Below are positions 1 through 64,000 of a DNA stretch of 64,000 nucleotides, piece after piece. The position numbers and the translations under genes are program-made. The stretch comes from Sphingomonadales bacterium 28-55-16 (lineage in GTDB: Bacteria > Pseudomonadota > Alphaproteobacteria > Sphingomonadales > Sphingomonadaceae). Under the pieces are notes generated by a model. The model made no database searches and was not told where the DNA came from. It was given only the letters and a program-made list of their open reading frames with translations. Where the stretch lies: positions 1 through 64,000 of the forward strand of contig NCGG01000004.1 in NCBI GenBank assembly GCA_002278855.1, read 5' to 3'. Numbering within the stretch: the first letter of the stretch is position 1; every line of letters begins with the position of its first letter.

Positions 1-826
1 TGAAGCTGGGGCCCATTTCGGCCACCAAACACACCGTTGGAACCCGCGTATGAAGCCGTATATCTTCGGCGCGCGCAACGGCATCCACATTCTCGATCTT
101 TCGCAGTCCGTGCCGTTGTTCGCACGTGCGCTAGATTTCGTTGCGCAGAGCGTTTCGTCTGGCGGCAAGGTTTTGTTCGTTGGCACGAAGCGCCAGGCAC
201 AAGGCCCAATCGCTGATGCGGCCCGTGCATCGGGTCAGCATTTCGTCAACCATCGCTGGTTGGGCGGCATGCTCACCAACTGGAAGACCATTTCGAACTC
301 GATCAAGAAGCTCAAGACGCTTGAAGAGCAGCTTTCGGGTGACACGCACGGTTTCACGAAGAAGGAAATCCTTCAAATGACCCGCGAGCGCGACAAGCTT
401 GAAATGAGCCTTGGCGGTATTCGCGACATGGGCGGTATTCCTGACGTCATGTTCGTCATCGACGCCAACAAAGAAGAGCTCGCCATCAAGGAAGCCAATG
501 TTCTTGGTATTCCTGTGATCGCGATCCTCGATTCGAACGTATCGCCTGACGGCATTGCATTCCCAGTTCCTGCAAATGATGACGCGGCACGCGCCATTCG
601 TTTGTATTGCGACGCTGTTGCCACCGCGGCAACCAAGGGCAATGTAAACGCTAAGGTTGCCAAGGGCATTGACCTTGGTGCGGAAGTTGAGCCAGCGGCT
701 GAACCTGCTTTGGTTGAGGAAGCAGCGCCAGTAGCTGAAGAAGCTGCACCAGTAGCTGAAGAAGCTGCACCAGTGGCTGAAGAAGCGGCGCCTGCTGCTG
801 AAGAAGCAACCGCAACCGACGCGTAA
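1..826 (+). CDS. rpsB: 30S ribosomal protein S2 (5' end outside window)
   Basis: Structural protein of the small ribosomal subunit. The reading frame is open from base 2 and begins with [15 protein letters not shown], the conserved S2 N-terminal region, so the true start lies a few codons upstream of the window and the ATG at 50 is internal. The core continues through [19 protein letters not shown] and [11 protein letters not shown], all S2 signatures. The last ~50 residues form an Ala/Glu/Pro-rich tail with about three copies of a 7-residue unit (EEAAPVA); acidic tails occur on alphaproteobacterial S2, but this one is visibly repetitive. Followed by tsf, the usual partner. Confidence 0.97.
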
Positions 827-840
827 TCAATTTGTCGTTT

Positions 841-858
841 CCCCCGCTTATGCGGGGG
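841..858 (+). terminator. Hairpin between rpsB and tsf
   Basis: CCCCCGC (841-847), loop TTAT, GCGGGGG (852-858): a perfect 7-bp GC stem just after the rpsB stop. No T-run follows, so it may be an mRNA-stabilising or partial-termination hairpin that tunes S2 against EF-Ts, as is common in rpsB-tsf operons. Confidence 0.5.
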
Positions 859-974
859 GCGGCTCCTGATGTTTGCTTTTGAAGTAAGCGCAGGCGTTGT
901 ATCTCCGAATGCACGGGGATGACGAACTTACATGAGGTCATATTGGCCTTTGCACCTTTCGAAAGGACACTTTT

Positions 975-1901
975 ATGTCTGCAATTACCGCTTCAGCCGT
1001 TAAGGAACTGCGCGAGCTTTCCGGCGCTGGCATGATGGACGCCAAAAAGGCGCTTGAAGAAACCAATGGCGATATCGAAGCCGCAGTTGATTTGCTGCGT
1101 GCCAAGGGCCTCGCAACCGCTGCCAAGAAATCGAGCCGTACTGCGGCTGAAGGTCTTGTCGGCGTTGCTGTCGAAGGCACCAAGGGTACCGCTATTGAAG
1201 TCAACAGCCAGACGGACTTCGTTGCCAAGAACGAGCAGTTTCAAGAATTCGTCGCTGCCGTTAGCCAAGTTGCGCTTAGCCTCACGGCGAATGAAGCCGA
1301 AGCTGTTTTGGCTGCGCCTTATGACGGAAGTGAAACCGTTCAGGAGCGTTTGACCAACAATATTGCCACTATCGGTGAAAATCAGGTTATCCGCCGCGTA
1401 AAGTCGCTTTCGGTCAATAACGGCCGTGTTGTCTCTTATGTTCACAACGCTGCGGCGCCTGGCATGGGCGGTATTGGCGTTCTTGTTGCGCTTGAGAGCG
1501 AAGCAGACGCTGCGACGCTTGATGGCCTTGGTAAGCAGCTGGCGATGCACATCGCGGCTGCTTTCCCGCTGTCGCTTGATGAAACTGGCCTTGATGCCGA
1601 AACGCTTGAGCGTGAGCGCGGTATTGCGCGTGAAAAAGCATCGGAAAGCGGCAAGCCTGCGGATATCGTCGAAAAGATGGTTGAAGGCGCTGTGAAGAAG
1701 TTCGCTAAGGAAAACGCCTTGTTGAGCCAACCCTTTGTGATGGACGGCAAGACGCCAATTTCTGACGTCGTTGCAGCCGCTGGCAAGGAAGCCGGTAAGC
1801 CAATCGTGCTGAAGGATTATGTCCGCTTCCAGCTTGGCGAAGGCATTGAAAAAGAAGTGTCTGACTTTGCCGCTGAAGTGGCTGCTGCGGTCGGCGCATA
1901 A
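975..1901 (+). CDS. tsf: Translation elongation factor Ts
   Basis: Guanine-nucleotide exchange factor that regenerates EF-Tu-GTP in the cytoplasm. 308 residues, normal length. The N-terminal UBA-like domain (about residues 4-45; [18 protein letters not shown]) and the TDFVAKN motif near residue 80 that contacts EF-Tu are intact, followed by the two-part dimerisation core. The start is preceded by GAAAGGAC at 960-967. It lies downstream of rpsB, the near-universal arrangement, and a GC hairpin separates the two. Confidence 0.97.
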
Positions 1902-2003
1902 ATATTCTTGGCCACCCTGCCAAAAGGCGGGGATAAGGTCTTGGCGATGTGGCGCACGGCTCCTATAGCTGGGCGCCATTATCGTATCAGGGTGAGGGAC
2001 ATT

Positions 2004-2729
2004 ATGGGCGCGCACGGCTATCGTCGCATTCTGCTAAAACTATCAGGCGAAGTGCTCATGGGGGATCAAGCCTATGGCATTGACCCAAGCACTGTTGCGC
2101 GTGTTGCCGAAGAGGTGAAGGCTGCACAGGATACTGGCCTGCAATTGTGCCTTGTCATCGGCGGGGGTAACATCTTCCGTGGCATGTCTGGTGCAGCAAA
2201 GGGCATGGATCGCGCGCAAGCCGACTATATGGGCATGCTCGCCACCGTCATGAATGCACTCGCTATGCAAAACGCGCTTGAGCAGCTGGGCGTGCCAACC
2301 CGTGTGCAATCCGCCATTGAGATGGACAAGGTCTGCGAACCCGTCATCCGCCGCCGTGCCGAACGGCATTTGGAAAAAGGCCGGATCGTTATCTTTGCTG
2401 CAGGCGTTGGCGCTCCGTTCTTTACGACGGATAGCGGGGCAGCATTGCGCGCGGCTGAAATGCAATGCGACGCGTTGTTCAAGGGGACCTCGGTAGATGG
2501 CGTGTATGACGCTGATCCGAAAAAGGTGTCGACAGCAAAGCGTTATGAAACATTAAGTTATGACCGTGTCTTGGCTGATAATCTTAAGGTGATGGATGCA
2601 AGCGCTGTGTCTTTATGCCGAGATAACAACATTCCTATCGTGGTGTTCTCTATCCGCGAGCAGGGCAATATATTGAAGGTGCTCGACGGAAGCGGCACTT
2701 CCACTGTGGTAACAAGCGAAGGAAACTAA
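2004..2729 (+). CDS. pyrH: UMP kinase
   Basis: Phosphorylates UMP to UDP in pyrimidine nucleotide synthesis; hexameric amino-acid-kinase-fold enzyme. 241 residues from ATG 2004, chosen because GGTGAGGG lies just upstream (1991-1998) and the protein then begins [16 protein letters not shown] as expected; a longer frame from 1908 would add 32 residues without homology. The glycine-rich [10 protein letters not shown] and the ATP-site region [13 protein letters not shown] are present. The 100-bp leader holds a stem CCCTGCC-AAAA-GGCGGGG (1915-1932). Confidence 0.95.
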
Positions 2730-2732
2730 TCC

Positions 2733-3290
2733 ATGCCGCAATATGACAAAACCGACGTTGAGCGCCGTATGAAGGGCGCCGTCGATTCCTACAAAAGCGA
2801 TCTTTCCGGCCTGCGTACCGGCCGCGCAAATGTGACCTTGCTCGATCCTGTGGTTGTTGAAGTTTACGGCTCGCATATGCCATTGAGCCAGGTTGCGACG
2901 GTCAGTGCGCCTGAGCCGCGTTTGCTGTCGGTTCAAGTATGGGACCGCTCAAACGTTACGCCAGTGGAAAAGGCCATTCGCTCTGCTGGCCTTGGGTTAA
3001 ACCCGATTACCGATGGGCAAACGTTGCGCTTGCCCATTCCCGACCTCACCGAGGAGCGCCGTAAGGAATTGGCGAAGCTTGCTGGCCAATATGCCGAGAA
3101 AGCCAAAATCGCGATCCGCAACGTACGCCGCGATGCGAACGACGCGTTGAAAGCTGACGAGAATAAGAAGGACATCAGCGAGGACGACCGGAAGCGGTTG
3201 GAAACTGAAGTCCAGAAAATGACCGATGACATGATTAAGGCGGTCGACGAAGCCGCCGCGCATAAGGAAAAGGAAATCCTGAGCCAGTGA
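2733..3290 (+). CDS. frr: Ribosome recycling factor
   Basis: With EF-G it splits post-termination ribosomes. 185 residues, the family length. Recognised by the [12 protein letters not shown] region, the V-E-V-Y-G-S hinge-proximal segment and the long helical stretch [20 protein letters not shown]. Starts 3 bases after the pyrH stop; AAGGAAAC at the end of pyrH provides the ribosome binding site. Confidence 0.97.
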
Positions 3291-3341
3291 GGCTGGAAGC
3301 AAACTTTTCCTCCGTTCGCTTCGAGCGCGTTTAAATACGTA

Positions 3342-4061
3342 ATGGCGCTCGTCGAACCGCAACCCGTCCGCATAGCCGCCGGAACCGGCGCAATGCCGCG
3401 GCACGTAGCCATCATCATGGATGGCAACGGTCGCTGGGCCAAAAAACGCCTACTGCCCCGCGCGATGGGGCACAAGCGCGGTGTTGAAACCGTCCGCAAC
3501 ATTGTGCGCGCGGCAGGTGAGCTTGGGCTTGAAACGTTAAGCCTATACGCCTTCTCGAGCGAGAATTGGAAGCGGCCCGAGGACGAGATAAGCGACTTGA
3601 TGGGGCTGATGCGCGATTTCATCAAATCCGACCTTGATGAATTTGCGGCGAACGACGTTCGGTTAAAAATTTTAGGTAATTACAAAGCATTATCGCCAGA
3701 TATCGTAGAAATGCTGGAAGAGTCCATTGCGCGGACGTCAAAGAACAGCCGCACGACCTTGGCGGTAGCTTTGAACTATGGATCGCAGGACGAGATGGTC
3801 CGTGCCGCCCGCGCAGCCGCCACGCAAGGCGAAATAAGCGCGTCTAGCATTGAAGCCAATCTGGACACGGCTGGGCTACCGCCGCTCGATTTACTCATCC
3901 GAACGTCTGGCGAACAGCGCCTGTCCAATTTCATGTTGTGGCAAGCAGCTTATGCAGAGTTTTGGTTTACCGAAACCTTATGGCCTGATTTCAGCAAGGA
4001 AGAACTTGCGGCCGCATTGCACGAATTTGCGCGCCGTGAACGGCGCTATGGTGGTCGATGA
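3342..4061 (+). CDS. uppS: Undecaprenyl diphosphate synthase (cis-prenyltransferase)
   Basis: Condenses isopentenyl diphosphate onto farnesyl diphosphate to build the C55 carrier lipid for peptidoglycan and surface glycans. 239 residues. The active-site loop IIMDGNGRWA is intact (catalytic Asp about residue 27), as are FSSENWKRP, the RTSGEQRLSNFMLWQ pyrophosphate-binding region and the terminal RRYGGR. The start codon has only a weak Shine-Dalgarno; the ATG at residue 18 is an alternative. Overlaps cdsA by 4 bases (ATGA). Confidence 0.95.
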   Translation: MALVEPQPVRIAAGTGAMPRHVAIIMDGNGRWAKKRLLPRAMGHKRGVETVRNIVRAAGELGLETLSLYAFSSENWKRPEDEISDLMGLMRDFIKSDLDEFAANDVRLKILGNYKALSPDIVEMLEESIARTSKNSRTTLAVALNYGSQDEMVRAARAAATQGEISASSIEANLDTAGLPPLDLLIRTSGEQRLSNFMLWQAAYAEFWFTETLWPDFSKEELAAALHEFARRERRYGGR

Positions 4062-4795
4062 CCGATAAGGCGGCACCGCTCCTAAGGACGCGTTCGGACT
4101 TAGGCATACGCACATTGTCCAGCGTTGTTATGATGTTGGTCGCGATTACGGCGATTTGGATTGGCGGATACGCCTTTATGGCGCTTGTCATGGTGGTAGG
4201 GCTTGGCGTTTTTTACGAATTTGCGAAGCTTGTATTGGGTTTTGCCCAAAGCATTGCAACGCGCCTGTTATGGTTAATAGGTGGTTTGTTATACGTAAGC
4301 CTTGCATGCTTTACGTTGCTGCTATTCAGCGCACCCTTTTTCGGAATGACCCCGGCCATGATGTTGATTGCCGGTGTCATTGGTACCGACATTGGTGCGT
4401 ATTTTGCAGGACGAACGCTTGGCGGACCCAAAATCGCGCCACAAATTAGTCCATCCAAAACTTGGTCTGGCCTTATCGGCGGTATGATTGGCGCGGGCCT
4501 GATGATGGTTGCCATTCAAGCAGGCATCTACGCCTTCAGGGGCGGAAATGTTGGCGGTGGCGATGTGTATCTTACATATGGTTGGTTCCGGCTGTTGCTG
4601 ACGGGCGCTGCACTTGCTGTGGTCGCACAAATGGGCGACTTTTTTGAAAGCTGGATGAAGCGACGGGCAGGGGTCAAGGATTCGGGGCGGCTGATACCGG
4701 GGCATGGCGGTTTGTTTGACAGGACCGACGGCCTCATCGCGGTGGCCTTTTTTGCTGGGGTTATCATGCTGTTCCAAAGCGTGGCGGAAGGTTGA
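4058..4795 (+). CDS. cdsA: Phosphatidate cytidylyltransferase
   Basis: Integral membrane enzyme making CDP-diacylglycerol from phosphatidic acid and CTP. 245 residues with about seven hydrophobic segments. The family signature S-P-S-K-T-W-S-G near residue 130 and the C-terminal GDFFESWMKRRAGVKDSGRLIPGHGG (positions about 190-215) are intact. Begins inside the uppS stop codon and is followed 3 bases later by dxr, so it is co-transcribed and probably translationally coupled. Confidence 0.95.
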   Translation: MTDKAAPLLRTRSDLGIRTLSSVVMMLVAITAIWIGGYAFMALVMVVGLGVFYEFAKLVLGFAQSIATRLLWLIGGLLYVSLACFTLLLFSAPFFGMTPAMMLIAGVIGTDIGAYFAGRTLGGPKIAPQISPSKTWSGLIGGMIGAGLMMVAIQAGIYAFRGGNVGGGDVYLTYGWFRLLLTGAALAVVAQMGDFFESWMKRRAGVKDSGRLIPGHGGLFDRTDGLIAVAFFAGVIMLFQSVAEG

Positions 4796-4798
4796 TCG

Positions 4799-5965
4799 AT
4801 GGTCCGCAGCGTTTCTATTTTTGGCGCAACAGGTTCGGTCGGGCTGTCGACACTGGATCTCATTCGCCAGCATCGCAGCCATTACCGCGTGGTCGCGTTG
4901 ACGGCGAACGGCAATGCTGCAGCAATAGCGCAACTAGCGCGCGAGTTTGATGCAGAACTTGCCGTTGTTGCCGATGAATCGGCTTACACTGAACTCAAGG
5001 ACGCTTTGGCGGGGACAAACATCGAAGCCGCAGCAGGTCCAGAAGCACTTGTAGAGGCCGCTAGGCGCGATGTGGACTGGACGATGGCCTCGATAGTCGG
5101 CTGCGCCGGATTACCCTCTACGATGGCTGCAATCGAGGCTGGGAAGACTGTTGCCTTGGCCAATAAGGAAGCGTTGGTTTCAGCAGGCGAATTGATGATG
5201 GCGGCGGTGCGTCGTTCAGGCGCGGTGCTGCTCCCCGTCGACAGCGAGCATAATGCCATATTCCAGTGCCTATCTGGCGGCAAAATCGACCAAGTGCGTA
5301 AGATTACGCTCACCGCAAGTGGCGGACCTTTTCGTGCCTTCTCGCTTGACGAAATGCGGGATGTGACGCCTGCGCAGGCGGTCGCACATCCCAATTGGGA
5401 CATGGGCGCAAAAATCAGCATCGATTCTGCGACAATGATGAACAAGGGCCTTGAACTGATTGAGGCGTTTCATTTGTTCCCGGTAGGTTTGGAAAAGCTT
5501 GATATTCTTGTCCACCCGCAATCCGTCATCCATTCGATGGTCGAATATGTTGATTGCTCCACGCTGGCCCAGTTGGGTTCGCCCGATATGCGTATTCCCA
5601 TTGCAAGCGCGCTGGCATGGCCCGAGCGGATAGCGACAAGCTGCAAACCGCTTGATCTTGCAGCAATCGGCCAGCTTACTTTTGAGCAGCCTGATTTGGT
5701 TCGCTTCCCCGCGCTTCGGCTGGCGCGCGCTGCCATTACTGAAGGCGGCGCAAAGCCCGCGATCTTGAATGCAGCGAACGAGGTCGCGGTAGCAGCCTTT
5801 TTGGACGGCAAGATCGGGTTTCTGGAAATTGCAGCCCTGGTCGAAGAAACCCTGATGGCTTATGTGCCCGCTGCACCTATGAATTTGGATGCGCTGTTCA
5901 GCATTGATGCAGGCGCCCGCCAATATGCGCAGGACGAATTGGAGAAAATAACCCGTGGCCGCTGA
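4799..5965 (+). CDS. dxr: 1-deoxy-D-xylulose-5-phosphate reductoisomerase
   Basis: NADPH-dependent second enzyme of the MEP isoprenoid pathway. 388 residues. Shows the GATGSVG nucleotide-binding motif at residues 9-15, ALANKEALVSAG, PVDSEHNAIFQ with the metal ligands, TASGGPFR and the NWDMGAKISIDSATMMNKGLE substrate loop. Its last 11 bases overlap rseP. Together with uppS and cdsA it forms the lipid-precursor part of the operon. Confidence 0.97.
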   Translation: MVRSVSIFGATGSVGLSTLDLIRQHRSHYRVVALTANGNAAAIAQLAREFDAELAVVADESAYTELKDALAGTNIEAAAGPEALVEAARRDVDWTMASIVGCAGLPSTMAAIEAGKTVALANKEALVSAGELMMAAVRRSGAVLLPVDSEHNAIFQCLSGGKIDQVRKITLTASGGPFRAFSLDEMRDVTPAQAVAHPNWDMGAKISIDSATMMNKGLELIEAFHLFPVGLEKLDILVHPQSVIHSMVEYVDCSTLAQLGSPDMRIPIASALAWPERIATSCKPLDLAAIGQLTFEQPDLVRFPALRLARAAITEGGAKPAILNAANEVAVAAFLDGKIGFLEIAALVEETLMAYVPAAPMNLDALFSIDAGARQYAQDELEKITRGR

Positions 5966-7076
5966 ATCCCCCAACATTTTTCTGACCCTTTTCGCGTTCC
6001 TCGCGCTGATCGGTTCGCTCGTCGTCGTACATGAATTGGGCCATTATCTCGTCGGTCGCTGGTTTGGTGTGAAGGCGGAGAAGTTTTCGATTGGCTTTGG
6101 ACCACAGATTTGGGGCCGCGTGGACAAGCGCGGCACATTGTGGCGCGTGGGCCTTTTGCCGTTAGGCGGTTTTGTCCAATTTGCCGGCGATATGAACCCC
6201 GCAAGCCAGGCGGATGAAAGCTGGAAGCAACTGCCAGAGCATGAGCGCAACCAGACATTTCAGTCGAAAACATTGTGGCAACGTGCGCTGATCGTGGCGG
6301 CTGGGCCGGCGGTGAATTTCCTGCTCGCAATCCTAATCGCGATGGGTTTCCTGCTCGCATTTGGTAAATCGGTAACGCCGCCGGTCGTAGATGTCGTTCA
6401 ACCGAACAGCTCGGCAGCGGTAGCCGGATTGCAGGTCGGCGATCGGATCCTGACGTTGAATGGCCGCAAGGTTGAAACCTTCGATGCGATGGCCAACGAA
6501 GTCGTGATGATTCCGGGCGAAAAAATAGTCATGGAAATCGAACGCGACGGTGCGCGGCTTGAAAAGCAAGCGATAGTCGCGGCGGTCACTGAAGTGGACA
6601 GGTTCGGTAACGAATATCGGATTGGCCGCATCGGGATCGGTGCAAGCAAGATAGAAACACGTGAAGTGGGGCTGCTTGAGGCGCCTTGGGCTGCCGTGAA
6701 GCAAACCGGTAACATCCTGCGTCAACAAGTCATTGGTCTTGGTCAGATCATTTCTGGCCGTCGGCCTATTTCGGAACTGGGCGGCCCTTTGAAGATCGCC
6801 AAAGTTTCTGGCGAGGCCATGAGCCTAGGCATTTTGACGTTCATTAGCCTTGCGGCTTTAATCTCGATTAACTTGGGGTTCATCAATCTCCTGCCAATCC
6901 CCATGCTCGATGGAGGGCATTTGCTGCTCTACGCAATTGAAGCAGTGCGTCGGCGCCCAGCCACGCCAGCAGTGCAGGAGTGGGCTTTCCGTGCAGGATT
7001 TGCGATGCTGGCAGCGTTCATGATCATGGTAACATTTAATGACCTCGCGTCTTTCGGGCTTTTCGGTGCCAGTTGA
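5955..7076 (+). CDS. rseP: Site-2 intramembrane zinc protease RseP
   Basis: Membrane metalloprotease that cleaves anti-sigma factors and leftover signal peptides. 373 residues. The zinc motif HELGH (residues 26-30) lies in the first membrane segment; one PDZ domain occupies roughly 125-200 and the second ligand motif, PIPMLDGGHLL, lies near 310. The GTG at 5955 is the start because it places HELGH at the usual distance from the N-terminus; it overlaps dxr by 11 bases. Placement directly before bamA matches its envelope-stress role. Confidence 0.95.
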   Translation: MAAESPNIFLTLFAFLALIGSLVVVHELGHYLVGRWFGVKAEKFSIGFGPQIWGRVDKRGTLWRVGLLPLGGFVQFAGDMNPASQADESWKQLPEHERNQTFQSKTLWQRALIVAAGPAVNFLLAILIAMGFLLAFGKSVTPPVVDVVQPNSSAAVAGLQVGDRILTLNGRKVETFDAMANEVVMIPGEKIVMEIERDGARLEKQAIVAAVTEVDRFGNEYRIGRIGIGASKIETREVGLLEAPWAAVKQTGNILRQQVIGLGQIISGRRPISELGGPLKIAKVSGEAMSLGILTFISLAALISINLGFINLLPIPMLDGGHLLLYAIEAVRRRPATPAVQEWAFRAGFAMLAAFMIMVTFNDLASFGLFGAS

Positions 7077-7177
7077 GGGCATTGCATACTTGATTGCGCG
7101 CGCTGCATCGGGCAGGGACGCAAAACTATTTTAGCGGCAGTTTGCCAACGCCCGGTGGCGGCCGGACATCAGATCGG

Positions 7178-9853
7178 ATGACAATGAAAAGTAGACCTCT
7201 CGGCAACTTCAAAAGCTTTGGCGTATTTTTGCTGGGTTCCACTGCGCTTGCGGCGACCGGAAGCATGACGCCGGCTTTTGCGCAGGCAGCACCCCAGAAG
7301 CCAGCTGCCCTGCCTGAGGCAGCTGCACCAACCGAGATTATCCAATCCATCACCGTTATTGGCACGCAACGACTCGAAGCGGACACGGTGCGGTCATATA
7401 TCCGGTTACGCACCGGCCAACCATGGACTCAGGTGTCTGCCGACCAAGCACTTAAGGACCTTTACGCGACCGAGTTGTTCGCGGACGTTGCTGTGCGCAA
7501 CAATTCCGGTGCAGTGGTTATTGAAGTGCGGGAAAACCCAGTCGTCAACCGCATCATTCTTGAAGGCAATAAGCGCATCAAGAATGACAAAATTGAACCT
7601 GAAATAAAGTTGGCGCCGCGCCAGATTTATTCCCGGTCGAAGGTCCGGGCCGACGTTGCGCGTATTGTCGAATTGTATAAGCGCCAAGGGCGCTTCGCTG
7701 CGGTTGTTGAACCAAAGCTGGTTCAGTTAGACCAAAACCGCGTTGATATCGTATTTGAGATTACCGAAGGGCCAAAATCCAAGGTTCAACAGATCAATAT
7801 CATCGGCAACGATAAGTTCTCCGATGGTCAGCTGCGCGGTGAGATGGTTACCAAGCAGGCACGTTTTTACCGCTTTTTCAGCTCCGGCACGAGCTACGAT
7901 CCCGACCGCTTGGCGTTCGATCAGCAGAAATTGCGTCAATTTTATCTGACCCAAGGCTATGCTGATTTCCGCGTTGTTTCGGCTGTGGCGGAACTCACGC
8001 CGGATAAGCAAGATTTCATCATCACGTATGTGGTTGAAGAAGGTGATCGCTATAAATTTGGCGATGTGAAGGTAGAGAGCCAGATTCGCGATTTTGATTC
8101 GGACCGCCTGACGTCCACTTTGCGTATGAAAAAAGGCGACTATTATGACGCCAAAATGGTGGAAGATACCGTCGAGAGCCTATCCGAAACAGCCGGTTTA
8201 TTCGGGTATGCTTTTGCGGATGTGAACCCTGATTTCCAACGCAACAAAGAAACGTTGACGATGGGTATCACATTTAACGTTGCGGAATCGCCGCGCGTTT
8301 TCGTTGAGCGGATCGACATTAACGGTAACACACTTACTCAGGATAAGGTTGTGCGCCGTGAATTCCGCCTGAATGAAGGCGATGCCTTTAACAGCATTCA
8401 GGTGAAGCGGACTGCGGAGCGCATCAAGTCGCTCGGCTATTTTCAGGAAGAGCTGGAAGTTGAGCAAGCGCAGGGCAGTGCGCCGGACCGTATCGTGCTT
8501 TCAACCAATGTTGAGGAAAAGGCGACGGGCGAATTGTCCCTATCGGCTGGTTTCTCCTCGATTGAAAATTTCATCTTCCAAGGTTCAATTAAGCAACGCA
8601 ACTTCCGCGGCCTTGGTCAGGAATTGCGGACGAACATCTCATATTCGTCCTATTCCAAATCCGCCGAAATTGGATTTACCGAACCATATCTGTTTGACCG
8701 GTCGATTGCGATTTCAGGTGATATCTTCCGCCGCGACCTCAACAGCTTCAACTTCTTCAATAATCAGCGCAACACAACATATCAGCAGGCAACAACGGGC
8801 TTCCAGTTGCGCCTTGGTGTTCCCGTCAACGAATATATCTATTTCCAGGGACGTTACGGCTTAAGCCAAGACGATATCTCGCTTGATCAAAACACCTTCT
8901 TTACCGATCCCGACGGCTCGGGCCCGCTTCCCGCTTCCTGCGACCCGATCGTTGCTGGGCGTTTCCTGTGCGACGCGATTGGTAAGCGCCTGACGTCGTC
9001 AATTGGGTACACATTTTTATATGACGACCGCGACAACCGGGTGCGTCCAACGCGCGGCCAAAGCGCTGGCATCAGTCAGGATTTTGCAGGGCTTGGCGGT
9101 AGCGTTAAATATATTAAAACGCGGATTAACGCGGACAAATATTGGAAGCCTTTTGGCAACTTCGTGTTCGGTTTGTCGTTTGAGGGCGGGTATATCCATC
9201 CGCTAGAAAATCGTGGCGTGTCAGCACAGGGTATTGATGACGTGCGCTTGACGGATCGCTTTTATTTGGGTGAACCGCAAATGCGTGGTTTCGACATCCG
9301 CGGCGTTGGTCCGCGGGTACAGCGGATCTTTTATCAAGGCTCTGTCGTGAATGGGTTGGCCGTGAATACACCGCTTACGGACCGTAACCAGATTCAGGAC
9401 GATGCTATTGGCGGCCGTTTCTATTATCTGGGCCGCGCAGAATTGCAGATCCCACTGGGTAGCGGCGCTAAGGAACTTGGCTTGCGTCCGTCAGCGTTTA
9501 TCGACGTAGGATCGGTTTTCGACGTGACGCGGCCAGTCCTGCAGAGCGTCCAGCAACGTGCAGTGTTGGCCGATGGCACGCAAGGCGGGCCACTTTATTA
9601 TTTCGTCGATACTGCCGGCACGCTGCAGACGTCCACGACCGCAGTTAATGCCGATGGCTCTGCGCGGGTCGCGGCGTTGCGCTTCAGTGAAAATTTCCTC
9701 GGCGATTCGTGGAAACCGCGCCTATCGGTCGGATTTGGCGTAAACTGGAACTCACCCTTCGGTCCATTCCGGATCGATATCGCGCGTGCTCTGCTCAAGC
9801 AGCCAGGCGACGATACCAAATTGTTTACATTCAACGTAGGAACGCAATTCTAA
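7178..9853 (+). CDS. bamA: Outer membrane protein assembly factor BamA
   Basis: Omp85-family core of the BAM complex that inserts beta-barrel proteins into the outer membrane. About 891 residues from ATG 7178 (ATG 7184 is equally possible); an in-frame TTG at 7094 would place 28 odd residues before a normal signal peptide, so I reject it. The signal peptide ends near TPAFAQA. Five POTRA repeats span roughly residues 45-425, then the 16-strand barrel; the conserved loop-6 motif is MRGFDIRGVGPR. It ends in Phe (VGTQF), the usual barrel C-terminal signal. Confidence 0.95.
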   Translation: MTMKSRPLGNFKSFGVFLLGSTALAATGSMTPAFAQAAPQKPAALPEAAAPTEIIQSITVIGTQRLEADTVRSYIRLRTGQPWTQVSADQALKDLYATELFADVAVRNNSGAVVIEVRENPVVNRIILEGNKRIKNDKIEPEIKLAPRQIYSRSKVRADVARIVELYKRQGRFAAVVEPKLVQLDQNRVDIVFEITEGPKSKVQQINIIGNDKFSDGQLRGEMVTKQARFYRFFSSGTSYDPDRLAFDQQKLRQFYLTQGYADFRVVSAVAELTPDKQDFIITYVVEEGDRYKFGDVKVESQIRDFDSDRLTSTLRMKKGDYYDAKMVEDTVESLSETAGLFGYAFADVNPDFQRNKETLTMGITFNVAESPRVFVERIDINGNTLTQDKVVRREFRLNEGDAFNSIQVKRTAERIKSLGYFQEELEVEQAQGSAPDRIVLSTNVEEKATGELSLSAGFSSIENFIFQGSIKQRNFRGLGQELRTNISYSSYSKSAEIGFTEPYLFDRSIAISGDIFRRDLNSFNFFNNQRNTTYQQATTGFQLRLGVPVNEYIYFQGRYGLSQDDISLDQNTFFTDPDGSGPLPASCDPIVAGRFLCDAIGKRLTSSIGYTFLYDDRDNRVRPTRGQSAGISQDFAGLGGSVKYIKTRINADKYWKPFGNFVFGLSFEGGYIHPLENRGVSAQGIDDVRLTDRFYLGEPQMRGFDIRGVGPRVQRIFYQGSVVNGLAVNTPLTDRNQIQDDAIGGRFYYLGRAELQIPLGSGAKELGLRPSAFIDVGSVFDVTRPVLQSVQQRAVLADGTQGGPLYYFVDTAGTLQTSTTAVNADGSARVAALRFSENFLGDSWKPRLSVGFGVNWNSPFGPFRIDIARALLKQPGDDTKLFTFNVGTQF

Positions 9854-10563
9854 TGAAAATTCGTAATACCGCTCTCATCGCTGCTCTTTTGTCGGCATTT
9901 GCTATCACAGCACCCGCCGCTGCCCAGGTTTCGGGCATCGCCACGTCAGACACGGCAGGTGCTATCTTGCGTTCAAAGGCGCTTGGTACTGCGTATCAGC
10001 AAATCGGCACGCAATACGCAACAGTATCCCAGCAGCTTCAGACTAAGCGTCAAGAAATCAACAGCCTGAATGCGCAGCTTGATACCAACAAGGACAAAGA
10101 GCTCACGCAGGCCGAGCTCGATGTTGCGATTAAGGCAAAAAATCCACTGCTCGCGCAAATTGATGCGAAGCAAAAGGAAATGACCGCGCTTCAAGATCCT
10201 ATCATTCTCGCACAGCTTTATGCCATCGAGCAGATTGCCTTGAAGTATGAAGCGGCACAGCAGGCCGTCATTACCGCAAAGCGCATCAGCGTCATTCTGG
10301 CACCCGACGCATTCGTCTGGGCGCCAGAGTCGGTTGATGTGACCGGCGCGATCACGGCTGAACTCGATAAGGCTGTACCAACTGTAACAACCACGCCGCC
10401 AGCAGGTTGGCGTCCGTCGCGTCAGATTGGCGCTTTGTATCAGCAAATTCAGCAGCTTATAAGCGCTGCGTCGCAGCAAGCCCAAGCACAAGCCGCTGCT
10501 GCTGCCCAGCCGCGGGCAGGGGCTGCGCCAGCATCACCCGCTGCACAACCTGAAAGCCGTTAA
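9853..10563 (+). CDS. skp: OmpH/Skp family periplasmic chaperone
   Basis: Periplasmic holdase that delivers unfolded outer-membrane proteins to BamA. 236 residues from ATG 9853, which overlaps the bamA stop by one base (TAATG). A signal peptide ([18 protein letters not shown], cut after PAAAQ) is followed by a long coiled-coil region rich in Gln, Lys and Glu (about 55-150), as in Skp, and an Ala/Gln/Pro-rich tail. Rather longer than E. coli Skp because of that tail. Confidence 0.88.
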
Positions 10564-10568
10564 TCCGA

Positions 10569-11030
10569 ATGTCGGGGGACGATTTTAGCAATTACGACGT
10601 CCGCAGGGTGATGGCGGTGCTGCCGCATCGTTACCCGATGCTGTTGGTCGACCGGGTAGAAGAACTCGTTCCTGATGAGCGTATTTGCGCTGTTAAGGCC
10701 GTGACTATGAATGAAGGGTTCTTTCAGGGGCATTTCCCTGGGAGACCCATCATGCCCGGTGTGATGATTGTTGAGGCACTTGCCCAAGCGGCTGGTGTTC
10801 TGGCGATGGAAAGCCTTGGTTTGATCGGATCGGGCAAGCTTGTGTATTTCATGTCGATTGACAATGCCAAGTTCCGCGCGCCGGTGGAACCCGGCTGTCT
10901 TTTGCATCTGCATGTCACGTTCGTGCAAAAGCGTGCACGCGTTTGCAAATTCGCTGGACGTGCCATGGTTGGCGATCAAGTAGCTGCTGAAGCCGAGTTT
11001 ATGGCGATGATTGCTGAGCCGCCTGCTTAA
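10569..11030 (+). CDS. fabZ: 3-hydroxyacyl-ACP dehydratase FabZ
   Basis: Dehydrates beta-hydroxyacyl-ACP in fatty acid elongation. 153 residues, hot-dog fold. Catalytic His55 in [12 protein letters not shown] and Glu69 in [10 protein letters not shown] are both present, and [13 protein letters not shown] is the family N-terminus. In many Gram-negatives lpxD lies just before fabZ and lpxA just after it; here skp joins fabZ directly and rpmE follows. Confidence 0.96.
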
Positions 11031-11184
11031 AGGGCCTGCCTGCGCGCGGTGGCTAACGCCCCCTAAGCGCGGAGCGTATTTTTAACAGTCAGTTCTTGCC
11101 TTCTTTACGCGTGCCCGCTATGCGCGGCGCTTCCGAATTTAGGGCTTCCGGTCGGAAACCGGTGGCTGAGCAAAGGAATTATGT

Positions 11185-11412
11185 ATGAAAGCCGACATTC
11201 ACCCCGATTATCACATGATCAAGGTGCAAATGACCGACGGAACTGTCTTCGAAACGCGCTCCACTTGGGGCAAGGAAGGCGACACGTTAGCATTGGATAT
11301 CGATCCAACTTCGCACCCAGCATGGACTGGTGGTTCAGGCCGTATGCTTGACACTGGTGGCCGCGTTGCCCAGTTTAACAAGCGTTTTGGTGGCCTCAGC
11401 CTCAAAAAATAA
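11185..11412 (+). CDS. rpmE: 50S ribosomal protein L31, cysteine-free form
   Basis: Large-subunit protein bridging to the small-subunit head. 75 residues: [19 protein letters not shown] at the start and [13 protein letters not shown] near the end are L31 hallmarks. The four zinc-binding cysteines of the zinc-type L31 are absent, so this is a zinc-independent version of type A L31. CAAAGGAATT supplies the ribosome binding site. The 150-bp leader contains a small stem TTCCGGTCGGAAACCGG (about 11146-11162) of unknown meaning. Confidence 0.95.
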
Positions 11413-11423
11413 GTTTATCCATG

Positions 11424-11443
11424 TGCCGGGTTGACGCCCGGCA
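11424..11443 (+). terminator. Hairpin after rpmE
   Basis: TGCCGGG (11424-11430), loop TTGACG, CCCGGCA (11437-11443): perfect 7-bp stem just past the rpmE stop. No T-run, so it is a weak or Rho-assisted terminator candidate. Confidence 0.45.
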
Positions 11444-11496
11444 TAGGACAAATTTAAGACCAAAATATTGGAGTGCGTCTGCCTTAGTGACGCTAT

Positions 11497-11574
11497 GGCG
11501 ATCGTAGCTCAGTTGGTTAGAGCGCTGGTTTGTGGTACCAGAGGTCGGGGGTTCAAGACCCCTCGGTCGCCCCA
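11497..11574 (+). tRNA. tRNA-His (anticodon GTG)
   Basis: A full cloverleaf can be drawn. The acceptor 5' strand GCGATCG (11498-11504) pairs with CGGTCGC (11564-11570); D stem GCTC/GAGC; anticodon stem CTGGT/ACCAG with loop TTGTGGT, anticodon GTG at 11532-11534; T arm GGGGG-TTCAAGA-CCCCT. C73 at 11571 is followed by an encoded CCA (11572-11574). The extra G at 11497 is the G-1 that pairs with C73, the identity element of histidine tRNAs. It stands alone between rpmE and the dehydrogenase gene. Confidence 0.96.
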
Positions 11575-11682
11575 TTCTCCCTACACATTCCGGATGACAA
11601 TTGCTGTGCGTAATATTATTACGCATTTTCGTAATTTGATTCCGAAGCCGCAATGCGGCATTTTCGAACTGGGGAATGCATA

Positions 11683-12714
11683 ATGCCCGCTATTTGGGAC
11701 CTGCCTGATTTTGACTCGCATGAAGCGGTTCATATGTTTGATGACCGAGTGACAGGGCTTAAGGCGGTTATCGCTGTGCATTCGACGCATTTGGGGCCAG
11801 CGGCAGGCGGCACCCGCTTTTGGCATTACCCCGAATCACAAGCAGCGATCACAGACGCGCTGCGCCTTTCGCGTGGAATGAGTTATAAGAATGCCATGGC
11901 GGGGCTATCTGCAGGTGGCGGTAAAGCGGTCATTCTGGCGAACCCTGCGCGGACCAAAGCACAAGATATGCTTGATGCATTTGCCCGCGCTGTGGATTCT
12001 CTGGGCGGGAAATATGTCACAGCGCAGGATGTCGGCATGTCTGAGGCGGATATGGTTTCACTGTCAAAAGTGACCCCGTATGTTGCTGGATTACCTGACC
12101 AAGGTGGCGATCCTGGCCCATATACCGCGCGCGGCGTATTTTTAGGGGTTCAGGCTGCAGCCAAGCACGCTTTGGGCACTGATGACATGTCGGGCGTTCA
12201 CGTTGCTGTCCAAGGCGTGGGCAGCGTTGGCGGTGGACTTGCCCGTTATCTCGCTGAACAGGGTGCTAAGTTGACGCTGGCGGACGTTGATGAGCAGCGT
12301 GCAGCAGACCTTGCGGCTGAGCTAGGTGCGACGTGCGTAGCGGCAGATCGCATAATGCATGTTGAAGCGGATATTTTTAGTCCATGCGCGTTGGGGGCTA
12401 TACTTACGGAAGCGAGCGTAGCGGCATTAAAAGTGCGCGCGGTCGCCGGCGGCGCGAACAATCAGCTCGCCACAGGGCATGAGGGCCGAATGCTAGCCAA
12501 TCGCGGCATTCTCTACGCGCCTGATTATGTTATCAATGCTGGCGGCATTATCAATGTTTTGCGCCAAGTTGAAAATGCGGACGATGCAGAAATTAACCGT
12601 CGGATTGACGCCATTCCGGGCCGGTTGTCTGCCATTTGGGTTGAAAGCGATTCGGATGGAACGACGCCAGCTGAAGTCGCCGACAATATGGCAAAAAAGC
12701 TTATTGGCAGATGA
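11683..12714 (+). CDS. Leucine/phenylalanine/valine-type NAD-dependent amino acid dehydrogenase
   Basis: Predicted reversible oxidative deamination of a branched-chain or aromatic amino acid with NAD. 343 residues from ATG 11683 (GGGGAA at 11671). N-terminal domain motifs GPAAGGTRFWHYP and MSYKNAMAGLSAGGGKAV carry the catalytic lysines; the Rossmann motif VQGVGSVGGGLA follows at about 175; GGANNQL and APDYVINAGGIINV are typical of leucine dehydrogenases. I cannot tell leucine from phenylalanine specificity by eye. Two in-frame codons for Met upstream are ignored because the SD favours this start. Confidence 0.85.
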   Translation: MPAIWDLPDFDSHEAVHMFDDRVTGLKAVIAVHSTHLGPAAGGTRFWHYPESQAAITDALRLSRGMSYKNAMAGLSAGGGKAVILANPARTKAQDMLDAFARAVDSLGGKYVTAQDVGMSEADMVSLSKVTPYVAGLPDQGGDPGPYTARGVFLGVQAAAKHALGTDDMSGVHVAVQGVGSVGGGLARYLAEQGAKLTLADVDEQRAADLAAELGATCVAADRIMHVEADIFSPCALGAILTEASVAALKVRAVAGGANNQLATGHEGRMLANRGILYAPDYVINAGGIINVLRQVENADDAEINRRIDAIPGRLSAIWVESDSDGTTPAEVADNMAKKLIGR

Positions 12715-12766
12715 AGCCGAATCCGTTGGCGTAACGCTTTTACAATGCTAGAGGCTCACCCCAGAT

Positions 12767-13483
12767 ATGCACCGTTTCGCCAATCCTGCTCGTTTTTTGC
12801 GTATCGCAAAGCCACTAACCCCGGCCTTATTTTGGCCCGGGTTAGTCTTGACGCTTGTCGCCTGTATTTGGGGGATATTTTTCACGCCTACTGAACGTTT
12901 GATGGGCGATACAGTTAAGATCATATTTGTCCATGTCCCCGCTGCTTGGCTTGGCATGGGGGGCTGGACCGGCATTGCCATAGCGAGCATCGTCCAATTG
13001 GTGTGGCGCCATCCACTGGCGGGCGTGTCCGCTCGGGCTATTGCTGTTCCTGGCGCAACTTTTGCAGCCATTTGCCTTATCACGGGGTCGATCTGGGGGC
13101 GTCCAACATGGGGAACCTGGTGGGTGTGGGATGGCCGGCTGACATCCATGCTTGTGCTCTTCTTTTTGTATCTCGGATATATCGCGTTATCAAACGCGTC
13201 GAGTGACAAGGGGGACACGAGCCGCGTTGCGGCTGTTTTTGGCATTATTGGCGCAATCAATATCCCCATTATCAACCGCTCGGTCATCTGGTGGGAAAGT
13301 CAGCACCAAAAGGCGAGCATTACCCTCAGCGGATCGTCCATTGACTCTGCTTATTTGGTTCCATTGTTTGTTGCCGTCGCCGGCTTCAGTTTATTGTTCA
13401 GCGCGCTTGTGTTGATGCGAATGCGCGCTGCACTGGCAGAAATGCGTATAGAGGTGCGGATGCGCCGGATGGCGGAGGATTAA
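12767..13483 (+). CDS. ccmC: Heme exporter/handling protein CcmC
   Basis: Cytochrome c maturation: loads heme onto CcmE in the periplasm. 238 residues with six membrane helices. The tryptophan-rich heme-handling motif WGRPTWGTWWVWD lies near residues 110-122, with conserved His residues in FVHVPAAW and downstream of the WWES region. First gene of a ccmC-D-E-F-G-H-I unit; ccmA and ccmB, the ABC transporter parts, are not in the window. The ccmD start overlaps its stop (TAATG). Confidence 0.95.
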   Translation: MHRFANPARFLRIAKPLTPALFWPGLVLTLVACIWGIFFTPTERLMGDTVKIIFVHVPAAWLGMGGWTGIAIASIVQLVWRHPLAGVSARAIAVPGATFAAICLITGSIWGRPTWGTWWVWDGRLTSMLVLFFLYLGYIALSNASSDKGDTSRVAAVFGIIGAINIPIINRSVIWWESQHQKASITLSGSSIDSAYLVPLFVAVAGFSLLFSALVLMRMRAALAEMRIEVRMRRMAED

Positions 13484-13614
13484 TGCCCCACGCCCCGTTT
13501 ATCATTGCGTCCTTTGCCGTTGCCGGCGTCGGCATGACTTGGCTTATAGTTTCGAGCTATCTGTCGATGCGCCGCGCCGAGGGTTTTGCAGCCAAACTAA
13601 AGGATCGGCCATGA
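13483..13614 (+). CDS. ccmD: Heme exporter protein CcmD (43 residues)
   Basis: Short single-span membrane protein that helps release holo-CcmE from CcmABC. Frame MPHAPFIIASFAVAGVGMTW..., one hydrophobic segment (about residues 6-25) followed by a basic cytoplasmic tail with MRRAEGFAAK, exactly the CcmD plan. Start overlaps the ccmC stop by one base and its stop overlaps the ccmE ATG by three (ATGA). Short enough to be missed by length cut-offs. Confidence 0.88.
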   Translation: MPHAPFIIASFAVAGVGMTWLIVSSYLSMRRAEGFAAKLKDRP

Positions 13615-14060
13615 AACCAAAACATCAGCGGTTGCTTTTGGCAGCCATTGCTGTTGTTGCGTTGGTTGGTGCTGGCCTGATTGCCGCATCAGCCTTGCGC
13701 GAAGAAGCGTCCTATTTTTATACCCCGACAACCTTAGCGTCTGCAAATGTTCCGCCCGGAAAAGCGATCCGACTAGGTGGCATGGTGCAAAAGGGGTCCA
13801 TCGTGCACGGCGCGGATGGTGTGTCGATCACCTTCACGGTTCAGGATCAGGAGCGCAGTCAGAAGGTCGCTTATCGCGGAATTACCCCAGATCTCTTTGT
13901 TGAAGGCTCTGGCGTGGTTGCGGATGGTCGACTTGGGGCGGACCGCGTGTTCGTGGCCGACAGCTTGCTCGCCAAGCATGACGAAAATTATGTGCCCAAA
14001 GAATTGGCTGACATTGATATGAATGCGGCTGCTCATACGAAGGACACGCTTGTACCATGA
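13611..14060 (+). CDS. ccmE: Cytochrome c maturation heme chaperone CcmE
   Basis: Periplasmic, membrane-anchored chaperone that binds heme covalently and passes it to CcmF. 149 residues from ATG 13611 (MKPKHQRLLL); one N-terminal anchor (about 8-28), OB-fold domain, and the heme-attachment motif L-A-K-H-D-E-N-Y with His123 and Tyr127. An earlier in-frame start at 13539 lies inside ccmD and is not needed. Coupled to ccmD by an ATGA overlap. Confidence 0.95.
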   Translation: MKPKHQRLLLAAIAVVALVGAGLIAASALREEASYFYTPTTLASANVPPGKAIRLGGMVQKGSIVHGADGVSITFTVQDQERSQKVAYRGITPDLFVEGSGVVADGRLGADRVFVADSLLAKHDENYVPKELADIDMNAAAHTKDTLVP

Positions 14061-14087
14061 AGACATTAGCGGAATGAGGGCTTTCAC

Positions 14088-16019
14088 ATGATTGCAGAAG
14101 CCGGATTAGCGGCTCTTTGGCTCGCGGCGTCGATGGCGCTGCTTCAGTTCATGGCCGGGCTGACCCTGTTGCGCGCTGGCGCGGGGCAGTTGGTCCCTCT
14201 CATTAAACCTGCTGCTTATGTGCAGGGTGCCTTGTGCACTTTTGCGTTCTTCGCACTGATGTGGCTGTTTTACGTGACGGATCTGTCCGTGCTTTTGGTC
14301 GCAAACAACAGCCATATTGATAAGCCACTTATTTTCAAACTCGCTGGCACATGGGGTAATCATGAAGGCTCGATGCTTTTGTGGGTGACGATATTGTCCG
14401 TGTCAGGCGCTGCGATTGCATTTTTGGAAAAGCGTGTTGAGGCCAAGACGCTGTCGGCCACTTTGGCTGTGCAAGCGTTTCTTGCGCTTGGTTTTTTTGC
14501 GTTTTTGTTGTTTTCGTCCAACCCCTTTGAACGCCTTGTACCCGCACCTGTTGAGGGCGCCGGCCTTAACCCGTTGCTTCAGGACGTTGGTCTCGCGTTC
14601 CACCCGCCGACATTGTATTTCGGCTATGTCGGCCTTTCGATTGCTTTCTCTTTTGCTGTCGGCGCGTTGCTCACAAATCAAGTTGAGCCCGCCTTTGCCC
14701 GTGCGATGCGGCCGTGGGTTTTGGGCGCATGGATTTTTCTGACCATTGGTATCGCGGCAGGCAGCTACTGGGCTTATTATGAGCTTGGTTGGGGCGGCTG
14801 GTGGTTTTGGGATCCCGTAGAAAACGCGTCGCTGATGCCATGGCTCGCAGGGACTGCGCTGTTGCATTCGGTCAGTGTTCTCGCCACGCGCAACGCATTA
14901 CGCGCGTGGACCATCATACTTGCTCTGGTGGCCTTTGCAATGTCGATGGCGGGCACGTTTCTAGTGCGCTCGGGCATCTTAACCAGCGTTCACGCATTTG
15001 CCGTCGACCCGGAACGTGGTTCGTTCATTCTGGCGCTTATGCTTCTCTACACTGGCCTTGCCTTTGTTATTTTTGCCTTGCGTATCGGGACAGTCAAGCA
15101 GGGTGAGCCGTTCCAATTGTTCAGCCGTGAGGGCGGAATTGTCGCAAACAACATATTCCTCAGTGTCATTTTGGCGGTTGTGTTGATTGGAACACTCTAC
15201 CCGCTCGCGGCCGAGGCAATGGGCGACAAGATATCAGTTGGTCCGCCATATTTTAACAAGGCGACCGTTCCGATTGCCGTTCTTTTAATGCTTGCTTTGC
15301 TATTGGGCCCCCTATTGCGGTGGCGTCGGGATGACCTGATGCGTTTGAAATATTGGATCATAGGTGCGGTGGCGATCCTGCTGACGAGTTGCCTTGCGAT
15401 AGGGAGCTTGGCGCCTGAAATCGGGATCTTCCCTTTATTGGGTATCGCCTTGTCTATGGCGCTTGCTGTGGCTGCATGGTTGCCGCTTAAGGGACGCAAG
15501 CTGCTCCGCACGCCTTTACCCATTTTCGGGATGGTAATCGCCCATTTCGGCATCGCCGTCAGCGTCTTTGGTATGGCTGCGGAATCAGGCTTTTCATCTG
15601 AAACGCTTACGGCGCTCGCACCTGGCGAAAGTGCGAAGGTCGCTGGATGGAACGTAAAGCTTAGCGATGTCAATCCCGTCGTCGGTGATAATTGGGTTGC
15701 GGTTGAAGGTGAGATGATTGCGGCTAAGAATGGCAACAGCTTTTCGCTGCATCCGCAATCACGGCAATTTTTCAAACCTCCCATGCAGACGAGCGAAGCG
15801 GCATTGCTGACACGTTGGAATGGCCAATTATATGCCGTTATTGCGCAGCCTGATCAAGAAGGCGACGGCCGCTGGCAAGTGCGCTTATGGTGGAAACCCT
15901 TCGTGACATTCATCTGGGGCGGTGCAGCATTGATCGCTCTTGGTGGAGCCATGGCGCTTTTAGGTCGCATGTTTCGCCGGGCTAAGAAGCCAGCGAGAAA
16001 CGCGTGGCAAGCTGAATGA
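14088..16019 (+). CDS. ccmF: Cytochrome c heme lyase subunit CcmF
   Basis: Large membrane subunit of the heme ligation complex that attaches heme to the CXXCH cysteines of apocytochrome c. 643 residues and about 14-15 membrane helices. The WWD signature reads GWGGWWFWDPVENASLMPWL (near residues 237-256), with conserved His in NHEGSM and FHPPTLY. Overlaps ccmG by 4 bases (ATGA). Confidence 0.96.
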   Translation: MIAEAGLAALWLAASMALLQFMAGLTLLRAGAGQLVPLIKPAAYVQGALCTFAFFALMWLFYVTDLSVLLVANNSHIDKPLIFKLAGTWGNHEGSMLLWVTILSVSGAAIAFLEKRVEAKTLSATLAVQAFLALGFFAFLLFSSNPFERLVPAPVEGAGLNPLLQDVGLAFHPPTLYFGYVGLSIAFSFAVGALLTNQVEPAFARAMRPWVLGAWIFLTIGIAAGSYWAYYELGWGGWWFWDPVENASLMPWLAGTALLHSVSVLATRNALRAWTIILALVAFAMSMAGTFLVRSGILTSVHAFAVDPERGSFILALMLLYTGLAFVIFALRIGTVKQGEPFQLFSREGGIVANNIFLSVILAVVLIGTLYPLAAEAMGDKISVGPPYFNKATVPIAVLLMLALLLGPLLRWRRDDLMRLKYWIIGAVAILLTSCLAIGSLAPEIGIFPLLGIALSMALAVAAWLPLKGRKLLRTPLPIFGMVIAHFGIAVSVFGMAAESGFSSETLTALAPGESAKVAGWNVKLSDVNPVVGDNWVAVEGEMIAAKNGNSFSLHPQSRQFFKPPMQTSEAALLTRWNGQLYAVIAQPDQEGDGRWQVRLWWKPFVTFIWGGAALIALGGAMALLGRMFRRAKKPARNAWQAE

Positions 16020-16546
16020 AACGGCCCTGGCTTTTATGGGTGCCGCTTGCGGTCACGGTATGCATTGGCGGGCTGGCCGCTTATGGCTTGATTGTGCCGA
16101 AAGACGAGCAAGTCCATTCGGCAATGATTGGGCGTCAGCTTCCTGCATTTGCGTTGCCTCCTGCGGCGCAGGGCGTTTTGCCATTATCAAACACCGATAT
16201 GGGTGACGGGACACCAAGGCTGCTCAACATTTTTGCCAGCTGGTGCATTCCATGCAAGGCTGAAGCGCCGCAGCTTGAGGCGTTAAAAGCCGCAGGCGTC
16301 GAGATTGACGGGATCGCTATTCGCGATCGTCCAGAAGACGTCGCTGCGTTTCTGAATGAATTTGGTAATCCGTATCGCCGCATCGGGTCAGACAGTGAAA
16401 TGGCGGTTCAGCTTAAACTCGGGTCGTCGGGTGTACCTGAAACTTACGTGATCGGCGCCGACGGCATGATATTGTTCCAGCATATCGGCGATATCCGCGC
16501 AGAACATGTGCCGATGCTCATCGAAAAACTGAAGGCGACGAAATGA
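16016..16546 (+). CDS. ccmG: Thiol:disulfide interchange protein CcmG/DsbE
   Basis: Membrane-anchored periplasmic thioredoxin that reduces apocytochrome c or CcmH cysteines before heme attachment. 176 residues; N-terminal anchor at about 5-26, thioredoxin fold, redox motif W-C-I-P-C-K with Cys77 and Cys80, and the cis-proline segment GVPETYVIG. Sits between ccmF and ccmH with 4-base overlaps on both sides. Confidence 0.95.
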   Translation: MKRPWLLWVPLAVTVCIGGLAAYGLIVPKDEQVHSAMIGRQLPAFALPPAAQGVLPLSNTDMGDGTPRLLNIFASWCIPCKAEAPQLEALKAAGVEIDGIAIRDRPEDVAAFLNEFGNPYRRIGSDSEMAVQLKLGSSGVPETYVIGADGMILFQHIGDIRAEHVPMLIEKLKATK

Positions 16547-16944
16547 GAATATTCGTCTCTATTCTGTTGTTGTTAGCGGCGCCCGTTTTTGCCCAAGGTA
16601 GCGGACCAACGCCCGCCTTTGCAAACCGCCAGCTTCCGGACCCCGCGGATGAGGCGGAAGCCATGCGTCTGATGCACAGTTTGCGGTGTATCCAATGCCA
16701 AGGCCAGTCCATAGCCGACAGCGACGCGTCGATGGCCGCGACTATGCGTGCCGAAGTACGTCAACAAATTGCCGCGGGCCAACAGCCTGAGGCAATCCGC
16801 GGCTGGATGATCGAACGTTATGGCGAATGGGTTAGCTTTGAACCCGATTTCAAGGGCGCGGGGCTCTTGCTTTGGCTGACACCATTTATCTTGCTCATTG
16901 TGTCGCTTTGGTTAGCGCGCGGGCTGTTTCGGAGGCGAACATGA
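16543..16944 (+). CDS. ccmH: Cytochrome c biogenesis protein CcmH
   Basis: Periplasmic thiol oxidoreductase with a C-terminal anchor that handles apocytochrome c. 133 residues: cleavable signal (MRIFVSILLLLAAPVFAQG), the motif L-R-C-I-Q-C-Q-G-Q-S-I-A-D-S with Cys49 and Cys52 (LRCxxCQ consensus), then one membrane helix near residues 107-127 and a short basic tail. Overlaps ccmG and ccmI. Confidence 0.94.
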   Translation: MRIFVSILLLLAAPVFAQGSGPTPAFANRQLPDPADEAEAMRLMHSLRCIQCQGQSIADSDASMAATMRAEVRQQIAAGQQPEAIRGWMIERYGEWVSFEPDFKGAGLLLWLTPFILLIVSLWLARGLFRRRT

Positions 16945-17597
16945 ACGGTTGGGTTGCACTTGGCCTTTTGTCGGCCCTCAGCTTGTTAGTGCTGAGCTGG
17001 TTTGTCCGTTTGTCAAAGGGGCTATGGCAAATTGCTGCTGCTGCAGTTTTATTGGGCATGACTGGCTACGCTCTGCAAGGACGCCCATCAGCGCCATCTT
17101 CACCAGCCAAACCGCTCGCGGTTAATGAGGCTGGTGCCACGCAGCTGATCGATATCCGCGCTGATATGGACCAAAGTTTCGGTGGTGCACAACGCTGGCT
17201 GATCACGGCCGATTCCTTTGCCAAGCAAGGGGATTATGCATCAGCCGCATCCTATATTCAGTCGGGACTGCGCAGTGATCCGAAAAATCCTGATCTTTGG
17301 TCTGCGCTTGGGGTGCAGCTGATGCTGGCGAGTGAGGGACAAATGTCCCCTCCAGCGCAGTTGGCCTTCGACAAAGCGCGCGCCATCCAGCCTAATCACC
17401 CCGCACCATATTATTTCGCAGGCCTTGCCCACATGATTAGCGGTGACCTAAATGGCGGTGTCCTCTTATGGGAAAAAACCCTTTCGCTCGCGACGCCAAA
17501 TGCGAAATGGAAAGTCGGCATTGAGTCGCAATTGCAAGCCGCCAAAGCGTTGCAGGCGGAAGCAGCGCAGGCCCAATCAAAATCCTCAATTAAGTAA
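16941..17597 (+). CDS. ccmI: CcmI-like TPR protein
   Basis: Presents apocytochrome c to the heme ligation complex. 218 residues from ATG 16941, which overlaps the ccmH stop (ATGA). Two membrane segments at the N-terminus (about 5-25 and 30-46), then TPR-like helices (about 80-200: NPDLWSALGVQLMLASEGQ..., HPAPYYFAGLAHMISGDLNGGVLLWEKTL). Shorter than classical CcmI, but it matches the CcmH C-terminal half arrangement. Last gene of the ccm unit. Confidence 0.82.
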   Translation: MNGWVALGLLSALSLLVLSWFVRLSKGLWQIAAAAVLLGMTGYALQGRPSAPSSPAKPLAVNEAGATQLIDIRADMDQSFGGAQRWLITADSFAKQGDYASAASYIQSGLRSDPKNPDLWSALGVQLMLASEGQMSPPAQLAFDKARAIQPNHPAPYYFAGLAHMISGDLNGGVLLWEKTLSLATPNAKWKVGIESQLQAAKALQAEAAQAQSKSSIK

Positions 17598-17672
17598 CGG
17601 AAAAAGTTGGTTTTTCTTAAAAATTTGCGTCAGTATTGCTGTGTTGTGAAGGGGGAAATGGCGTGCTATTGC

Positions 17673-17707
17673 GCCCAACCCTTCTGCTTTTAATGCTGCA
17701 GTTGGGC
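17673..17707 (+). promoter_or_regulatory. Inverted repeat in the kup leader
   Basis: GCCCAAC (17673-17679) and GTTGGGC (17701-17707) form a perfect 7-bp stem around a 21-base loop, ending 19 bases before the kup start. It could be an mRNA leader structure or an operator; the sequence alone does not decide. Confidence 0.35.
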
Positions 17708-17726
17708 TTAAGGCCGGGGAAACAAA

Positions 17727-19646
17727 ATGGTTGGACCGCAAGCAGACGATTTCGGACATGTTGAGTCAGATAATGATCATGACGGCGGTCATGCACATGG
17801 CTCGCTGGCGGCGTTATCGGTGGGCGCCATTGGGATCGTTTTTGGCGATATTGGTACGTCGCCTCTATATGCCTTGAAAGAGACCTTTGCGGGCCATCAC
17901 CCGATGCCTGCTGACTTATTTCACGTCTATGGCGTTCTGAGCCTTGTGTTTTGGACTTTCCTCATTGTTGTAACATTTAAATATGTCGCAACGGTTATGC
18001 GGGCCGATAACAAGGGGGAGGGCGGAAGCTTGGCTTTGCTCGCACTTGTGATGCGGAAGTCACCGCAGGGCCGGTCAAAAGCCATAATCATGCTCGCTGT
18101 GATCGCGACAGCTTTATTCTTTGGTGATGCTATAATCACACCTGCAATTTCGGTTTTATCTGCGGTTGAAGGGCTTACGGTTGTCGAAGCAAGATTAGCC
18201 CCAGTCGTTATTCCGATTGCGGTTGGTATCTTAATTGCGCTTTTCCTCGTCCAGTCCCGAGGAACAGCTGCCATTAGCCGATACTTCGGACCGATTATGC
18301 TGGTATATTTTTTCGTTCTTGCGGGGCTTGGTATTTCTCAGATGGTCCAGCGCCCAGACGTTTTGCTTGCGCTCTCGCCGCATCATGCCGCACTGTTTTT
18401 CGCCCGCGACCCCGCTTTTGCGTTTTTGGCGCTAGGGTCCATCGTCCTTGCCGTAACCGGCGCAGAAGCATTATACGCTGATATGGGCCATTTCGGACGC
18501 AGACCGATTAATTTTGCGTGGATGTACGTTGTTTTTCCGGCATTGATGTTGAATTACCTAGGACAATGCGCGTTGCTTCTAGAAAATCCAGCAGCGGTGG
18601 CGAACCCGTTCTATCTGATGGCGCCCGAAAGTGCGCGCCTGCCGCTTGTAATCCTTTCCACATTGGCCACAATTATCGCCAGCCAAGCACTGATCACAGG
18701 CGTGTTTTCTGTGGTAAAGCAGGCTGTCCAGCTCGGATTTATGCCGCGTGTGCAGATTGACCATACCAGTGCAACGGCAGCTGGACAGATTTATGTTCCT
18801 GTAGCCAATTGGGCGCTGATGGTCGCAGTCATCGTGTTGGTTGTAACGTTTCAGGCATCCACCAATTTGGCCGCCGCTTATGGCTTAGCCGTGACCGGTA
18901 CGATGCTTATCACGACCATTCTGATAGGGATATTGGCGCACAGCGTGTGGCATTGGCCTATATGGCGTACGGGTTTAGTCATCGGGCTATTCTTAACTGT
19001 CGATGTTGCTTATTTCGCGGCAAATGTGATCAAAATACCCGATGGCGGTTGGTTGCCGTTAGTGGTTGGGCTTGTTCTGTTTACGCTGCTGACCACATGG
19101 TCGCGCGGCAGAGAATTGATGCGCGAACGGATGGTCGAGTCCGCAATGCCCATGGATATTTTTATCAAATCTGCGGCAGGCAGCGCTACGCGGGTACCCG
19201 GCACTGCCGTATTCATGGCAAGCGCAGCAATGGGTGTGCCAAGCGCAATGCTGCACAATATCAAGCACAATAAGATACTGCATGAGCGCATAATAGTTCT
19301 GACGGTGGCAATTCAAGATATGCCATATGTTGACGAGGCAGACCGAATTGTTTGCAAAGATCTTGGACAGGGCTTTTACCGCGTTAAGATGCGTTTCGGC
19401 TTTTTGGAAGAAACAGATGTTCCCGCCACTCTAGCTAGGGTAGATTTGTGCGGTCCCAAATTTGATATGATGCAAACGAGCTTCTTCCTCTCGCGCCAAA
19501 CGCTGATTGCGTCAAAAATCCCCGGTATGGCGATTTGGCGGGAAAAGATTTTTGCCTGGATGCTGCGAAATAGCGCGTCTGCCATGGGCTTTTTCAAATT
19601 GCCCAGCAACCGGGTGGTGGAATTAGGAAGCCAGGTCGAAATCTAA
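17727..19646 (+). CDS. kup: Low-affinity potassium uptake protein Kup
   Basis: K+/H+ symporter of the inner membrane. 639 residues; 12 membrane helices in about residues 28-455 and a cytoplasmic C-terminal part (about 470-639) with FxMRFGFxE-like elements ([14 protein letters not shown]) and the terminal [10 protein letters not shown]. The N-terminal hallmark [20 protein letters not shown] is present. An unusual His/Asp-rich stretch (residues 8-22) precedes the first helix. Monocistronic, followed by a hairpin at 19666-19683. Confidence 0.95.
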
Positions 19647-19665
19647 TGCCTTGCGTTGCATAAGT

Positions 19666-19683
19666 CGGATTTTTGCAAATCCG
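19666..19683 (+). terminator. Hairpin after kup
   Basis: CGGATTT (19666-19672), loop TTGC, AAATCCG (19677-19683): perfect 7-bp stem 20 bases after the kup stop and directly before the -35 element of the next promoter. No strong T-run on the plus strand. Confidence 0.45.
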
Positions 19684-19684
19684 C

Positions 19685-19725
19685 TTGAACCGCTTTGTTT
19701 GCCAAGTTAAGAACAAAAAAGGAAC
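19685..19725 (+). promoter_or_regulatory. Promoter with overlapping LexA (SOS) box
   Basis: -35 TTGAAC (19685-19690), 17-base spacer, -10 TAAGAA (19708-19713). Overlapping the -10 is GAAC-aaaaaag-GAAC (19711-19725), which read on the other strand is GTTC-N7-GTTC, the exact direct-repeat LexA operator of alphaproteobacteria. A bound repressor would occlude the -10 and start site. It ends 17 bases before the ATG at 19743. A second box of identical form precedes the helicase gene at 44951. Confidence 0.8.
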
Positions 19726-19742
19726 GTTGTTAGGGGCGCTCA

Positions 19743-20468
19743 ATGTCGGTCATGTCATTGCTGATCACACGGAGTTGCGCGGAGTTGCAGCTGGCATGGC
19801 AATCTGTGGCATTTGAAAGGCTTGGCATCTGCCTTGCGCGGGAAAGCTTGGATCCCGAAACGAGCGGACTTCTGACTTTTCAAGGTGTTTCGTTCGCGTT
19901 CCATATTCAAGCGATGGCGCCTTTAGACGTAAAAAATTTCGTATTTTGTCCCGCCGATAGCAGCCGATTTCATTCCGCTATCCATTTTGATTTCGGACCG
20001 TCCGTTCGCGGCGGCAACCGGATCCCCGCTGTGGTAAAGGTTTTGCTGCAACTTGGGATATCGCTTGGGCGGGCGTTGCAAGCTGAGGGCGTTTTTTGGG
20101 CCCCGGGGTCGATAATGTCGGGCTTTGATTATTACGCTGAAGCAGTTAGCCAGTATATCAATGGCGCCGCTTTTCCGGCCCTGCTGTGCGTAGATTTCGA
20201 TACCTCGGACACAGGCGTTGTGAGATCACATGGGCTCCATTGGTTGTGCGGACAAGAGCTTGCTTTTGAACATGCCCCCCTAACATCAAACATAGCGATG
20301 CGATATGTTGTCCGATTGGTCCATGATCTTGCCACGAAAGGTTTGGTGGACCAAAAAATGCACGTGCCCGGAATGACGGTTGGGGAGACTGTTTCCCTCA
20401 CGCCCGATGGGCACAATAAACTATTAAGTGCCCGTCTGATACTGGCTGATGAGTCCGCAAGCGGATAA
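19743..20468 (+). CDS. Unknown SOS-controlled protein, possibly DUF4261-like
   Basis: 241 residues, no signal peptide and no clear membrane helix. I do not recognise a function. The middle and end (GVFWAPGSIMSGFDYY, ALLCVDFD, VVRSHGLHWLCGQELAFEH, PGMTVGETV) remind me of DUF4261 proteins, from memory only. The ATG at 19743 is the first in frame after the LexA-boxed promoter; the second Met (19752) is an alternative. It ends 25 bases before the AHH-nuclease-like gene, so the two form one transcription unit and probably act together in the DNA-damage response. Confidence 0.7.
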   Translation: MSVMSLLITRSCAELQLAWQSVAFERLGICLARESLDPETSGLLTFQGVSFAFHIQAMAPLDVKNFVFCPADSSRFHSAIHFDFGPSVRGGNRIPAVVKVLLQLGISLGRALQAEGVFWAPGSIMSGFDYYAEAVSQYINGAAFPALLCVDFDTSDTGVVRSHGLHWLCGQELAFEHAPLTSNIAMRYVVRLVHDLATKGLVDQKMHVPGMTVGETVSLTPDGHNKLLSARLILADESASG

Positions 20469-20493
20469 TGTAGGCGCATTTGGTGAGGGCTTT

Positions 20494-20967
20494 ATGCGGA
20501 CTTTCAGCAGGCTTTCGAGGTCCAACGCAATGCGTGGGTTCCAATCGCACCATTTGATACCCGTCGGCGTATTTGCCAATCACGCCTTCGCCAAAGCGTT
20601 TGAAGCTGTGCGCCCCGATGGCTTTGACGTGCGCTGTTTTTTGCGCAACGGTCTGTATCTGCCAGCGACTGAATTAGCGGCCTTGCGCAGCGGCTTGCCA
20701 CTCCATCGCGGTCCGCATCGGCGCTATAATGAACTAGTGGCTTACCGCGTAGCAGCCATTTTTCGTGATTTTCCGAGCATCTCGTATAAGAAAGCCGCGC
20801 GGGAAGATGCCGTGGAAAGATTACACTTGCTCGCTGGCGCTCTAAGGACTGGGCTGTGTCGATCACAATTGTGGATTTTGCTCAATCAGCGAGATCCTTT
20901 GAACACGGATGTTAACTTCGACCATCTTGATAGCGCTTGTGATGCAATTTGGCTGGCAACAAAATGA
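20494..20967 (+). CDS. AHH-family (HNH/endonuclease VII-like) nuclease-like protein
   Basis: 157 residues from ATG 20494, chosen for the strong GGTGAGGG (20482-20489) at correct spacing; an in-frame ATG at 20449 would overlap the upstream gene. Motifs fit the AHH nuclease family of the HNH/EndoVII superfamily: S-H-H-L-I-P at residues 18-23, N52 with LP at 56-57, then L-P-L-H-R-G-P-H (68-75) and YNELV. These His residues would bind metal and catalyse. No signal peptide or toxin-delivery domain, so it looks like a stand-alone cytoplasmic protein. Target (DNA or RNA) cannot be told. Confidence 0.68.
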   Translation: MRTFSRLSRSNAMRGFQSHHLIPVGVFANHAFAKAFEAVRPDGFDVRCFLRNGLYLPATELAALRSGLPLHRGPHRRYNELVAYRVAAIFRDFPSISYKKAAREDAVERLHLLAGALRTGLCRSQLWILLNQRDPLNTDVNFDHLDSACDAIWLATK

Positions 20968-21187
20968 CGTAAATGCATTTTAAGACTAGACGAATGTTGC
21001 GGAACACGGGTAACGCCGTCCCATAATGTATGCGCTATCCGCCCAATCGCTTCTACTTCGACTTACGCGCCCTTAGGCGCGCCTGTTTTTGTCGGCTCCG
21101 CTCGGCAAACCCGCCTAAGGGCCTTTCGACACCCCACAAAATCTTACAGCCCACGATTGGGGCATATCAGCGAAGTTGCCATTTATC
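20968..21187 (+). promoter_or_regulatory. Candidate leucine attenuator region of leuA
   Basis: 220-bp leader of leuA. It contains a Leu-rich 16-codon frame (21026-21076), a hairpin GCGCC-CTTA-GGCGC (21067-21080) followed by GCCTG and TTTTT (21086-21090), and an alternative long-range stem in which GCCCTTAGGCG (21069-21079) pairs perfectly with CGCCTAAGGGC (21112-21122). The two structures share the same bases and exclude each other, and the leader-peptide stop codon lies inside them. A weaker stem GGCTC/GGGCC (21094-21098/21119-21123) competes with the long one. I see no convincing promoter in the leader; TTGCGG/CATAAT would start transcription inside the peptide frame. Confidence 0.55.
21026..21076 (+). 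CDS. leuL: Candidate leu operon leader peptide (16 residues)
   Basis: Frame MYALSAQSLLLRLTRP with five leucines in sixteen residues, four of them at positions 9, 10, 11 and 13, two read by CTA. The TAG stop overlaps the 5' arm of the downstream hairpins. This is the pattern expected of a leader peptide sensing charged tRNA-Leu upstream of leuA. A clear Shine-Dalgarno is missing and the peptide is inferred from composition and position only. Confidence 0.5.
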   Translation: MYALSAQSLLLRLTRP

Positions 21188-22858
21188 ATGATGCTATCTG
21201 ACCCATCTCGAAAATACCGACCTTTTCCGCAAGTAGATTTGCCGAACCGCCAATGGCCAAATCGAACCATTGATCGGGCGCCGCGCTGGCTTTCGACCGA
21301 TCTGCGTGATGGCAACCAGGCGCTTATTGATCCGATGGGCGCTGAAAAGAAGAAGCGCTTTTTCGATCTTCTGCTGAAAGTGGGCGTAAAAGAAATCGAG
21401 GTTGGTTTCCCAAGCTCGGGTGCGACCGATTTCGACTTCATCCGCGGCTTGGTCGACAGTGGTCGAATTCCGGCTGATGTTACTATCCAGAGCCTAACGC
21501 AATCACGGCGCGACCTGATCGAAAAAACCTTCGCGAGCATGGCGGGTGCGCCGCGGGCCATCGTCCATCTTTATAATGCCGTGAGTCCCGCATGGCGCGA
21601 TATTGTTTTTAACCTCGACAAGGCAGGCGTTAAGGCGATTGCGGTGGAAGGCGCCAGCATTCTTAAAGAACAAGCGGCAAAATATCCTGAAACTGACTGG
21701 CATTTTGAATATAGCCCCGAGACATTTTCGACAGCAGAGCTCGAATTCAGCCTTGAGGTATGTGAAGCGGTGATGGACGTGCTAGAGCCGACTTCGGCAA
21801 AGCCAGTTATTCTGAACTTGCCAGCTACGATTGAGGCAGCGATGCCAAACGTATACGCGGACCAAATTGAGTGGATGTGCAACAATATTAGCGTGCGCGA
21901 CCATGTGGTCATCAGCCTGCATCCGCATAATGACCGCGGTAGCGGAATTGCGGCTGCTGAACTCGGTTTATTGGCGGGTGGTGATCGGATCGAAGGCTGC
22001 TTGTTCGGCAATGGTGAGCGCACAGGAAATGTCGATTTGGTTACGTTGGCGCTCAATATGTACACCCAGGGATTGAACCCAGGCCTTGATTTCAGCGACA
22101 TTGATGAGGTCATCCAGACGGTAGAATATTGCAACCAGCTGCCCGTGCATCCGCGCCATCCTTATGCGGGAGAACTTGTGTTCACGGCATTTTCAGGGTC
22201 GCACCAAGACGCGATTAAGAAAGGGTTTGCAGCGCAGGAACGTCAGAATGACGAAATCTGGCGGGTGCCGTATTTGCCAATCGACCCCGCTGATCTTGGA
22301 CGCAGCTATGAGGCTGTCATTCGCGTCAACTCGCAAAGCGGCAAGGGCGGTGTCGCATGGGTGATCGAGCAGGATCAGGGTCTGAAATTGCCCAAGCGCA
22401 TGCAAGCGCATTTCTCGAACACGGTCCAAGAGCTGTCGGACAAGACTGGCCGCGAATTGACGGGAAGCGATATCTGGGAGGCGTTTGAAGCGCGCTATCA
22501 CCTGAAAGGGCAGGGGCGTTTCCAACTGATTGATTTCCACGAAAGCCAAAGCCAGCGGCAAAAGGATGAACGTATTTTTGCCGGCAACATCCGCATTGAT
22601 GATGTTGACCAAAGCGTCAGCGGACGTGGCAATGGATTGATTTCAAGTCTCGCAAATGCGCTTGAAGAGGCGCTTGGCGGGCCGCTAAACATCATTGACT
22701 ATAGCGAGCATGCCATCGGCCATGGCACCGATGCCCGAGCGGCGGCTTATGTCGAATGCCGGGTCGGCGACGGGCCCATTTTATTTGGCGTCGGGATAAG
22801 TCAGGATGTGGCCACAGCATCCGTCAGGGCGATCCTCAGCGCTGCTAACGGGGCATAG
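21188..22858 (+). CDS. leuA: 2-isopropylmalate synthase (long, type 2 form)
   Basis: First committed step of leucine synthesis: acetyl-CoA plus 2-oxoisovalerate. 556 residues from ATG 21188 (ATG 21191 equally possible; the TTG at 21176 is unlikely). The catalytic domain shows [22 protein letters not shown]-type [13 protein letters not shown], and the metal-binding HPHNDRGSG; the [10 protein letters not shown] motif follows. The C-terminal regulatory LeuA dimer domain (about 430-550) ends with the [11 protein letters not shown] region, where leucine feedback acts. Its final 14 bases overlap the convergent gene on the other strand. Confidence 0.95.
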
Positions 22859-24908
22859 CTGCCTTCGGCGCCTCAAGGAGCATTTTAGCGGCGTGAGGGG
22901 CGTCAGAGGACGTTAGGCTCCCCGCCGGTAATGCATGTGCTTCTATCTGCGGCGTGCCGAACAACCAGCCCTGTCCAAATTGGCAACCGAACGATTCCAG
23001 TTCCGTCCCTTGGAATTCGTTCTCAATTCCCTCGACTAAGACGTTCATCCCGAGGGAATCGGCGATATGCTTTATGGCCAATACAAATGACCAGTCCGCA
23101 CTTTTGTCTAAATGCTTCTTGATGAAGGACTGATCGATTTTCAGCGTGTCGAAGGGCATCGTTTGCAGATATGCCAGCGATGAATAGCCGGTGCCGAAAT
23201 CATCAATGCTTACTTTGATACCCATCGCATTTAATTGCGTGATGGTGCGGGCTGAGTGTCCCGGGTTCGTGGCGGCCGTGCTTTCTGTTAGTTCAAGGCG
23301 CACCCATTTCGGGTTTGCTCCGGTCTCAAGCAAGATGTCACGCACCAGCGTTACAAAATGAAGCTGTTGAAACTGTTGAAGGGCCACATTTACACTAATA
23401 TATAGGTCCGGATTGTGGGTATTGGTGGCGTGGAAACGAACGGCGGATCGGAACGCTTCGCGCAGAACCCATGTTCCAATAGGCACGATAAGGCCGCAGG
23501 CCTCCGCTGTTGGAAGGAAATCATTGGGCATGATAACGACGTCCGGTTCCTTACGCCATCTCACCAAAGCCTCAAGGCCAACCGTCTCGCGATTGGACAG
23601 CGAAACGATTGGCTGAAAGTGCAGTTCAAAGGCGGAAGTTTCAACGGCGCGTCGCAAATCAATTTCAAGTTCGAGCCGTGCCAGCGCGGCGTTACGCATT
23701 TCGGGCGCGAAATGATAGGTCTGTTCCGGGCCATTCGCCTTGGCCTCATACATCGCAACATCTGCATCACGCAGCAATTCGTGCGCATTTTGATATTCTG
23801 GGCCATTGAGCGCGATGCCGATGCTGGCCACGCCCTGTACATTATTTAGACCAATGCGATGAATTGGCTGCAGGCATTTGTGGATTTCGTTCGCCACATC
23901 ATTGGCAATTTCGCGAACTTCGGGGGAACGGATCAAAATGACAAACTCATCACCACCAACGCGGGCGAGGAATACGCGGTCGACCCACTCTTCCTGATCA
24001 AAGGTTTCGACCACATGCCGCAACCGGTTCGCCAATGCATTTAAAAGTATATCACCCGCATTGTGGCCAAGCGTATCGTTGACCAATTTGAAGCCATCCA
24101 GATCAATGTACATCACGGCGGTCTGATAGTCGGCTGTGCGCTTTTCGAGGTCAAAAGCAGATTGGATCTCGCTTTCGAAGGCTGCGCGGTTGGGAAGTCC
24201 GGTTAGCGGATCCGTTGCCGCGTTTTCCAATAACATGTCCGCATGCCGCGCACGTTTAAACACGCGGCCAAGTTGCGTGCCAATTTGCAGCAAGATATCC
24301 ATCAACTGTTCGCTGGGCTCTGCAATTTCAGTTTGGTAGAACTCCATCGCGCCCACAAGTTCGTGGCCCATGATGACCGGAACCGAAATGCTGGCGCGCA
24401 GTCCGGCGCGTTCGGCGGTAGATGCGCGGGTGAACCCGTGTTGGGCATAAATATCGGGTGTCCAGATGGGGCTATGTTCTAAAAACAAGCGCCCCGGTGC
24501 GGATGCACATGGCCATGCTAAGATTTTCCGAGAGGCTTCAAGGAACGGAAAGGCTAAATCTTGGTGGGTGGAAAACCAGATATCCGTTCCTTCCAACCGT
24601 TCGTCACCTTGCGGGCCAATACGGATTAACGCGTGCCCAACCGACCAGTTGTGATGCTCACAAATTTCCTGAAGAGCGAAGCGCAAAGCGTGCATCGGGG
24701 AATCTGAATCATTTGCGAAACTTGAGATTCTATTAAGCAGCTTCAACCTGCCTTGATGGACATAAAGCTTGCGTAGCCCAACCTCGGCAATGTCCTCTGC
24801 AGCGCGTCGTGCGGCCTTCTCCCGAGCAATCTCGCGCTCTAGGCGCTGGCATTTCTGATTGAGCTCTTCGACATCCTGCAATGCGTGCCTGTCCGGACCG
24901 GCGTTCAT
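22845..24908 (-). CDS. GAF-GGDEF-EAL cyclic-di-GMP enzyme
   Basis: Bifunctional c-di-GMP protein of about 687 residues. An N-terminal coiled coil (about 10-60; [27 protein letters not shown]) leads into a GAF-like domain (about 60-220), then GGDEF (about 230-395; RVGGDEF intact, so cyclase activity is plausible) and EAL (about 410-665; [36 protein letters not shown] intact, so phosphodiesterase activity is plausible). The start is ATG 24908, which overlaps the stop of the upstream H-NOX gene (ATGA); a start at 24932 would overlap further. H-NOX proteins commonly control such partners, so nitric oxide sensing is the likely input. Confidence 0.92.
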
Positions 24909-25438
24909 TGCCAGGTCAACTTGATATGGCACATGCGCGCGCCATCATGCATGCAGGACGGCTGATCGATTGCAATTGTTTCATCATAATGTGTTGCGAG
25001 CCCCAGAATGAAGCCATGGGCCAAATGACACAGTCGTCGCGGCGAATTGTACCCCATGGTGATAGTGTTTTCCGCTTCAACGAAGTTGAAATGCGGGCAT
25101 GCCGCGCCAGCATATAGCTTGCGTACTTCTGGATGGATGATGGTATTCAAACTGAGAATAAAGGCGCGGGCATTAAGAGCGTTTTCAAAAAACTGGGGGT
25201 AGCGATCAAAAAGTAAAGGGATCGAGCCTTCGCCAATGATCTGCAGAAGTGCGGACGGGTCTGCTGCGGTTAGATTTGCGCAAGCGGCCAGCAGCGTATC
25301 AAGATCAGCGTCAGGATAGCTTCCAAGTGATGTATATACGCCGGAAAGGCCTGTCATGGAGAGCATTTCGTCCCATGCCGCTGGCCCTAATTTTGCAACG
25401 ATGACCTCTTCGACTATGTTGAAAATGACACCCTTCAT
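24905..25438 (-). CDS. H-NOX (heme nitric oxide/oxygen binding) sensor protein
   Basis: 177-residue cytosolic heme sensor. It begins MKGVIFNIVEEVI and has GVYTSLGSYPD, both typical of the H-NOX N-terminal subdomain. The proximal heme ligand His102 lies in I-I-H-P-E-V-R-K-L-Y, and the propionate-binding YxSxR motif is Y130-N-S-P-R134. Coupled by ATGA to the GAF-GGDEF-EAL gene, the well-known H-NOX/c-di-GMP pairing. GGGGTGGGTAA precedes the start. Whether a distal Tyr allows O2 binding cannot be judged by eye. Upstream is a divergent gene for a nitronate monooxygenase. Confidence 0.9.
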   Translation of the reverse strand: MKGVIFNIVEEVIVAKLGPAAWDEMLSMTGLSGVYTSLGSYPDADLDTLLAACANLTAADPSALLQIIGEGSIPLLFDRYPQFFENALNARAFILSLNTIIHPEVRKLYAGAACPHFNFVEAENTITMGYNSPRRLCHLAHGFILGLATHYDETIAIDQPSCMHDGARMCHIKLTWQ

Positions 25439-25668
25439 TTACCCACCCCGTAAATTGCACATATTCTGTTCCGATATCTACGGCTGGGCCTTGAAAATAT
25501 TTAGGGCACGGGCAGCATCTTGAAAAATGTAAGCAAATGCGATGAATGATTTCGTGATGGAAGGAAGCTGCCCCTACGGAAAGGGGCTTGCAAAATCGGC
25601 TATTTGACAGCCGCCACATGCTGTGGCTAACCAAGTTTTAATTGATGAAATAACAAGGGATTCGACGC
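25439..25668. promoter_or_regulatory. Divergent intergenic region, H-NOX and nitronate monooxygenase
   Basis: 230 bp between divergent starts. On the plus strand TTGACA (25604-25609) with a 17-base spacer leads to CTAACC (25627-25632), a weak -10, upstream of the monooxygenase. A perfect stem GCCCCT-ACGGAA-AGGGGC (25570-25587) lies near the middle. I found no TTGAT-N4-ATCAA (FNR/NnrR-type) site and no LexA box. Confidence 0.4.
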
Positions 25669-26640
25669 ATGGCACTTCCAGCAATTTTCGATAATCTTCG
25701 GCTTCCTATTATCGGCTCCCCGCTGTTTATCGTATCGGGACCGGAATTGGTCATTGCACAGTGTAAGGCTGGCGTCGTTGGATCATTCCCAGCGCTGAAT
25801 GCGCGTCCAGCCAGCCAGCTGGATGAATGGTTGCACCAGATTACCGAGGAACTGGCCGCGCATAACCGTGACAATCCTGATCGTCCTGCGGCGCCATATG
25901 CGGTGAACCAGATTGTGCACAAATCCAACAACCGGTTGCAAGAAGACATCGCGACCTGCGCGAAATGGCAGGTGCCGCTTACGATCACGTCATTGGGCGC
26001 TCAAGTGGAATTGAACGATGCTGTCCATTCGTGGGGCGGGATCGTCCTGCACGACGTCATCAACGACCGTTTTGCGCATAAGGCGATTGAAAAGGGTGCT
26101 GATGGCCTCATTCCAGTCGCTGCCGGCGCTGGCGGCCATGCGGGCGTGACTTCGCCATTTGCGTTGATGCGCGAAATCCGCGAATGGTTTGATGGCCCCG
26201 TGGCGCTGTCCGGTTCCATTGCGCACGGTGCGTCGGTACTTGCGGCGCAAGCCATGGGCGCGGACTTTGGCTATATCGGCAGCGCATTTATCGCGACCAA
26301 AGAAGCCAATGCCGTTGATGGTTACAAGGACAATATTGTTGAGGCGAAGGCGGCAGATATTGTTTACTCTGACCTTTTCACGGGCGTCAGCGGCAACTAT
26401 CTGCGCCAGTCGATCGAGCGTGCTGGGATGGACCCGAACAACCTGCCCAAGGGTGATATTTCAACCATGAACTTTGGCTCAGGCGGCAACAGCGAAGCCA
26501 AGGCATGGAAGGACATTTGGGGGTCAGGTCAAGGCATTGGGGCGGTCAAAGCCGTTAAAACCGTTGCCGAATTTGTCGATCAACTTGAGGCCGAATATCG
26601 CGCGGCGAAAGCCAGCCTTGACGCGCGCTATTTGGGGTAA
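25669..26640 (+). CDS. Nitronate monooxygenase family flavoprotein (NPD-like)
   Basis: FMN-dependent TIM-barrel enzyme that oxidises alkyl nitronates (2-nitropropane dioxygenase family). 323 residues. Recognised by LPIIGSPLFIVSGPELVIAQCKAGVVGSFP at the N-terminus (positions about 12-40), the AAGAGGHAG motif with the catalytic His at about residue 150, and GADFGYIGSAFIAT. Preceded by AACAAGGGATT. It converges with the unknown gene ending at 26746. Substrate is not determinable. Confidence 0.88.
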   Translation: MALPAIFDNLRLPIIGSPLFIVSGPELVIAQCKAGVVGSFPALNARPASQLDEWLHQITEELAAHNRDNPDRPAAPYAVNQIVHKSNNRLQEDIATCAKWQVPLTITSLGAQVELNDAVHSWGGIVLHDVINDRFAHKAIEKGADGLIPVAAGAGGHAGVTSPFALMREIREWFDGPVALSGSIAHGASVLAAQAMGADFGYIGSAFIATKEANAVDGYKDNIVEAKAADIVYSDLFTGVSGNYLRQSIERAGMDPNNLPKGDISTMNFGSGGNSEAKAWKDIWGSGQGIGAVKAVKTVAEFVDQLEAEYRAAKASLDARYLG

Positions 26641-26745
26641 GCGCGCGGAGGCACGCTTTATGTCGCGTGATGCTATTTCTAAGCGGAAATGGAGCGTTCC
26701 CAACGACATGAGTTATCGGCCATAAAGTCGCTAAGCGGCAGGGCG

Positions 26746-27600
26746 TTAGTTCTGTTGGATATATTTCGCCATCGCACCGCTCAGGTGATTGCGCTGCTGC
26801 CACATAGGCCTGTCTGGAGCAATTTTATACAGCGCGTGCAAATACGCACGATCCCAGACAGTCAGGTTCCGAAGCGCCGCAATGCGCGGCTTAGCATCGT
26901 TGAACATGCCCAAAATCGATAAATTACTGTCAATATCTACCTTCGACCCTTTGATCTGCGCAAATGCGATCATGGAGATATAGCTCGCCAAAGACTCCAA
27001 TGGATATCCATTGGACTGACTTACATCGACAACGATAACTGTAGATTTAAGATCAACCTCCACGCCGCTTGAAATCAAGCTTGCCTTAGGTTGGAAAGTT
27101 GCCGCATCCACCGGTATATCAGTGGCTGACTCTTGCCTTTCGTTCACATGCCACCATCTTATTGGCTTTTTTGACCGAAACAGCTCATTAAATTTTTGGA
27201 GTGGTTGTTCGTTAAAAATGGAAGGCTTTTTGTGTTTTAAGGCCTCCATAAGTGCGTCACCATCTATTGATAATATAACAACTATATTAGGTTTGCATCC
27301 TTCCGGAGCCTCTTTTTGAGAATTTGCTACTCTCGCAGCATCGCGAATTTTTGTTCGTATCAAGGCATGATATGCGGGATCAAGCCCCGCGATCCTAACG
27401 CAAAACGGATCATCACGGCGGGACAATTGTATTTGCTCTGCTGTATCTGAAACTGTTCTTACGAAATTTAGCGTTTGTTTTTTGAGTTCTTTAGGTACGC
27501 GCGCTGGCGCGGTGACGATTATGTCATTCGGCTTTTGATCCGGGGGGGTATTTCCGAGCAAAAGAAACAGTAGAGCTGTTCGACGTAACGCGTAGCGCAT
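26746..27600 (-). CDS. Secreted protein of unknown function
   Basis: 284 residues from ATG 27600, which has GGGAGCG four bases upstream; a longer frame from 27702 would run into the preceding gene. A likely signal peptide (MRYALRRTALLFLLLGN) is followed by DIIVTAPARVP, similar in style to sphingomonad exported proteins. No domain recognised; two cysteines only (FCVRI, EGCKP), alternating beta-like segments (PNIVVILSIDGDAL, STVIVVDVSQSNGYP) and a basic C-terminus. AT-rich relative to neighbours. Downstream of a 69-residue peptide gene on the same strand, 74 bp away. Confidence 0.65.
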   Translation of the reverse strand: MRYALRRTALLFLLLGNTPPDQKPNDIIVTAPARVPKELKKQTLNFVRTVSDTAEQIQLSRRDDPFCVRIAGLDPAYHALIRTKIRDAARVANSQKEAPEGCKPNIVVILSIDGDALMEALKHKKPSIFNEQPLQKFNELFRSKKPIRWWHVNERQESATDIPVDAATFQPKASLISSGVEVDLKSTVIVVDVSQSNGYPLESLASYISMIAFAQIKGSKVDIDSNLSILGMFNDAKPRIAALRNLTVWDRAYLHALYKIAPDRPMWQQRNHLSGAMAKYIQQN

Positions 27601-27674
27601 TGATCGCTCCCAAAAGCGGATATTCCCTGAAGCCATCGGAAATGACTTCAGGGAAAGACATCTAAAATGAGAAT

Positions 27675-27884
27675 TTAAAGTCCAAAAAAGTCGGCGTACC
27701 AAGTCGGTGAATTGGGATTGGCCTCGCGATATTGGTTCAGTTTATACGCCGTTATGTAATCTTTCCCAAGATCTCGCGGACGCCATTGCGAGGCAAGCGA
27801 TGACATTACTCCGCCAATGTCATCAGTCGTACTGGCGTATCCGCCAAATACCGCATTTTTTTCGATTTTAGGTAACTCAATCAT
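27675..27884 (-). CDS. Small protein with double-glycine-like leader
   Basis: 69 residues from ATG 27884, which has ATGGGAAACCT before it; an upstream in-frame start (27932) lacks such a site. The first 15 residues, MIELPKIEKNAVFGG, resemble a double-glycine secretion leader: Leu at -12, Glu at -8, Val at -4 and Gly-Gly at -2/-1, although Lys at -7 is atypical. The remainder (54 residues) has no Cys and is rich in Tyr, Asn, Asp and Trp. No family recognised. Next gene on the strand is the secreted unknown protein. Confidence 0.55.
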   Translation of the reverse strand: MIELPKIEKNAVFGGYASTTDDIGGVMSSLASQWRPRDLGKDYITAYKLNQYREANPNSPTWYADFFGL

Positions 27885-27926
27885 AGGTTTCCCATTCCGA
27901 TTTACTGTTTTTCGGACCAGAGAAAA

Positions 27927-27950
27927 TGTCATTATTTGTCATAAATGTCA
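27927..27950 (-). repeat. Three TGTCA/TGACA direct repeats upstream of the small peptide gene
   Basis: TGTCA on the plus strand at 27927-27931, 27937-27941 and 27946-27950, i.e. spaced 10 and 9 bases, about one helical turn. The one farthest from the gene is part of a TTGACA that could serve as a -35. The array lies 43-66 bp upstream of the ATG at 27884, where a regulator binding site would be expected. Confidence 0.4.
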
Positions 27951-28037
27951 AATTTTTGAGCAGTCGTAGGAAATAGGTCGTTGATTACTAGAGATTTTGT
28001 CGCAATGTGCGGTGCACTCGGCATATTTCGCGCAGAA

Positions 28038-28074
28038 CCGCAAAGCAGAAGGAATCCACTTCTTAACTTTGCGG
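28038..28074 (-). terminator. Hairpin after the YceI gene
   Basis: CCGCAAAG (28038-28045) and CTTTGCGG (28067-28074), perfect 8-bp arms with an inner AGAAG/CTTCT pairing. It begins 25 bases past the stop of the YceI gene on the minus strand and separates it from the small peptide gene. Confidence 0.5.
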
Positions 28075-28098
28075 CTTTGCGTGAGATTGGTGTACGGC

Positions 28099-28728
28099 TT
28101 AAATCGCCTTTTCAAACGCTACGCTGATGTCCAATTTAACTTCGTCTGACACGAAGGGAATGGCGTAGTTTGCGCCGAAATCGCTCCGCTTAAGGGTTGT
28201 TGTTGCGTGAAAGCCGACAGTGGCTTTCTTGTTAAACGGGTTGTTGCCCGCACCCGAAAATTTGGTGTCGAGCACGACTGGTTTCGTCACCCCATTCAGC
28301 GTGAGGTCACCGGTAATTTTGGCGGTTGTCCCCGATGCCACGACGCCGGTTGAGACGAACTTCGCATCCGCTGGAGCTGGCCCAAAAAAGTCTGCCTTGC
28401 CGCCGTCCTTACCAGCGCGCAGCAAATGGCCAGTCAGGCCTGCACTTGCGGTGGTAACCTTGCCGATGGGGATTGTGATATCGACCTTGGCCGCGTTCAG
28501 CTTGGCTGGATCAAGTATCAGCGTGCCGGTGGCATCGCCAAAAATGCCGAAATAATCGTTGAAGCCAAAATGGCTCACGCGCCACCCGATGAGCGTGTGT
28601 GCTGGGTCGGTATTATAGGTCCCAGCGGTAACGCGGGCAACGTCCTTTGCGCCGGGCACGACAGGTGCACTTTGCGCGATGAGCGGCACAGCGAACAGAA
28701 GGGGAAGGGCATATAAAAGCTTACGCAT
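28099..28728 (-). CDS. YceI family periplasmic lipid-binding-like protein
   Basis: 209 residues from ATG 28728, with GGAGCAAAG upstream. Signal peptide MRKLLYALPLLFAVPLIAQS, then the YceI lipocalin-like barrel: YNTDPAHTLIGWRVSHFGFNDYFG (positions about 35-58), DITIPIGKV, ITGDLTLNGVTKPV and FGANYAIPFVSDEVKLDI. YceI proteins bind isoprenoid or amphiphilic ligands in the periplasm; the ligand here is unknown. It begins about 20 bases after the T-run of the ilvBNC terminator, so its own promoter is not obvious. Confidence 0.9.
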   Translation of the reverse strand: MRKLLYALPLLFAVPLIAQSAPVVPGAKDVARVTAGTYNTDPAHTLIGWRVSHFGFNDYFGIFGDATGTLILDPAKLNAAKVDITIPIGKVTTASAGLTGHLLRAGKDGGKADFFGPAPADAKFVSTGVVASGTTAKITGDLTLNGVTKPVVLDTKFSGAGNNPFNKKATVGFHATTTLKRSDFGANYAIPFVSDEVKLDISVAFEKAI

Positions 28729-28746
28729 AACTTTGCTCCAGATAGC

Positions 28747-28779
28747 AAAAAGGGGAGGCATCAGTGTCGATGCCTCCCC
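28747..28779 (-). terminator. Strong intrinsic terminator of ilvBNC
   Basis: Read on the minus strand: GGGGAGGCATC (28779-28769), loop GACACT, GATGCCTCCCC (28762-28752), then a T-run (A-run 28751-28747 on the plus strand). An 11-bp perfect stem plus Ts, 27 bases after the ilvC stop. Confidence 0.9.
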
Positions 28780-28806
28780 CAAATGAGTCAAGCTAGGAAA
28801 AAGCGA

Positions 28807-29853
<1,047 letters not shown>

Positions 29854-30369
29854 TTAACTCGCATCGGCTCCACGCATGAGGCCGACAATCCCGGTGCGGC
29901 CTACCTCAACAAGACCAACTTCGCGCATAAGTGCTACAAAAGTGTCGATCTTTTCCGGTCCGCCGGTAATTTCAAAAATGAAGCTGTTGGTGGTCGCGTC
30001 GATAACGCGCGCGCGGTAGATGTCGGCAAGGCGCATGGCCTCAACCCGTTGATCGCCGGTGCTGCTGACTTTGACCAGTGCGAGCTCGCGTTCCACATGT
30101 GGTCCCGCCTCTGTCAGATCCGTGACTTTGTGGACTGGGATTAGCCGTTCGCATTGCGCAATGATTTGGTCAATGACCGGTGGCGGGCCTTTGGTGACAA
30201 TCGTGATCCGGCTAGTTGTATGGTCTTCGCTGATATCGGCGACCGTGAGGCTGTCGATATTGTAGCCACGCGATGTAAACATGCCTGCGATGCGCGCGAG
30301 CGTGCCCGCTTCATTATCTACGGTCAGTGTCAAAACATGCCGCTCGGTGAGCTCTTGTTGAATATGCAT
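29854..30369 (-). CDS. ilvN: Acetolactate synthase small (regulatory) subunit
   Basis: Regulates the catalytic subunit and carries valine feedback inhibition. 171 residues from ATG 30369, which overlaps the ilvB TAA by one base (TAATG). ACT domain at the N-terminus (RHVLTLTVDNEAGTLARIAGMFTSRGYNIDSL, about 10-41) and the ALS_ss_C domain at the end (about 85-165). A longer frame from 30471 lies within ilvB and is ignored. Confidence 0.96.
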   Translation of the reverse strand: MHIQQELTERHVLTLTVDNEAGTLARIAGMFTSRGYNIDSLTVADISEDHTTSRITIVTKGPPPVIDQIIAQCERLIPVHKVTDLTEAGPHVERELALVKVSSTGDQRVEAMRLADIYRARVIDATTNSFIFEITGGPEKIDTFVALMREVGLVEVGRTGIVGLMRGADAS

Positions 30370-32111
30370 TATACGAGCGCCTTTGCTTCGTCGTCCATGG
30401 TGCCCGATACTTGGTCCGCGCTTAGGATCATATCTGTATGCGCAGCGCCTGACGGGATCATCGGGAAACAATTTGAAGTTTTGTGCACGCGGCAGTCGAA
30501 CATGACCGGGCCGTCAAAATTCAGCATTTCGGCAATGGCGTCATCCAGCTTGGCGGGGTCATCGCAACGAATGCCTTTCCAGCCATAAGCTTCAGCTAGC
30601 GCAACGAAATCGGGCAAGCTGTCCGAATAGCTTTCGGAATAGCGGCTTTCATAGGTCAGCTCTTGCCACTGGCGCACCATACCCATCCACTCGTTGTTCA
30701 GTATGAAGACCTTCACAGGCAAGCGGTACTGGGTCGCTGTCGCCATTTCCTGAATGTTCATCTGGATCGATGCTTCACCGGCAATATCAATCACCAGTGC
30801 GTCTGGATCGCCCATTTGGGCGCCGATGGCGGCAGGTAGGCCATAGCCCATGGTGCCCAATCCACCGCTTGTCAGCCACTTATTTGGTGCATCAAAATGG
30901 AAATGCTGCGCAGCCCACATTTGATGCTGACCAACCTCGGTGGTAATGATCGGTGCCTTGTCCTTGGTCGCTTCAAACAGGCGTTCAATTGCGTATTGCG
31001 GCATGATTTCTTGCGTGCTGCCGGGATAGCTGAGGCAGTCGACTGCCCGCCAGCCCGCAATCCGCGCCCACCATTCATCAAGGCGCTGCTTTTTGTATTT
31101 CCGGCCTTTCCAGACATCGACCATTTGACGGATAGCCATGCCGACATCTGCGACGATAGGTAGGTCGACGCGAACCGTCTTGTTGATGGAGCTTCGGTCG
31201 ATATCAACGTGGATTTTGATACTGTCTGGCGAAAAAGCATCTAGCCGGCCAGTGACGCGATCGTCAAAGCGTGCGCCGAGGCATATCATGACGTCACATT
31301 GGTTCATCGCCATATTGGCTTCATATGTGCCATGCATGCCCAGCATACCAAGCCATGCCTCACCCGAGGCAGGATAGGCGCCAAGGCCCATCAGGGTTGA
31401 TGTAACAGGGGCGCCGGTGAGTTCGGCCAACGCACGTAGCGCTTCGCTGGCGGCTGGCCCGGAATTGATGATGCCGCCGCCTGTGTAGAATATCGGCGCT
31501 TTTGCGTTGGCGATCAATTCCACCGCGCGGTTGATTTCCGCATAGTCCGCCTCACCGGCATACGTGAAGCGTGATCGGGCGGGACGCTTTACGTCGGTTG
31601 CCGCGGTTGCCACCTGAACATTTTTTGGGATATCAATGACAACGGGGCCTGGCCGTCCTTTGGTGGCGATCGCAAAAGCTTCACGCACCACAGTCGCAAG
31701 ATCGGCGGGGTCTTTCACAAGATAATTATGTTTCGAACAATGCCGCGTGATGCCAACGGTGTCGGCTTCCTGAAAAGCATCTGTACCAATAAGGTTGGTC
31801 CCCACCTGACCCGTTAGGACGACAAGCGGGATGGAGTCCATAAACGCATCGGCAATGCCCGTGACCGCATTGGTAGCGCCGGGGCCTGAGGTAACCAACA
31901 CAACCCCGGGCTTTCCGGTGGAGCGCGCATAGCCCTCGGCAGCATGCGCGGCGCCAGCCTCATGCCGGACAAGAACATGCCGAATTTTTGTCTGCTGAAA
32001 CAAGGCATCGTAAATGGGCAGCACGGCGCCGCCGGGGTAACCGAACACGGTGTCCACGCCCTGTTCGATCAGGGTGTCGATCAATATTTCTGCACCGGAT
32101 TTTTCGGGCAC
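30369..32111 (-). CDS. ilvB: Acetolactate synthase large (catalytic) subunit
   Basis: ThDP-dependent first enzyme of branched-chain amino acid synthesis. 580 residues. GYPGGAVLPIYDAL near 24, RHEAGAAHAAEGYARSTGKPGVVLVTSGPGATN (activation Glu at about 51), FAD-type central domain and the ThDP motif GDPDALVIDIAGEASIQMN (the usual D-G-D of the motif reads D-I-A-G-E-A-S here), NNEWMGMVRQWQ. First gene of ilvB-ilvN-ilvC. Confidence 0.96.
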   Translation of the reverse strand: MPEKSGAEILIDTLIEQGVDTVFGYPGGAVLPIYDALFQQTKIRHVLVRHEAGAAHAAEGYARSTGKPGVVLVTSGPGATNAVTGIADAFMDSIPLVVLTGQVGTNLIGTDAFQEADTVGITRHCSKHNYLVKDPADLATVVREAFAIATKGRPGPVVIDIPKNVQVATAATDVKRPARSRFTYAGEADYAEINRAVELIANAKAPIFYTGGGIINSGPAASEALRALAELTGAPVTSTLMGLGAYPASGEAWLGMLGMHGTYEANMAMNQCDVMICLGARFDDRVTGRLDAFSPDSIKIHVDIDRSSINKTVRVDLPIVADVGMAIRQMVDVWKGRKYKKQRLDEWWARIAGWRAVDCLSYPGSTQEIMPQYAIERLFEATKDKAPIITTEVGQHQMWAAQHFHFDAPNKWLTSGGLGTMGYGLPAAIGAQMGDPDALVIDIAGEASIQMNIQEMATATQYRLPVKVFILNNEWMGMVRQWQELTYESRYSESYSDSLPDFVALAEAYGWKGIRCDDPAKLDDAIAEMLNFDGPVMFDCRVHKTSNCFPMIPSGAAHTDMILSADQVSGTMDDEAKALV

Positions 32112-32212
32112 GGTTGGGTCCTTATTCTTTAAGCCGCCCGCCTATGCTGCACTGCAATAGGGTAAGCAAGAGCGGGCTAGCTAGTGATTAGAAAATGGCT
32201 TGTCAAATACAT
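32112..32212 (-). promoter_or_regulatory. ilvB promoter and leader hairpin
   Basis: On the minus strand TTGACA (32206-32201), 17-base spacer and TAGCTA (32183-32178) form a good sigma-70-type promoter. The roughly 60-base leader starts with GCCCGC (32177-32172), which pairs with GCGGGC (32141-32136), and contains CCTAT/ATAGG as an inner stem (plus-strand 32141-32145/32157-32161). No leader-peptide frame with an ATG is visible, although the sequence CTC-TTG-CTT-ACC-CTA-TTG would read as a Leu cluster. Confidence 0.55.
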
Positions 32213-33139
32213 TCATTGAAATAATATTTCAAAATCATCTATATTTGAATCATTTATTTCTGATTCAATGCGCGGCCAAGCAGGAGGCGCCTGGTTTCGG
32301 AACCAGGTGAATTGGCGCTTTGCATATTGCCGCGTCGCAATTTGGCCAAGGGTAATGGCTTCGTTGCGGGGCAAAGTGCCTTTGAGATAGGCTGAAATCT
32401 CAGGTACGCCGATGGCGCGCATGACCGGCGCATCTTGCGGCAGGTCCCGCATAAGCAGCGCTTCGACTTCAGCCACTGCGCCGCGCGCCATCATCATCTC
32501 AAAACGCACATCGCACCTTTTGTAGAGCCAATCACGTGGCGGCAGCAGAAGCAATGGGCGCAGCGTGATGGCATCGCTTATGCCTCCGGTTTTCGCCTTG
32601 CGCCATTCGGATATGCTGCGTCCGGTGCTTTGCACAACCTCCAGTGCGCGCGTGATGCGGCTGATGTCCGTGGGCGCCAAGGTCGCGGCAACTTGCGGGT
32701 CATGATGTTGAAGCGCCGCATAAGCTTCTGTAATTGGCAGCGCGCGTATGTGCGTGCGCAGTTCAGGCGCAACCTCAGGGATCGGCGCAATGCCATCAAG
32801 CAAGGTTCGGATGTACAGCCCACTGCCGCCAACCAAGATCGGCGTCATGCCCGCCGCATGGGCGTGTGCAATAACCTTCTTGGCATCGGTTGCCCAGCGC
32901 GCAGCAGAGCAGGGCGTGACGCCATCAAGATAGCCGAACAAATGGTGCGGCACGCTGGATTGCTCTTCTACCGTCGGTTGGGCACTTAGGATCGGTAGGT
33001 CTGAATAAACTTGCGCACTGTCGGCGTTGATAACGACAAAATTGCCTGTTTTGGCAAGGTGCAGCGCTAATGCCGTCTTGCCGCTCGCGGTCGGACCCGC
33101 AATAAGCGCGACCATATTCTGAGGATTCGAAATGCCCAT
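32213..33139 (-). CDS. miaA: tRNA dimethylallyltransferase
   Basis: Adds the isopentenyl group to A37 of tRNAs that read UNN codons. 308 residues from ATG 33139, preferred because of AGGGTACA upstream; ATG 33115 is an alternative. P-loop IAGPTASGKTALA, the N-A-D-S-A-Q-V-Y motif, the YLDG segment, VGGSGLYIRTLLDG and the C-terminal QIATRQYAKRQFTWFRNQ. With this start the 5' ends of miaA and the divergent serB overlap by 8 bases. Confidence 0.93.
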   Translation of the reverse strand: MGISNPQNMVALIAGPTASGKTALALHLAKTGNFVVINADSAQVYSDLPILSAQPTVEEQSSVPHHLFGYLDGVTPCSAARWATDAKKVIAHAHAAGMTPILVGGSGLYIRTLLDGIAPIPEVAPELRTHIRALPITEAYAALQHHDPQVAATLAPTDISRITRALEVVQSTGRSISEWRKAKTGGISDAITLRPLLLLPPRDWLYKRCDVRFEMMMARGAVAEVEALLMRDLPQDAPVMRAIGVPEISAYLKGTLPRNEAITLGQIATRQYAKRQFTWFRNQAPPAWPRIESEINDSNIDDFEILFQ

Positions 33140-34022
33140 TTGTACCCTGATAGCAGCAGACACATTGGAAAGCGGCATAATTTCCGAGGTTAATGATCGA
33201 TTGGCTGTTGTTGGTTGTGTTCCTGATGCTGTCCGTTGGTTGTCGGAAGCAAAGGCCGTCGATATTGCTTTTGACGGGGATGTTGCGCGCGCGCGCGCAG
33301 CCTTATTGGATTTAGAAGATTGTTGCGACGTCGTCGTTCAAAGCGGCCATAATCGGCGCAAAATGCTTTTGGTGTCAGATATGGACAGCACCATGATTAC
33401 GGTCGAATGCATCGACGAACTTGCAGATTTTGCAGGCATTAAGCCACAGATTGCAGCGATTACCGAGCGCGCCATGGCGGGAGAGCTTGATTTTGCTGAG
33501 GCATTGAAAGCGCGGGTTGCGTTGCTGGCTGGGCTCGATGAGAATGTCATCGCGCAATGCTTGCGGGAACGTGTTCGGCCGATGCCTGGCGCTGAAATTC
33601 TTGTGCGGACGATGACGGGTTGGGGCGCGCATGCTGTTTTGGTTTCTGGCGGTTTCACAAGCTTTACCGGACCCGTCGCCACCTTGCTTGGTTTTGAGGA
33701 GGTACATGCCAATGTGCTTGAAATCAAAGATGGACGTTTAACCGGAGGGTTGGCGGGCGATATTGTTGATGCTTCGACCAAAGAGGCCGTCTTAATGTCC
33801 GCAGCGATCAAACAAGGCATCGATCTGGACGCATCGATTGCCGTAGGTGACGGCGCGAATGATTTGCCAATGATTGCCGCCGCCGTGCGCGGCGATGGAC
33901 TTGGCGTGGGCTATCATCCACGGCCGCAGCTCGCGGCAGCGGCAAATTTTGCGGTACGACGCAATGATCTGACGGCGTTATTATTTGCGCAAGGGGTAGT
34001 GCCCGATCAGTGGCGGCGCTGA
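33132..34022 (+). CDS. serB: Phosphoserine phosphatase
   Basis: Last step of serine biosynthesis. 296 residues: an N-terminal ACT-like region (about 1-75) and a HAD domain with the nucleophile motif L-V-S-D-M-D-S-T-M-I-T near 80, VSGGFTSFTGP (motif II), and the metal motif GDGANDLPMIAAA. GAGGATTCG sits just before the ATG at 33132. Divergent to miaA with overlapping start regions, so their promoters lie inside each other's coding sequence. Confidence 0.95.
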   Translation: MPICTLIAADTLESGIISEVNDRLAVVGCVPDAVRWLSEAKAVDIAFDGDVARARAALLDLEDCCDVVVQSGHNRRKMLLVSDMDSTMITVECIDELADFAGIKPQIAAITERAMAGELDFAEALKARVALLAGLDENVIAQCLRERVRPMPGAEILVRTMTGWGAHAVLVSGGFTSFTGPVATLLGFEEVHANVLEIKDGRLTGGLAGDIVDASTKEAVLMSAAIKQGIDLDASIAVGDGANDLPMIAAAVRGDGLGVGYHPRPQLAAAANFAVRRNDLTALLFAQGVVPDQWRR

Positions 34023-34095
34023 ACCCACGAAACAAATTGAGTGTTACCCCGTTGATGTTATGCTGAGCCATAACGTCTATTATCCGGAGTGCATC

Positions 34096-34635
34096 ATGCG
34101 CAACTATCTGCCGATCTTCATCCTTCCCATTCTTGCCGGTTGCACGACTATGCAATCAGCTAAAGCCGTTGAGGTCTCGGAGGTTATCACGGCGGATCTT
34201 GCGCGTGCCGACGGCAGCTGGGCCGGCGTAGCGACGATATCGCAGCGCAAGGACGGCACTTTCCTTAGCCTTTCTGCGGAAGCACCAGCGGCCGGGTCTT
34301 ATGGCATGCATCTTCATGCGGTTGGCAAATGCCAGGGGCCTGACTTCACAAGCGCTGGACCACATTGGAACCCCGATATGAAACAGCATGGGCGTGATAA
34401 CCCAATGGGCGCGCATCATGGTGATCTGCCGAATGTCGATGCGGCTGCTGACCGCAAAATCACGCTTGAATATAAATTATCGGATTTCATGCTTTCAGGG
34501 CCATCGGGCCTATTGGACGCGGATGGTGGAGCGTTGGTTATTCATGAAAAAGCCGACGATTATAAAACAGACCCAAGCGGCAATAGCGGTAAGCGGATAA
34601 TCTGCGGTGTGTTTAAATCCGGCAATCGGGGCTGA
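34096..34635 (+). CDS. sodC: Cu/Zn superoxide dismutase, lipoprotein form
   Basis: Dismutates superoxide in the periplasm. 179 residues from ATG 34096 with CCGGAG upstream. Signal peptide with lipobox I-L-A-G-C (Cys16), predicting attachment to a membrane. Metal ligands are visible: G-M-H-L-H-A-V-G-K-C, H-W-N-P, A-H-H-G-D-L-P-N-V, and V-I-H-E-K-A-D-D-Y with the terminal SGKRIICGVF (disulfide Cys). It ends 2 bases short of the stop of the convergent L,D-transpeptidase gene. Confidence 0.93.
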   Translation: MRNYLPIFILPILAGCTTMQSAKAVEVSEVITADLARADGSWAGVATISQRKDGTFLSLSAEAPAAGSYGMHLHAVGKCQGPDFTSAGPHWNPDMKQHGRDNPMGAHHGDLPNVDAAADRKITLEYKLSDFMLSGPSGLLDADGGALVIHEKADDYKTDPSGNSGKRIICGVFKSGNRG

Positions 34636-34637
34636 CG

Positions 34638-35264
34638 TTATACCTTGTCGGCATATAGAAGGCATCCGGGCGCGACGCGCTCCAAAATGATATTGATGTC
34701 TTCCTTGGCAAAGGCAAAGCACCCTTGGCTCCGCCCAATCTTGCCTTGCTCGCGGATAAGCGACTGATTCACATACCACGCTGGATGGATCACAATCGCG
34801 CGCGCCTCTGCCTGATCATTTTCGGGGTCCAGTCCAACCAAACGACGCGATTCGCCATATTGGCCAATATAGGTTTCGCCAACCAGGTAGCTGCCGGCAG
34901 ATGTAGCTTCAGAGCCATTTACATTTGAGAAATTCTGGACCCAACCGCTATGATGGGGGTCGGAACCTTTTCCATGGGCAACCAGATAGGGTGTCGATTG
35001 GCCATTGCGGAGGTCAACAACATAGAAGCGCGGATCACGCGAAGGTTTTGAAAAGTCGGCAATCGCCAAAAGGTCATGATTGCGAATACGCGATGCGTGC
35101 GTGGCCAATGCCGCTTTTGCCCGCTCCAGCAGGCGTTGCGAAGGATCTGCTACAGCCTGTCCAGTGCCAGGTACGAATATTATGTCCGATGCCTTTGACG
35201 GTACAGTGAGCAAGCTCGCGCCTAGCAATGCGGAATGAATAAACTGCCTACGACCTATTTCCAT
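34638..35264 (-). CDS. Murein L,D-transpeptidase catalytic-domain protein, Tat-exported
   Basis: 208 residues from ATG 35264. Begins MEIGRRQFIHSALLGASLLT, a twin-arginine signal (R-R-Q-F-I). The remainder matches the YkuD-like 2 family: DLRNGQSTPYLVAHGKGSD, GSYLVGETYIGQYG, IVIHPAWYV and the catalytic G-R-S-Q-G-C-F-A-F with the active Cys. Forms 3-3 or lipoprotein cross-links in peptidoglycan, inferred from family. Divergent from a classical YkuD enzyme 205 bp away. Confidence 0.85.
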   Translation of the reverse strand: MEIGRRQFIHSALLGASLLTVPSKASDIIFVPGTGQAVADPSQRLLERAKAALATHASRIRNHDLLAIADFSKPSRDPRFYVVDLRNGQSTPYLVAHGKGSDPHHSGWVQNFSNVNGSEATSAGSYLVGETYIGQYGESRRLVGLDPENDQAEARAIVIHPAWYVNQSLIREQGKIGRSQGCFAFAKEDINIILERVAPGCLLYADKV

Positions 35265-35469
35265 TTCTACGAGATAGGGCGCAAAACTTGATTTAAACAG
35301 GGCAGTCTTGGCATTTGGACGCAAAACAAGGACAGTTAAGCGCATTGCGCGACGCAACATATTTCGTCCGCGTCGTCAATTTTGCCATCGAATGTTCACA
35401 TGGTTCTTGCTACTGAAGAGCGAGAAGCAGCACTTTAGCTGCATAGATTTTCGGTCCGGGGGCAATCCA

Positions 35470-36279
35470 ATGAAGTTCGGCGCGTCCATTTGCGCATTGC
35501 ACGGCATTTTTGCGGTTGCCATAGCTATCATAACGCCGACAGCTATTTGGGCGTCCCAACCGTCGGGGCAGGTTGCGCCTGTGCCGACCCCGCAACTGCA
35601 GAACACCGTTATCGCTCCTGCCGACAAGATTGTTGCGGTTCCAACGGCGCAAGCGCCGCCGGCTGCACCGCCCGCATCAACAACAGCTCCATCGACGCCA
35701 AAGCCGAAGCCGAAGCCGCAGAAAAAAGGGCCAGTAGATGCGCTAAAACCCGGAGATTTTGTTTGGGTTGCCCAAGATGTTTACGAAGGGCCGATGAAAA
35801 TTGTCGTGGTCCTTGATATCCAGAGAATTTATGTTTTCCAGAACGACAAGCTGATTGGTTTTAGTACCATTTCTTCCGGAAAGAAGGGCAAGGAAACACC
35901 CACCGGTTTTTTTACCATACTGCAGAAAAACGTCGATCATAAGTCTAATCTCTACAGCAATGCACCGATGCCCTTCATGCAGCGGCTGACATGGGATGGC
36001 ATTGCAATTCATGGCGGATATTTGCCGGGCTATCCCGCATCGCATGGGTGCATTCGATTGCCACTTGCATTTGCCAAGGCCTTATTCGGCATAACGCAAA
36101 TGGACCAAGAAGTTTTTGTTCTAAAGGACGTTGCAACCCCGGTTAAACGGCCTGAACCAAAGCCTGTCGGTGAGCCATCATTATTGGCCCCAAGCGTACC
36201 GCTTGAGGACGCCAGCAACGCCCAGCCTGCTGCAACGTCTAAAGCTGCTGAGATTTTTCCACCAGAACCATCCACTTGA
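35470..36279 (+). CDS. L,D-transpeptidase (YkuD family)
   Basis: Periplasmic peptidoglycan cross-linking enzyme. 269 residues from ATG 35470 (GGGGGC upstream). Signal peptide ends near IWASQ; a long Pro/Ala/Lys-rich linker (about 35-90; APPAAPPAS, PKPKPKPQKK) may span peptidoglycan; the YkuD domain (about 105-215) contains IAIHGG and the catalytic A-S-H-G-C-I-R-L-P with active Cys. The C-terminal ~50 residues are Pro-rich and disordered-looking. A longer frame from 35308 lacks a signal sequence at its start and is not used. Confidence 0.92.
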   Translation: MKFGASICALHGIFAVAIAIITPTAIWASQPSGQVAPVPTPQLQNTVIAPADKIVAVPTAQAPPAAPPASTTAPSTPKPKPKPQKKGPVDALKPGDFVWVAQDVYEGPMKIVVVLDIQRIYVFQNDKLIGFSTISSGKKGKETPTGFFTILQKNVDHKSNLYSNAPMPFMQRLTWDGIAIHGGYLPGYPASHGCIRLPLAFAKALFGITQMDQEVFVLKDVATPVKRPEPKPVGEPSLLAPSVPLEDASNAQPAATSKAAEIFPPEPST

Positions 36280-36316
36280 TGCACTGTCATCGCGCCAAAA
36301 GCCTCCACTTCCGCGA

Positions 36317-36345
36317 TTGACGTTTACGCTAACGTAAAGTAGTGA
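36317..36345 (+). promoter_or_regulatory. MerR-type operator within promoter spacer
   Basis: TTTACG-CTAA-CGTAAA (36323-36338) is a perfect 6-bp inverted repeat that directly follows a -35-like TTGACG (36317-36322) and precedes TAGTGA (36340-36345) at 17-base spacing. Placement of a palindrome in the spacer is the hallmark of MerR-family operators. From memory it resembles the sites described for LiuR-like regulators of acyl-CoA degradation. It lies 29-51 bp upstream of the MerR gene itself. Confidence 0.65.
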
Positions 36346-36373
36346 CGCTAGTGCAACGAAGAGGGAAGGCGCC

Positions 36374-36826
36374 ATGGAATCTTTTACGCGTGACGAAAAG
36401 CGGACGGATGCGACCATCGAGACGCCGGATGCCTTTAATCGGGATTCGTTCACGATATCCGACCTATCCCTCGAATTTGAGGTAACAGCACGGGCATTGC
36501 GTTTTTACGAAGATCAGGGGCTCATTTCTCCTGAACGCATGGGGCTCGCAAGGATATATTCGACGCGTGATCGGGCCCGGCTCGCATGGATATTGCGCGC
36601 AAAGCGTGTTGGTTTCAGCCTCGCCGAAATCCGCGAGATGATAGATCTGTATGATCTGAATGACGGCCGCAATATTCAACGGCGGGTAACCATTGAAAAA
36701 TGCCGCGATCGGATCAATTTGTTGAAGTCGCAGCGCGATGACATTGAAAGCGCAATAAAAGAGCTTACTGAATTTGTTTCAACGGTAGAAAAGGTAGAGG
36801 CCGCGGAAAAATCTGCGGCCGCTTAA
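36374..36826 (+). CDS. MerR family transcriptional regulator
   Basis: 150 residues. A 25-residue polar N-terminal extension precedes the winged-helix domain: FTISDLSLEFEVTARALRFYEDQGLI (about 26-51), P-E-R-M-G-L-A-R-I-Y-S-T-R-D-R-A-R-L-A-W-I-L and a C-terminal coiled-coil dimerisation helix. No sensing cysteines at the C-terminus, unlike metal or redox sensors, and like LiuR-type regulators of fatty or branched acid catabolism. Next gene, 32 bp downstream, is an acyl-CoA dehydrogenase, the expected target. Likely autoregulated. Confidence 0.88.
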   Translation: MESFTRDEKRTDATIETPDAFNRDSFTISDLSLEFEVTARALRFYEDQGLISPERMGLARIYSTRDRARLAWILRAKRVGFSLAEIREMIDLYDLNDGRNIQRRVTIEKCRDRINLLKSQRDDIESAIKELTEFVSTVEKVEAAEKSAAA

Positions 36827-36858
36827 CCGAAAACCCACTGCACCTGTAAGGATCAAAA

Positions 36859-38658
36859 ATGCCAAGCTATACCGCTCCAGTCCGCGACATGCAGTTCATT
36901 CTCAACGAAGTATTGGGTGTTGAACGCTTTGCCAATCTGCCGGGTTTCGAAAACGCGAGCACCGATATGATCGACGCGATCCTGACCGAAGGCGCTAAGT
37001 TTGTAGAGGGTGTGCTTTTTCCATTAAATCAAGTGGGCGACTTGCAGGGTTGTACTCGGCATGAAGATGGTAGCGTCACTACGCCAGATGGCTTCAAGGA
37101 AGCCTACAAACTCTTTTGCGAGGGCGGATGGGGCACATTGTCGGCCCCATTAGAGTTTGGTGGACAGGGTATGCCGCACATCGTTTCCATGGCTTTTGAG
37201 GAGTTGATGGCAAGCTCCAATATGGCGTTTGCCATGTATCCCGGCCTGACCCAAGGCGCGGTGTCTGCGATTTTGGTTAAGGGCAGCGAAGAACAGAAGG
37301 CCAAATATGCGCCGAATATGATTTCGGGCAAATGGGGCGGTACAATGAACCTGACCGAACCGCATTGCGGAACCGATCTGGGTCTTATCCGCACTAAGGC
37401 TGTGCCGGATGCAGATGGCAGCTATGCGATTTCGGGTACTAAAATCTTTATCTCCTCAGGCGAGCATGACCTGACCGAAAACATCATTCAACTCGTGCTG
37501 GCCAAGACCCCCGGCGCACCGGACAGTGTCAAAGGCATATCGTTGTTCATCGTGCCGAAGTTCCTTGTGAACGACGACGGTTCGCTTGGCGCGCGCAACA
37601 CTTTATCTTGTGGTTCAATCGAACATAAGATGGGCATTCACGGCAACGCAACTTGCGTCATGAATTACGATGGTGCGACCGGCTATTTGGTCGGCGAAGA
37701 AAATAAAGGCCTCGCAGCCATGTTTATCATGATGAACATTGCGCGTTTGGGCGTTGGTCAGCAAGGCCTTGGTGTTGCCGAAGTCGCTTACCAAAATGCC
37801 GTGCATTATGCGCAAGACCGCCGGCAGGGACGTGCGCTGACTGGTCCGCAAGACCTTGAGCAAAAGGCGGACACGCTGTTCGTCCACCCCGACGTGCGCC
37901 GGATGTTGATGGACGCAAAGGCATTTACCGAAGGCATGCGTGCATTGTGTTTGTGGGGCGCATTGCAGGCCGATTTGTTGCACCATGCGCAGACCGAAGA
38001 AGAACGCCAAATGGCGGACGACCTGCTGTCGCTGTTGACACCTGTCATCAAGGGCTATGGTACCGACAAGGGCTATGAAGTCGCGACCAACGCGCAGCAA
38101 GTCTATGGCGGTCACGGCTACATCGCTGAATGGGGCATGGAACAATATGTCCGCGATGCCCGTATCGCCATGATCTATGAAGGCACCAACGGCGTGCAGG
38201 CGATGGATCTTGTTGGCCGGAAACTGGCCCAAAATGGCGGCCGTGCTATTCAGGCACTTTTCAAAATTGTCGATGAGGAATGCGCTGCTGCGAAAGATGG
38301 GCCGCTGGCGGATCTGGCCAACCGTCTTGAAAAAGCCAATGGTGATTTGAAGGCTTCAACAATGTGGTTCATGCAAAATGGCATGGCAAACCCCAACAAC
38401 ATCGGCGCGGGCGCGCATCATTATATGCATATCATGGGCATAGTTGCGCTTGGCCTGCAATGGCTGCGTATGGCACAGAGCGCGCAAAAGGCATTGGCAA
38501 CAGGTGTTAGCAATGCGTCATTTTACGAAACCAAGCTGGTGACCGCGCGCTATTTTGCGGAGCGGCATATGCCAGATTGCGGCGCGTTGCGTCGTAAAAT
38601 TGAAGCGGGCAGCGAAGCCATTATGGCGCTCACGCCGGAAATGTTCGCAGCGGCGTAA
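36859..38658 (+). CDS. Acyl-CoA dehydrogenase, long form with C-terminal domain
   Basis: FAD enzyme that oxidises acyl-CoA to enoyl-CoA. 599 residues, the long type with an N-terminal ~30-residue segment ([17 protein letters not shown]) and an extra C-terminal domain (about 470-595). FAD-binding signatures [15 protein letters not shown] and the [32 protein letters not shown] region carrying the catalytic Glu are intact. Chain-length specificity unknown. TGTAAGGATC precedes the ATG. Linked to the upstream MerR regulator; ends in a bidirectional terminator shared with cysK. Confidence 0.93.
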
Positions 38659-38685
38659 GGATCGCCAAAAGCGATAGATAACAAA

Positions 38686-38715
38686 ATGCCGGGATGATGA
38701 GTCCCGGCATTTTTT
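38686..38715. terminator. Bidirectional terminator between acyl-CoA dehydrogenase and cysK
   Basis: ATGCCGGGA (38686-38694), loop TGATGAG, TCCCGGCAT (38702-38710), flanked by AAAA before and TTTTT after: a perfect 9-bp stem usable from both convergent genes. Confidence 0.92.
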
Positions 38716-38717
38716 GG

Positions 38718-39638
38718 TTACTCGACCGGCAAAAAGTCCGGCACGGACAGATAGCGCTCACCCGTATCATAATTGAAGCCAAGCACACGGCTGCCCGCTG
38801 GCAGCTCTGGCAGCTTCTGCGCAATCGCGGCAAGCGTTGCACCGGAGGATATACCCACGAGCATGCCTTCTTCGCGTGCAGCTCGCCGCGCATGTTCCTT
38901 AGCTGTTTCAGGGTCTACCTGAATAACGCCATCGAGTAACGCGGTGTGCAAATTGGCCGGAATAAACCCTGCGCCAATCCCTTGGATGGCGTGTGGGCCT
39001 GGCTGGCCACCGCTGATCACGGGGGACAAAGTTGGTTCGACCGCAAACACTTTCAAACTTGGCCACGCTTTTTTCAAGACTTCGGCGCAACCCGTGATAT
39101 GCCCGCCCGTACCGACGCCGGTGATCATCACATCAATCGGGGTGTCAGCAAAATCCTCTAAAATCTCCAGCGCCGTGGTGCGCACATGGACATGGATATT
39201 GGCCGGGTTTTCAAACTGCTGCGGCATCCATGAATTCGGGGTTTGCGATACCAGCTCAAGTGCACGTTCAATCGCGCCTTTCATGCCCTTTTCGCGCGGT
39301 GTCAGGTCAAATGACGCGCCATAAGCCAACATCAACCGGCGGCGTTCCAACGACATGGATTCGGGCATGACGAGGATGAGCTTATAGCCCTTGACCGCCG
39401 CCACCATAGCAAGGCCAACGCCGGTGTTGCCAGAGGTTGGCTCAATGATTGTACCGCCAGGCTTCAGGCTGCCATCCTTTTCGGCGGCTTCGATCATCGC
39501 AAGGCCAATGCGGTCCTTAATCGACCCACCTGGATTCGATCGTTCCGATTTAATCCAGACCTCCGCATTCGGGAACATACGTGCCATGCGGATATGCGGG
39601 CTGTTGCCGATGGTTTCGAGGATCGATTGTGCTTTCAT
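38718..39638 (-). CDS. cysK: Cysteine synthase A
   Basis: PLP enzyme that makes cysteine from O-acetylserine and sulfide. 306 residues. [12 protein letters not shown] carries the PLP lysine (about residue 41), [11 protein letters not shown] binds the substrate carboxylate, and [10 protein letters not shown] and ISSGAT bind the phosphate and cofactor. Starts inside the stop of the MFS gene (ATGA), so the two are coupled. Confidence 0.95.
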
Positions 39639-40963
39639 GGACTTTTTCCTCTATATTGCGGTTCGAATGTACGCGCGTTTTTGAGCTCGGGGAATAGCCC
39701 TGCCCAAATTGCTGTAACGAATATGGCACCAACGCCGCCAAATACAACCGCGCCGATGGGCCCAAGCGCTGCGGCGGCCACGCCCGATTGCAATTCGCCC
39801 AGTTCGTTCGATGCGGAAATGGCGAGGCCAGATACGGAACTCACACGGCCGCGCATATCGTCGGGCGTGTTCAATTGCACGAGCGATGAGCGGACATAGA
39901 CTGACAGCATATCCGAAGCGCCAAGTATAACAAGCATGACCAAAGCCACCGCCATGCCTGCGCCCATATTGAGGAGACCAATACGCGCGTCACCAAATAT
40001 GCGGGCACCGATTTCATGGCTCAGGCCGAAACCGACGGTCGCAATGCCGAATATGACCACGGCCCAGAGCATTTTTGCGCCGACATTGTGCCGGAGCGGC
40101 CGGAAGGTCAGCATCAAAGCTACGATCGAAGCGCCAATGGCTGGCGCAGCGCGTAGCTGTCCGAGCCCGTCCGGTCCCACCATCAATATGTCGCGCGCAT
40201 AGACGGGGAGCATTGCAGTCGCGCCCGCCAGCAACACGGCAAACAGGTCAAGCGTGATCGCGCCCAGTAAGAAGCGTTCCGACCAAGTGTAGCGCATGCC
40301 GTCGACCATTTGCCGGATGGGGTGGATTTTTCTTTCCATCGGCGGCGGATAGACAGGCCGCACGAAGCTGAGGCTGATTGTCGCCATGAGCATGAGGCCC
40401 GCCGACGCCCAATAGGGCAGTGACGGGCTTGCCGCGAACATTAAGCCGCCTGCCGCAGGGCCAATGACCGAACCGATCTGCCAAGCGATTGAGCTTAAAG
40501 CAATCGCGCGTGGCAGCGATGCTGGCGGCACGATATTCGGGCCAATTGCCGACATCGATGGCCCGACAAATACACGCGCCACACCATGCAATGCGGCGAA
40601 ACAAAACAACATCGGCAATGTAAGTTCATCAATATAGGTGAGCCAACCCAAAGCGAGCGCAACCATCATGTCGATGCTATTGGCGAGCCGCGCAACCGTC
40701 CGCCGTTCCCATCGGTCTGCGGCCCATCCGGCTACGGGCGTCAACAGTGCCAATGGCACAAACTGCACCAGCCCCAATAGGCCCAGTTGCAACGACGCCT
40801 CGCGAATGGACATGCCATAATCACTGCGGGCGATATCATAGGCCTGATAGCCGATAACAACCACCATCCCCATGGTGGCAAGTACCGCCATAAAGCGCGC
40901 CATCCAGTAAAAGCGGAAGTCAGCGATTTTTAACGGATGAATTTCTAGGGTCATGTCAGACAT
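39635..40963 (-). CDS. MFS transporter, enterobactin-exporter-like (MFS_3)
   Basis: 442 residues from ATG 40963 (TACGGA upstream). Twelve predicted membrane helices. [28 protein letters not shown] is the first helix region (about 13-40), A-D-R-W-E-R-R is the MFS loop 2-3 motif, and [11 protein letters not shown] is typical for the MFS_3/EntS-like group. A TTG at 41053 overlapping the previous stop (TTGA) would add 30 residues; I prefer the ATG. Substrate unknown. Lies between an Asp/Asn hydroxylase-like gene and cysK. Confidence 0.85.
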
Positions 40964-41049
40964 TCCGTAGGGCCTATCGGCTTGCGCACCCAAGTGCAAT
41001 GCAGGGACATCTATTTGCTGACAAAGATCACAGTTATTGTCTGTGATCG

Positions 41050-42195
41050 TCAACCTGCATCTTCTGGCACGCCCTGATAATCGTTTATCGTTCCGAATAT
41101 CGTGGTCAGTGCCGCCCGTTCCTCAAGCGATATTTCTGGACGCCATATTTCGAATAGCAAAATGACGCGGGTGTCGTTGCTTTTGTTCCAAGCCTCATGC
41201 TCAAAACTGTCATCGAAAATCAACGCTTCGCCTTCACGCCAGCTGCGTGTTTCATTGCCGACGCGGATGGCGCAACCCTGCGGGACTATTAATGGAATGT
41301 GGCAGATTAGGCGGGTGTTCAAAAGGCCATGATGCGGTTGAATATGCGTGCCAGGCTTTAGCAGCGACCATAACGCAATCGGTGACCGTTGGTCGATTAG
41401 CGGCATCGGCGCTTGCTCTAAAGCCCACATCGTCGCAGGGCAGCGGGCCGCATTTTCTGCTACGATTTTTCCATTGCGCCAAAAATAATAGGCCCCCCAA
41501 CTTGGATCGTTGATCAGCGGATTGGCGGCTCTCGGTCGATCGCTTGAAGCTTCGACATAAGGTGCAAAATCCTGGCCTTCCGCCAATATCGCGCGCAGTT
41601 CCGCTTGCATGTCAGGCACAGTCCTTTCGACCTCGGCCAACCACGAAAATTCATCACGTTCGTAGAATTGGCGCTGCGGCAGGCCGGGGAAGTAAAAGCT
41701 GGAAGGCTGCTGTAGATATAATTGCTTCCGGCCGAGTAGCATATCAATTGCGGTCCCAACCCTGCCGTCACGGGTAAGGCCAGACTGTTCCAAACTGTTA
41801 GTCAAATGCTGCTCGAACTTGATTTGCACTTGGGCGACAAATTTACTCGCGCGATCAAGCATGGGGTGCAGAGCAGTGGGCACGTTAGGTGTCACTCCGG
41901 CCTGATTAAGCGCAGCTTGAAAAAACACATTAGCTGCCCGGTCGTCGCCGACTCGTGCTTTTAATTCCCCGGAAAGTATCAAAGCTGGAAGATTTCGGGG
42001 TTCAAGCTCCAGCTGGCGTTGCAAAGCGGCTTCTTCTGCAGCAACATCACCAGCCAAGTTACATGCTTGGGCAAGCAGCAACCAAGGCATATCGCTGGCG
42101 GCAAGCTCTGCCAACAATTGACGAGCACCCGCACTATCGCGACGCTGAAGCGCCGCTCTGGCCTCGCTGATGATTTTTGAAGTTCCCGCGTCCAT
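41050..42195 (-). CDS. Aspartyl/asparaginyl beta-hydroxylase-like 2-oxoglutarate oxygenase with TPR N-terminus
   Basis: 381 residues. N-terminal half is helical and TPR-like (about 5-125; ALQRRDSAGARQLLAELAAS, AALQRQLELEPRNLPALILSGELKAR). The C-terminal half (about 190-360) is the hydroxylase domain: H-I-Q-P-H-H-G-L-L-N-T-R-L-I-C-H-I-P-L with iron His and W-R-E-G-E-A-L-I-F-D-D-S-F-E-H-E-A-W-N with the second His. Substrate unknown; bacterial members modify proteins or lipids. First gene of a minus-strand unit continuing into the MFS gene and cysK. Confidence 0.87.
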   Translation of the reverse strand: MDAGTSKIISEARAALQRRDSAGARQLLAELAASDMPWLLLAQACNLAGDVAAEEAALQRQLELEPRNLPALILSGELKARVGDDRAANVFFQAALNQAGVTPNVPTALHPMLDRASKFVAQVQIKFEQHLTNSLEQSGLTRDGRVGTAIDMLLGRKQLYLQQPSSFYFPGLPQRQFYERDEFSWLAEVERTVPDMQAELRAILAEGQDFAPYVEASSDRPRAANPLINDPSWGAYYFWRNGKIVAENAARCPATMWALEQAPMPLIDQRSPIALWSLLKPGTHIQPHHGLLNTRLICHIPLIVPQGCAIRVGNETRSWREGEALIFDDSFEHEAWNKSNDTRVILLFEIWRPEISLEERAALTTIFGTINDYQGVPEDAG

Positions 42196-42283
42196 GCTGA
42201 ACCTTAAGCTGAAAAAGGGTGTCTTTACTAGACCATCCTTCGTATGTCCGATTAGCAGCAGTCTTTTAGTATCCGCCCATTGG

Positions 42284-42590
42284 TCATGTGGGATTAAGGA
42301 TGCGGTTTTCTAGGTCTTGCGATCTTGGTTCTTCGTAATTGAGAAACGCCAGTATGTCCGAGATAAGCTGATCACGGTCGGTTTCGAATATACCATGCCT
42401 GCTCTGGCCAGCCAAAGCCGTGCCTGTCATAGGAACTTACGCCGTGCCCGGCACGGACAAGCGCCTCGGCTTTCGGGGCTCATCTATCGGAGGAAAGCGG
42501 CCATCGGCGCATGGGCATAACCGGCTTGCCGGTACCCCCCATCCATCACAAACAGCAAGGTGCTATCGCCGGTTTCGATCGTGGACATCT
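42284..42590 (-). pseudogene. Remnant of an alpha/beta-hydrolase gene
   Basis: Minus-strand relic in an otherwise empty 450-bp gap. A frame from ATG 42590 with GGAAAC before it reads MSTIETGDSTLLFVMDGGYR and stops after 34 residues. A second frame (42482-42372) reads EALVRAGHGVSSYDRHGFGW, close to the conserved region before the nucleophile elbow of alpha/beta-hydrolases, and stops at 42374. A third frame (42379-42284) continues as DRDQLISDILAFLNYEEPRS, the expected next segment. The nucleophile GxSxG part and all the rest are missing. At least two frame changes and a truncation: decayed gene. Confidence 0.55.
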
Positions 42591-42647
42591 TAAAGTTTCC
42601 TATGGTGTGGCATCTACATAGAAAACATTTCGGATTGGGGACGCTTC

Positions 42648-44951
42648 TCAACTCAAGCTGACAAAGCTGTCCATCACGCGTTTGCGTCCGGCCTGCTCAA
42701 AATCAATCTCAAGCTTGTTGCCCTCAATCAACGCAATCGCGCCATAGCCAAATTTTTCATGAAAGACACGAAGACCAATGCTGAGGTCGCTTCTGCCCTT
42801 ATTGCCAAGGCTGACGGCGCTGCGGGTGTTTTCGGCCATGCGCTGGGGGCGGGGGTTGAAACCGCCCGACGTTGCGGCCCGTTGCCAACCAGGGCCACGC
42901 GCGTTGCTTCGGCCTTGGTTGGCGGCTGCCAAATGTGCGAACGGGTCGGATTGCTCGCTCCAATTGGCGCGCCATAAGGATGCGCCGCCTGTCATGGTCT
43001 GTTCTGCCTCGATATGATCGAGCGGCAATTCCTCAATGAAACGGCTAGGGATACTGCTGGTCCACTGGCCATAAATTCGGCGGTTGGCGGCATGGATGAT
43101 GGTGCATTTACGTTTTGCGCGGGTAATTGCAACATAAGCGAGGCGGCGTTCTTCCTCTAAAGAGGCAAGGCCGCCTTCATCCAATGCGCGTTGCGACGGG
43201 AAAATGCCTTCCTCCCATCCGACCAAGAAGACATTGTCATACTCCAATCCCTTTGCGGCGTGGATGGTCATGATTGTAACACTGGCGCCGGTGTCGCCGC
43301 GGTCATTGTCCATGACGAGGCTGACATGCTCCAAAAATTCGCCAAGCGTTTCATATTCTTCCATCGCGCGGGCAAGTTCGTTCAGGTTTTCAAGCCGGCC
43401 AGATGCTTCGGTGCTGCGTTCGGCTTGCAGGACTGCGGTGTAGCCACTCTCGTCCAATATTAGCCGCGTAAGATTGGCAGGCGACATCGTTGTAGCCTCA
43501 TCACGCCAGCGGGCAATATCGACCACAAGATCGGCCAACGACTTGCGTGCCTTGCCCGTGAGTTCATCTGTTCCAACAAGCCGCGCGGCAGCGACCGATA
43601 AGGGGGCGCGTTCGGCGCGCGCAACGATGTGGATTTTTTCAACCGCTTTGTCGCCGATGCCACGCTTTGGAACATTAACAATCCGTTCAAACGCAAGGTC
43701 ATCGGCGGGCTGATTGACGATGCGCAAATAGGCAATGGCGTCGCGAATTTCAGCGCGCTCATAGAAACGAAAACCACCAACTATCCGATAGTTAACGCCA
43801 ATTTGTATGAAGCGATCTTCAAATTCACGCGTCTGATGCTGCGCCCGCACGAGGATAGCAATGCCGTCGAGGGTTTCGCCCTTATACTGCAGAGCCTCGA
43901 TTTCCTCACCAACGCGGCGGGCCTCTTCGGGACCATCCCATACGCCGATGATACGGACTTTTTCGCCGTCATCCAACTCGGTCCATAATGTTTTTCCAAG
44001 CCGCGTACTGTTGGCATCAATCAGCCCCGAAGCCGCCGCAAGGATATGTGGCGTACTGCGATAATTTTGCTCAAGCTTAATCGTCTTGGCGCCGGGGAAA
44101 TCCTTTTCAAAGCGCAGGATGTTGGCAACTTCCGCCCCGCGCCATGAATAAATGCTTTGGTCATCATCGCCCACGCAGCATATATTTTTGCGCTTTTGCG
44201 CCAGCAGTCGCAGCCAGAGATATTGGACGGCGTTGGTATCCTGATATTCGTCGACGAGGATATATTTGAACTGCGCCTGATATTTTTCGAGAATGTCGCG
44301 GTTGTTTTTAAGCAGGTTTAGACCGTGCAACAGCAAGTCCCCAAAGTCGCACGCGTTCAAAGCAAGCAGGCGTGCCTGATACAGCGCGTACATGTGCTGA
44401 CCCTTGCCATTGGCAAAGGCCTCATTGTCTGCTGCGTCTAGATCCGGAGGCGACTTGCCCGCATTTTTCCATTTGTCGAGCAGACTGGCTAATCCGCGCG
44501 CGGGGAAGCGTTTTTCATCCAGATCCTCGGACTGGATGAGCTGTTTCAACAACCGAAGCTGATCGTCGGTGTCGATGATCGTAAAGTTGCTTTGTAAACC
44601 CATGACTTCGGCATGCCGGCGCAGTAGCTTTGCACCAATGCTGTGGAATGTGCCGAGCCATGGCATCCCCTCAACGGCTGATCCGACCATTGCACCGATA
44701 CGTTCGCGCATTTCGCGTGCCGCCTTGTTGGTGAAGGTGACCGCAAGAATTTCCGATGGCCATGCTTTGCGCGTGTACAAAATCTGCGCCATGCGTGCCG
44801 TTAGCGCCGCAGTTTTGCCCGTGCCTGCGCCGGCCAGCAGCAAAACCGGTCCTTCGGTGGTAAGCACAGCCTCGCGTTGCGGCGCGTTCAATCCGCGCAG
44901 CCATGGCGGTTCTGTTTCGGAAGGATCGGACTGGACCTGAATATCTGACAT
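42648..44951 (-). CDS. uvrD: UvrD/PcrA superfamily 1 DNA helicase
   Basis: 3'-5' helicase in nucleotide excision and mismatch repair. 767 residues. LNAPQREAVLTTEGPVLLLAGAGTGKT (Q-motif and Walker A, about 21-47), TFTNKAAREMRERIG, L-V-D-E-Y-Q-D-T-N (motif II), C-V-G-D-D-D-Q-S-I-Y-S-W-R-G-A, V-T-I-M-T-I-H-A-A-K-G-L-E and V-A-I-T-R-A-K are all present. A LexA box 5 bases upstream of the ATG makes it an SOS gene. Either uvrD or pcrA is an acceptable name. Confidence 0.94.
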   Translation of the reverse strand: MSDIQVQSDPSETEPPWLRGLNAPQREAVLTTEGPVLLLAGAGTGKTAALTARMAQILYTRKAWPSEILAVTFTNKAAREMRERIGAMVGSAVEGMPWLGTFHSIGAKLLRRHAEVMGLQSNFTIIDTDDQLRLLKQLIQSEDLDEKRFPARGLASLLDKWKNAGKSPPDLDAADNEAFANGKGQHMYALYQARLLALNACDFGDLLLHGLNLLKNNRDILEKYQAQFKYILVDEYQDTNAVQYLWLRLLAQKRKNICCVGDDDQSIYSWRGAEVANILRFEKDFPGAKTIKLEQNYRSTPHILAAASGLIDANSTRLGKTLWTELDDGEKVRIIGVWDGPEEARRVGEEIEALQYKGETLDGIAILVRAQHQTREFEDRFIQIGVNYRIVGGFRFYERAEIRDAIAYLRIVNQPADDLAFERIVNVPKRGIGDKAVEKIHIVARAERAPLSVAAARLVGTDELTGKARKSLADLVVDIARWRDEATTMSPANLTRLILDESGYTAVLQAERSTEASGRLENLNELARAMEEYETLGEFLEHVSLVMDNDRGDTGASVTIMTIHAAKGLEYDNVFLVGWEEGIFPSQRALDEGGLASLEEERRLAYVAITRAKRKCTIIHAANRRIYGQWTSSIPSRFIEELPLDHIEAEQTMTGGASLWRANWSEQSDPFAHLAAANQGRSNARGPGWQRAATSGGFNPRPQRMAENTRSAVSLGNKGRSDLSIGLRVFHEKFGYGAIALIEGNKLEIDFEQAGRKRVMDSFVSLS

Positions 44952-44956
44952 AAAGC

Positions 44957-44971
44957 GAACAGTTAGGGAAC
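44957..44971 (-). promoter_or_regulatory. LexA (SOS) box of the helicase gene
   Basis: GAAC-agttagg-GAAC on the plus strand, i.e. GTTC-N7-GTTC read toward the gene, 5 bases before its ATG at 44951. Exact match to the alphaproteobacterial LexA operator and to the box at 19711-19725. Confidence 0.82.
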
Positions 44972-45041
44972 AGCGCGATGAACCGCAAGCGCTGTTCGGT
45001 GCGTTGGCGGAACTATTACACGCAGCAAAGCAGGTGCGCGG

Positions 45042-45590
45042 CTAAATTCCTTCAGGTCGCAGAAGCGTTAGCCGCGCCTTGCCGACATTACGGATGGTGT
45101 CGACGGTAAAACCCTTTACCTCGACATCCTCCTTGATACTGGTTTCGACGCTGATCCATGCTGACGGCGCAAACCAGCCAAAGCGTACAAGCTTGTCGAG
45201 CGCGACAGAGCCTGCGCCACTTAAATAAGGTGGGTCCATAAGAACGATGTCGGCAGGCTTGATGGCGGTGCCCAGCGACAACACGGACGATTTGCGCACA
45301 TCGCATCGGTCCTTGGCACCCAGCTTGTTGATGTTCGCCTCGAGCGCATCAAGCGCAAGATGGTCTTGTTCGACAAAGGTGCAATGTGCAGCGCCGCGTG
45401 ACAATGCCTCAATACCCAGCGCGCCAGAGCCTGCGAAAAGGTCCAGTACGCGCAGGTCCTCAAATGACCCAAGCCGGCTTGTCAGCATTGAGAACAATGT
45501 CTCGCGCGTGCGGTCGGCGGTGGGGCGGGTTGTATCGCCCTTTGGCGCGATCAGCGGGCGCGAGCGCCACTGGCCGGAAATGATGCGCAT
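45042..45590 (-). CDS. rsmD: 16S rRNA (guanine-N2)-methyltransferase RsmD
   Basis: Methylates G966 of 16S rRNA with S-adenosylmethionine. 182 residues: MRIISGQWRSRPL at the N-terminus, R-P-T-A-D-R-T-R-E-T-L-F, the SAM motif V-L-D-L-F-A-G-S-G-A-L-G and the catalytic D-P-P-Y. Its ATG overlaps the stop of the upstream pseudouridine synthase gene by one base (TAATG). Confidence 0.95.
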   Translation of the reverse strand: MRIISGQWRSRPLIAPKGDTTRPTADRTRETLFSMLTSRLGSFEDLRVLDLFAGSGALGIEALSRGAAHCTFVEQDHLALDALEANINKLGAKDRCDVRKSSVLSLGTAIKPADIVLMDPPYLSGAGSVALDKLVRFGWFAPSAWISVETSIKEDVEVKGFTVDTIRNVGKARLTLLRPEGI

Positions 45591-46435
45591 TATTTCAATG
45601 TCTTTCGAAATTCGATTAGGTCAACACGGCGCACCTCGCCAACCGTGCCGGGCGCAAGTTCGCCCAGTACGAATGGGCCATAACGCGTGCGGATAAGCCG
45701 GCTGACCTCAAGCCCCAGATGTTCAAGAACACGGCGGACTTCACGGTTTTTACCTTCAGTAAGCGTCATTTCGACCCAGCCATTTCGACCTGTGCGGCGT
45801 TCCAGATTGGCGTCAATTTTGCCATATTTCACGCCCTCGATTTCAATGCCATGGATCAGCTCTTCAAGCTGATCCTGGCTGACATCGCCAAAACAGCGCG
45901 CGCGATAGGTGCGTTCAACGCCCGTTGACGGCAATTCCATTTGCCGTTTGAACTCGCCATCATTGGTCAGGAGCAACAGGCCCTCGGTATTCAAATCGAG
46001 CCGACCAATGGGCATCAGGCGCGGCAAATCCTTCGGCAGGACATCGTATATAGTTTTGCGGCCACTAAAGTCGCGTTCGGCGGTCAGGCAGCCCTCGGGC
46101 TTATGGAACATGTACAGTTGCGTCGGTGCGGGTTGGCCCACTGCCTTGCCATCAACAGCCACGCCGCGCAGCGATTTTAGCAATATTGCAGGGGTTTCGA
46201 CCTTTTCATCATTCAGCGTAACGCGGCCGTCGGCAATCATGCGTTCGATTTCACGACGTGAAGCAACGCCAGCGCGTGCCAGCAGCTTTGCAATGCGTTC
46301 TTCGCCGTCCTTGCGCTCCAAAGCGCCCTTGCTTGGGCCAGCATTGGGGTTGGGTTTGCGCGACGGTTTGCTGTCCCAGCGCAGACGCGGAGGCTTGGTG
46401 GGACGGGCAGGTGCTTTTGACGGAGGTTTAACCAT
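45590..46435 (-). CDS. rRNA pseudouridine synthase, RsuA/RluB/E/F family
   Basis: 281 residues from ATG 46435; a GTG at 46471 would extend it by 12. A basic Pro/Lys-rich N-terminal tail (about 1-45), an S4 RNA-binding domain (about 47-95; ERIAKLLARAGVASRREIER) and the catalytic domain with G-R-L-D-L-N-T-E-G-L-L-L-L-T-N-D-G carrying the catalytic Asp. By family it modifies 23S rRNA (RluB type) or 16S; I cannot separate these. Coupled to rsmD. Confidence 0.9.
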   Translation of the reverse strand: MVKPPSKAPARPTKPPRLRWDSKPSRKPNPNAGPSKGALERKDGEERIAKLLARAGVASRREIERMIADGRVTLNDEKVETPAILLKSLRGVAVDGKAVGQPAPTQLYMFHKPEGCLTAERDFSGRKTIYDVLPKDLPRLMPIGRLDLNTEGLLLLTNDGEFKRQMELPSTGVERTYRARCFGDVSQDQLEELIHGIEIEGVKYGKIDANLERRTGRNGWVEMTLTEGKNREVRRVLEHLGLEVSRLIRTRYGPFVLGELAPGTVGEVRRVDLIEFRKTLK

Positions 46436-46514
46436 GTCCGCGCCTTTGACGCATATTGCTTCAAAAGTCACTGGCCATTCAGGAAAATCGATTTAGAGCG
46501 AATTGGAGTGTATA

Positions 46515-46580
46515 ACCGTCGCCCTGAGCTTCAGCGAAGAGCGCTTGTCGGCTAAGCGTGTTTCTACAGGCTCCGACATA
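46515..46580. repeat. Degenerate sphingomonad-type intergenic repeat
   Basis: CGTCGCCCTGAGCTTCAGCGAAG followed by TCTACAGGCTCCGACA resembles the palindromic GCCCTGAGCTTGTCGAAGGGC repeat that I remember as frequent in sphingomonad intergenic DNA. The arms are imperfect here. It lies between the pseudouridine synthase and AmpG-like genes. Confidence 0.35.
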
Positions 46581-46609
46581 TGGTTTGGAAGATTATCGGA
46601 GGGGGTCGC

Positions 46610-48166
46610 ATGTCAGTCGATTTAATGCGTTTTATCATTTTTGCGGGCATCTTGCTTGCTTTGCCATTGATAGCGCTCACTGTCCCTACATTCCGGCCCT
46701 ATCTGCGCAAAAATCCCGTCATTACCTTCTTGCTCGGTATCTCCAGCGGTTTTCCGCTGACATTACTTGTTGCAACGATGACATTCTGGCTGGCGAAAGT
46801 TGGGATAGATACGGCGACGATCGGTTTTGCGGTGGCGTTGGGTATTCCTTATACCATCAAGTTTCTCTGGGCCCCGTTGGTCGACAAATTACATCTGCCT
46901 ATCCTTACGAAGCTGTTTGGCCAACGGCGCAGCTGGTTGTTCTTTGTGCAGGCCTTATTGTTCGTCTCGATCTGGCAACTGGGCGCGAGCAATCCGCAGC
47001 CTGGTGACATGGGGTTATTCGCAATATGGGCGCTGATCACCGCGTTTCTGTCGGCGACGCAAGACATTGTCATTGATGCTTATCGTATTGAGATATTGGA
47101 AGAAGAAGAATTCGCCCACGGCACGGCGACAAATCAATTCGGCTACCGCACTGGGAACCTAATTGCGGGTGCAGGGACCATCTATTTTGCCTCGCAAGAG
47201 GGGTTGGGGCTTGGCTGGTCAACGGCCTATGGCCTGACCGCATTCTGCATCATTCCTGCCATTATTGGCGCGTTATGGGCTGGCCCGGGCAAGTTTGTCG
47301 ATCGATTTGCGCATGTCGAGGGTATGAAGCCAAAGCAGTGGCTGACCGAGGCAGTGGTGAACCCGTTCCGCGAATTTTTGACACGGCATGGTGCATTCCT
47401 GATCCTTGGCTTTGTGCTTGTGTACAAGGTTGGCGACGCCATGGGGCAGGCGATGTTAAGCCCGATGATCGTTGATTTGGGCTTTTCTGATCTGGATTAT
47501 ATTTCGGCCAATAAATTATGGGGCTTTGGCGCGTTAATTATTGGATCTGCCTTGGGCGCGCCGTTCATCCTGTGGCTCGGCATGGGCCGGGCGTTGCTCA
47601 TCTCCGGATTGTTGATGATGTTCTCCAACGTGATGTTCATGATTTTGGCCGCTACAGGCAACAGTTATTGGATGATGGTGGCCGCGATTTGCACGGAAAA
47701 TTTGACCAGTGGTATCGGCCTGACGGTGTTTGCCACTTATTTGTCGGGCTTGTCGAGCATCGCGTATACCGCGACGCAATTTGCGCTGCTGTCGTCCTTC
47801 GCCGGCGTTGGCCGGACGTTCATGGCGGGACCAGCGGGCATCATTGCTGAAAATGTCGGCTGGATTGGTTTTTGGGGCTTCACCGTGCTGGCAGCGATCC
47901 CCGGCATGCTCTTGCTGTGGCTGTTGTGGAGCAAAGGCTATGTCGTCCAAGGCATCCATCAAGTTGAGACGGTCAATGAAAAGGCCATGAAGGAGCCGGT
48001 TGGTCCCCTGCGTATCCTCGGCTTTTTGCTGATTGTGGCGGGACTGATCGGATTGCTGTTGTCGCAACCGCTGGAGTTTGCGGCCAATCTCATATGGGCG
48101 TTTGCGGCGGTGTTGGTTGCCGGCGGGTTGCTGGCGTGGAAGGGACAGCCGACGAGAGTGGCTTAG
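46610..48166 (+). CDS. ampG: AmpG-like muropeptide permease (MFS)
   Basis: Inner-membrane importer of anhydro-muropeptides for peptidoglycan recycling. 518 residues from ATG 46610, with a strong GGAGGGGG upstream; an ATG at 46580 is rejected. Fourteen hydrophobic segments; L-G-I-S-S-G-F-P-L-T-L, F-L-W-A-P-L-V-D, Q-R-R-S-W-L and A-T-Q-D-I-V-I-D-A-Y-R are characteristic of AmpG. The C-terminal pair of extra helices (about 455-510) is also typical. Ends 4 bases inside the convergent folC gene. Confidence 0.9.
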   Translation: MSVDLMRFIIFAGILLALPLIALTVPTFRPYLRKNPVITFLLGISSGFPLTLLVATMTFWLAKVGIDTATIGFAVALGIPYTIKFLWAPLVDKLHLPILTKLFGQRRSWLFFVQALLFVSIWQLGASNPQPGDMGLFAIWALITAFLSATQDIVIDAYRIEILEEEEFAHGTATNQFGYRTGNLIAGAGTIYFASQEGLGLGWSTAYGLTAFCIIPAIIGALWAGPGKFVDRFAHVEGMKPKQWLTEAVVNPFREFLTRHGAFLILGFVLVYKVGDAMGQAMLSPMIVDLGFSDLDYISANKLWGFGALIIGSALGAPFILWLGMGRALLISGLLMMFSNVMFMILAATGNSYWMMVAAICTENLTSGIGLTVFATYLSGLSSIAYTATQFALLSSFAGVGRTFMAGPAGIIAENVGWIGFWGFTVLAAIPGMLLLWLLWSKGYVVQGIHQVETVNEKAMKEPVGPLRILGFLLIVAGLIGLLLSQPLEFAANLIWAFAAVLVAGGLLAWKGQPTRVA

Positions 48167-49503
48167 TCCGGGATCTGATCGTTAAGCCTTAAAACTTCAC
48201 CAGCAAGATATAGCGAGCCGCATATCAGGACGTTGTTTGCTCCCTTTTGTGCCGCGCGCCATTGCAGCGCTGCGGAGACGCTGTGCGCTGGTCGCGCGTC
48301 TGCGATGTGCAGGCTGGACTGCGCCAAATGGCACAGGTCTTCTGGATCGTGATGCGCATGCCCCGGTATCGGGACAGCGGCCAGCGTTTCAATTTTATGC
48401 GCAAATGGCGTGAGGAACCCAAGCGCGTCCTTATTCTGTAACATGCCGATAATGACATGCACCGGCGGTCCGTTTTCCAATATTTTGGCGATGGCTGCGC
48501 CTGCATCGGGGTTGTGGCCGCCATCGAGCCAGATATTTGAAGCTTCAGGTAACAACTCGGTCAATGGTCCATTGGCCAATAATTGCATGCGCGCAGGCCA
48601 GCGCGTCGATTCCGTAGAGGCAGACAACGCGGCCTCCGGGATGTGTATCGCCGACTGATGCCGCAGCATCGCCACAGCCAATGCCGCATTATCCGCCTGA
48701 TGCGCTCCCGTCATGCGGGGAAGGGGCAAGTTGATCTCTCCACCGGCATCGCGATAATGCAGGCGGCCGTCATACACCGCAGCATCCCAACTTTCGCCGC
48801 GCGCGTGCAATATCGCTTTGTGCAAGGCCCCTTGCGCCGCAATGGTGTTTGCCATTGAGGTGGTGTATTTCTGCGTTACCAGTGGTGCTCCCGCCTTGGC
48901 AATCCCTGCTTTTTCAAAGGCGATGCGATCAAGCGGCAGCATTTCAGGCACGCCGTCTTCTGCCGCCAGCAAAAACGCCTCATGATCCAACCCGAGCGAA
49001 GCGATGCCGCATGCGACGGGGTTGGTCAGCACATTGGTCGCATCCAATCTGCCGCCAAGGCCCACTTCGACGATACATGCGTCCGCCCGTGTCCGCGCAA
49101 ACGCACAAAAGGCGACCGCGGTGGTGACTTCGAAGAAGCTCGCCTCCAGCCCTACGGCATGGTCGAGCACTTCGGACAGGAGTGCGGACAGGGTTGGATC
49201 GGCAATCAACCGCCCTGCAACCCTGATCCGCTCGTTAAAGCGCACCAGATGCGGGCTTGAATAGACATGCGCAGTCAGCCCCGCCGCCTCAATCGCGCCG
49301 CGCAGAAAGGCACAGGTCGAACCCTTGCCGTTGGTACCGGAGACATGGAAGACTGGTGGCAAGTGATGATGCGGATTGCCAAGCCGAGCCAGCAATGTTG
49401 CGATGCGTTCAAGGCCCAATACGTCTTTGCCGGGCGACAGCATGGTCAGCCGGTCAAGCTGTGCCTGAACGGCAGGGTCAGTGGATGTGGCATGGTCAGG
49501 CAT
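48163..49503 (-). CDS. folC: Dihydrofolate synthase/folylpolyglutamate synthase
   Basis: Adds glutamate to dihydropteroate and folates. 446 residues. P-loop V-S-G-T-N-G-K-G-S-T-C-A-F near 50, S-S-P-H-L-V-R-F-N-E-R-I-R, T-T-A-V-A-F-C-A-F and L-G-L-D-H-E-A, then the Mur ligase C-terminal domain with W-L-D-G-G-H-N-P-D-A-G. Follows accD by 63 bp in the trp-accD-folC run. Confidence 0.94.
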   Translation of the reverse strand: MPDHATSTDPAVQAQLDRLTMLSPGKDVLGLERIATLLARLGNPHHHLPPVFHVSGTNGKGSTCAFLRGAIEAAGLTAHVYSSPHLVRFNERIRVAGRLIADPTLSALLSEVLDHAVGLEASFFEVTTAVAFCAFARTRADACIVEVGLGGRLDATNVLTNPVACGIASLGLDHEAFLLAAEDGVPEMLPLDRIAFEKAGIAKAGAPLVTQKYTTSMANTIAAQGALHKAILHARGESWDAAVYDGRLHYRDAGGEINLPLPRMTGAHQADNAALAVAMLRHQSAIHIPEAALSASTESTRWPARMQLLANGPLTELLPEASNIWLDGGHNPDAGAAIAKILENGPPVHVIIGMLQNKDALGFLTPFAHKIETLAAVPIPGHAHHDPEDLCHLAQSSLHIADARPAHSVSAALQWRAAQKGANNVLICGSLYLAGEVLRLNDQIPD

Positions 49504-49566
49504 GGGCTGTCCTTTGTCACTCCCATGGACGCGGGAATGGCAATAAGTGGTTTTCGCGAGATCGGG

Positions 49567-50421
49567 TTAAGCTGCCTTTTTCTCCGGCGCGAGATAGCCG
49601 ATGAGTTGCGACAACACGCCACGCAAGTCGTGACGATGGGTGACCATATCGATCATACCATGTTCAAGCAGATATTCGGCGCGCTGGAACCCCTCAGGCA
49701 GTTTTTCGCGAATGGTCTGTTCAATCACCCGCTGTCCGGCAAAGCCGATCAGCGCGCCTGGTTCAGCAATCTGTACATCACCAAGCATTGCATAAGACGC
49801 CGTGACGCCGCCAGTGGTTGGGTCGGTCAACACCACGATATACGGCAAGCCTGCATCGTGCAGCATTTGGATGGCGACGGTGGAACGCGGCATTTGCATC
49901 AGGCTCAATATACCTTCCTGCATACGCGCTCCGCCAGCCGCCGTAAAAATGACATAAGGGCATTTCGCGCGGATCGCAGCCTTGACCGCGTCAATGAATG
50001 CTTCACCCACTGCCATGCCCATCGACCCGCCCATGAAAGCAAAATCCTGCACGCTGACGACAACGGTCTGCCCATTGATTTCGCCACGCGCGGTTTTCAT
50101 CGCGTCGGTTTCCCCCGTGGCAAGGCGCGCTGCCTTGATACGGTCGACATATTTCTTGGTATCTCTGAATTTCAGGGGATCTTCGCCGACGACGGGCGGT
50201 TTCAAAACAGTATAATCGTCGTCATCGAACAAGGCGCTAAAGCGTTCTGCGGGACCGATGCGGCCATGATGATCGCATTTGGGGCAGACCGACTGGTTTT
50301 CTTCAAATTCCCTCAGGAAGATCATCGCCTCACAACCCTTGCATTTGTGCCAGAGTGTTTCGGCGGTCTCGCGCTTTGTGATGAAGGGAATGGCGTTCCG
50401 GACGCGGGTGACCCAGTTCAT
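49567..50421 (-). CDS. accD: Acetyl-CoA carboxylase carboxyltransferase subunit beta
   Basis: Transfers CO2 from biotin to acetyl-CoA, first step of fatty acid synthesis, with AccA. 284 residues. Four-Cys zinc ribbon at Cys27, Cys30, Cys46 and Cys49, then the crotonase-like domain with [26 protein letters not shown] and [19 protein letters not shown]. Begins 2 bases after the trpA stop. Confidence 0.96.
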
Positions 50422-50423
50422 GT

Positions 50424-51209
50424 TCAGGCCTTTCTGGCTTCGACAATTGCGTGCTTCAGGGATGCCACATAATCGCGGACGGGACCAGCAGCGTTGGCGC
50501 CATGTTGGGCAACCAGTTCGACAATGGCGGAACCCACAACTACGCCGTCGGCCACGCGCGCAATGTTGGCGGCTTGTTCGGGCGTGCGCACACCAAAGCC
50601 AACCGCGACGGGCAAGTCGGTCTGGGCCTTGAGACGCACGACGGCTTCATCGATGCTCGTCTGCGCGGCCACTTGTAGGCCGGTGATGCCAGCAACGCTG
50701 ACATAATACAGAAAGCCAGAGGCACCATCGAGTACGGCCGGAAGCCGTGCAACGTCAGTAGTCGGAGTCGCCAGACGGATAAGGTCGATGCCAGCGCTGC
50801 GCAGGGCAGGGCCAAGCTCTGGGTCTTCCTCAGGCGGAATGTCGACGCAGATGACACCATCAACGCCAGCCTTATTGCATTCGGACGCGAACCAGTCGCC
50901 GCCGCGGATCGTCATGGGGTTGGCATAGCCCATCAGCACCAATGGTGTGTTGGGATGGCGTTTGCGGAAGGCAGATGCCAGCGCGAAGATATCCGCAGTG
51001 GTTGTACCAGCGTTGAGGCTGCGAATATTCGCTTCCTGAATGGCTGGACCGTCAGCCATTGGGTCGGTGAACGGCATGCCAAGCTCAATCACGTCCGCGC
51101 CGCCTGCGACGAGCGCGTCGAGATTAGCGGCGGTGTCGCCATCACCAGCGGTGATGAAGGCGACGAGCGCAGGGTGCGGTTTCGAAAAGGCGGTGGAGAG
51201 GCGTGTCAT
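50424..51209 (-). CDS. trpA: Tryptophan synthase alpha chain
   Basis: Cleaves indole-3-glycerol phosphate to indole. 261 residues. Catalytic Glu in [16 protein letters not shown] and the loop Asp in [24 protein letters not shown] and V-G-F-G-V-R complete the phosphate site. Its ATG overlaps the stop of the 72-residue membrane protein gene (ATGA) rather than following trpB directly. Confidence 0.96.
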
Positions 51210-51424
51210 TTCCGAAACTTCTTTCGAAGCGAGCTATTGAAAAATGTAGTTAGTAAACTGACAAGAAGTGCCAGTATTACGACCCATGAAAAGCTTTCAG
51301 GCGGCATTTTTGTTAGCGACAACGACAGGCTGTTATCTGCGCCGATATGATAAGCTAATATTCCGATAACGATTAGGAGCGCCCAAAAAAGAAGCACTTT
51401 GACTAGCAAAGACAACTGTTTCAT
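51206..51424 (-). CDS. Small two-helix membrane protein between trpB and trpA
   Basis: 72 residues, two hydrophobic helices (about 5-27 and 46-66) joined by a polar loop ([17 protein letters not shown]), and a basic C-terminus SSLRKKFRK. Unrecognised. Both ends overlap neighbours with ATGA, so it is translated as part of the trp operon. The gene is visibly more AT-rich than trpA and trpB, which hints at late insertion. Ribosome coupling makes it a real gene rather than a chance frame. Confidence 0.75.
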
Positions 51425-52662
51425 ATCGTCGTCCCCAAAGCCTCGGCCACGGTAAAAATATCCTTGTCACCACGTCCACACAGGTTTGCGAGGATGATCT
51501 GGTCACGGTCCATTTTCTTGGCTTCGCGTTCAACCGCGGCGATGGCGTGGGCTGGTTCCAGTGCGGGAATGATACCTTCGGTGCGGCACAGCAATTGGAA
51601 CGCGGCAAGGGCCTCTGTGTCGGTTACGCTATCATACCGCACGCGGCCTATTTCCTTGAGCCAGCTATGCTCGGGGCCAATGCCGGGATAATCGAGCCCA
51701 GCCGAAATTGAGTGCGCTTCGGCGATCTGGCCGTCTGCGTCCTGCAGCAAATAGGTTTTGTTGCCGTGGAGGATGCCCGGGCGTCCGCCGGCAAGGCTTG
51801 CAGCATGTTCTTTTTGAAGACCATGTCCCGCCGCTTCGATGCCCAGCATTTCGACGTCTTTGTCATCCAAAAATGGATGGAACAGGCCGATAGCGTTCGA
51901 CCCGCCGCCAATCGCTGCGACCAACAAATCGGGCAGACGGTTGATGCGGCTCAGCATTTGTGTGCGCGCTTCCTTACCGATCACGCTTTGGAAATCGCGG
52001 ACGAGCTCGGGATAAGGATGCGGGCCAGCGGCAGTGCCAATGATGTAAAATGTGTCATGGACATTGGCGACCCAGTCGCGCAGCCCTTCGTTCATCGCGT
52101 CCTTAAGCGTACCCGCGCCGCTGGTCACCGGAATGATCTCAGCGCCCAACAAGCGCATGCGGAACACATTGGGTTGTTGCCGCTCAATGTCCTTGGCGCC
52201 CATATAAATAAAGCAAGGCAGGCCAAAGCGCGCACAGACGGTTGCGGTGGCAACGCCGTGCTGACCAGCGCCGGTTTCTGCGATTATCCGTGTTTTACCC
52301 ATGCGAATGGCAAGCAGTATCTGTCCAACGCAGTTGTTAATCTTGTGCGCGCCGGTATGATTCAGTTCGTCGCGCTTGAACCAGATCTGTGCGCCTTTGC
52401 CGTCTGGAGCGGTCTTACGGACTTCCTCGGTCAAGCGTTCGGCATAATAAAGCGGCGATGGGCGACCAACATAATGTTCAAGCAGATCGTCAAACTGCGC
52501 AGCAAAGGCGGGGTCCTGTTGTGCAGCACGATATTCGCGTTCCAGATCAAGCACCAGCGGCATGAGCGTTTCAGCCACATAGCGCCCGCCGAACTGGCCA
52601 AAATGGCCGCGTTCGTCAGGTTGGTTGCGGAAAGAGTTTGGTGTAGGTTCAGTTGTTGTCAT
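51421..52662 (-). CDS. trpB: Tryptophan synthase beta chain
   Basis: PLP enzyme condensing indole and serine to tryptophan. 413 residues from ATG 52662 ([16 protein letters not shown]); it overlaps the end of trpF by 14 bases. G-R-Y-V-A-E-T-L at the N-terminus, [10 protein letters not shown] with the PLP lysine, [10 protein letters not shown] and [10 protein letters not shown] for the phosphate. A longer frame from 52704 is inside trpF and ignored. Confidence 0.96.
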
Positions 52663-53290
52663 AGTCGCGCACCGCTTGGCAGAAGGCCGCAATCTTGTCC
52701 ACATCCTTGATGCCCGGGGCAGATTCTACCCCCGATGATGTGTCCACCAACTGCGCGCGTGTTTGGCGCAAAGCGTCCTTCACGTTGTCTGCGGTCAGAC
52801 CGCCTGCAAGTCCCCAAGGGAGCTTGTGCTTATGTTCGGTGAGCAACGACCAATCGAACCGCACGCCTGTACCGCCTGGCAAGGCCTGTGCTGGTGCATC
52901 GAACAATATCAGGTCAGCGGCATCGACATATTCGTCGGCATTTTTAAGTGATGCCGAATCCGTCACGCCAAAAGCCTTCCAGATTTCTATGTCGACAGCG
53001 CTTTTGAGCACGCGCAACCATTGCGCGCTTTCGGACCCGTGAAATTGCAAGATATCTGGCTTTACAATTTCAATCGCCTTAGCAGTAAGGCCCGGTTCAG
53101 CATTCACCAGCAACAGCACGACCTTGAGGTTAGCAGGCGCGCGCATCCGCAACGCTGCCGCTTGATCCAACGCAACATGGCGTGGGCTTTTTTCGAAATG
53201 GACGAGGCCGATATGCGACGCGCCAGTTTTGGCGGCGGCATCAACGCTGGCTTCGGTGCTCAGGCCGCAGATTTTAATGTGTGTTGGCAT
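52649..53290 (-). CDS. trpF: Phosphoribosylanthranilate isomerase
   Basis: Amadori rearrangement step of tryptophan synthesis. 213 residues from ATG 53290, so that the protein starts [12 protein letters not shown] with the catalytic Cys; an upstream in-frame ATG (53326) lies in a repeat-like hairpin and is not used. [16 protein letters not shown] and [10 protein letters not shown] match the barrel, with the catalytic Asp in V-D-T-S-S-G-V-E. No clear Shine-Dalgarno. Confidence 0.94.
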
Positions 53291-53320
53291 GCTATCGTTG
53301 TTAACGAACCAAAACGTTTC

Positions 53321-53346
53321 CGTCATGCTGAACTTGTTTCAACATC
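53321..53346. repeat. Sphingomonad REP-like hairpin upstream of trpF
   Basis: ATGCTGAA (53325-53332), CTTGT, TTCAACAT (53338-53345): 8-bp stem with one G-U pair, preceded by CGTC. The sequence GTCATGCTGAACTTGTTTCA is, from memory, a frequent intergenic repeat in sphingomonad genomes. It lies 35 bp before the trpF start. Confidence 0.5.
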
Positions 53347-53451
53347 ATATTTTTCATGTTGGAAGCAAGACCATGAAACCTATTCAGGGTGATGTTCAAA
53401 GATTTTGCTTTCATCAATCGATGTCAGTTTTAGTGCGGGATCGTCCGGCAC

Positions 53452-54126
53452 TTAAAGTGTGCCCATAATCGCCCGTGCAGCATCGTCAGGGCTATCTGCT
53501 TTGGTGATGGGTCTTCCGATCACCAGAACGCTCGCACCATCGTCACGGGCTTGTCTGGGCGTTACAGTGCGTTTCTGGTCTTCGGCAGTGCCGCCAGCCG
53601 GGCGCAGGCCGGGGACCACGAAGAAACCGTCTTTCCATGCTTTCTTTGCCGCTTTCACCTCATGGCCGGAACAAACGATGCCATCAAGGCCTGCTTCTTG
53701 CGCAAGCGCCGCAAGCCGGGCGACCTGAAGCTCTGGACTATCGGACACGCCAATGCGGTTAAGGTCATGGTTGTCGAGGCTGGTAAGTACCGTCACCGCC
53801 ACCACTTTTGTATGTGCACCGGCCGCCGCCTTTGCATCTTCCATCATCGCACGACCACCCGCGGCATGAATGGTCACGATTGCAGGCTCAAGCACGTTAA
53901 TCGCCTGCATGGCCTTTGCGACGGTATTGGGAATATCGTGCAATTTTAGGTCGAGGAAAATGGGCAGGCCCAATTTCTGCACTTCATGCACGCCATGATG
54001 CCCGTTCGCGCAAAAAAATTCGAGACCAAGCTTTATGCCGCCGACTTGTCCTTTGATGCGGCGTGTGAGCTCCAACGCATCGTCCAGATACGGGGTGTCG
54101 ATTGCAACGAAGATCGGGTTGGTCAT
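53452..54126 (-). CDS. pyrF: Orotidine 5'-phosphate decarboxylase
   Basis: Last step of UMP synthesis. 224 residues. A-I-D-T at the N-terminus, I-K-L-G-L-E-F, the catalytic D-L-K-L-H-D-I-P-N-T, and P-G-L-R-P-A-G and V-I-G-R-P-I-T for the phosphate. Its ATG overlaps the stop of the LapA-like gene (ATGA). Confidence 0.96.
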   Translation of the reverse strand: MTNPIFVAIDTPYLDDALELTRRIKGQVGGIKLGLEFFCANGHHGVHEVQKLGLPIFLDLKLHDIPNTVAKAMQAINVLEPAIVTIHAAGGRAMMEDAKAAAGAHTKVVAVTVLTSLDNHDLNRIGVSDSPELQVARLAALAQEAGLDGIVCSGHEVKAAKKAWKDGFFVVPGLRPAGGTAEDQKRTVTPRQARDDGASVLVIGRPITKADSPDDAARAIMGTL

Positions 54127-54428
54127 ATCGGGTCCACGGCCTTGTATGTTGGATGCGGGGGAACAGGCGGTGGCAGCGGGGATGAAACGCCCCGCTGGTT
54201 GCCTTCAAGTGTAATAATGCGCCGCTTCATCCGCCATATTTGCATGCGATGCAGAATATATAGTGGTACGAAGCCGAGCAGAAACGCGACAAGGACCAAG
54301 GCCGGCAATTTGGTGTCCAGACGGAGGCCACCCCACAGGCTGACGGACACAGGGGTCCAGTTATTGGTCGCAAAAACGACCAACCCGACAATGATCGTTA
54401 CCCAAATCAGCGTTTTTAGAAATCGCAT
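54123..54428 (-). CDS. LapA-domain (DUF1049) membrane protein
   Basis: 101 residues: two membrane helices (about 4-22 and 42-62), the conserved N-N-W-x-P-V-x-V-x-L-W-G-G stretch after the first helix, and a cytoplasmic basic helix with a Pro-rich tail (PLPPPVPPHP). LapA-like proteins act with LapB in lipopolysaccharide regulation in enterobacteria, a role that need not hold here. Coupled to pyrF. Confidence 0.85.
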   Translation of the reverse strand: MRFLKTLIWVTIIVGLVVFATNNWTPVSVSLWGGLRLDTKLPALVLVAFLLGFVPLYILHRMQIWRMKRRIITLEGNQRGVSSPLPPPVPPHPTYKAVDPI

Positions 54429-54469
54429 CGCGCGGTCTCTCCTTTACAGGCGCATCTTATGGAAACTTT

Positions 54470-54487
54470 CCCCCTTTGGGTAGGGGG
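54470..54487 (-). terminator. Hairpin after purB
   Basis: CCCCCT (54470-54475) and AGGGGG (54482-54487), perfect 6-bp GC stem in the gap after the purB stop and before the LapA-like gene; no T-run on the purB side. Confidence 0.45.
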
Positions 54488-54530
54488 TAGTGTTTATTCC
54501 TTAAATGTGCGGCGAACCGACGCTGCTTGA

Positions 54531-55841
54531 TTAGCTGAATACGCGGTCGAAAATCGTATCTATATGCTTGAAGTGATAATCGAGATTGAAACGATCCTCG
54601 ATTTCTGACGCTTCCATTTTTGCCGCGACATCCGGGTCGGCCTTGAGCAGTTCCATCAGCGATTCTGCGCCGTCGGATTCCCACACCTTCATCGCATTGC
54701 GCTGAACGATGCGATAGCTGTCCTCGCGGCTAATTCCAGCTTGGGTCAGCGCCAAAAGCACGCGCTGCGAATGGACTAGCCCGCCCATGCGGTCGAGGTT
54801 TTTCTGCATACGCTCTGGGTAGATCAGCAGCTTGTCGATGACGCCGGTCAGACGCCCGAGCGCGAAATCAAGGGTGATGGTGGCGTCAGGCCCAATATAG
54901 CGTTCGACGCTGGAATGGCTGATGTCGCGTTCATGCCATAAGGCGACATTTTCAAGCGCTGGCGTGACATAGCCACGCACCATGCGCGCAAGACCGGTCA
55001 GATTTTCGGTGAGTACTGGGTTCCGCTTATGCGGCATGGCCGAACTGCCCTTTTGACCGGGCGAGAAATATTCCTCTGCTTCCAGCACCTCCGTGCGCTG
55101 CAAATGGCGTACTTCGGTCGCAAGGCGTTCAATCGACGACGCGATGACACCAAGTGTTGCGAAATACATGGCATGGCGGTCACGCGGAATGACCTGAGTC
55201 GACACGGGCTCAACCGCAAGTCCAAGCTTTGCTGCAACATGTGCCTCAACTTCAGGGTCGATATTGGCAAAGGTGCCAACTGCACCTGAAATTGCGCAGG
55301 TAGCGATTTCTGCACGGGCGGCGACCAAGCGTTCGCGACCGCGGGCAAATTCGGCATATGCTTGCGCCAGTTTCATGCCAAAGGTCACAGGCTCGGCGTG
55401 GATGCCATGGCTGCGGCCGATGGTGGGCGTAAATTTATGTTCCATTGCACGGGTTTTGATGGCCGCCAACAAGGCATCCATGTCCGCGAGCAACAAGTCT
55501 GTCGCTTGAGTCAATTGTACAGCAAGGCACGTATCCAGCACGTCGGATGATGTCATGCCCTGATGCATGAAGCGCGCTTCGTCGCCCACTTGTTCTGCAA
55601 CCCACGTCAGGAACGCGATAACATCATGTTTGGTAACCGCCTCGATAGCGTCAATTGCAGCAACGTCGATGGTCGGGTTGGTATTCCACCAAGCCCACAA
55701 CGCCTGCGCGGCAGAAGCAGGCACAACGCCGCGTTCGGCGAGCGCATCCGTGGCGTGCGCCTCAATTTCAAACCAGATGCGAAAACGGTTTTCGGGCTCC
55801 CAAATTTTGACCATCTCGGGGCGGGAATAACGTGGAATCAT
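54531..55841 (-). CDS. purB: Adenylosuccinate lyase
   Basis: Two steps of purine synthesis (SAICAR and adenylosuccinate cleavage). 436 residues. M-I-P-R-Y-S-R-P-E-M at the start, G-M-T-S-S-D-V-L-D-T, the catalytic T-I-G-R-S-H-G-I-H-A and the superfamily signature G-S-S-A-M-P-H-K-R-N-P. Its own small minus-strand group. Confidence 0.96.
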   Translation of the reverse strand: MIPRYSRPEMVKIWEPENRFRIWFEIEAHATDALAERGVVPASAAQALWAWWNTNPTIDVAAIDAIEAVTKHDVIAFLTWVAEQVGDEARFMHQGMTSSDVLDTCLAVQLTQATDLLLADMDALLAAIKTRAMEHKFTPTIGRSHGIHAEPVTFGMKLAQAYAEFARGRERLVAARAEIATCAISGAVGTFANIDPEVEAHVAAKLGLAVEPVSTQVIPRDRHAMYFATLGVIASSIERLATEVRHLQRTEVLEAEEYFSPGQKGSSAMPHKRNPVLTENLTGLARMVRGYVTPALENVALWHERDISHSSVERYIGPDATITLDFALGRLTGVIDKLLIYPERMQKNLDRMGGLVHSQRVLLALTQAGISREDSYRIVQRNAMKVWESDGAESLMELLKADPDVAAKMEASEIEDRFNLDYHFKHIDTIFDRVFS

Positions 55842-55852
55842 AAGAAACGCTT

Positions 55853-55960
55853 TCAGCTTGGTTTGGGAGTCGTGGTCCCGTTAGCAGGCGCACCGTTGGC
55901 CGTCAAAAATGCCGCTTTTGTGTCTCGGTTGGGCGATGCGCCGTCAAAGTAAAATTGCAT
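55853..55960 (-). CDS. Candidate small protein (35 residues) upstream of purB
   Basis: Frame MQFYFDGASPNRDTKAAFLT and on to TTTPKPS, ending 11 bases before purB on the same strand. The composition looks protein-like, but there is no clear Shine-Dalgarno and no family I recognise. The 182-bp gap to parC holds nothing else visible. Confidence 0.3.
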   Translation of the reverse strand: MQFYFDGASPNRDTKAAFLTANGAPANGTTTPKPS

Positions 55961-56023
55961 TAAGCTGTGGATTGCTGAAATCGTTGCTTTGCGACAGCAG
56001 AATGGCTCGCTATCGGGACTAAT

Positions 56024-58345
56024 ATGTCCGACATTATTGACGCCCCTGAAGAAGATCCGTTTGACGCCATAGTCGATGCGCCTTTCGATGCGGCGCTTTC
56101 AGAGCGTTATTTAATCTACGCCATGTCGACAATTACGGCGCGTTCGCTGCCCGATTTGCGCGACGGACTTAAGCCTGTTCACCGGCGTTTGCTATGGGCG
56201 ATGCGCCTTTTGAAGCTCGACCCGGCAAGCGGCTATAAGAAATGCGCACGCGTTGTCGGCGATGTTATCGGTAAATATCACCCGCATGGCGATCAGTCCG
56301 TCTATGACGCGATGGTGCGCCTCGCGCAGACTTTTTCGTTGCGTTACCCTTTGGTCGATGGGCAGGGCAATTTTGGTAATATCGACGGCGATAATGCTGC
56401 GGCCTATCGATACACGGAGGCGCGGTTAACGCGTACGGCTATTGAGCTCATGAACGGGCTGGATGAAAACGCGACCGATTTTCGACCTACCTACAATGGC
56501 GAAGATGAAGAGCCAGAGGTTATGCCCGGCCTTTTCCCGAACTTGTTGGCCAACGGCGCAAGCGGGATTGCCGTGGGTATGGCTACCAGCATTCCGTCGC
56601 ACAACGCCGCAGAGATTATCGATGCTGCGATGCTGTTAATCGATGAGCCACAAGCCAGCCATGAACAACTGATGGACATTGTGCGTGGGCCTGACTTTGC
56701 AACGGGTGGCGTGCTGGTTGATAGTCCTGCTGTTATCAGCGCTGCTTATGCCAGCGGACGCGGCGCCATGCGGGTTCGCGCCCGTTTTTCGAACGGTTGG
56801 GTGGATGGCAGCTGGGAGCCAACGGGCGTCGAAAAACTACCCGGCGGCACATGGCAGCTGGTCATCTCTGAAATTCCTTATCAGGTTCAAAAAGGCAAAT
56901 TGATCGAGCAAATTGCCCAGCTGATAGCCGATAAAAAGCTGCCGATTTTGGACGACATTCGGGACGAAAGTGATGAGCATGTGCGCATCGTCCTTGTGCC
57001 AAAAAGCCGGAACGTTGATCCCGAAGACCTCAAAAATGCCTTGTTCCGCCTGACCGATTTGGAAACGCGCTTTTCTTTGAACATGAACGTTTTGGATGCA
57101 GATCGCACGCCAAAGGTCATGGGCTTGGGCGAAGTGCTGCTCCGTTGGCTGAAGCACCAGATTGAAGTGCTTGTGCGTAAGTCGCAGCACCGGCTTGAAA
57201 AAATTGATTCCCGGCTTGAGCTGTTGCAAGGCTACATCATTGCCTATCTCAATCTTGATCGGATCATAGAGATTATCCGGACCGAAGATGAACCAAAGCC
57301 GGTGATGATGGCCGAGTTCCAATTGAATGACCGGCAGGCAGAGGCAATCCTTAACATGCGGCTTCGGTCGCTGCGCAGGCTTGAGGAAATGGAGCTGCGG
57401 CGAGAGCTTGAGGGGCTTCAGGCCGAGCGCGAAGGGCTCGTGAAATTGCTGGAAAGCCCGACGCTCCAGAAAAAGCGTTTGAAAAAAGACCTAACCGCCT
57501 TGCGTAAGAGCTATGCCGAAGAGACAGAGTTAGGCCGCCGCCGTACCAGCCTCGAAGAAGCGGGCCAAGCGCGTGAGATTTCGCTCGAGGCCTTTGTGGA
57601 ACGTGAACCGGTGACCGTCATCATGTCGAAGCGCGGCTGGATCAAGGCGATGAAGGGCCATGCTGATCTGTCAGCACGCGCCGACTTTAAGTTTAAAGAG
57701 GGTGATGGCCCTGCTTTTGCATTCCATGCGCAGACCACGGATAAGATCCTAATCGCAACGGCCAACGGGCGTTTTTATACCTTGGGCGCGGATAAGCTTC
57801 CCGGCGCACGCGGCTTTGGTGAACCGGTAACCACCATGATTGATATCGAAACAGGCAATGACATTATTGCCGTCTTCACTGCTGTGCCCGAGGGGCGTAT
57901 GTTGCTGGCAGCTACCACCGGCAAGGGCTTTATTGCGCGGATGAGTGATGTCGTGGCCGAGACGCGCAAGGGACGTGGTGTTGTGACGCTCAAGCCGGGC
58001 ACGCGATTAAAAGTTGTGCGTCTTGCACCGTCTGAAACCGCTGATGAGGCTGTACTGCGCGACCAATATGTGGCGGTGGTCGGCGATAATCGCAAACTGG
58101 TTGTGTTTCCGATGACAGAAATTCCCGAAATGTCCAAAGGGCAGGGCGTGACGTTGCAACGGTATAAAGATGGTGGTCTTGCCGATGCCATTTGCTTCCG
58201 CATGAGCGAAGGGCTTAGCTGGGCCATGGGTGGCGATAGCGGGCGGATGCGGACCGAGAATGATATGTCCTTATGGCGCGTTGCACGCGGTGCGGCTGGC
58301 CGATTGCCACCACAGGGATTTCCCAGAAATAATCAATTCGACTGA
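56024..58345 (+). CDS. parC: DNA topoisomerase IV subunit A
   Basis: Decatenates chromosomes with ParE. 773 residues, the ParC length, with a C-terminal beta-pinwheel (about 510-760) lacking a GyrA box. Catalytic Tyr130 is in A-A-Y-R-Y-T-E. The quinolone-determining segment reads Y-H-P-H-G-D-Q91-S-V-Y-D95, with Gln where E. coli ParC has Ser80. S-L-P-D-L-R-D-G-L-K-P-V-H-R-R opens the breakage-reunion domain. Confidence 0.94.
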   Translation: MSDIIDAPEEDPFDAIVDAPFDAALSERYLIYAMSTITARSLPDLRDGLKPVHRRLLWAMRLLKLDPASGYKKCARVVGDVIGKYHPHGDQSVYDAMVRLAQTFSLRYPLVDGQGNFGNIDGDNAAAYRYTEARLTRTAIELMNGLDENATDFRPTYNGEDEEPEVMPGLFPNLLANGASGIAVGMATSIPSHNAAEIIDAAMLLIDEPQASHEQLMDIVRGPDFATGGVLVDSPAVISAAYASGRGAMRVRARFSNGWVDGSWEPTGVEKLPGGTWQLVISEIPYQVQKGKLIEQIAQLIADKKLPILDDIRDESDEHVRIVLVPKSRNVDPEDLKNALFRLTDLETRFSLNMNVLDADRTPKVMGLGEVLLRWLKHQIEVLVRKSQHRLEKIDSRLELLQGYIIAYLNLDRIIEIIRTEDEPKPVMMAEFQLNDRQAEAILNMRLRSLRRLEEMELRRELEGLQAEREGLVKLLESPTLQKKRLKKDLTALRKSYAEETELGRRRTSLEEAGQAREISLEAFVEREPVTVIMSKRGWIKAMKGHADLSARADFKFKEGDGPAFAFHAQTTDKILIATANGRFYTLGADKLPGARGFGEPVTTMIDIETGNDIIAVFTAVPEGRMLLAATTGKGFIARMSDVVAETRKGRGVVTLKPGTRLKVVRLAPSETADEAVLRDQYVAVVGDNRKLVVFPMTEIPEMSKGQGVTLQRYKDGGLADAICFRMSEGLSWAMGGDSGRMRTENDMSLWRVARGAAGRLPPQGFPRNNQFD

Positions 58346-58411
58346 CTTTAGGTGGAACGTAGCGCCCGTGGCGTGACGATGTCTGCAATTGCACATCAAG
58401 GGCGAGGGTGG

Positions 58412-59641
58412 TTACGCATCCTTGGTATCGGACAAGGCGGCGTTAACCGTCTGAGCCGCCAGTTCATTTTGCCGTTTGATGTCGGGAAAACCTTCATTGA
58501 TCCATGCAGTTTCAATTGCTTGAAGCGTTTTTGCGACCATCGGGCCTGCTTTTAAACCCAATTTTATGAGGTCCCCGCCTTTTACAGCCAGGCTTGGGAT
58601 TTCCCATTGCTCCAGCTGCGCGAGACATTTTGGAACATCGGTGTCGGTGGCGTATAGCATCGCCACGTCGCGCGCGGTTTCGATGTCAGCATGATAGGCG
58701 GTGGCGCGAATGTTAGCAGGTTTCGGCGATGGCGCGGTTAGCCGCCGCGCAAAACCTTCACGCATCTTGTTGGAAAGCTTCAACCGGGCGGCAACCTTAT
58801 CGACAGAGGCTGCATCGCGGTTCAGAAGTGCAAGAAACCGCGCGGGGAGTGAAATGATCTGCGCACATTGCTGTTCGCGCGCAATGAGTTTCTGTAAATC
58901 ATGGGCAGCGCTGCCCGAAAGTTCCGGCAGAAACGGTGCAAAAACACCGTTGGTGATCATCAATTCAATGGATGCAACGGGATCTCTTAAACTTAAAATA
59001 CGGGCAAGTTCCTGCGCGATCCGTTCACGCGACAATGCGGTCAGGCCGTGTGCGCCTTTGGCACATGCTGCAATCGCTTCGGCGTCTAGTTCCCCGCTTC
59101 CATATCGCGCGAAGAACCGGAAATAGCGGAGTATACGAAGGAAATCCTCGGCGATTCTCTCATTTGCATTGCCAATGAATCGTAATCTGTGTGCTGCCAA
59201 ATCCCCTAGGCCATTGAAATAATCGAATATTTCTCCACTTTCGGGGTCTGCATATAGGGCATTGATCGTAAAATCCCGCCGTGCGGCGTCCTCATGCCAG
59301 TCTGTGGCAAAGGCGACGGTTGCGCGGCGTCCATCCGTCGCAACATCGCGGCGCAGGGTGGTTATTTCGTAATTTTTGCCATCAATTGCGGCGGTGACGG
59401 TGCCATGTTCAATACCCGTAGGAATCGCTTTGATACCACCCGCTTCTAATCTGTCGATGACGTCCATCGGCACTAAGGCTGTGGCAATATCAACATCTGC
59501 GACCGGTAATCCAAGTAATGTGTCGCGCACCGCGCCGCCGACATAGCGCGGACCGCCATAAGCGTCGCCGAGCACAGCCAACACTTTTTTCAAGCCTTCG
59601 GCATGCTGCCATTCGGCATCGGGAAGACTATTGCCGATCAT
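58412..59641 (-). CDS. cca: CCA tRNA nucleotidyltransferase/poly(A) polymerase-like protein
   Basis: Adds or repairs tRNA 3' CCA ends. 409 residues from ATG 59641, overlapping the upstream stop (ATGA). R-Y-V-G-G-A-V-R-D-T-L-L-G (about 31-43), metal-binding D-V-D-I-A-T, and R-R-D-F-T-I-N-A-L-Y are class II nucleotidyltransferase motifs; the R-F-L/R-I-L-R-Y-F-R-F binding helix follows. In this organism the tRNA-His gene already encodes CCA, so repair may be the main role. Confidence 0.92.
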   Translation of the reverse strand: MIGNSLPDAEWQHAEGLKKVLAVLGDAYGGPRYVGGAVRDTLLGLPVADVDIATALVPMDVIDRLEAGGIKAIPTGIEHGTVTAAIDGKNYEITTLRRDVATDGRRATVAFATDWHEDAARRDFTINALYADPESGEIFDYFNGLGDLAAHRLRFIGNANERIAEDFLRILRYFRFFARYGSGELDAEAIAACAKGAHGLTALSRERIAQELARILSLRDPVASIELMITNGVFAPFLPELSGSAAHDLQKLIAREQQCAQIISLPARFLALLNRDAASVDKVAARLKLSNKMREGFARRLTAPSPKPANIRATAYHADIETARDVAMLYATDTDVPKCLAQLEQWEIPSLAVKGGDLIKLGLKAGPMVAKTLQAIETAWINEGFPDIKRQNELAAQTVNAALSDTKDA

Positions 59642-60210
59642 GCCAGTCGTCGCACCAGATTGGCAATTATCCCCGCCGTCACGCCCCATATGCGCCGATT
59701 GCCCCATTGAATATCATAATAGCTTCGTTGGTGCCCATTCCAAGCCGCTTGCTTCTTAATCGAATTGGCAGGATCAAATAGAAACGCAAGAGGAACCTCA
59801 AACCAGTCTTCCACTTCTTCGGAATTGGCCTGCAATGCGAGGTCTGGCGGGATGATGCCGACCACCGGCGAGATGCTGTAGCCGCTCCCGGAAATATAAG
59901 TATCGGCCACGCCGATCACGTCAACCTGGCTGGGTGGAAGGTTCAATTCTTCATGCGCCTCACGCAAAGCAGCGGCAATATTGTTTTCATCGCCATCGTC
60001 GACTTTGCCGCCGGGGAACGCCACTTGACCTGCATGGCTACGCAACCATGTTGGGCGCTGGGTGAGGATAACGCCTGGCTCCGGCCTGTCGGTAATAGCT
60101 ATCAATACCGCCGCCGGGCGGTGACCTTCAGCGCCCAGATAACGTTCGTCTTCGATTTCGATGCTGAGCGATGGATCAAGCGCCCTATGCAGCCGGGTCC
60201 GCCAATTCAC
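59638..60210 (-). CDS. NUDIX hydrolase, coenzyme A pyrophosphatase type
   Basis: 190 residues from GTG 60210, which overlaps the stop of the upstream gene (GTGA); an ATG-like frame from 60249 extends into it. L-T-Q-R-P-T-W-L-R-S-H-A-G-Q-V-A-F-P-G-G is the CoA-diphosphatase signature, and the NUDIX box reads G-G-K-V-D-D-x9-A-L-R-E-A-H-E-E-L. Coupled on both sides. Confidence 0.9.
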   Translation of the reverse strand: MNWRTRLHRALDPSLSIEIEDERYLGAEGHRPAAVLIAITDRPEPGVILTQRPTWLRSHAGQVAFPGGKVDDGDENNIAAALREAHEELNLPPSQVDVIGVADTYISGSGYSISPVVGIIPPDLALQANSEEVEDWFEVPLAFLFDPANSIKKQAAWNGHQRSYYDIQWGNRRIWGVTAGIIANLVRRLA

Positions 60211-60758
60211 GCAGGCGCAGCCAGATAGAATTGGACGCCTTTGCTCCAAATAGATGGTATTTCAGCGTTTTCTGCAAGCGCGAGATTGGCCAGCTCATAA
60301 TAAACCGGGCGCGCAAGCTTTGCCCATAAGTCAGCCCTTACATGCAAATACAGAAGCCCATTGCGCATCTCTATTGCGTGGTCGGCATCGGCGAAAACAA
60401 GGTCGTCGCTGTTCAGGCGGAACGCCAGAGTACGATCTTGGCCTTCGCCCTCACTTTGCAATTCGACAGCGATAAATGGCGCATCGTCGACGAGGATCGA
60501 CAGCTTTTGTTGCGGTGTTACTAGCCAATGCTGCCCATCGAAATCGCGGCGCAACAGGGCGGAAAACGCGCGGATCATTGCCGGTCGTGTGATTTCGCCG
60601 CCCTGATGAAACCACCTGCCGTTCGCTGCGATGCGCATTTCGCTATCACCGGTGTTGGCAGGCATCCAGCTTTCTACAGGCGGCAGTTTTCGCGCCGCAA
60701 CGAGCGCGGCAATGTCCGACAGGGATAGCTTGGCAAGATCGGGTGCTTCATAGGGCAT
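60207..60758 (-). CDS. DUF1285 protein
   Basis: 183 residues from ATG 60758. L-P-P-V-E-S-W-M-P and R-I-A-A-N-G-R-W-F-H-Q-G-G-E-I-T-R match DUF1285, with W-L-V-T-P-Q-Q-K-L-S-I-L-V-D-D-A-P-F following. Function unknown. The open frame continues upstream through the acetyltransferase gene, but the ATG is the sensible start. Part of the acetyltransferase-DUF1285-NUDIX-cca unit. Confidence 0.85.
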   Translation of the reverse strand: MPYEAPDLAKLSLSDIAALVAARKLPPVESWMPANTGDSEMRIAANGRWFHQGGEITRPAMIRAFSALLRRDFDGQHWLVTPQQKLSILVDDAPFIAVELQSEGEGQDRTLAFRLNSDDLVFADADHAIEMRNGLLYLHVRADLWAKLARPVYYELANLALAENAEIPSIWSKGVQFYLAAPA

Positions 60759-60796
60759 GGGTTTGCGATACGGGGAAACCGGCCAATCGTCAAAGC

Positions 60797-61279
60797 TTAG
60801 TCCGCAGGCCCAAGCATGGCTTGCACAGGCAATTCCAACATCGCAGCGTTGCGCAATAACAAGCGTCGAGGTTCCCATGGCCCTGGCAGGGTCCAACCGG
60901 ATGTGTCGTTGGCCGAAAAGCCGAAACGGCCATAATATTCGGGATCGCCTATCAATACCATCGGCGGGTCTTGCGGCGTTGCTGCATCGAGCATCAATTG
61001 CATGAGTTGCATCCCAAGCCCGCTGTTCTGGCAATGTGTAGCAACTGCAACTGGTCCTACCAAGATGATGTTGACTGTATCGACGCGGACTGGCCAGCAT
61101 TGGATGCTTGCGACAAGCGCACCGTCATCCAAAATCGCAAAAGACAAATGATCGATGGCGGTCATGCCTTTGCGCAGCAAATAAGCGGTGCGTTTATGGC
61201 GGTCGGTTCCAAAAGCATCATCCAGCAGCGTGTTCAATCCATCTTCAGATATGCCGGATAGGGACGTGACGAGCATCAT
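60797..61279 (-). CDS. GNAT family N-acetyltransferase
   Basis: 160 residues from ATG 61279 (61276 possible). Short GNAT fold: F-A-I-L-D-D-G-A-L-V-A-S-I, L-V-G-P-V-A-V-A-T-H-C-Q-N-S-G-L-G-M-Q-L-M-Q with the acetyl-CoA loop (Q-N-S-G-L-G), and Y-Y-G-R-F-G-F-S at the end. Of the YhbS-like type; substrate unknown. Heads the minus-strand unit of four genes. Confidence 0.87.
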   Translation of the reverse strand: MMLVTSLSGISEDGLNTLLDDAFGTDRHKRTAYLLRKGMTAIDHLSFAILDDGALVASIQCWPVRVDTVNIILVGPVAVATHCQNSGLGMQLMQLMLDAATPQDPPMVLIGDPEYYGRFGFSANDTSGWTLPGPWEPRRLLLRNAAMLELPVQAMLGPAD

Positions 61280-61457
61280 AATTTGGCCTGCTGAACTACC
61301 GACGTGATGGAAACAATGATGCTGCGCCCTGTCATTGCAGATCCATTTTGTCCAATCCAATATATCGTCACGTATAATATAAGCGGTCGTAAATTGCCTT
61401 TATGCGGAACATAGATTAGGTCTGTGGCTTGGTTTATTTAGTTCCGCAGGAGACGAC

Positions 61458-62294
61458 ATGGTGAATGATCAAGACATGCCTCAAGATACATCAGAGGCGA
61501 CCCTGTCACCTGCGCGTGCCAAAAAAGATTATGCCGGTTATCTGGTTTTGATTGCGGGCGTCGGCGCCCTTGTTTGGGGTATGGTCTCAGCCGTAGGAAC
61601 GGGGTGGGGCTTTTGGGCATACACCGCGGGCCTCAAGGGCGTTACTGGGGCATTTTTGTTAGGTATTGTTGCTATTTTAATCGGCCTATTTCATGCTTGG
61701 CGGGCGCGTAAGTCTATTGCGCCGCCGCCGCGTATGCGCCGTTGGATTGGCATGCTCGTCGCGTTAATATATGTGGGTTGGGTTGGAACGTTTCTTGTTA
61801 AAGCACTCACGGTGCCTGCTATTCATGATGTATCAACAGACCTTGCCGATCCGCCAACGTTTCAGATATTGCAGTTGCGTGCGGACAATCTGGACAATGT
61901 CCCTGGCGCGGATGATTTAAAAATGCGCGGCCTGACCCCGCAACAGCGTTGGGGCGTTGTCCACCAAAAGGGCTATGGCGATATTCGCTCTGTCCGTATC
62001 AATGAGCCTGTTCCGATGGTCATCGCAAAGGCGGAACGCCTTGCAAAAGCACGCAATTGGGACATCGCAATTTCTGTACCCGAAGAAGGCCGCTTGGAAG
62101 CGACCGAAACCAGCGCATTTTTCCAGTTTAAGGATGACGTGGTTTTACGGGTGCGTCCATCGGACACTGGTGCGGGGAGCGTAGTCGATATGCGCTCGGT
62201 CAGCCGCGTTGGGGTCAGTGATTTGGGCATGAATGCCAAGCGCGTGCGGTCTTTCCTTGCCGATTTGACGGGAACGGTAACGGCGGCGCGTTGA
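61458..62294 (+). CDS. DUF1499 membrane protein
   Basis: 278 residues; GCAGGAGACGAC precedes the ATG. Three hydrophobic segments (about 26-48, 55-80 and 95-115) followed by a soluble DUF1499 domain (about 120-275) with V-P-A-I-H-D-V-S-T-D and R-S-V-S-R-V-G-V-S-D-L-G-M-N-A-K-R-V-R. Function unknown in bacteria. Stops inside a 9-bp GC hairpin shared with the convergent dehydrogenase gene. Confidence 0.87.
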   Translation: MVNDQDMPQDTSEATLSPARAKKDYAGYLVLIAGVGALVWGMVSAVGTGWGFWAYTAGLKGVTGAFLLGIVAILIGLFHAWRARKSIAPPPRMRRWIGMLVALIYVGWVGTFLVKALTVPAIHDVSTDLADPPTFQILQLRADNLDNVPGADDLKMRGLTPQQRWGVVHQKGYGDIRSVRINEPVPMVIAKAERLAKARNWDIAISVPEEGRLEATETSAFFQFKDDVVLRVRPSDTGAGSVVDMRSVSRVGVSDLGMNAKRVRSFLADLTGTVTAAR

Positions 62295-62304
62295 AGCGCC
62301 GCCG
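62281..62304. terminator. GC-rich hairpin between convergent genes
   Basis: CGGCGGCGC (62281-62289), loop GTTGAA, GCGCCGCCG (62296-62304): a perfect 9-bp stem whose loop contains the DUF1499 TGA stop. No T-run. Likely shared by both convergent genes. Confidence 0.6.
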
Positions 62305-62313
62305 CAGCATCCG

Positions 62314-63447
62314 TTATTTCTTTGGGGTAAGCTTTAACAAGCGACCCTGTGACCCGGCACGTTCATCCTCAAGCAGCCAGATAGCGCCATCTGGGCCCTG
62401 TTCGACTTCGCGGATGCGCGCACCCATATCCCATTGGTCGGCCTTGACGGCATTTTCGCCATCCAGCTTAACCCGCACCAGCGCCTTTGCGCCGAGACCG
62501 CCGAGAAATGCGCTGCCTTTCCACGCTTTGAACATGTCGCCTGCGTAAATCATGAGGCCAGCGGGCGAAATGGCCGGGTTCCAAAACACTTTTGGCGCTT
62601 CAAATCCGTCACCTGCGGCATGGTCCGGAATATCGCGACCGTCATAATGATTGCCGTTCGATACGATCGGGTAGCCGTAATTTGCTGCCTTTTTTACCAG
62701 ATTTAATTCATCACCGCCGGCGGGCCCCATTTCCTGGTTCCACAATCTGCCCTGCGCATCAAAGGCGATGCCAAGCGGATTGCGATGACCAAAAGACCAG
62801 ATTTGTGATTTGACGCGGCCCTGATCGTAAAAGGGGTTGTCCGATGGTACAATGCCGCTGTCGGTCAGGCGGACAATTTTACCAAGATTTTGGGTGAGGT
62901 CCTGCGCGGGGTCGAATTTCTGCCGTTCGCCGCTGCTGATATACAACATGCCATCTGGACCGAATGCGAGGCGATGACCAAAATGGCCTTGGCCAGAAAC
63001 TTTCGGCTCTTGTCGCCAGATTATTTGAACATCGCTTAAGGCAGCTTTACCGCCTTCGATGGTAATCTTGCCTCTTGCTACCGCCGCGCCAAACCCGCCT
63101 TCGCCTGCTTCAGCAAAGCTGAGATAAACATATTTGTTTTTGGCAAAGTTAGGATGAAGAATGACATCGCCAAGCCCGCCTTGGCCACCATATGCGACCG
63201 CAGGAACGCCTTCGACATCGACAGCTGGAGCGTTATCTTTCCACAGCTTCAACTTGCCTTTCTTCTCGGTAACCAGCGCATATGGCGTGCTGGGGACGAA
63301 GGTCATGGCCCAAGGTTCATCGAAATCAGCAACGACTGCTACTTCAAAAGGTAAGCCGCTGGTGTCGGCGGGGGCGGCGTTACTGACCGATGGTTGGCAC
63401 GCGGCCGCGAGAAATGATGCGCCGATCAGGAAAGACAATTTGGACAT
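62314..63447 (-). CDS. PQQ-dependent sugar dehydrogenase lipoprotein (Asd/GDH-B type)
   Basis: 377 residues. Signal peptide with lipobox L-A-A-A-C (Cys17), so membrane-attached in the periplasm. A six-bladed propeller follows with the conserved F-D-E-P-W-A-M-T-F, G-Q-G-G-L-G-D-V, G-H-F-G-H-R-L-A-F-G-P-D-G (catalytic His) and W-S-F-G-H-R-N-P-L-G-I-A-F-D, N-Q-E-M-G-P-A-G-G-D-E-L-N. Related to soluble glucose/aldose dehydrogenases; oxidised sugar unknown. Confidence 0.9.
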   Translation of the reverse strand: MSKLSFLIGASFLAAACQPSVSNAAPADTSGLPFEVAVVADFDEPWAMTFVPSTPYALVTEKKGKLKLWKDNAPAVDVEGVPAVAYGGQGGLGDVILHPNFAKNKYVYLSFAEAGEGGFGAAVARGKITIEGGKAALSDVQIIWRQEPKVSGQGHFGHRLAFGPDGMLYISSGERQKFDPAQDLTQNLGKIVRLTDSGIVPSDNPFYDQGRVKSQIWSFGHRNPLGIAFDAQGRLWNQEMGPAGGDELNLVKKAANYGYPIVSNGNHYDGRDIPDHAAGDGFEAPKVFWNPAISPAGLMIYAGDMFKAWKGSAFLGGLGAKALVRVKLDGENAVKADQWDMGARIREVEQGPDGAIWLLEDERAGSQGRLLKLTPKK

Positions 63448-63473
63448 AAGCGTCGACTCCTTTTACAAATACC

Positions 63474-63488
63474 CAATGCAATTGGGCA
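63474..63488. promoter_or_regulatory. Perfect inverted repeat upstream of the dehydrogenase and rimP
   Basis: CCCAAT-GCA-ATTGGG (63474-63488), 6-bp arms with a 3-base spacer, 27 bp upstream of the dehydrogenase start. Could be an operator for the dehydrogenase or a small stem; position near a promoter is the only support. Confidence 0.35.
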
Positions 63489-63536
63489 TCGAACCCTGAA
63501 TACGCAAGAGGGTTGCGTAGGAAGGGGTACTGCGCT

Positions 63537-63620
63537 ATGACGAGTCATCCTTACATTGTGAGAATTTGGAAGGGCTGGCGCCACTGGGGCCGGCGCGGAC
63601 TGTTATTGCATGTCGAATAA
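63537..63620 (+). CDS. Candidate small Trp/Arg-rich protein (27 residues) before rimP
   Basis: Frame MTSHPYIVRIWKGWRHWGRR and on to LLLHVE; the stop is 12 bases before the rimP start. GGAAGGGG lies about 9 bases upstream of the ATG. No family is known to me. It might serve only to bring ribosomes to the TTG start of rimP. Confidence 0.35.
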   Translation: MTSHPYIVRIWKGWRHWGRRGLLLHVE

Positions 63621-63632
63621 GAAAGACTGATT

Positions 63633-64000
63633 TTGCCTGATCTGGATAAATTGAGCGGTTTGATTGCGCCTGAGGCGGAAGCGCTTGGCTTTTCGTTGGT
63701 GCGCGTGGCGTGGTATTCCAATGGCGCGCAGGGCAGCGACGAGCCAACTTTGCAGGTAATGGCCGAGCGTCCCGAAACACGGCAGTTGAACATTGACGAT
63801 TGCGCTGCGCTTTCGCACCGCATCTCCGACTTGTTTGACGAGCTTGACCCTATTGTAGAGGCGTATCGGCTTGAAGTCAGCTCGCCGGGTATCGACCGGC
63901 CATTGACGCGCTTGGCAGATTTTGCGGACTGGGTCGGGCATGAGGCAAAGATTGAACTCAGCGAACCCATGGATGGCCGTAAGAATATTCGCGGTGACCT
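63633..64000 (+). CDS. rimP: Ribosome maturation factor RimP (3' end outside window)
   Basis: Needed for 30S subunit maturation; head of the rimP-nusA-infB operon. 122 residues visible. Starts with TTG at 63633: the only upstream in-frame codons to the TAA at 63618 are GAA, AGA, CTG and ATT, and the translated start MPDLDKLSGLIAPEAEALGF matches RimP. The L-E-V-S-S-P-G-I-D-R-P-L segment is conserved. AAGAAAGA precedes the start. Confidence 0.92.
   Translation, partial: MPDLDKLSGLIAPEAEALGFSLVRVAWYSNGAQGSDEPTLQVMAERPETRQLNIDDCAALSHRISDLFDELDPIVEAYRLEVSSPGIDRPLTRLADFADWVGHEAKIELSEPMDGRKNIRGD

What the first reader, a model, noticed from the sequence alone, without database searches (positions are those of the whole stretch)
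20968..21187. Candidate leucine attenuator with a leader peptide and mutually exclusive stems
MYALSAQSLLLRLTRP (21026-21076) has five Leu codons in sixteen, including two CTA. Its stop codon sits inside a hairpin followed by TTTTT (21067-21090) and inside the 5' arm of an 11-bp perfect long-range stem (21069-21079 with 21112-21122). This is the layout of a transcription attenuator before leuA. The wiring is not textbook: the T-run follows the first hairpin, not the last, and no clear Shine-Dalgarno or promoter is seen, so the mechanism may be unusual.
Basis: partly seen in the sequence, partly recalled or inferred. Interest (0 to 1): 0.68.

Follow-up and report, generated by a model that had tools for sequence, protein, structure and literature searches.

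The report
Leucine-sensing RNA switch before leuA
In front of the leucine-synthesis gene leuA lies a short leucine-rich coding stretch whose own codons can pair with and hide leuA's ribosome-binding site, so a ribosome stalled for lack of leucine should switch leuA on; this layout recurs across the Alphaproteobacteria, is absent from Rfam, and resembles a poorly understood element known from Actinobacteria.

Summary
In detail: the leader ORF MYALSAQSLLLRLTRP (21026-21076), a small hairpin plus TTTTT, and a perfect 11-bp stem (21069-21079 x 21112-21122) are where stated. It is a genuine leucine leader. It was present at all 80 named leuA loci fetched, and a covariance model finds it in 95 of 385 alphaproteobacterial genomes; all 47 new hits that I checked precede leuA. 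Leucine codons are enriched only in the leader frame (0.47 against 0.09 and 0.02). The long stem is kept by compensatory changes (6 of 10 pairs class-wide).

No U-run follows the long stem in relatives, and hairpin plus T-run is nearly confined to the window's own genus. Instead, the leucine-codon region is complementary to the leuA ribosome-binding site, and the two co-vary (113 loci: 9 s.d. beyond permuted leaders; repeated in a held-out set). In the window the pairing is 21059-21064 x 21173-21178. The leader is probably leaderless.

Best reading: translational attenuation. A ribosome stalled on leucine codons frees the leuA start site; one that finishes lets the codons mask it. Same layout as the actinobacterial LEU element (2005); no Rfam family. 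No expression data.

The parts
20986..21015 (+). promoter-like element: CTAGAC (20986-20991), 18-nt spacer, GTAACG (21010-21015), 10 nt before the leader ATG; implies a leaderless or nearly leaderless leader ORF
   Evidence: comparative: 97 of 130 family loci have a -10-like hexamer close to the leader ATG (6-10 nt in 94) and spacer 18 in 84; SD in only 3 of 130; consensus scan negative
21026..21076 (+). leucine leader ORF MYALSAQSLLLRLTRP
   Evidence: conserved frame and Leu codons in all family loci; in-frame stop inside or at the edge of P1 in 174 of 179 loci
21059..21064 (+). base stem, 5' strand CGACTT (Arg-Leu codons of the leader)
   Evidence: RNAalifold consensus of 18 genus sequences pairs it with 21173-21178; also in the single-sequence MFE
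21066..21081 (+). small hairpin H1 CGCGCC-CTTA-GGCGCG around the stop codon, followed by TTTTT at 21086-21090
   Evidence: partly conserved in Sphingomonadaceae only
21069..21079 (+). stem P1, 5' arm, carries the leader stop codon
   Evidence: 99.2% paired in 97 family sequences; 97.3% paired with 6 of 10 pairs doubly compensated class-wide
21090..21108 (+). inner hairpin P2 inside the P1 loop
   Evidence: RNAalifold on 18 genus sequences
21112..21122 (+). stem P1, 3' arm
21149..21163 (+). small hairpin P3 (GCCC...GGGC) between P1 and the leuA start
   Evidence: RNAalifold on 18 genus sequences; genus level only
21172..21178 (+). leuA ribosome-binding region: SD-like GAAG (21172-21175) overlapping base-stem 3' strand AAGTTG (21173-21178)
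   Evidence: GAAGTTG is unchanged in all 18 genus sequences while its flanks vary; pairs with the leader
21188..22858 (+). leuA, 2-isopropylmalate synthase (start ATG 21188 or 21191)
   Evidence: TIGR00970 and NF002991 above cut-off; Pfam HMGL-like, IPMS_D2, LeuA_dimer

Best explanation
It is a ribosome-sensing leucine leader that controls translation of leuA. Transcription starts at or a few bases before the leader ATG, so ribosomes load on a leaderless 16-codon leader (inferred from promoter spacing). Stem P1 brings the leader's leucine-codon region next to the leuA ribosome-binding site, and the two pair (base stem; conserved and co-varying, shown computationally). With enough leucyl-tRNA the ribosome runs to the stop codon inside P1 and leaves, P1 and the base stem re-form, and the leuA start is masked. 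When leucyl-tRNA is short the ribosome stays on the leucine codons, the base stem cannot form, and leuA is translated (inferred; masking those codons in silico raises accessibility of the leuA start). The sensor codons are thus themselves the anti-Shine-Dalgarno strand.
For: Leader: all 80 named leuA loci fetched have it. Leu fraction of the 8 codons before CGA is 0.466 in frame against 0.094 and 0.020 in the other frames (0.424, 0.102, 0.029 outside the family); the codon before CGA is Leu in 130 of 131 with a freely changing third base. Target: all 47 held-out model hits precede leuA, and loci with both LeuA types are known; six family genomes without the element have no leuA of either type. 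P1. Base stem: own leader:RBS duplex -20.2 against -17.3 (s.d. 0.31) for permuted leaders, exact helices of 8 bp or more 17.7% against 3.8% (113 loci); held-out set -24.9 against -22.0 (s.d. 0.69), 0 of 5000 permutations. Examples: CTTCGGCTGC/GCAGCCGAAG (L159), TGGTCCTTCG/CGAAGGACCA (L155), TCCTCGGAC/GTCCGAGGA (L147), CTTCTTCG/CGAAGAAG (L056). Masking the Leu codons raises RBS accessibility from 0.405 to 0.484 (p 1e-8); masking stop codon or loop does not. No terminator signature. Leaderless start.
Against: No expression or structure-probing data. In the window itself the base stem is short (6 bp, one G-U) and invariant in the genus, so covariation there is untested; the masking effect is small for the window (0.45 to 0.51). 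The swap test compares related sequences, so part of its strength may be shared ancestry. The nucleotide-level invariance of CGACTTA is not explained by this model. In S. coelicolor, changing leuA leader codons had effects not consistent with classical attenuation (cited in PMC1262725).
Confidence: 0.68

Rival explanations
1. Classical transcription attenuation: a terminator and an antiterminator stem compete, and the leader ribosome decides.
For: Leader with Leu codons; hairpin 21066-21081 followed by TTTTT; the small hairpin and P1 share bases and cannot both form in full.
Against: P1 is not followed by a U-run in relatives; the hairpin with T-run occurs in 19 of 131 family loci, nearly all Sphingorhabdus; the small hairpin is lost in part of Novosphingobium and has no obvious counterpart in several other orders.
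Confidence: 0.08
2. Rho-dependent transcription attenuation: when the leader is read freely and leuA is masked, untranslated leader RNA lets Rho terminate; a stalled ribosome or open leuA start prevents it. It could also act downstream of the translational switch.
For: No intrinsic terminator; the stretch between P1 and leuA is C-rich with little stable structure in the window. Rho has been suggested for other leaders without terminators (PMC1262725).
Against: Gives no reason for the co-variation of the Leu-codon region with the leuA ribosome-binding site; no conserved rut-like sequence was searched for systematically or seen.
Confidence: 0.15
3. The leader RNA is a binding site for a regulatory protein, as proposed for the actinobacterial LEU element; the peptide is secondary.
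For: CGACTTA is invariant at nucleotide level in nearly all family members, more than coding or the base stem requires.
Against: Leu codons are kept by synonymous change, and the element is found with leuA only across many families, which is what codon sensing predicts.
Confidence: 0.06
4. Arrest-peptide switch (TnaC-like): the nascent RLTRP-stop peptide senses a small molecule at the terminating ribosome.
For: Most leaders end in Pro-stop and the C-terminal residues are conserved.
Against: Novosphingobium leaders run on to ...RPWA-stop with P1 kept by compensation; the Pro and stop codons are explained by their position in P1.
Confidence: 0.03

Closest known systems
LEU element of Actinobacteria (Seliverstov et al. 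2005, PMC1262725)
   Same: Upstream of leuA; [quoted passage not shown] base stem between the Leu-codon run and the leuA Shine-Dalgarno; enclosed helices; no obvious terminator. A Microbacterium leuA record fetched here shows it: GCTTCTTCT against AGAAGAAGC, 9 bp.
   Different: In the Microbacterium record the stop codon lies beyond the first stem arm, here it lies inside P1; sequence motif differs (CGACTTA + CCC[C/T]T[G/A][A/G]GC here); the published pseudoknot was not established here; homology between phyla not shown.
Classical leucine attenuator of enteric leuABCD operons
   Same: Leu-rich leader peptide before a leuA gene; ribosome position is the sensor (general knowledge).
   Different: No conserved terminator with U-run, no antiterminator; the output here appears to be leuA translation. 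No Rfam leader family matches.
Translational attenuators of antibiotic-resistance genes (ermB, msrD type leaders)
   Same: A stalled leader ribosome changes the expression of a downstream gene through its leader RNA (known from the literature; abstracts PMC8274638 and PMC10314930 seen).
   Different: Signal is amino-acid supply rather than a drug, and the masking strand is the sensing codons themselves.
Leaderless trpL leader of Sinorhizobium meliloti (rnTrpL/peTrpL, PMC10117765)
   Same: Alphaproteobacterial amino-acid leader peptide starting at the transcript 5' end.
   Different: That is a transcription attenuator giving a terminated small RNA; no such terminator here.

Membership tests
Classical transcription attenuator | Leader peptide rich in codons for the pathway product | tested here: met
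   Leu fraction in frame 0.466 against 0.094/0.020
Classical transcription attenuator | Intrinsic terminator (GC stem followed by U-run), conserved | tested here: not met
   TTTT within 10 nt after P1 in 7% of 179 loci; hairpin with T-run only in 19 of 131 family loci
Classical transcription attenuator | Antiterminator stem that excludes the terminator and is conserved | tested here: inconclusive
   H1 and P1 exclude each other but H1 is only partly conserved
LEU element (Actinobacteria) | Lies upstream of leuA | tested here: met
   80 of 80 named leuA loci; 47 of 47 held-out model hits
LEU element (Actinobacteria) | Leader ORF with a run of Leu codons | tested here: met
LEU element (Actinobacteria) | Base stem between Leu-codon run and leuA Shine-Dalgarno | tested here: met
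   swap tests; consensus fold of the genus; in the window only 6 bp
LEU element (Actinobacteria) | Conserved pseudoknot inside the base stem | tested here: inconclusive
   H1 stem plus loop:3'-arm pairing can be drawn and 96.6% of cells pair in the family, but P1 as a plain stem explains the data as well
LEU element (Actinobacteria) | Common descent with the actinobacterial sequences | not tested
   no actinobacterial genome set could be searched; only three plasmid-borne leuA regions were read
Any Rfam 15 family | Score above gathering threshold | tested here: not met
   no match in the window leader or in 20 related loci

The most novel reading that the evidence does not exclude
One ancient, widespread class of leuA translational attenuator, running through Alphaproteobacteria and probably Betaproteobacteria and Actinobacteria, in which the sensing leucine codons double as the anti-Shine-Dalgarno strand, and which has stayed with leuA across both LeuA enzyme types.
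Probability: 0.4. Interest if true: 0.75.

Novelty: new variant of a known kind. Interest (0 to 1): 0.6.

Why it matters
It would give a large bacterial class (sphingomonads, rhizobia and others) a defined leucine control at leuA that Rfam lacks, and would offer a clear and testable mechanism for the actinobacterial LEU element, whose mode of action was left open in 2005. A design in which the sensor codons are themselves the masking strand is economical and makes predictions that synonymous recoding can test directly. It also supplies a ready covariance model (R2) for annotation.

Tried and rejected
Intrinsic terminator reading: rejected on lack of conserved U-runs. Rfam: nothing. Single-sequence folding statistics: weak. 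TnaC-like Pro-stop arrest: considered because most leaders end in P-stop, set aside because Novosphingobium reads on to WA-stop. Free-energy comparison of the leader with leuA coding sequence as a control was of no use, probably because coding DNA is more GC-rich; exact helix length was used instead. Literature: ten full-text searches found no description of an alphaproteobacterial leuA leader of this kind; the main comparative paper on proteobacterial attenuators (Vitreschak 2004) and other subscription papers were not readable here. First protein query used wrong coordinates. Some weak model hits before other genes (e.g. L193, E 0.03) are probably chance.

Full report
WHAT IS THERE. The window lies in a genome that groups with Sphingorhabdus (nearest named leuA loci). 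leuA (TIGR00970 type) starts at 21188 or 21191. Folding statistics alone are unimpressive (z -0.8 for the whole leader, -2.6 for the 71-nt core).

CONSERVATION. A DNA search of 200 family genomes found the core 21050-21081 at high identity in most. All 80 named leuA loci carry a leader of the same form...LLLRLTRP-stop, or ...LTLRLIRPWA-stop in Novosphingobium. In 131 family loci the codon before CGA is Leu in 130, written CTG, CTT, CTA or TTA; the Leu share of the eight codons before CGA is 0.466 in frame and 0.094 and 0.020 in the other frames. In 48 loci from outside the family it is 0.424 against 0.102 and 0.029. The stop codon sits inside or at the edge of the 5' arm of P1 in 174 of 179 loci.

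STEM P1. In 97 distinct family sequences 99.2% of cells pair, with 52 double compensations (mainly A-U to G-C where TAG becomes TGG). Across the class, on 52 diverse sequences, 97.3% pair, six of ten pairs show changes on both sides, and sliding the partner by one base drops pairing to 51-58%. The small hairpin H1 is conserved in part: one outer pair swaps A-U for G-C in 26 sequences but is broken in 38.

DISTRIBUTION. A model trained on the family (R1) found the element in other alphaproteobacterial families. A class-wide model (R2) matched 95 of 385 alphaproteobacterial genomes at E <= 0.01, one match each. I read 47 hits: all 47 are followed by leuA; three of them (L209, L213, L214) are second fetches of places already used, the rest are new. 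Both LeuA types occur behind the element. In a check of nine genomes without a model hit, six sphingomonad genomes have no leuA of either type; of three with leuA, one has the element (missed by R1), one has leuA without it, and one was not read. Rfam has no matching family.

NOT A TERMINATOR. After P1 there are on average 1.8 T in 8 nt, and TTTT within 10 nt in 7% of loci. A TTTT after the small hairpin is seen in 19 of 131 family loci, nearly all of the window's own genus.

THE LEADER CODONS PAIR WITH THE leuA START. Reading the loci showed the Leu-codon stretch to be complementary to the leuA ribosome-binding site in a different sequence each time: CTTCGGCTGC/GCAGCCGAAG (L159), TGGTCCTTCG/CGAAGGACCA (L155), TCCTCGGAC/GTCCGAGGA (L147), CTTCTTCG/CGAAGAAG (L056), CTGAACCTT/AAGGTTCAG (L113). 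With 113 non-redundant loci, own leaders bind own start regions at -20.2 kcal/mol on average against -17.3 (s.d. 0.31) for permuted leaders, and exact helices of 8 bp or more occur in 17.7% against 3.8%. The second set of 34 gave -24.9 against -22.0 (s.d. 0.69), none of 5000 permutations as low. Shared ancestry may contribute, so the number is not a strict probability. In the window's genus RNAalifold, unprompted, pairs 21059-21064 (CGACTT) with 21173-21178 (AAGTTG), overlapping the SD-like GAAG at 21172-21175, besides P1; both strands are invariant there, so this helix has no covariation of its own in the genus. Masking a 30-nt ribosome footprint over the Leu codons raises the accessibility of the leuA start from 0.405 to 0.484 (p 1e-8); masking the stop codon or the loop does not. 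Masking the 22 nt upstream of that footprint has a similar effect (0.475), because in Novosphingobium the pairing codons lie further upstream.

START OF THE LEADER. Family members share TTTAC or CTGGAC, 18 nt, a CATAGG-like hexamer, then 6-10 nt to the ATG, and SD sequences are missing in 127 of 130. The leader is therefore probably leaderless, as reported for trpL of S. meliloti (PMC10117765). In the window these are 20986-20991 and 21010-21015.

MECHANISM. The most economical reading is translational attenuation, as set out in the best explanation. Shown: leader, frame, P1, complementarity, target gene, absence of terminators. Inferred: leaderless start, ribosome stalling, masking in the cell, direction of the response.

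COMPARISON. The LEU element of Actinobacteria (PMC1262725) has the same parts: Leu leader, inner helices or pseudoknot, and base stem of Leu codons with the leuA SD; its mechanism was left open. A Microbacterium leuA region read here has a 9-bp exact base helix and an 11-bp inner stem; a Nocardia region has the Leu leader but only a weak base helix. Rhizobium and Cupriavidus records show related layouts with 9- and 7-bp exact helices. I therefore say it works like a LEU element and file it as a new variant; common descent is not tested.

LIMITS. No expression data; the locus finder required CGACT, so the invariance of that motif is overstated outside the family (several model hits lack it); subscription papers on proteobacterial attenuators could not be read.

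Noticed in passing
window 21059-21065 and related loci: CGACTTA is invariant at nucleotide level, wobble bases included, in almost every family member, more than coding or the base stem needs; some other alphaproteobacteria have a Leu codon in place of CGA but keep CTTA. Unexplained.
   Followed up: partly
L001-L134 (e.g. L007 against L028): Within one bacterial family the same leader precedes two different LeuA enzyme types (MLxDPSxKYRPFP type and MTDTILIFDTTLRDGEQ type): the enzyme was replaced while the leader stayed, or the reverse.
   Followed up: partly
genomes G045, G054, G060, G078, G146, G300: Six sphingomonad genomes with no leuA of either type and no element: probable leucine auxotrophs.
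   Followed up: yes
window 20449-20967 (+), with 19743-20468 (+): Gene just upstream of the leader encodes an AHH-family nuclease (PF14412) and overlaps a preceding ORF with no known family by 20 bases; possibly a toxin or effector pair.
   Followed up: no
window 22845-24932 (-): GAF-GGDEF-EAL protein convergent with leuA, ends overlapping by 14 bases.
   Followed up: no
L168 (G437:C2:21400-21453): In an AT-rich genome CGACT pairs with AGTCG directly after the P1 3' arm, making one long hairpin instead of a distant base stem.
   Followed up: no
L208, Cupriavidus plasmid leuA: A betaproteobacterial leuA has a Leu-rich leader, a CGGTTGCCG/CGGCAGCCG stem and a 7-bp exact helix to the SD: the layout may extend beyond Alphaproteobacteria.
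   Followed up: partly
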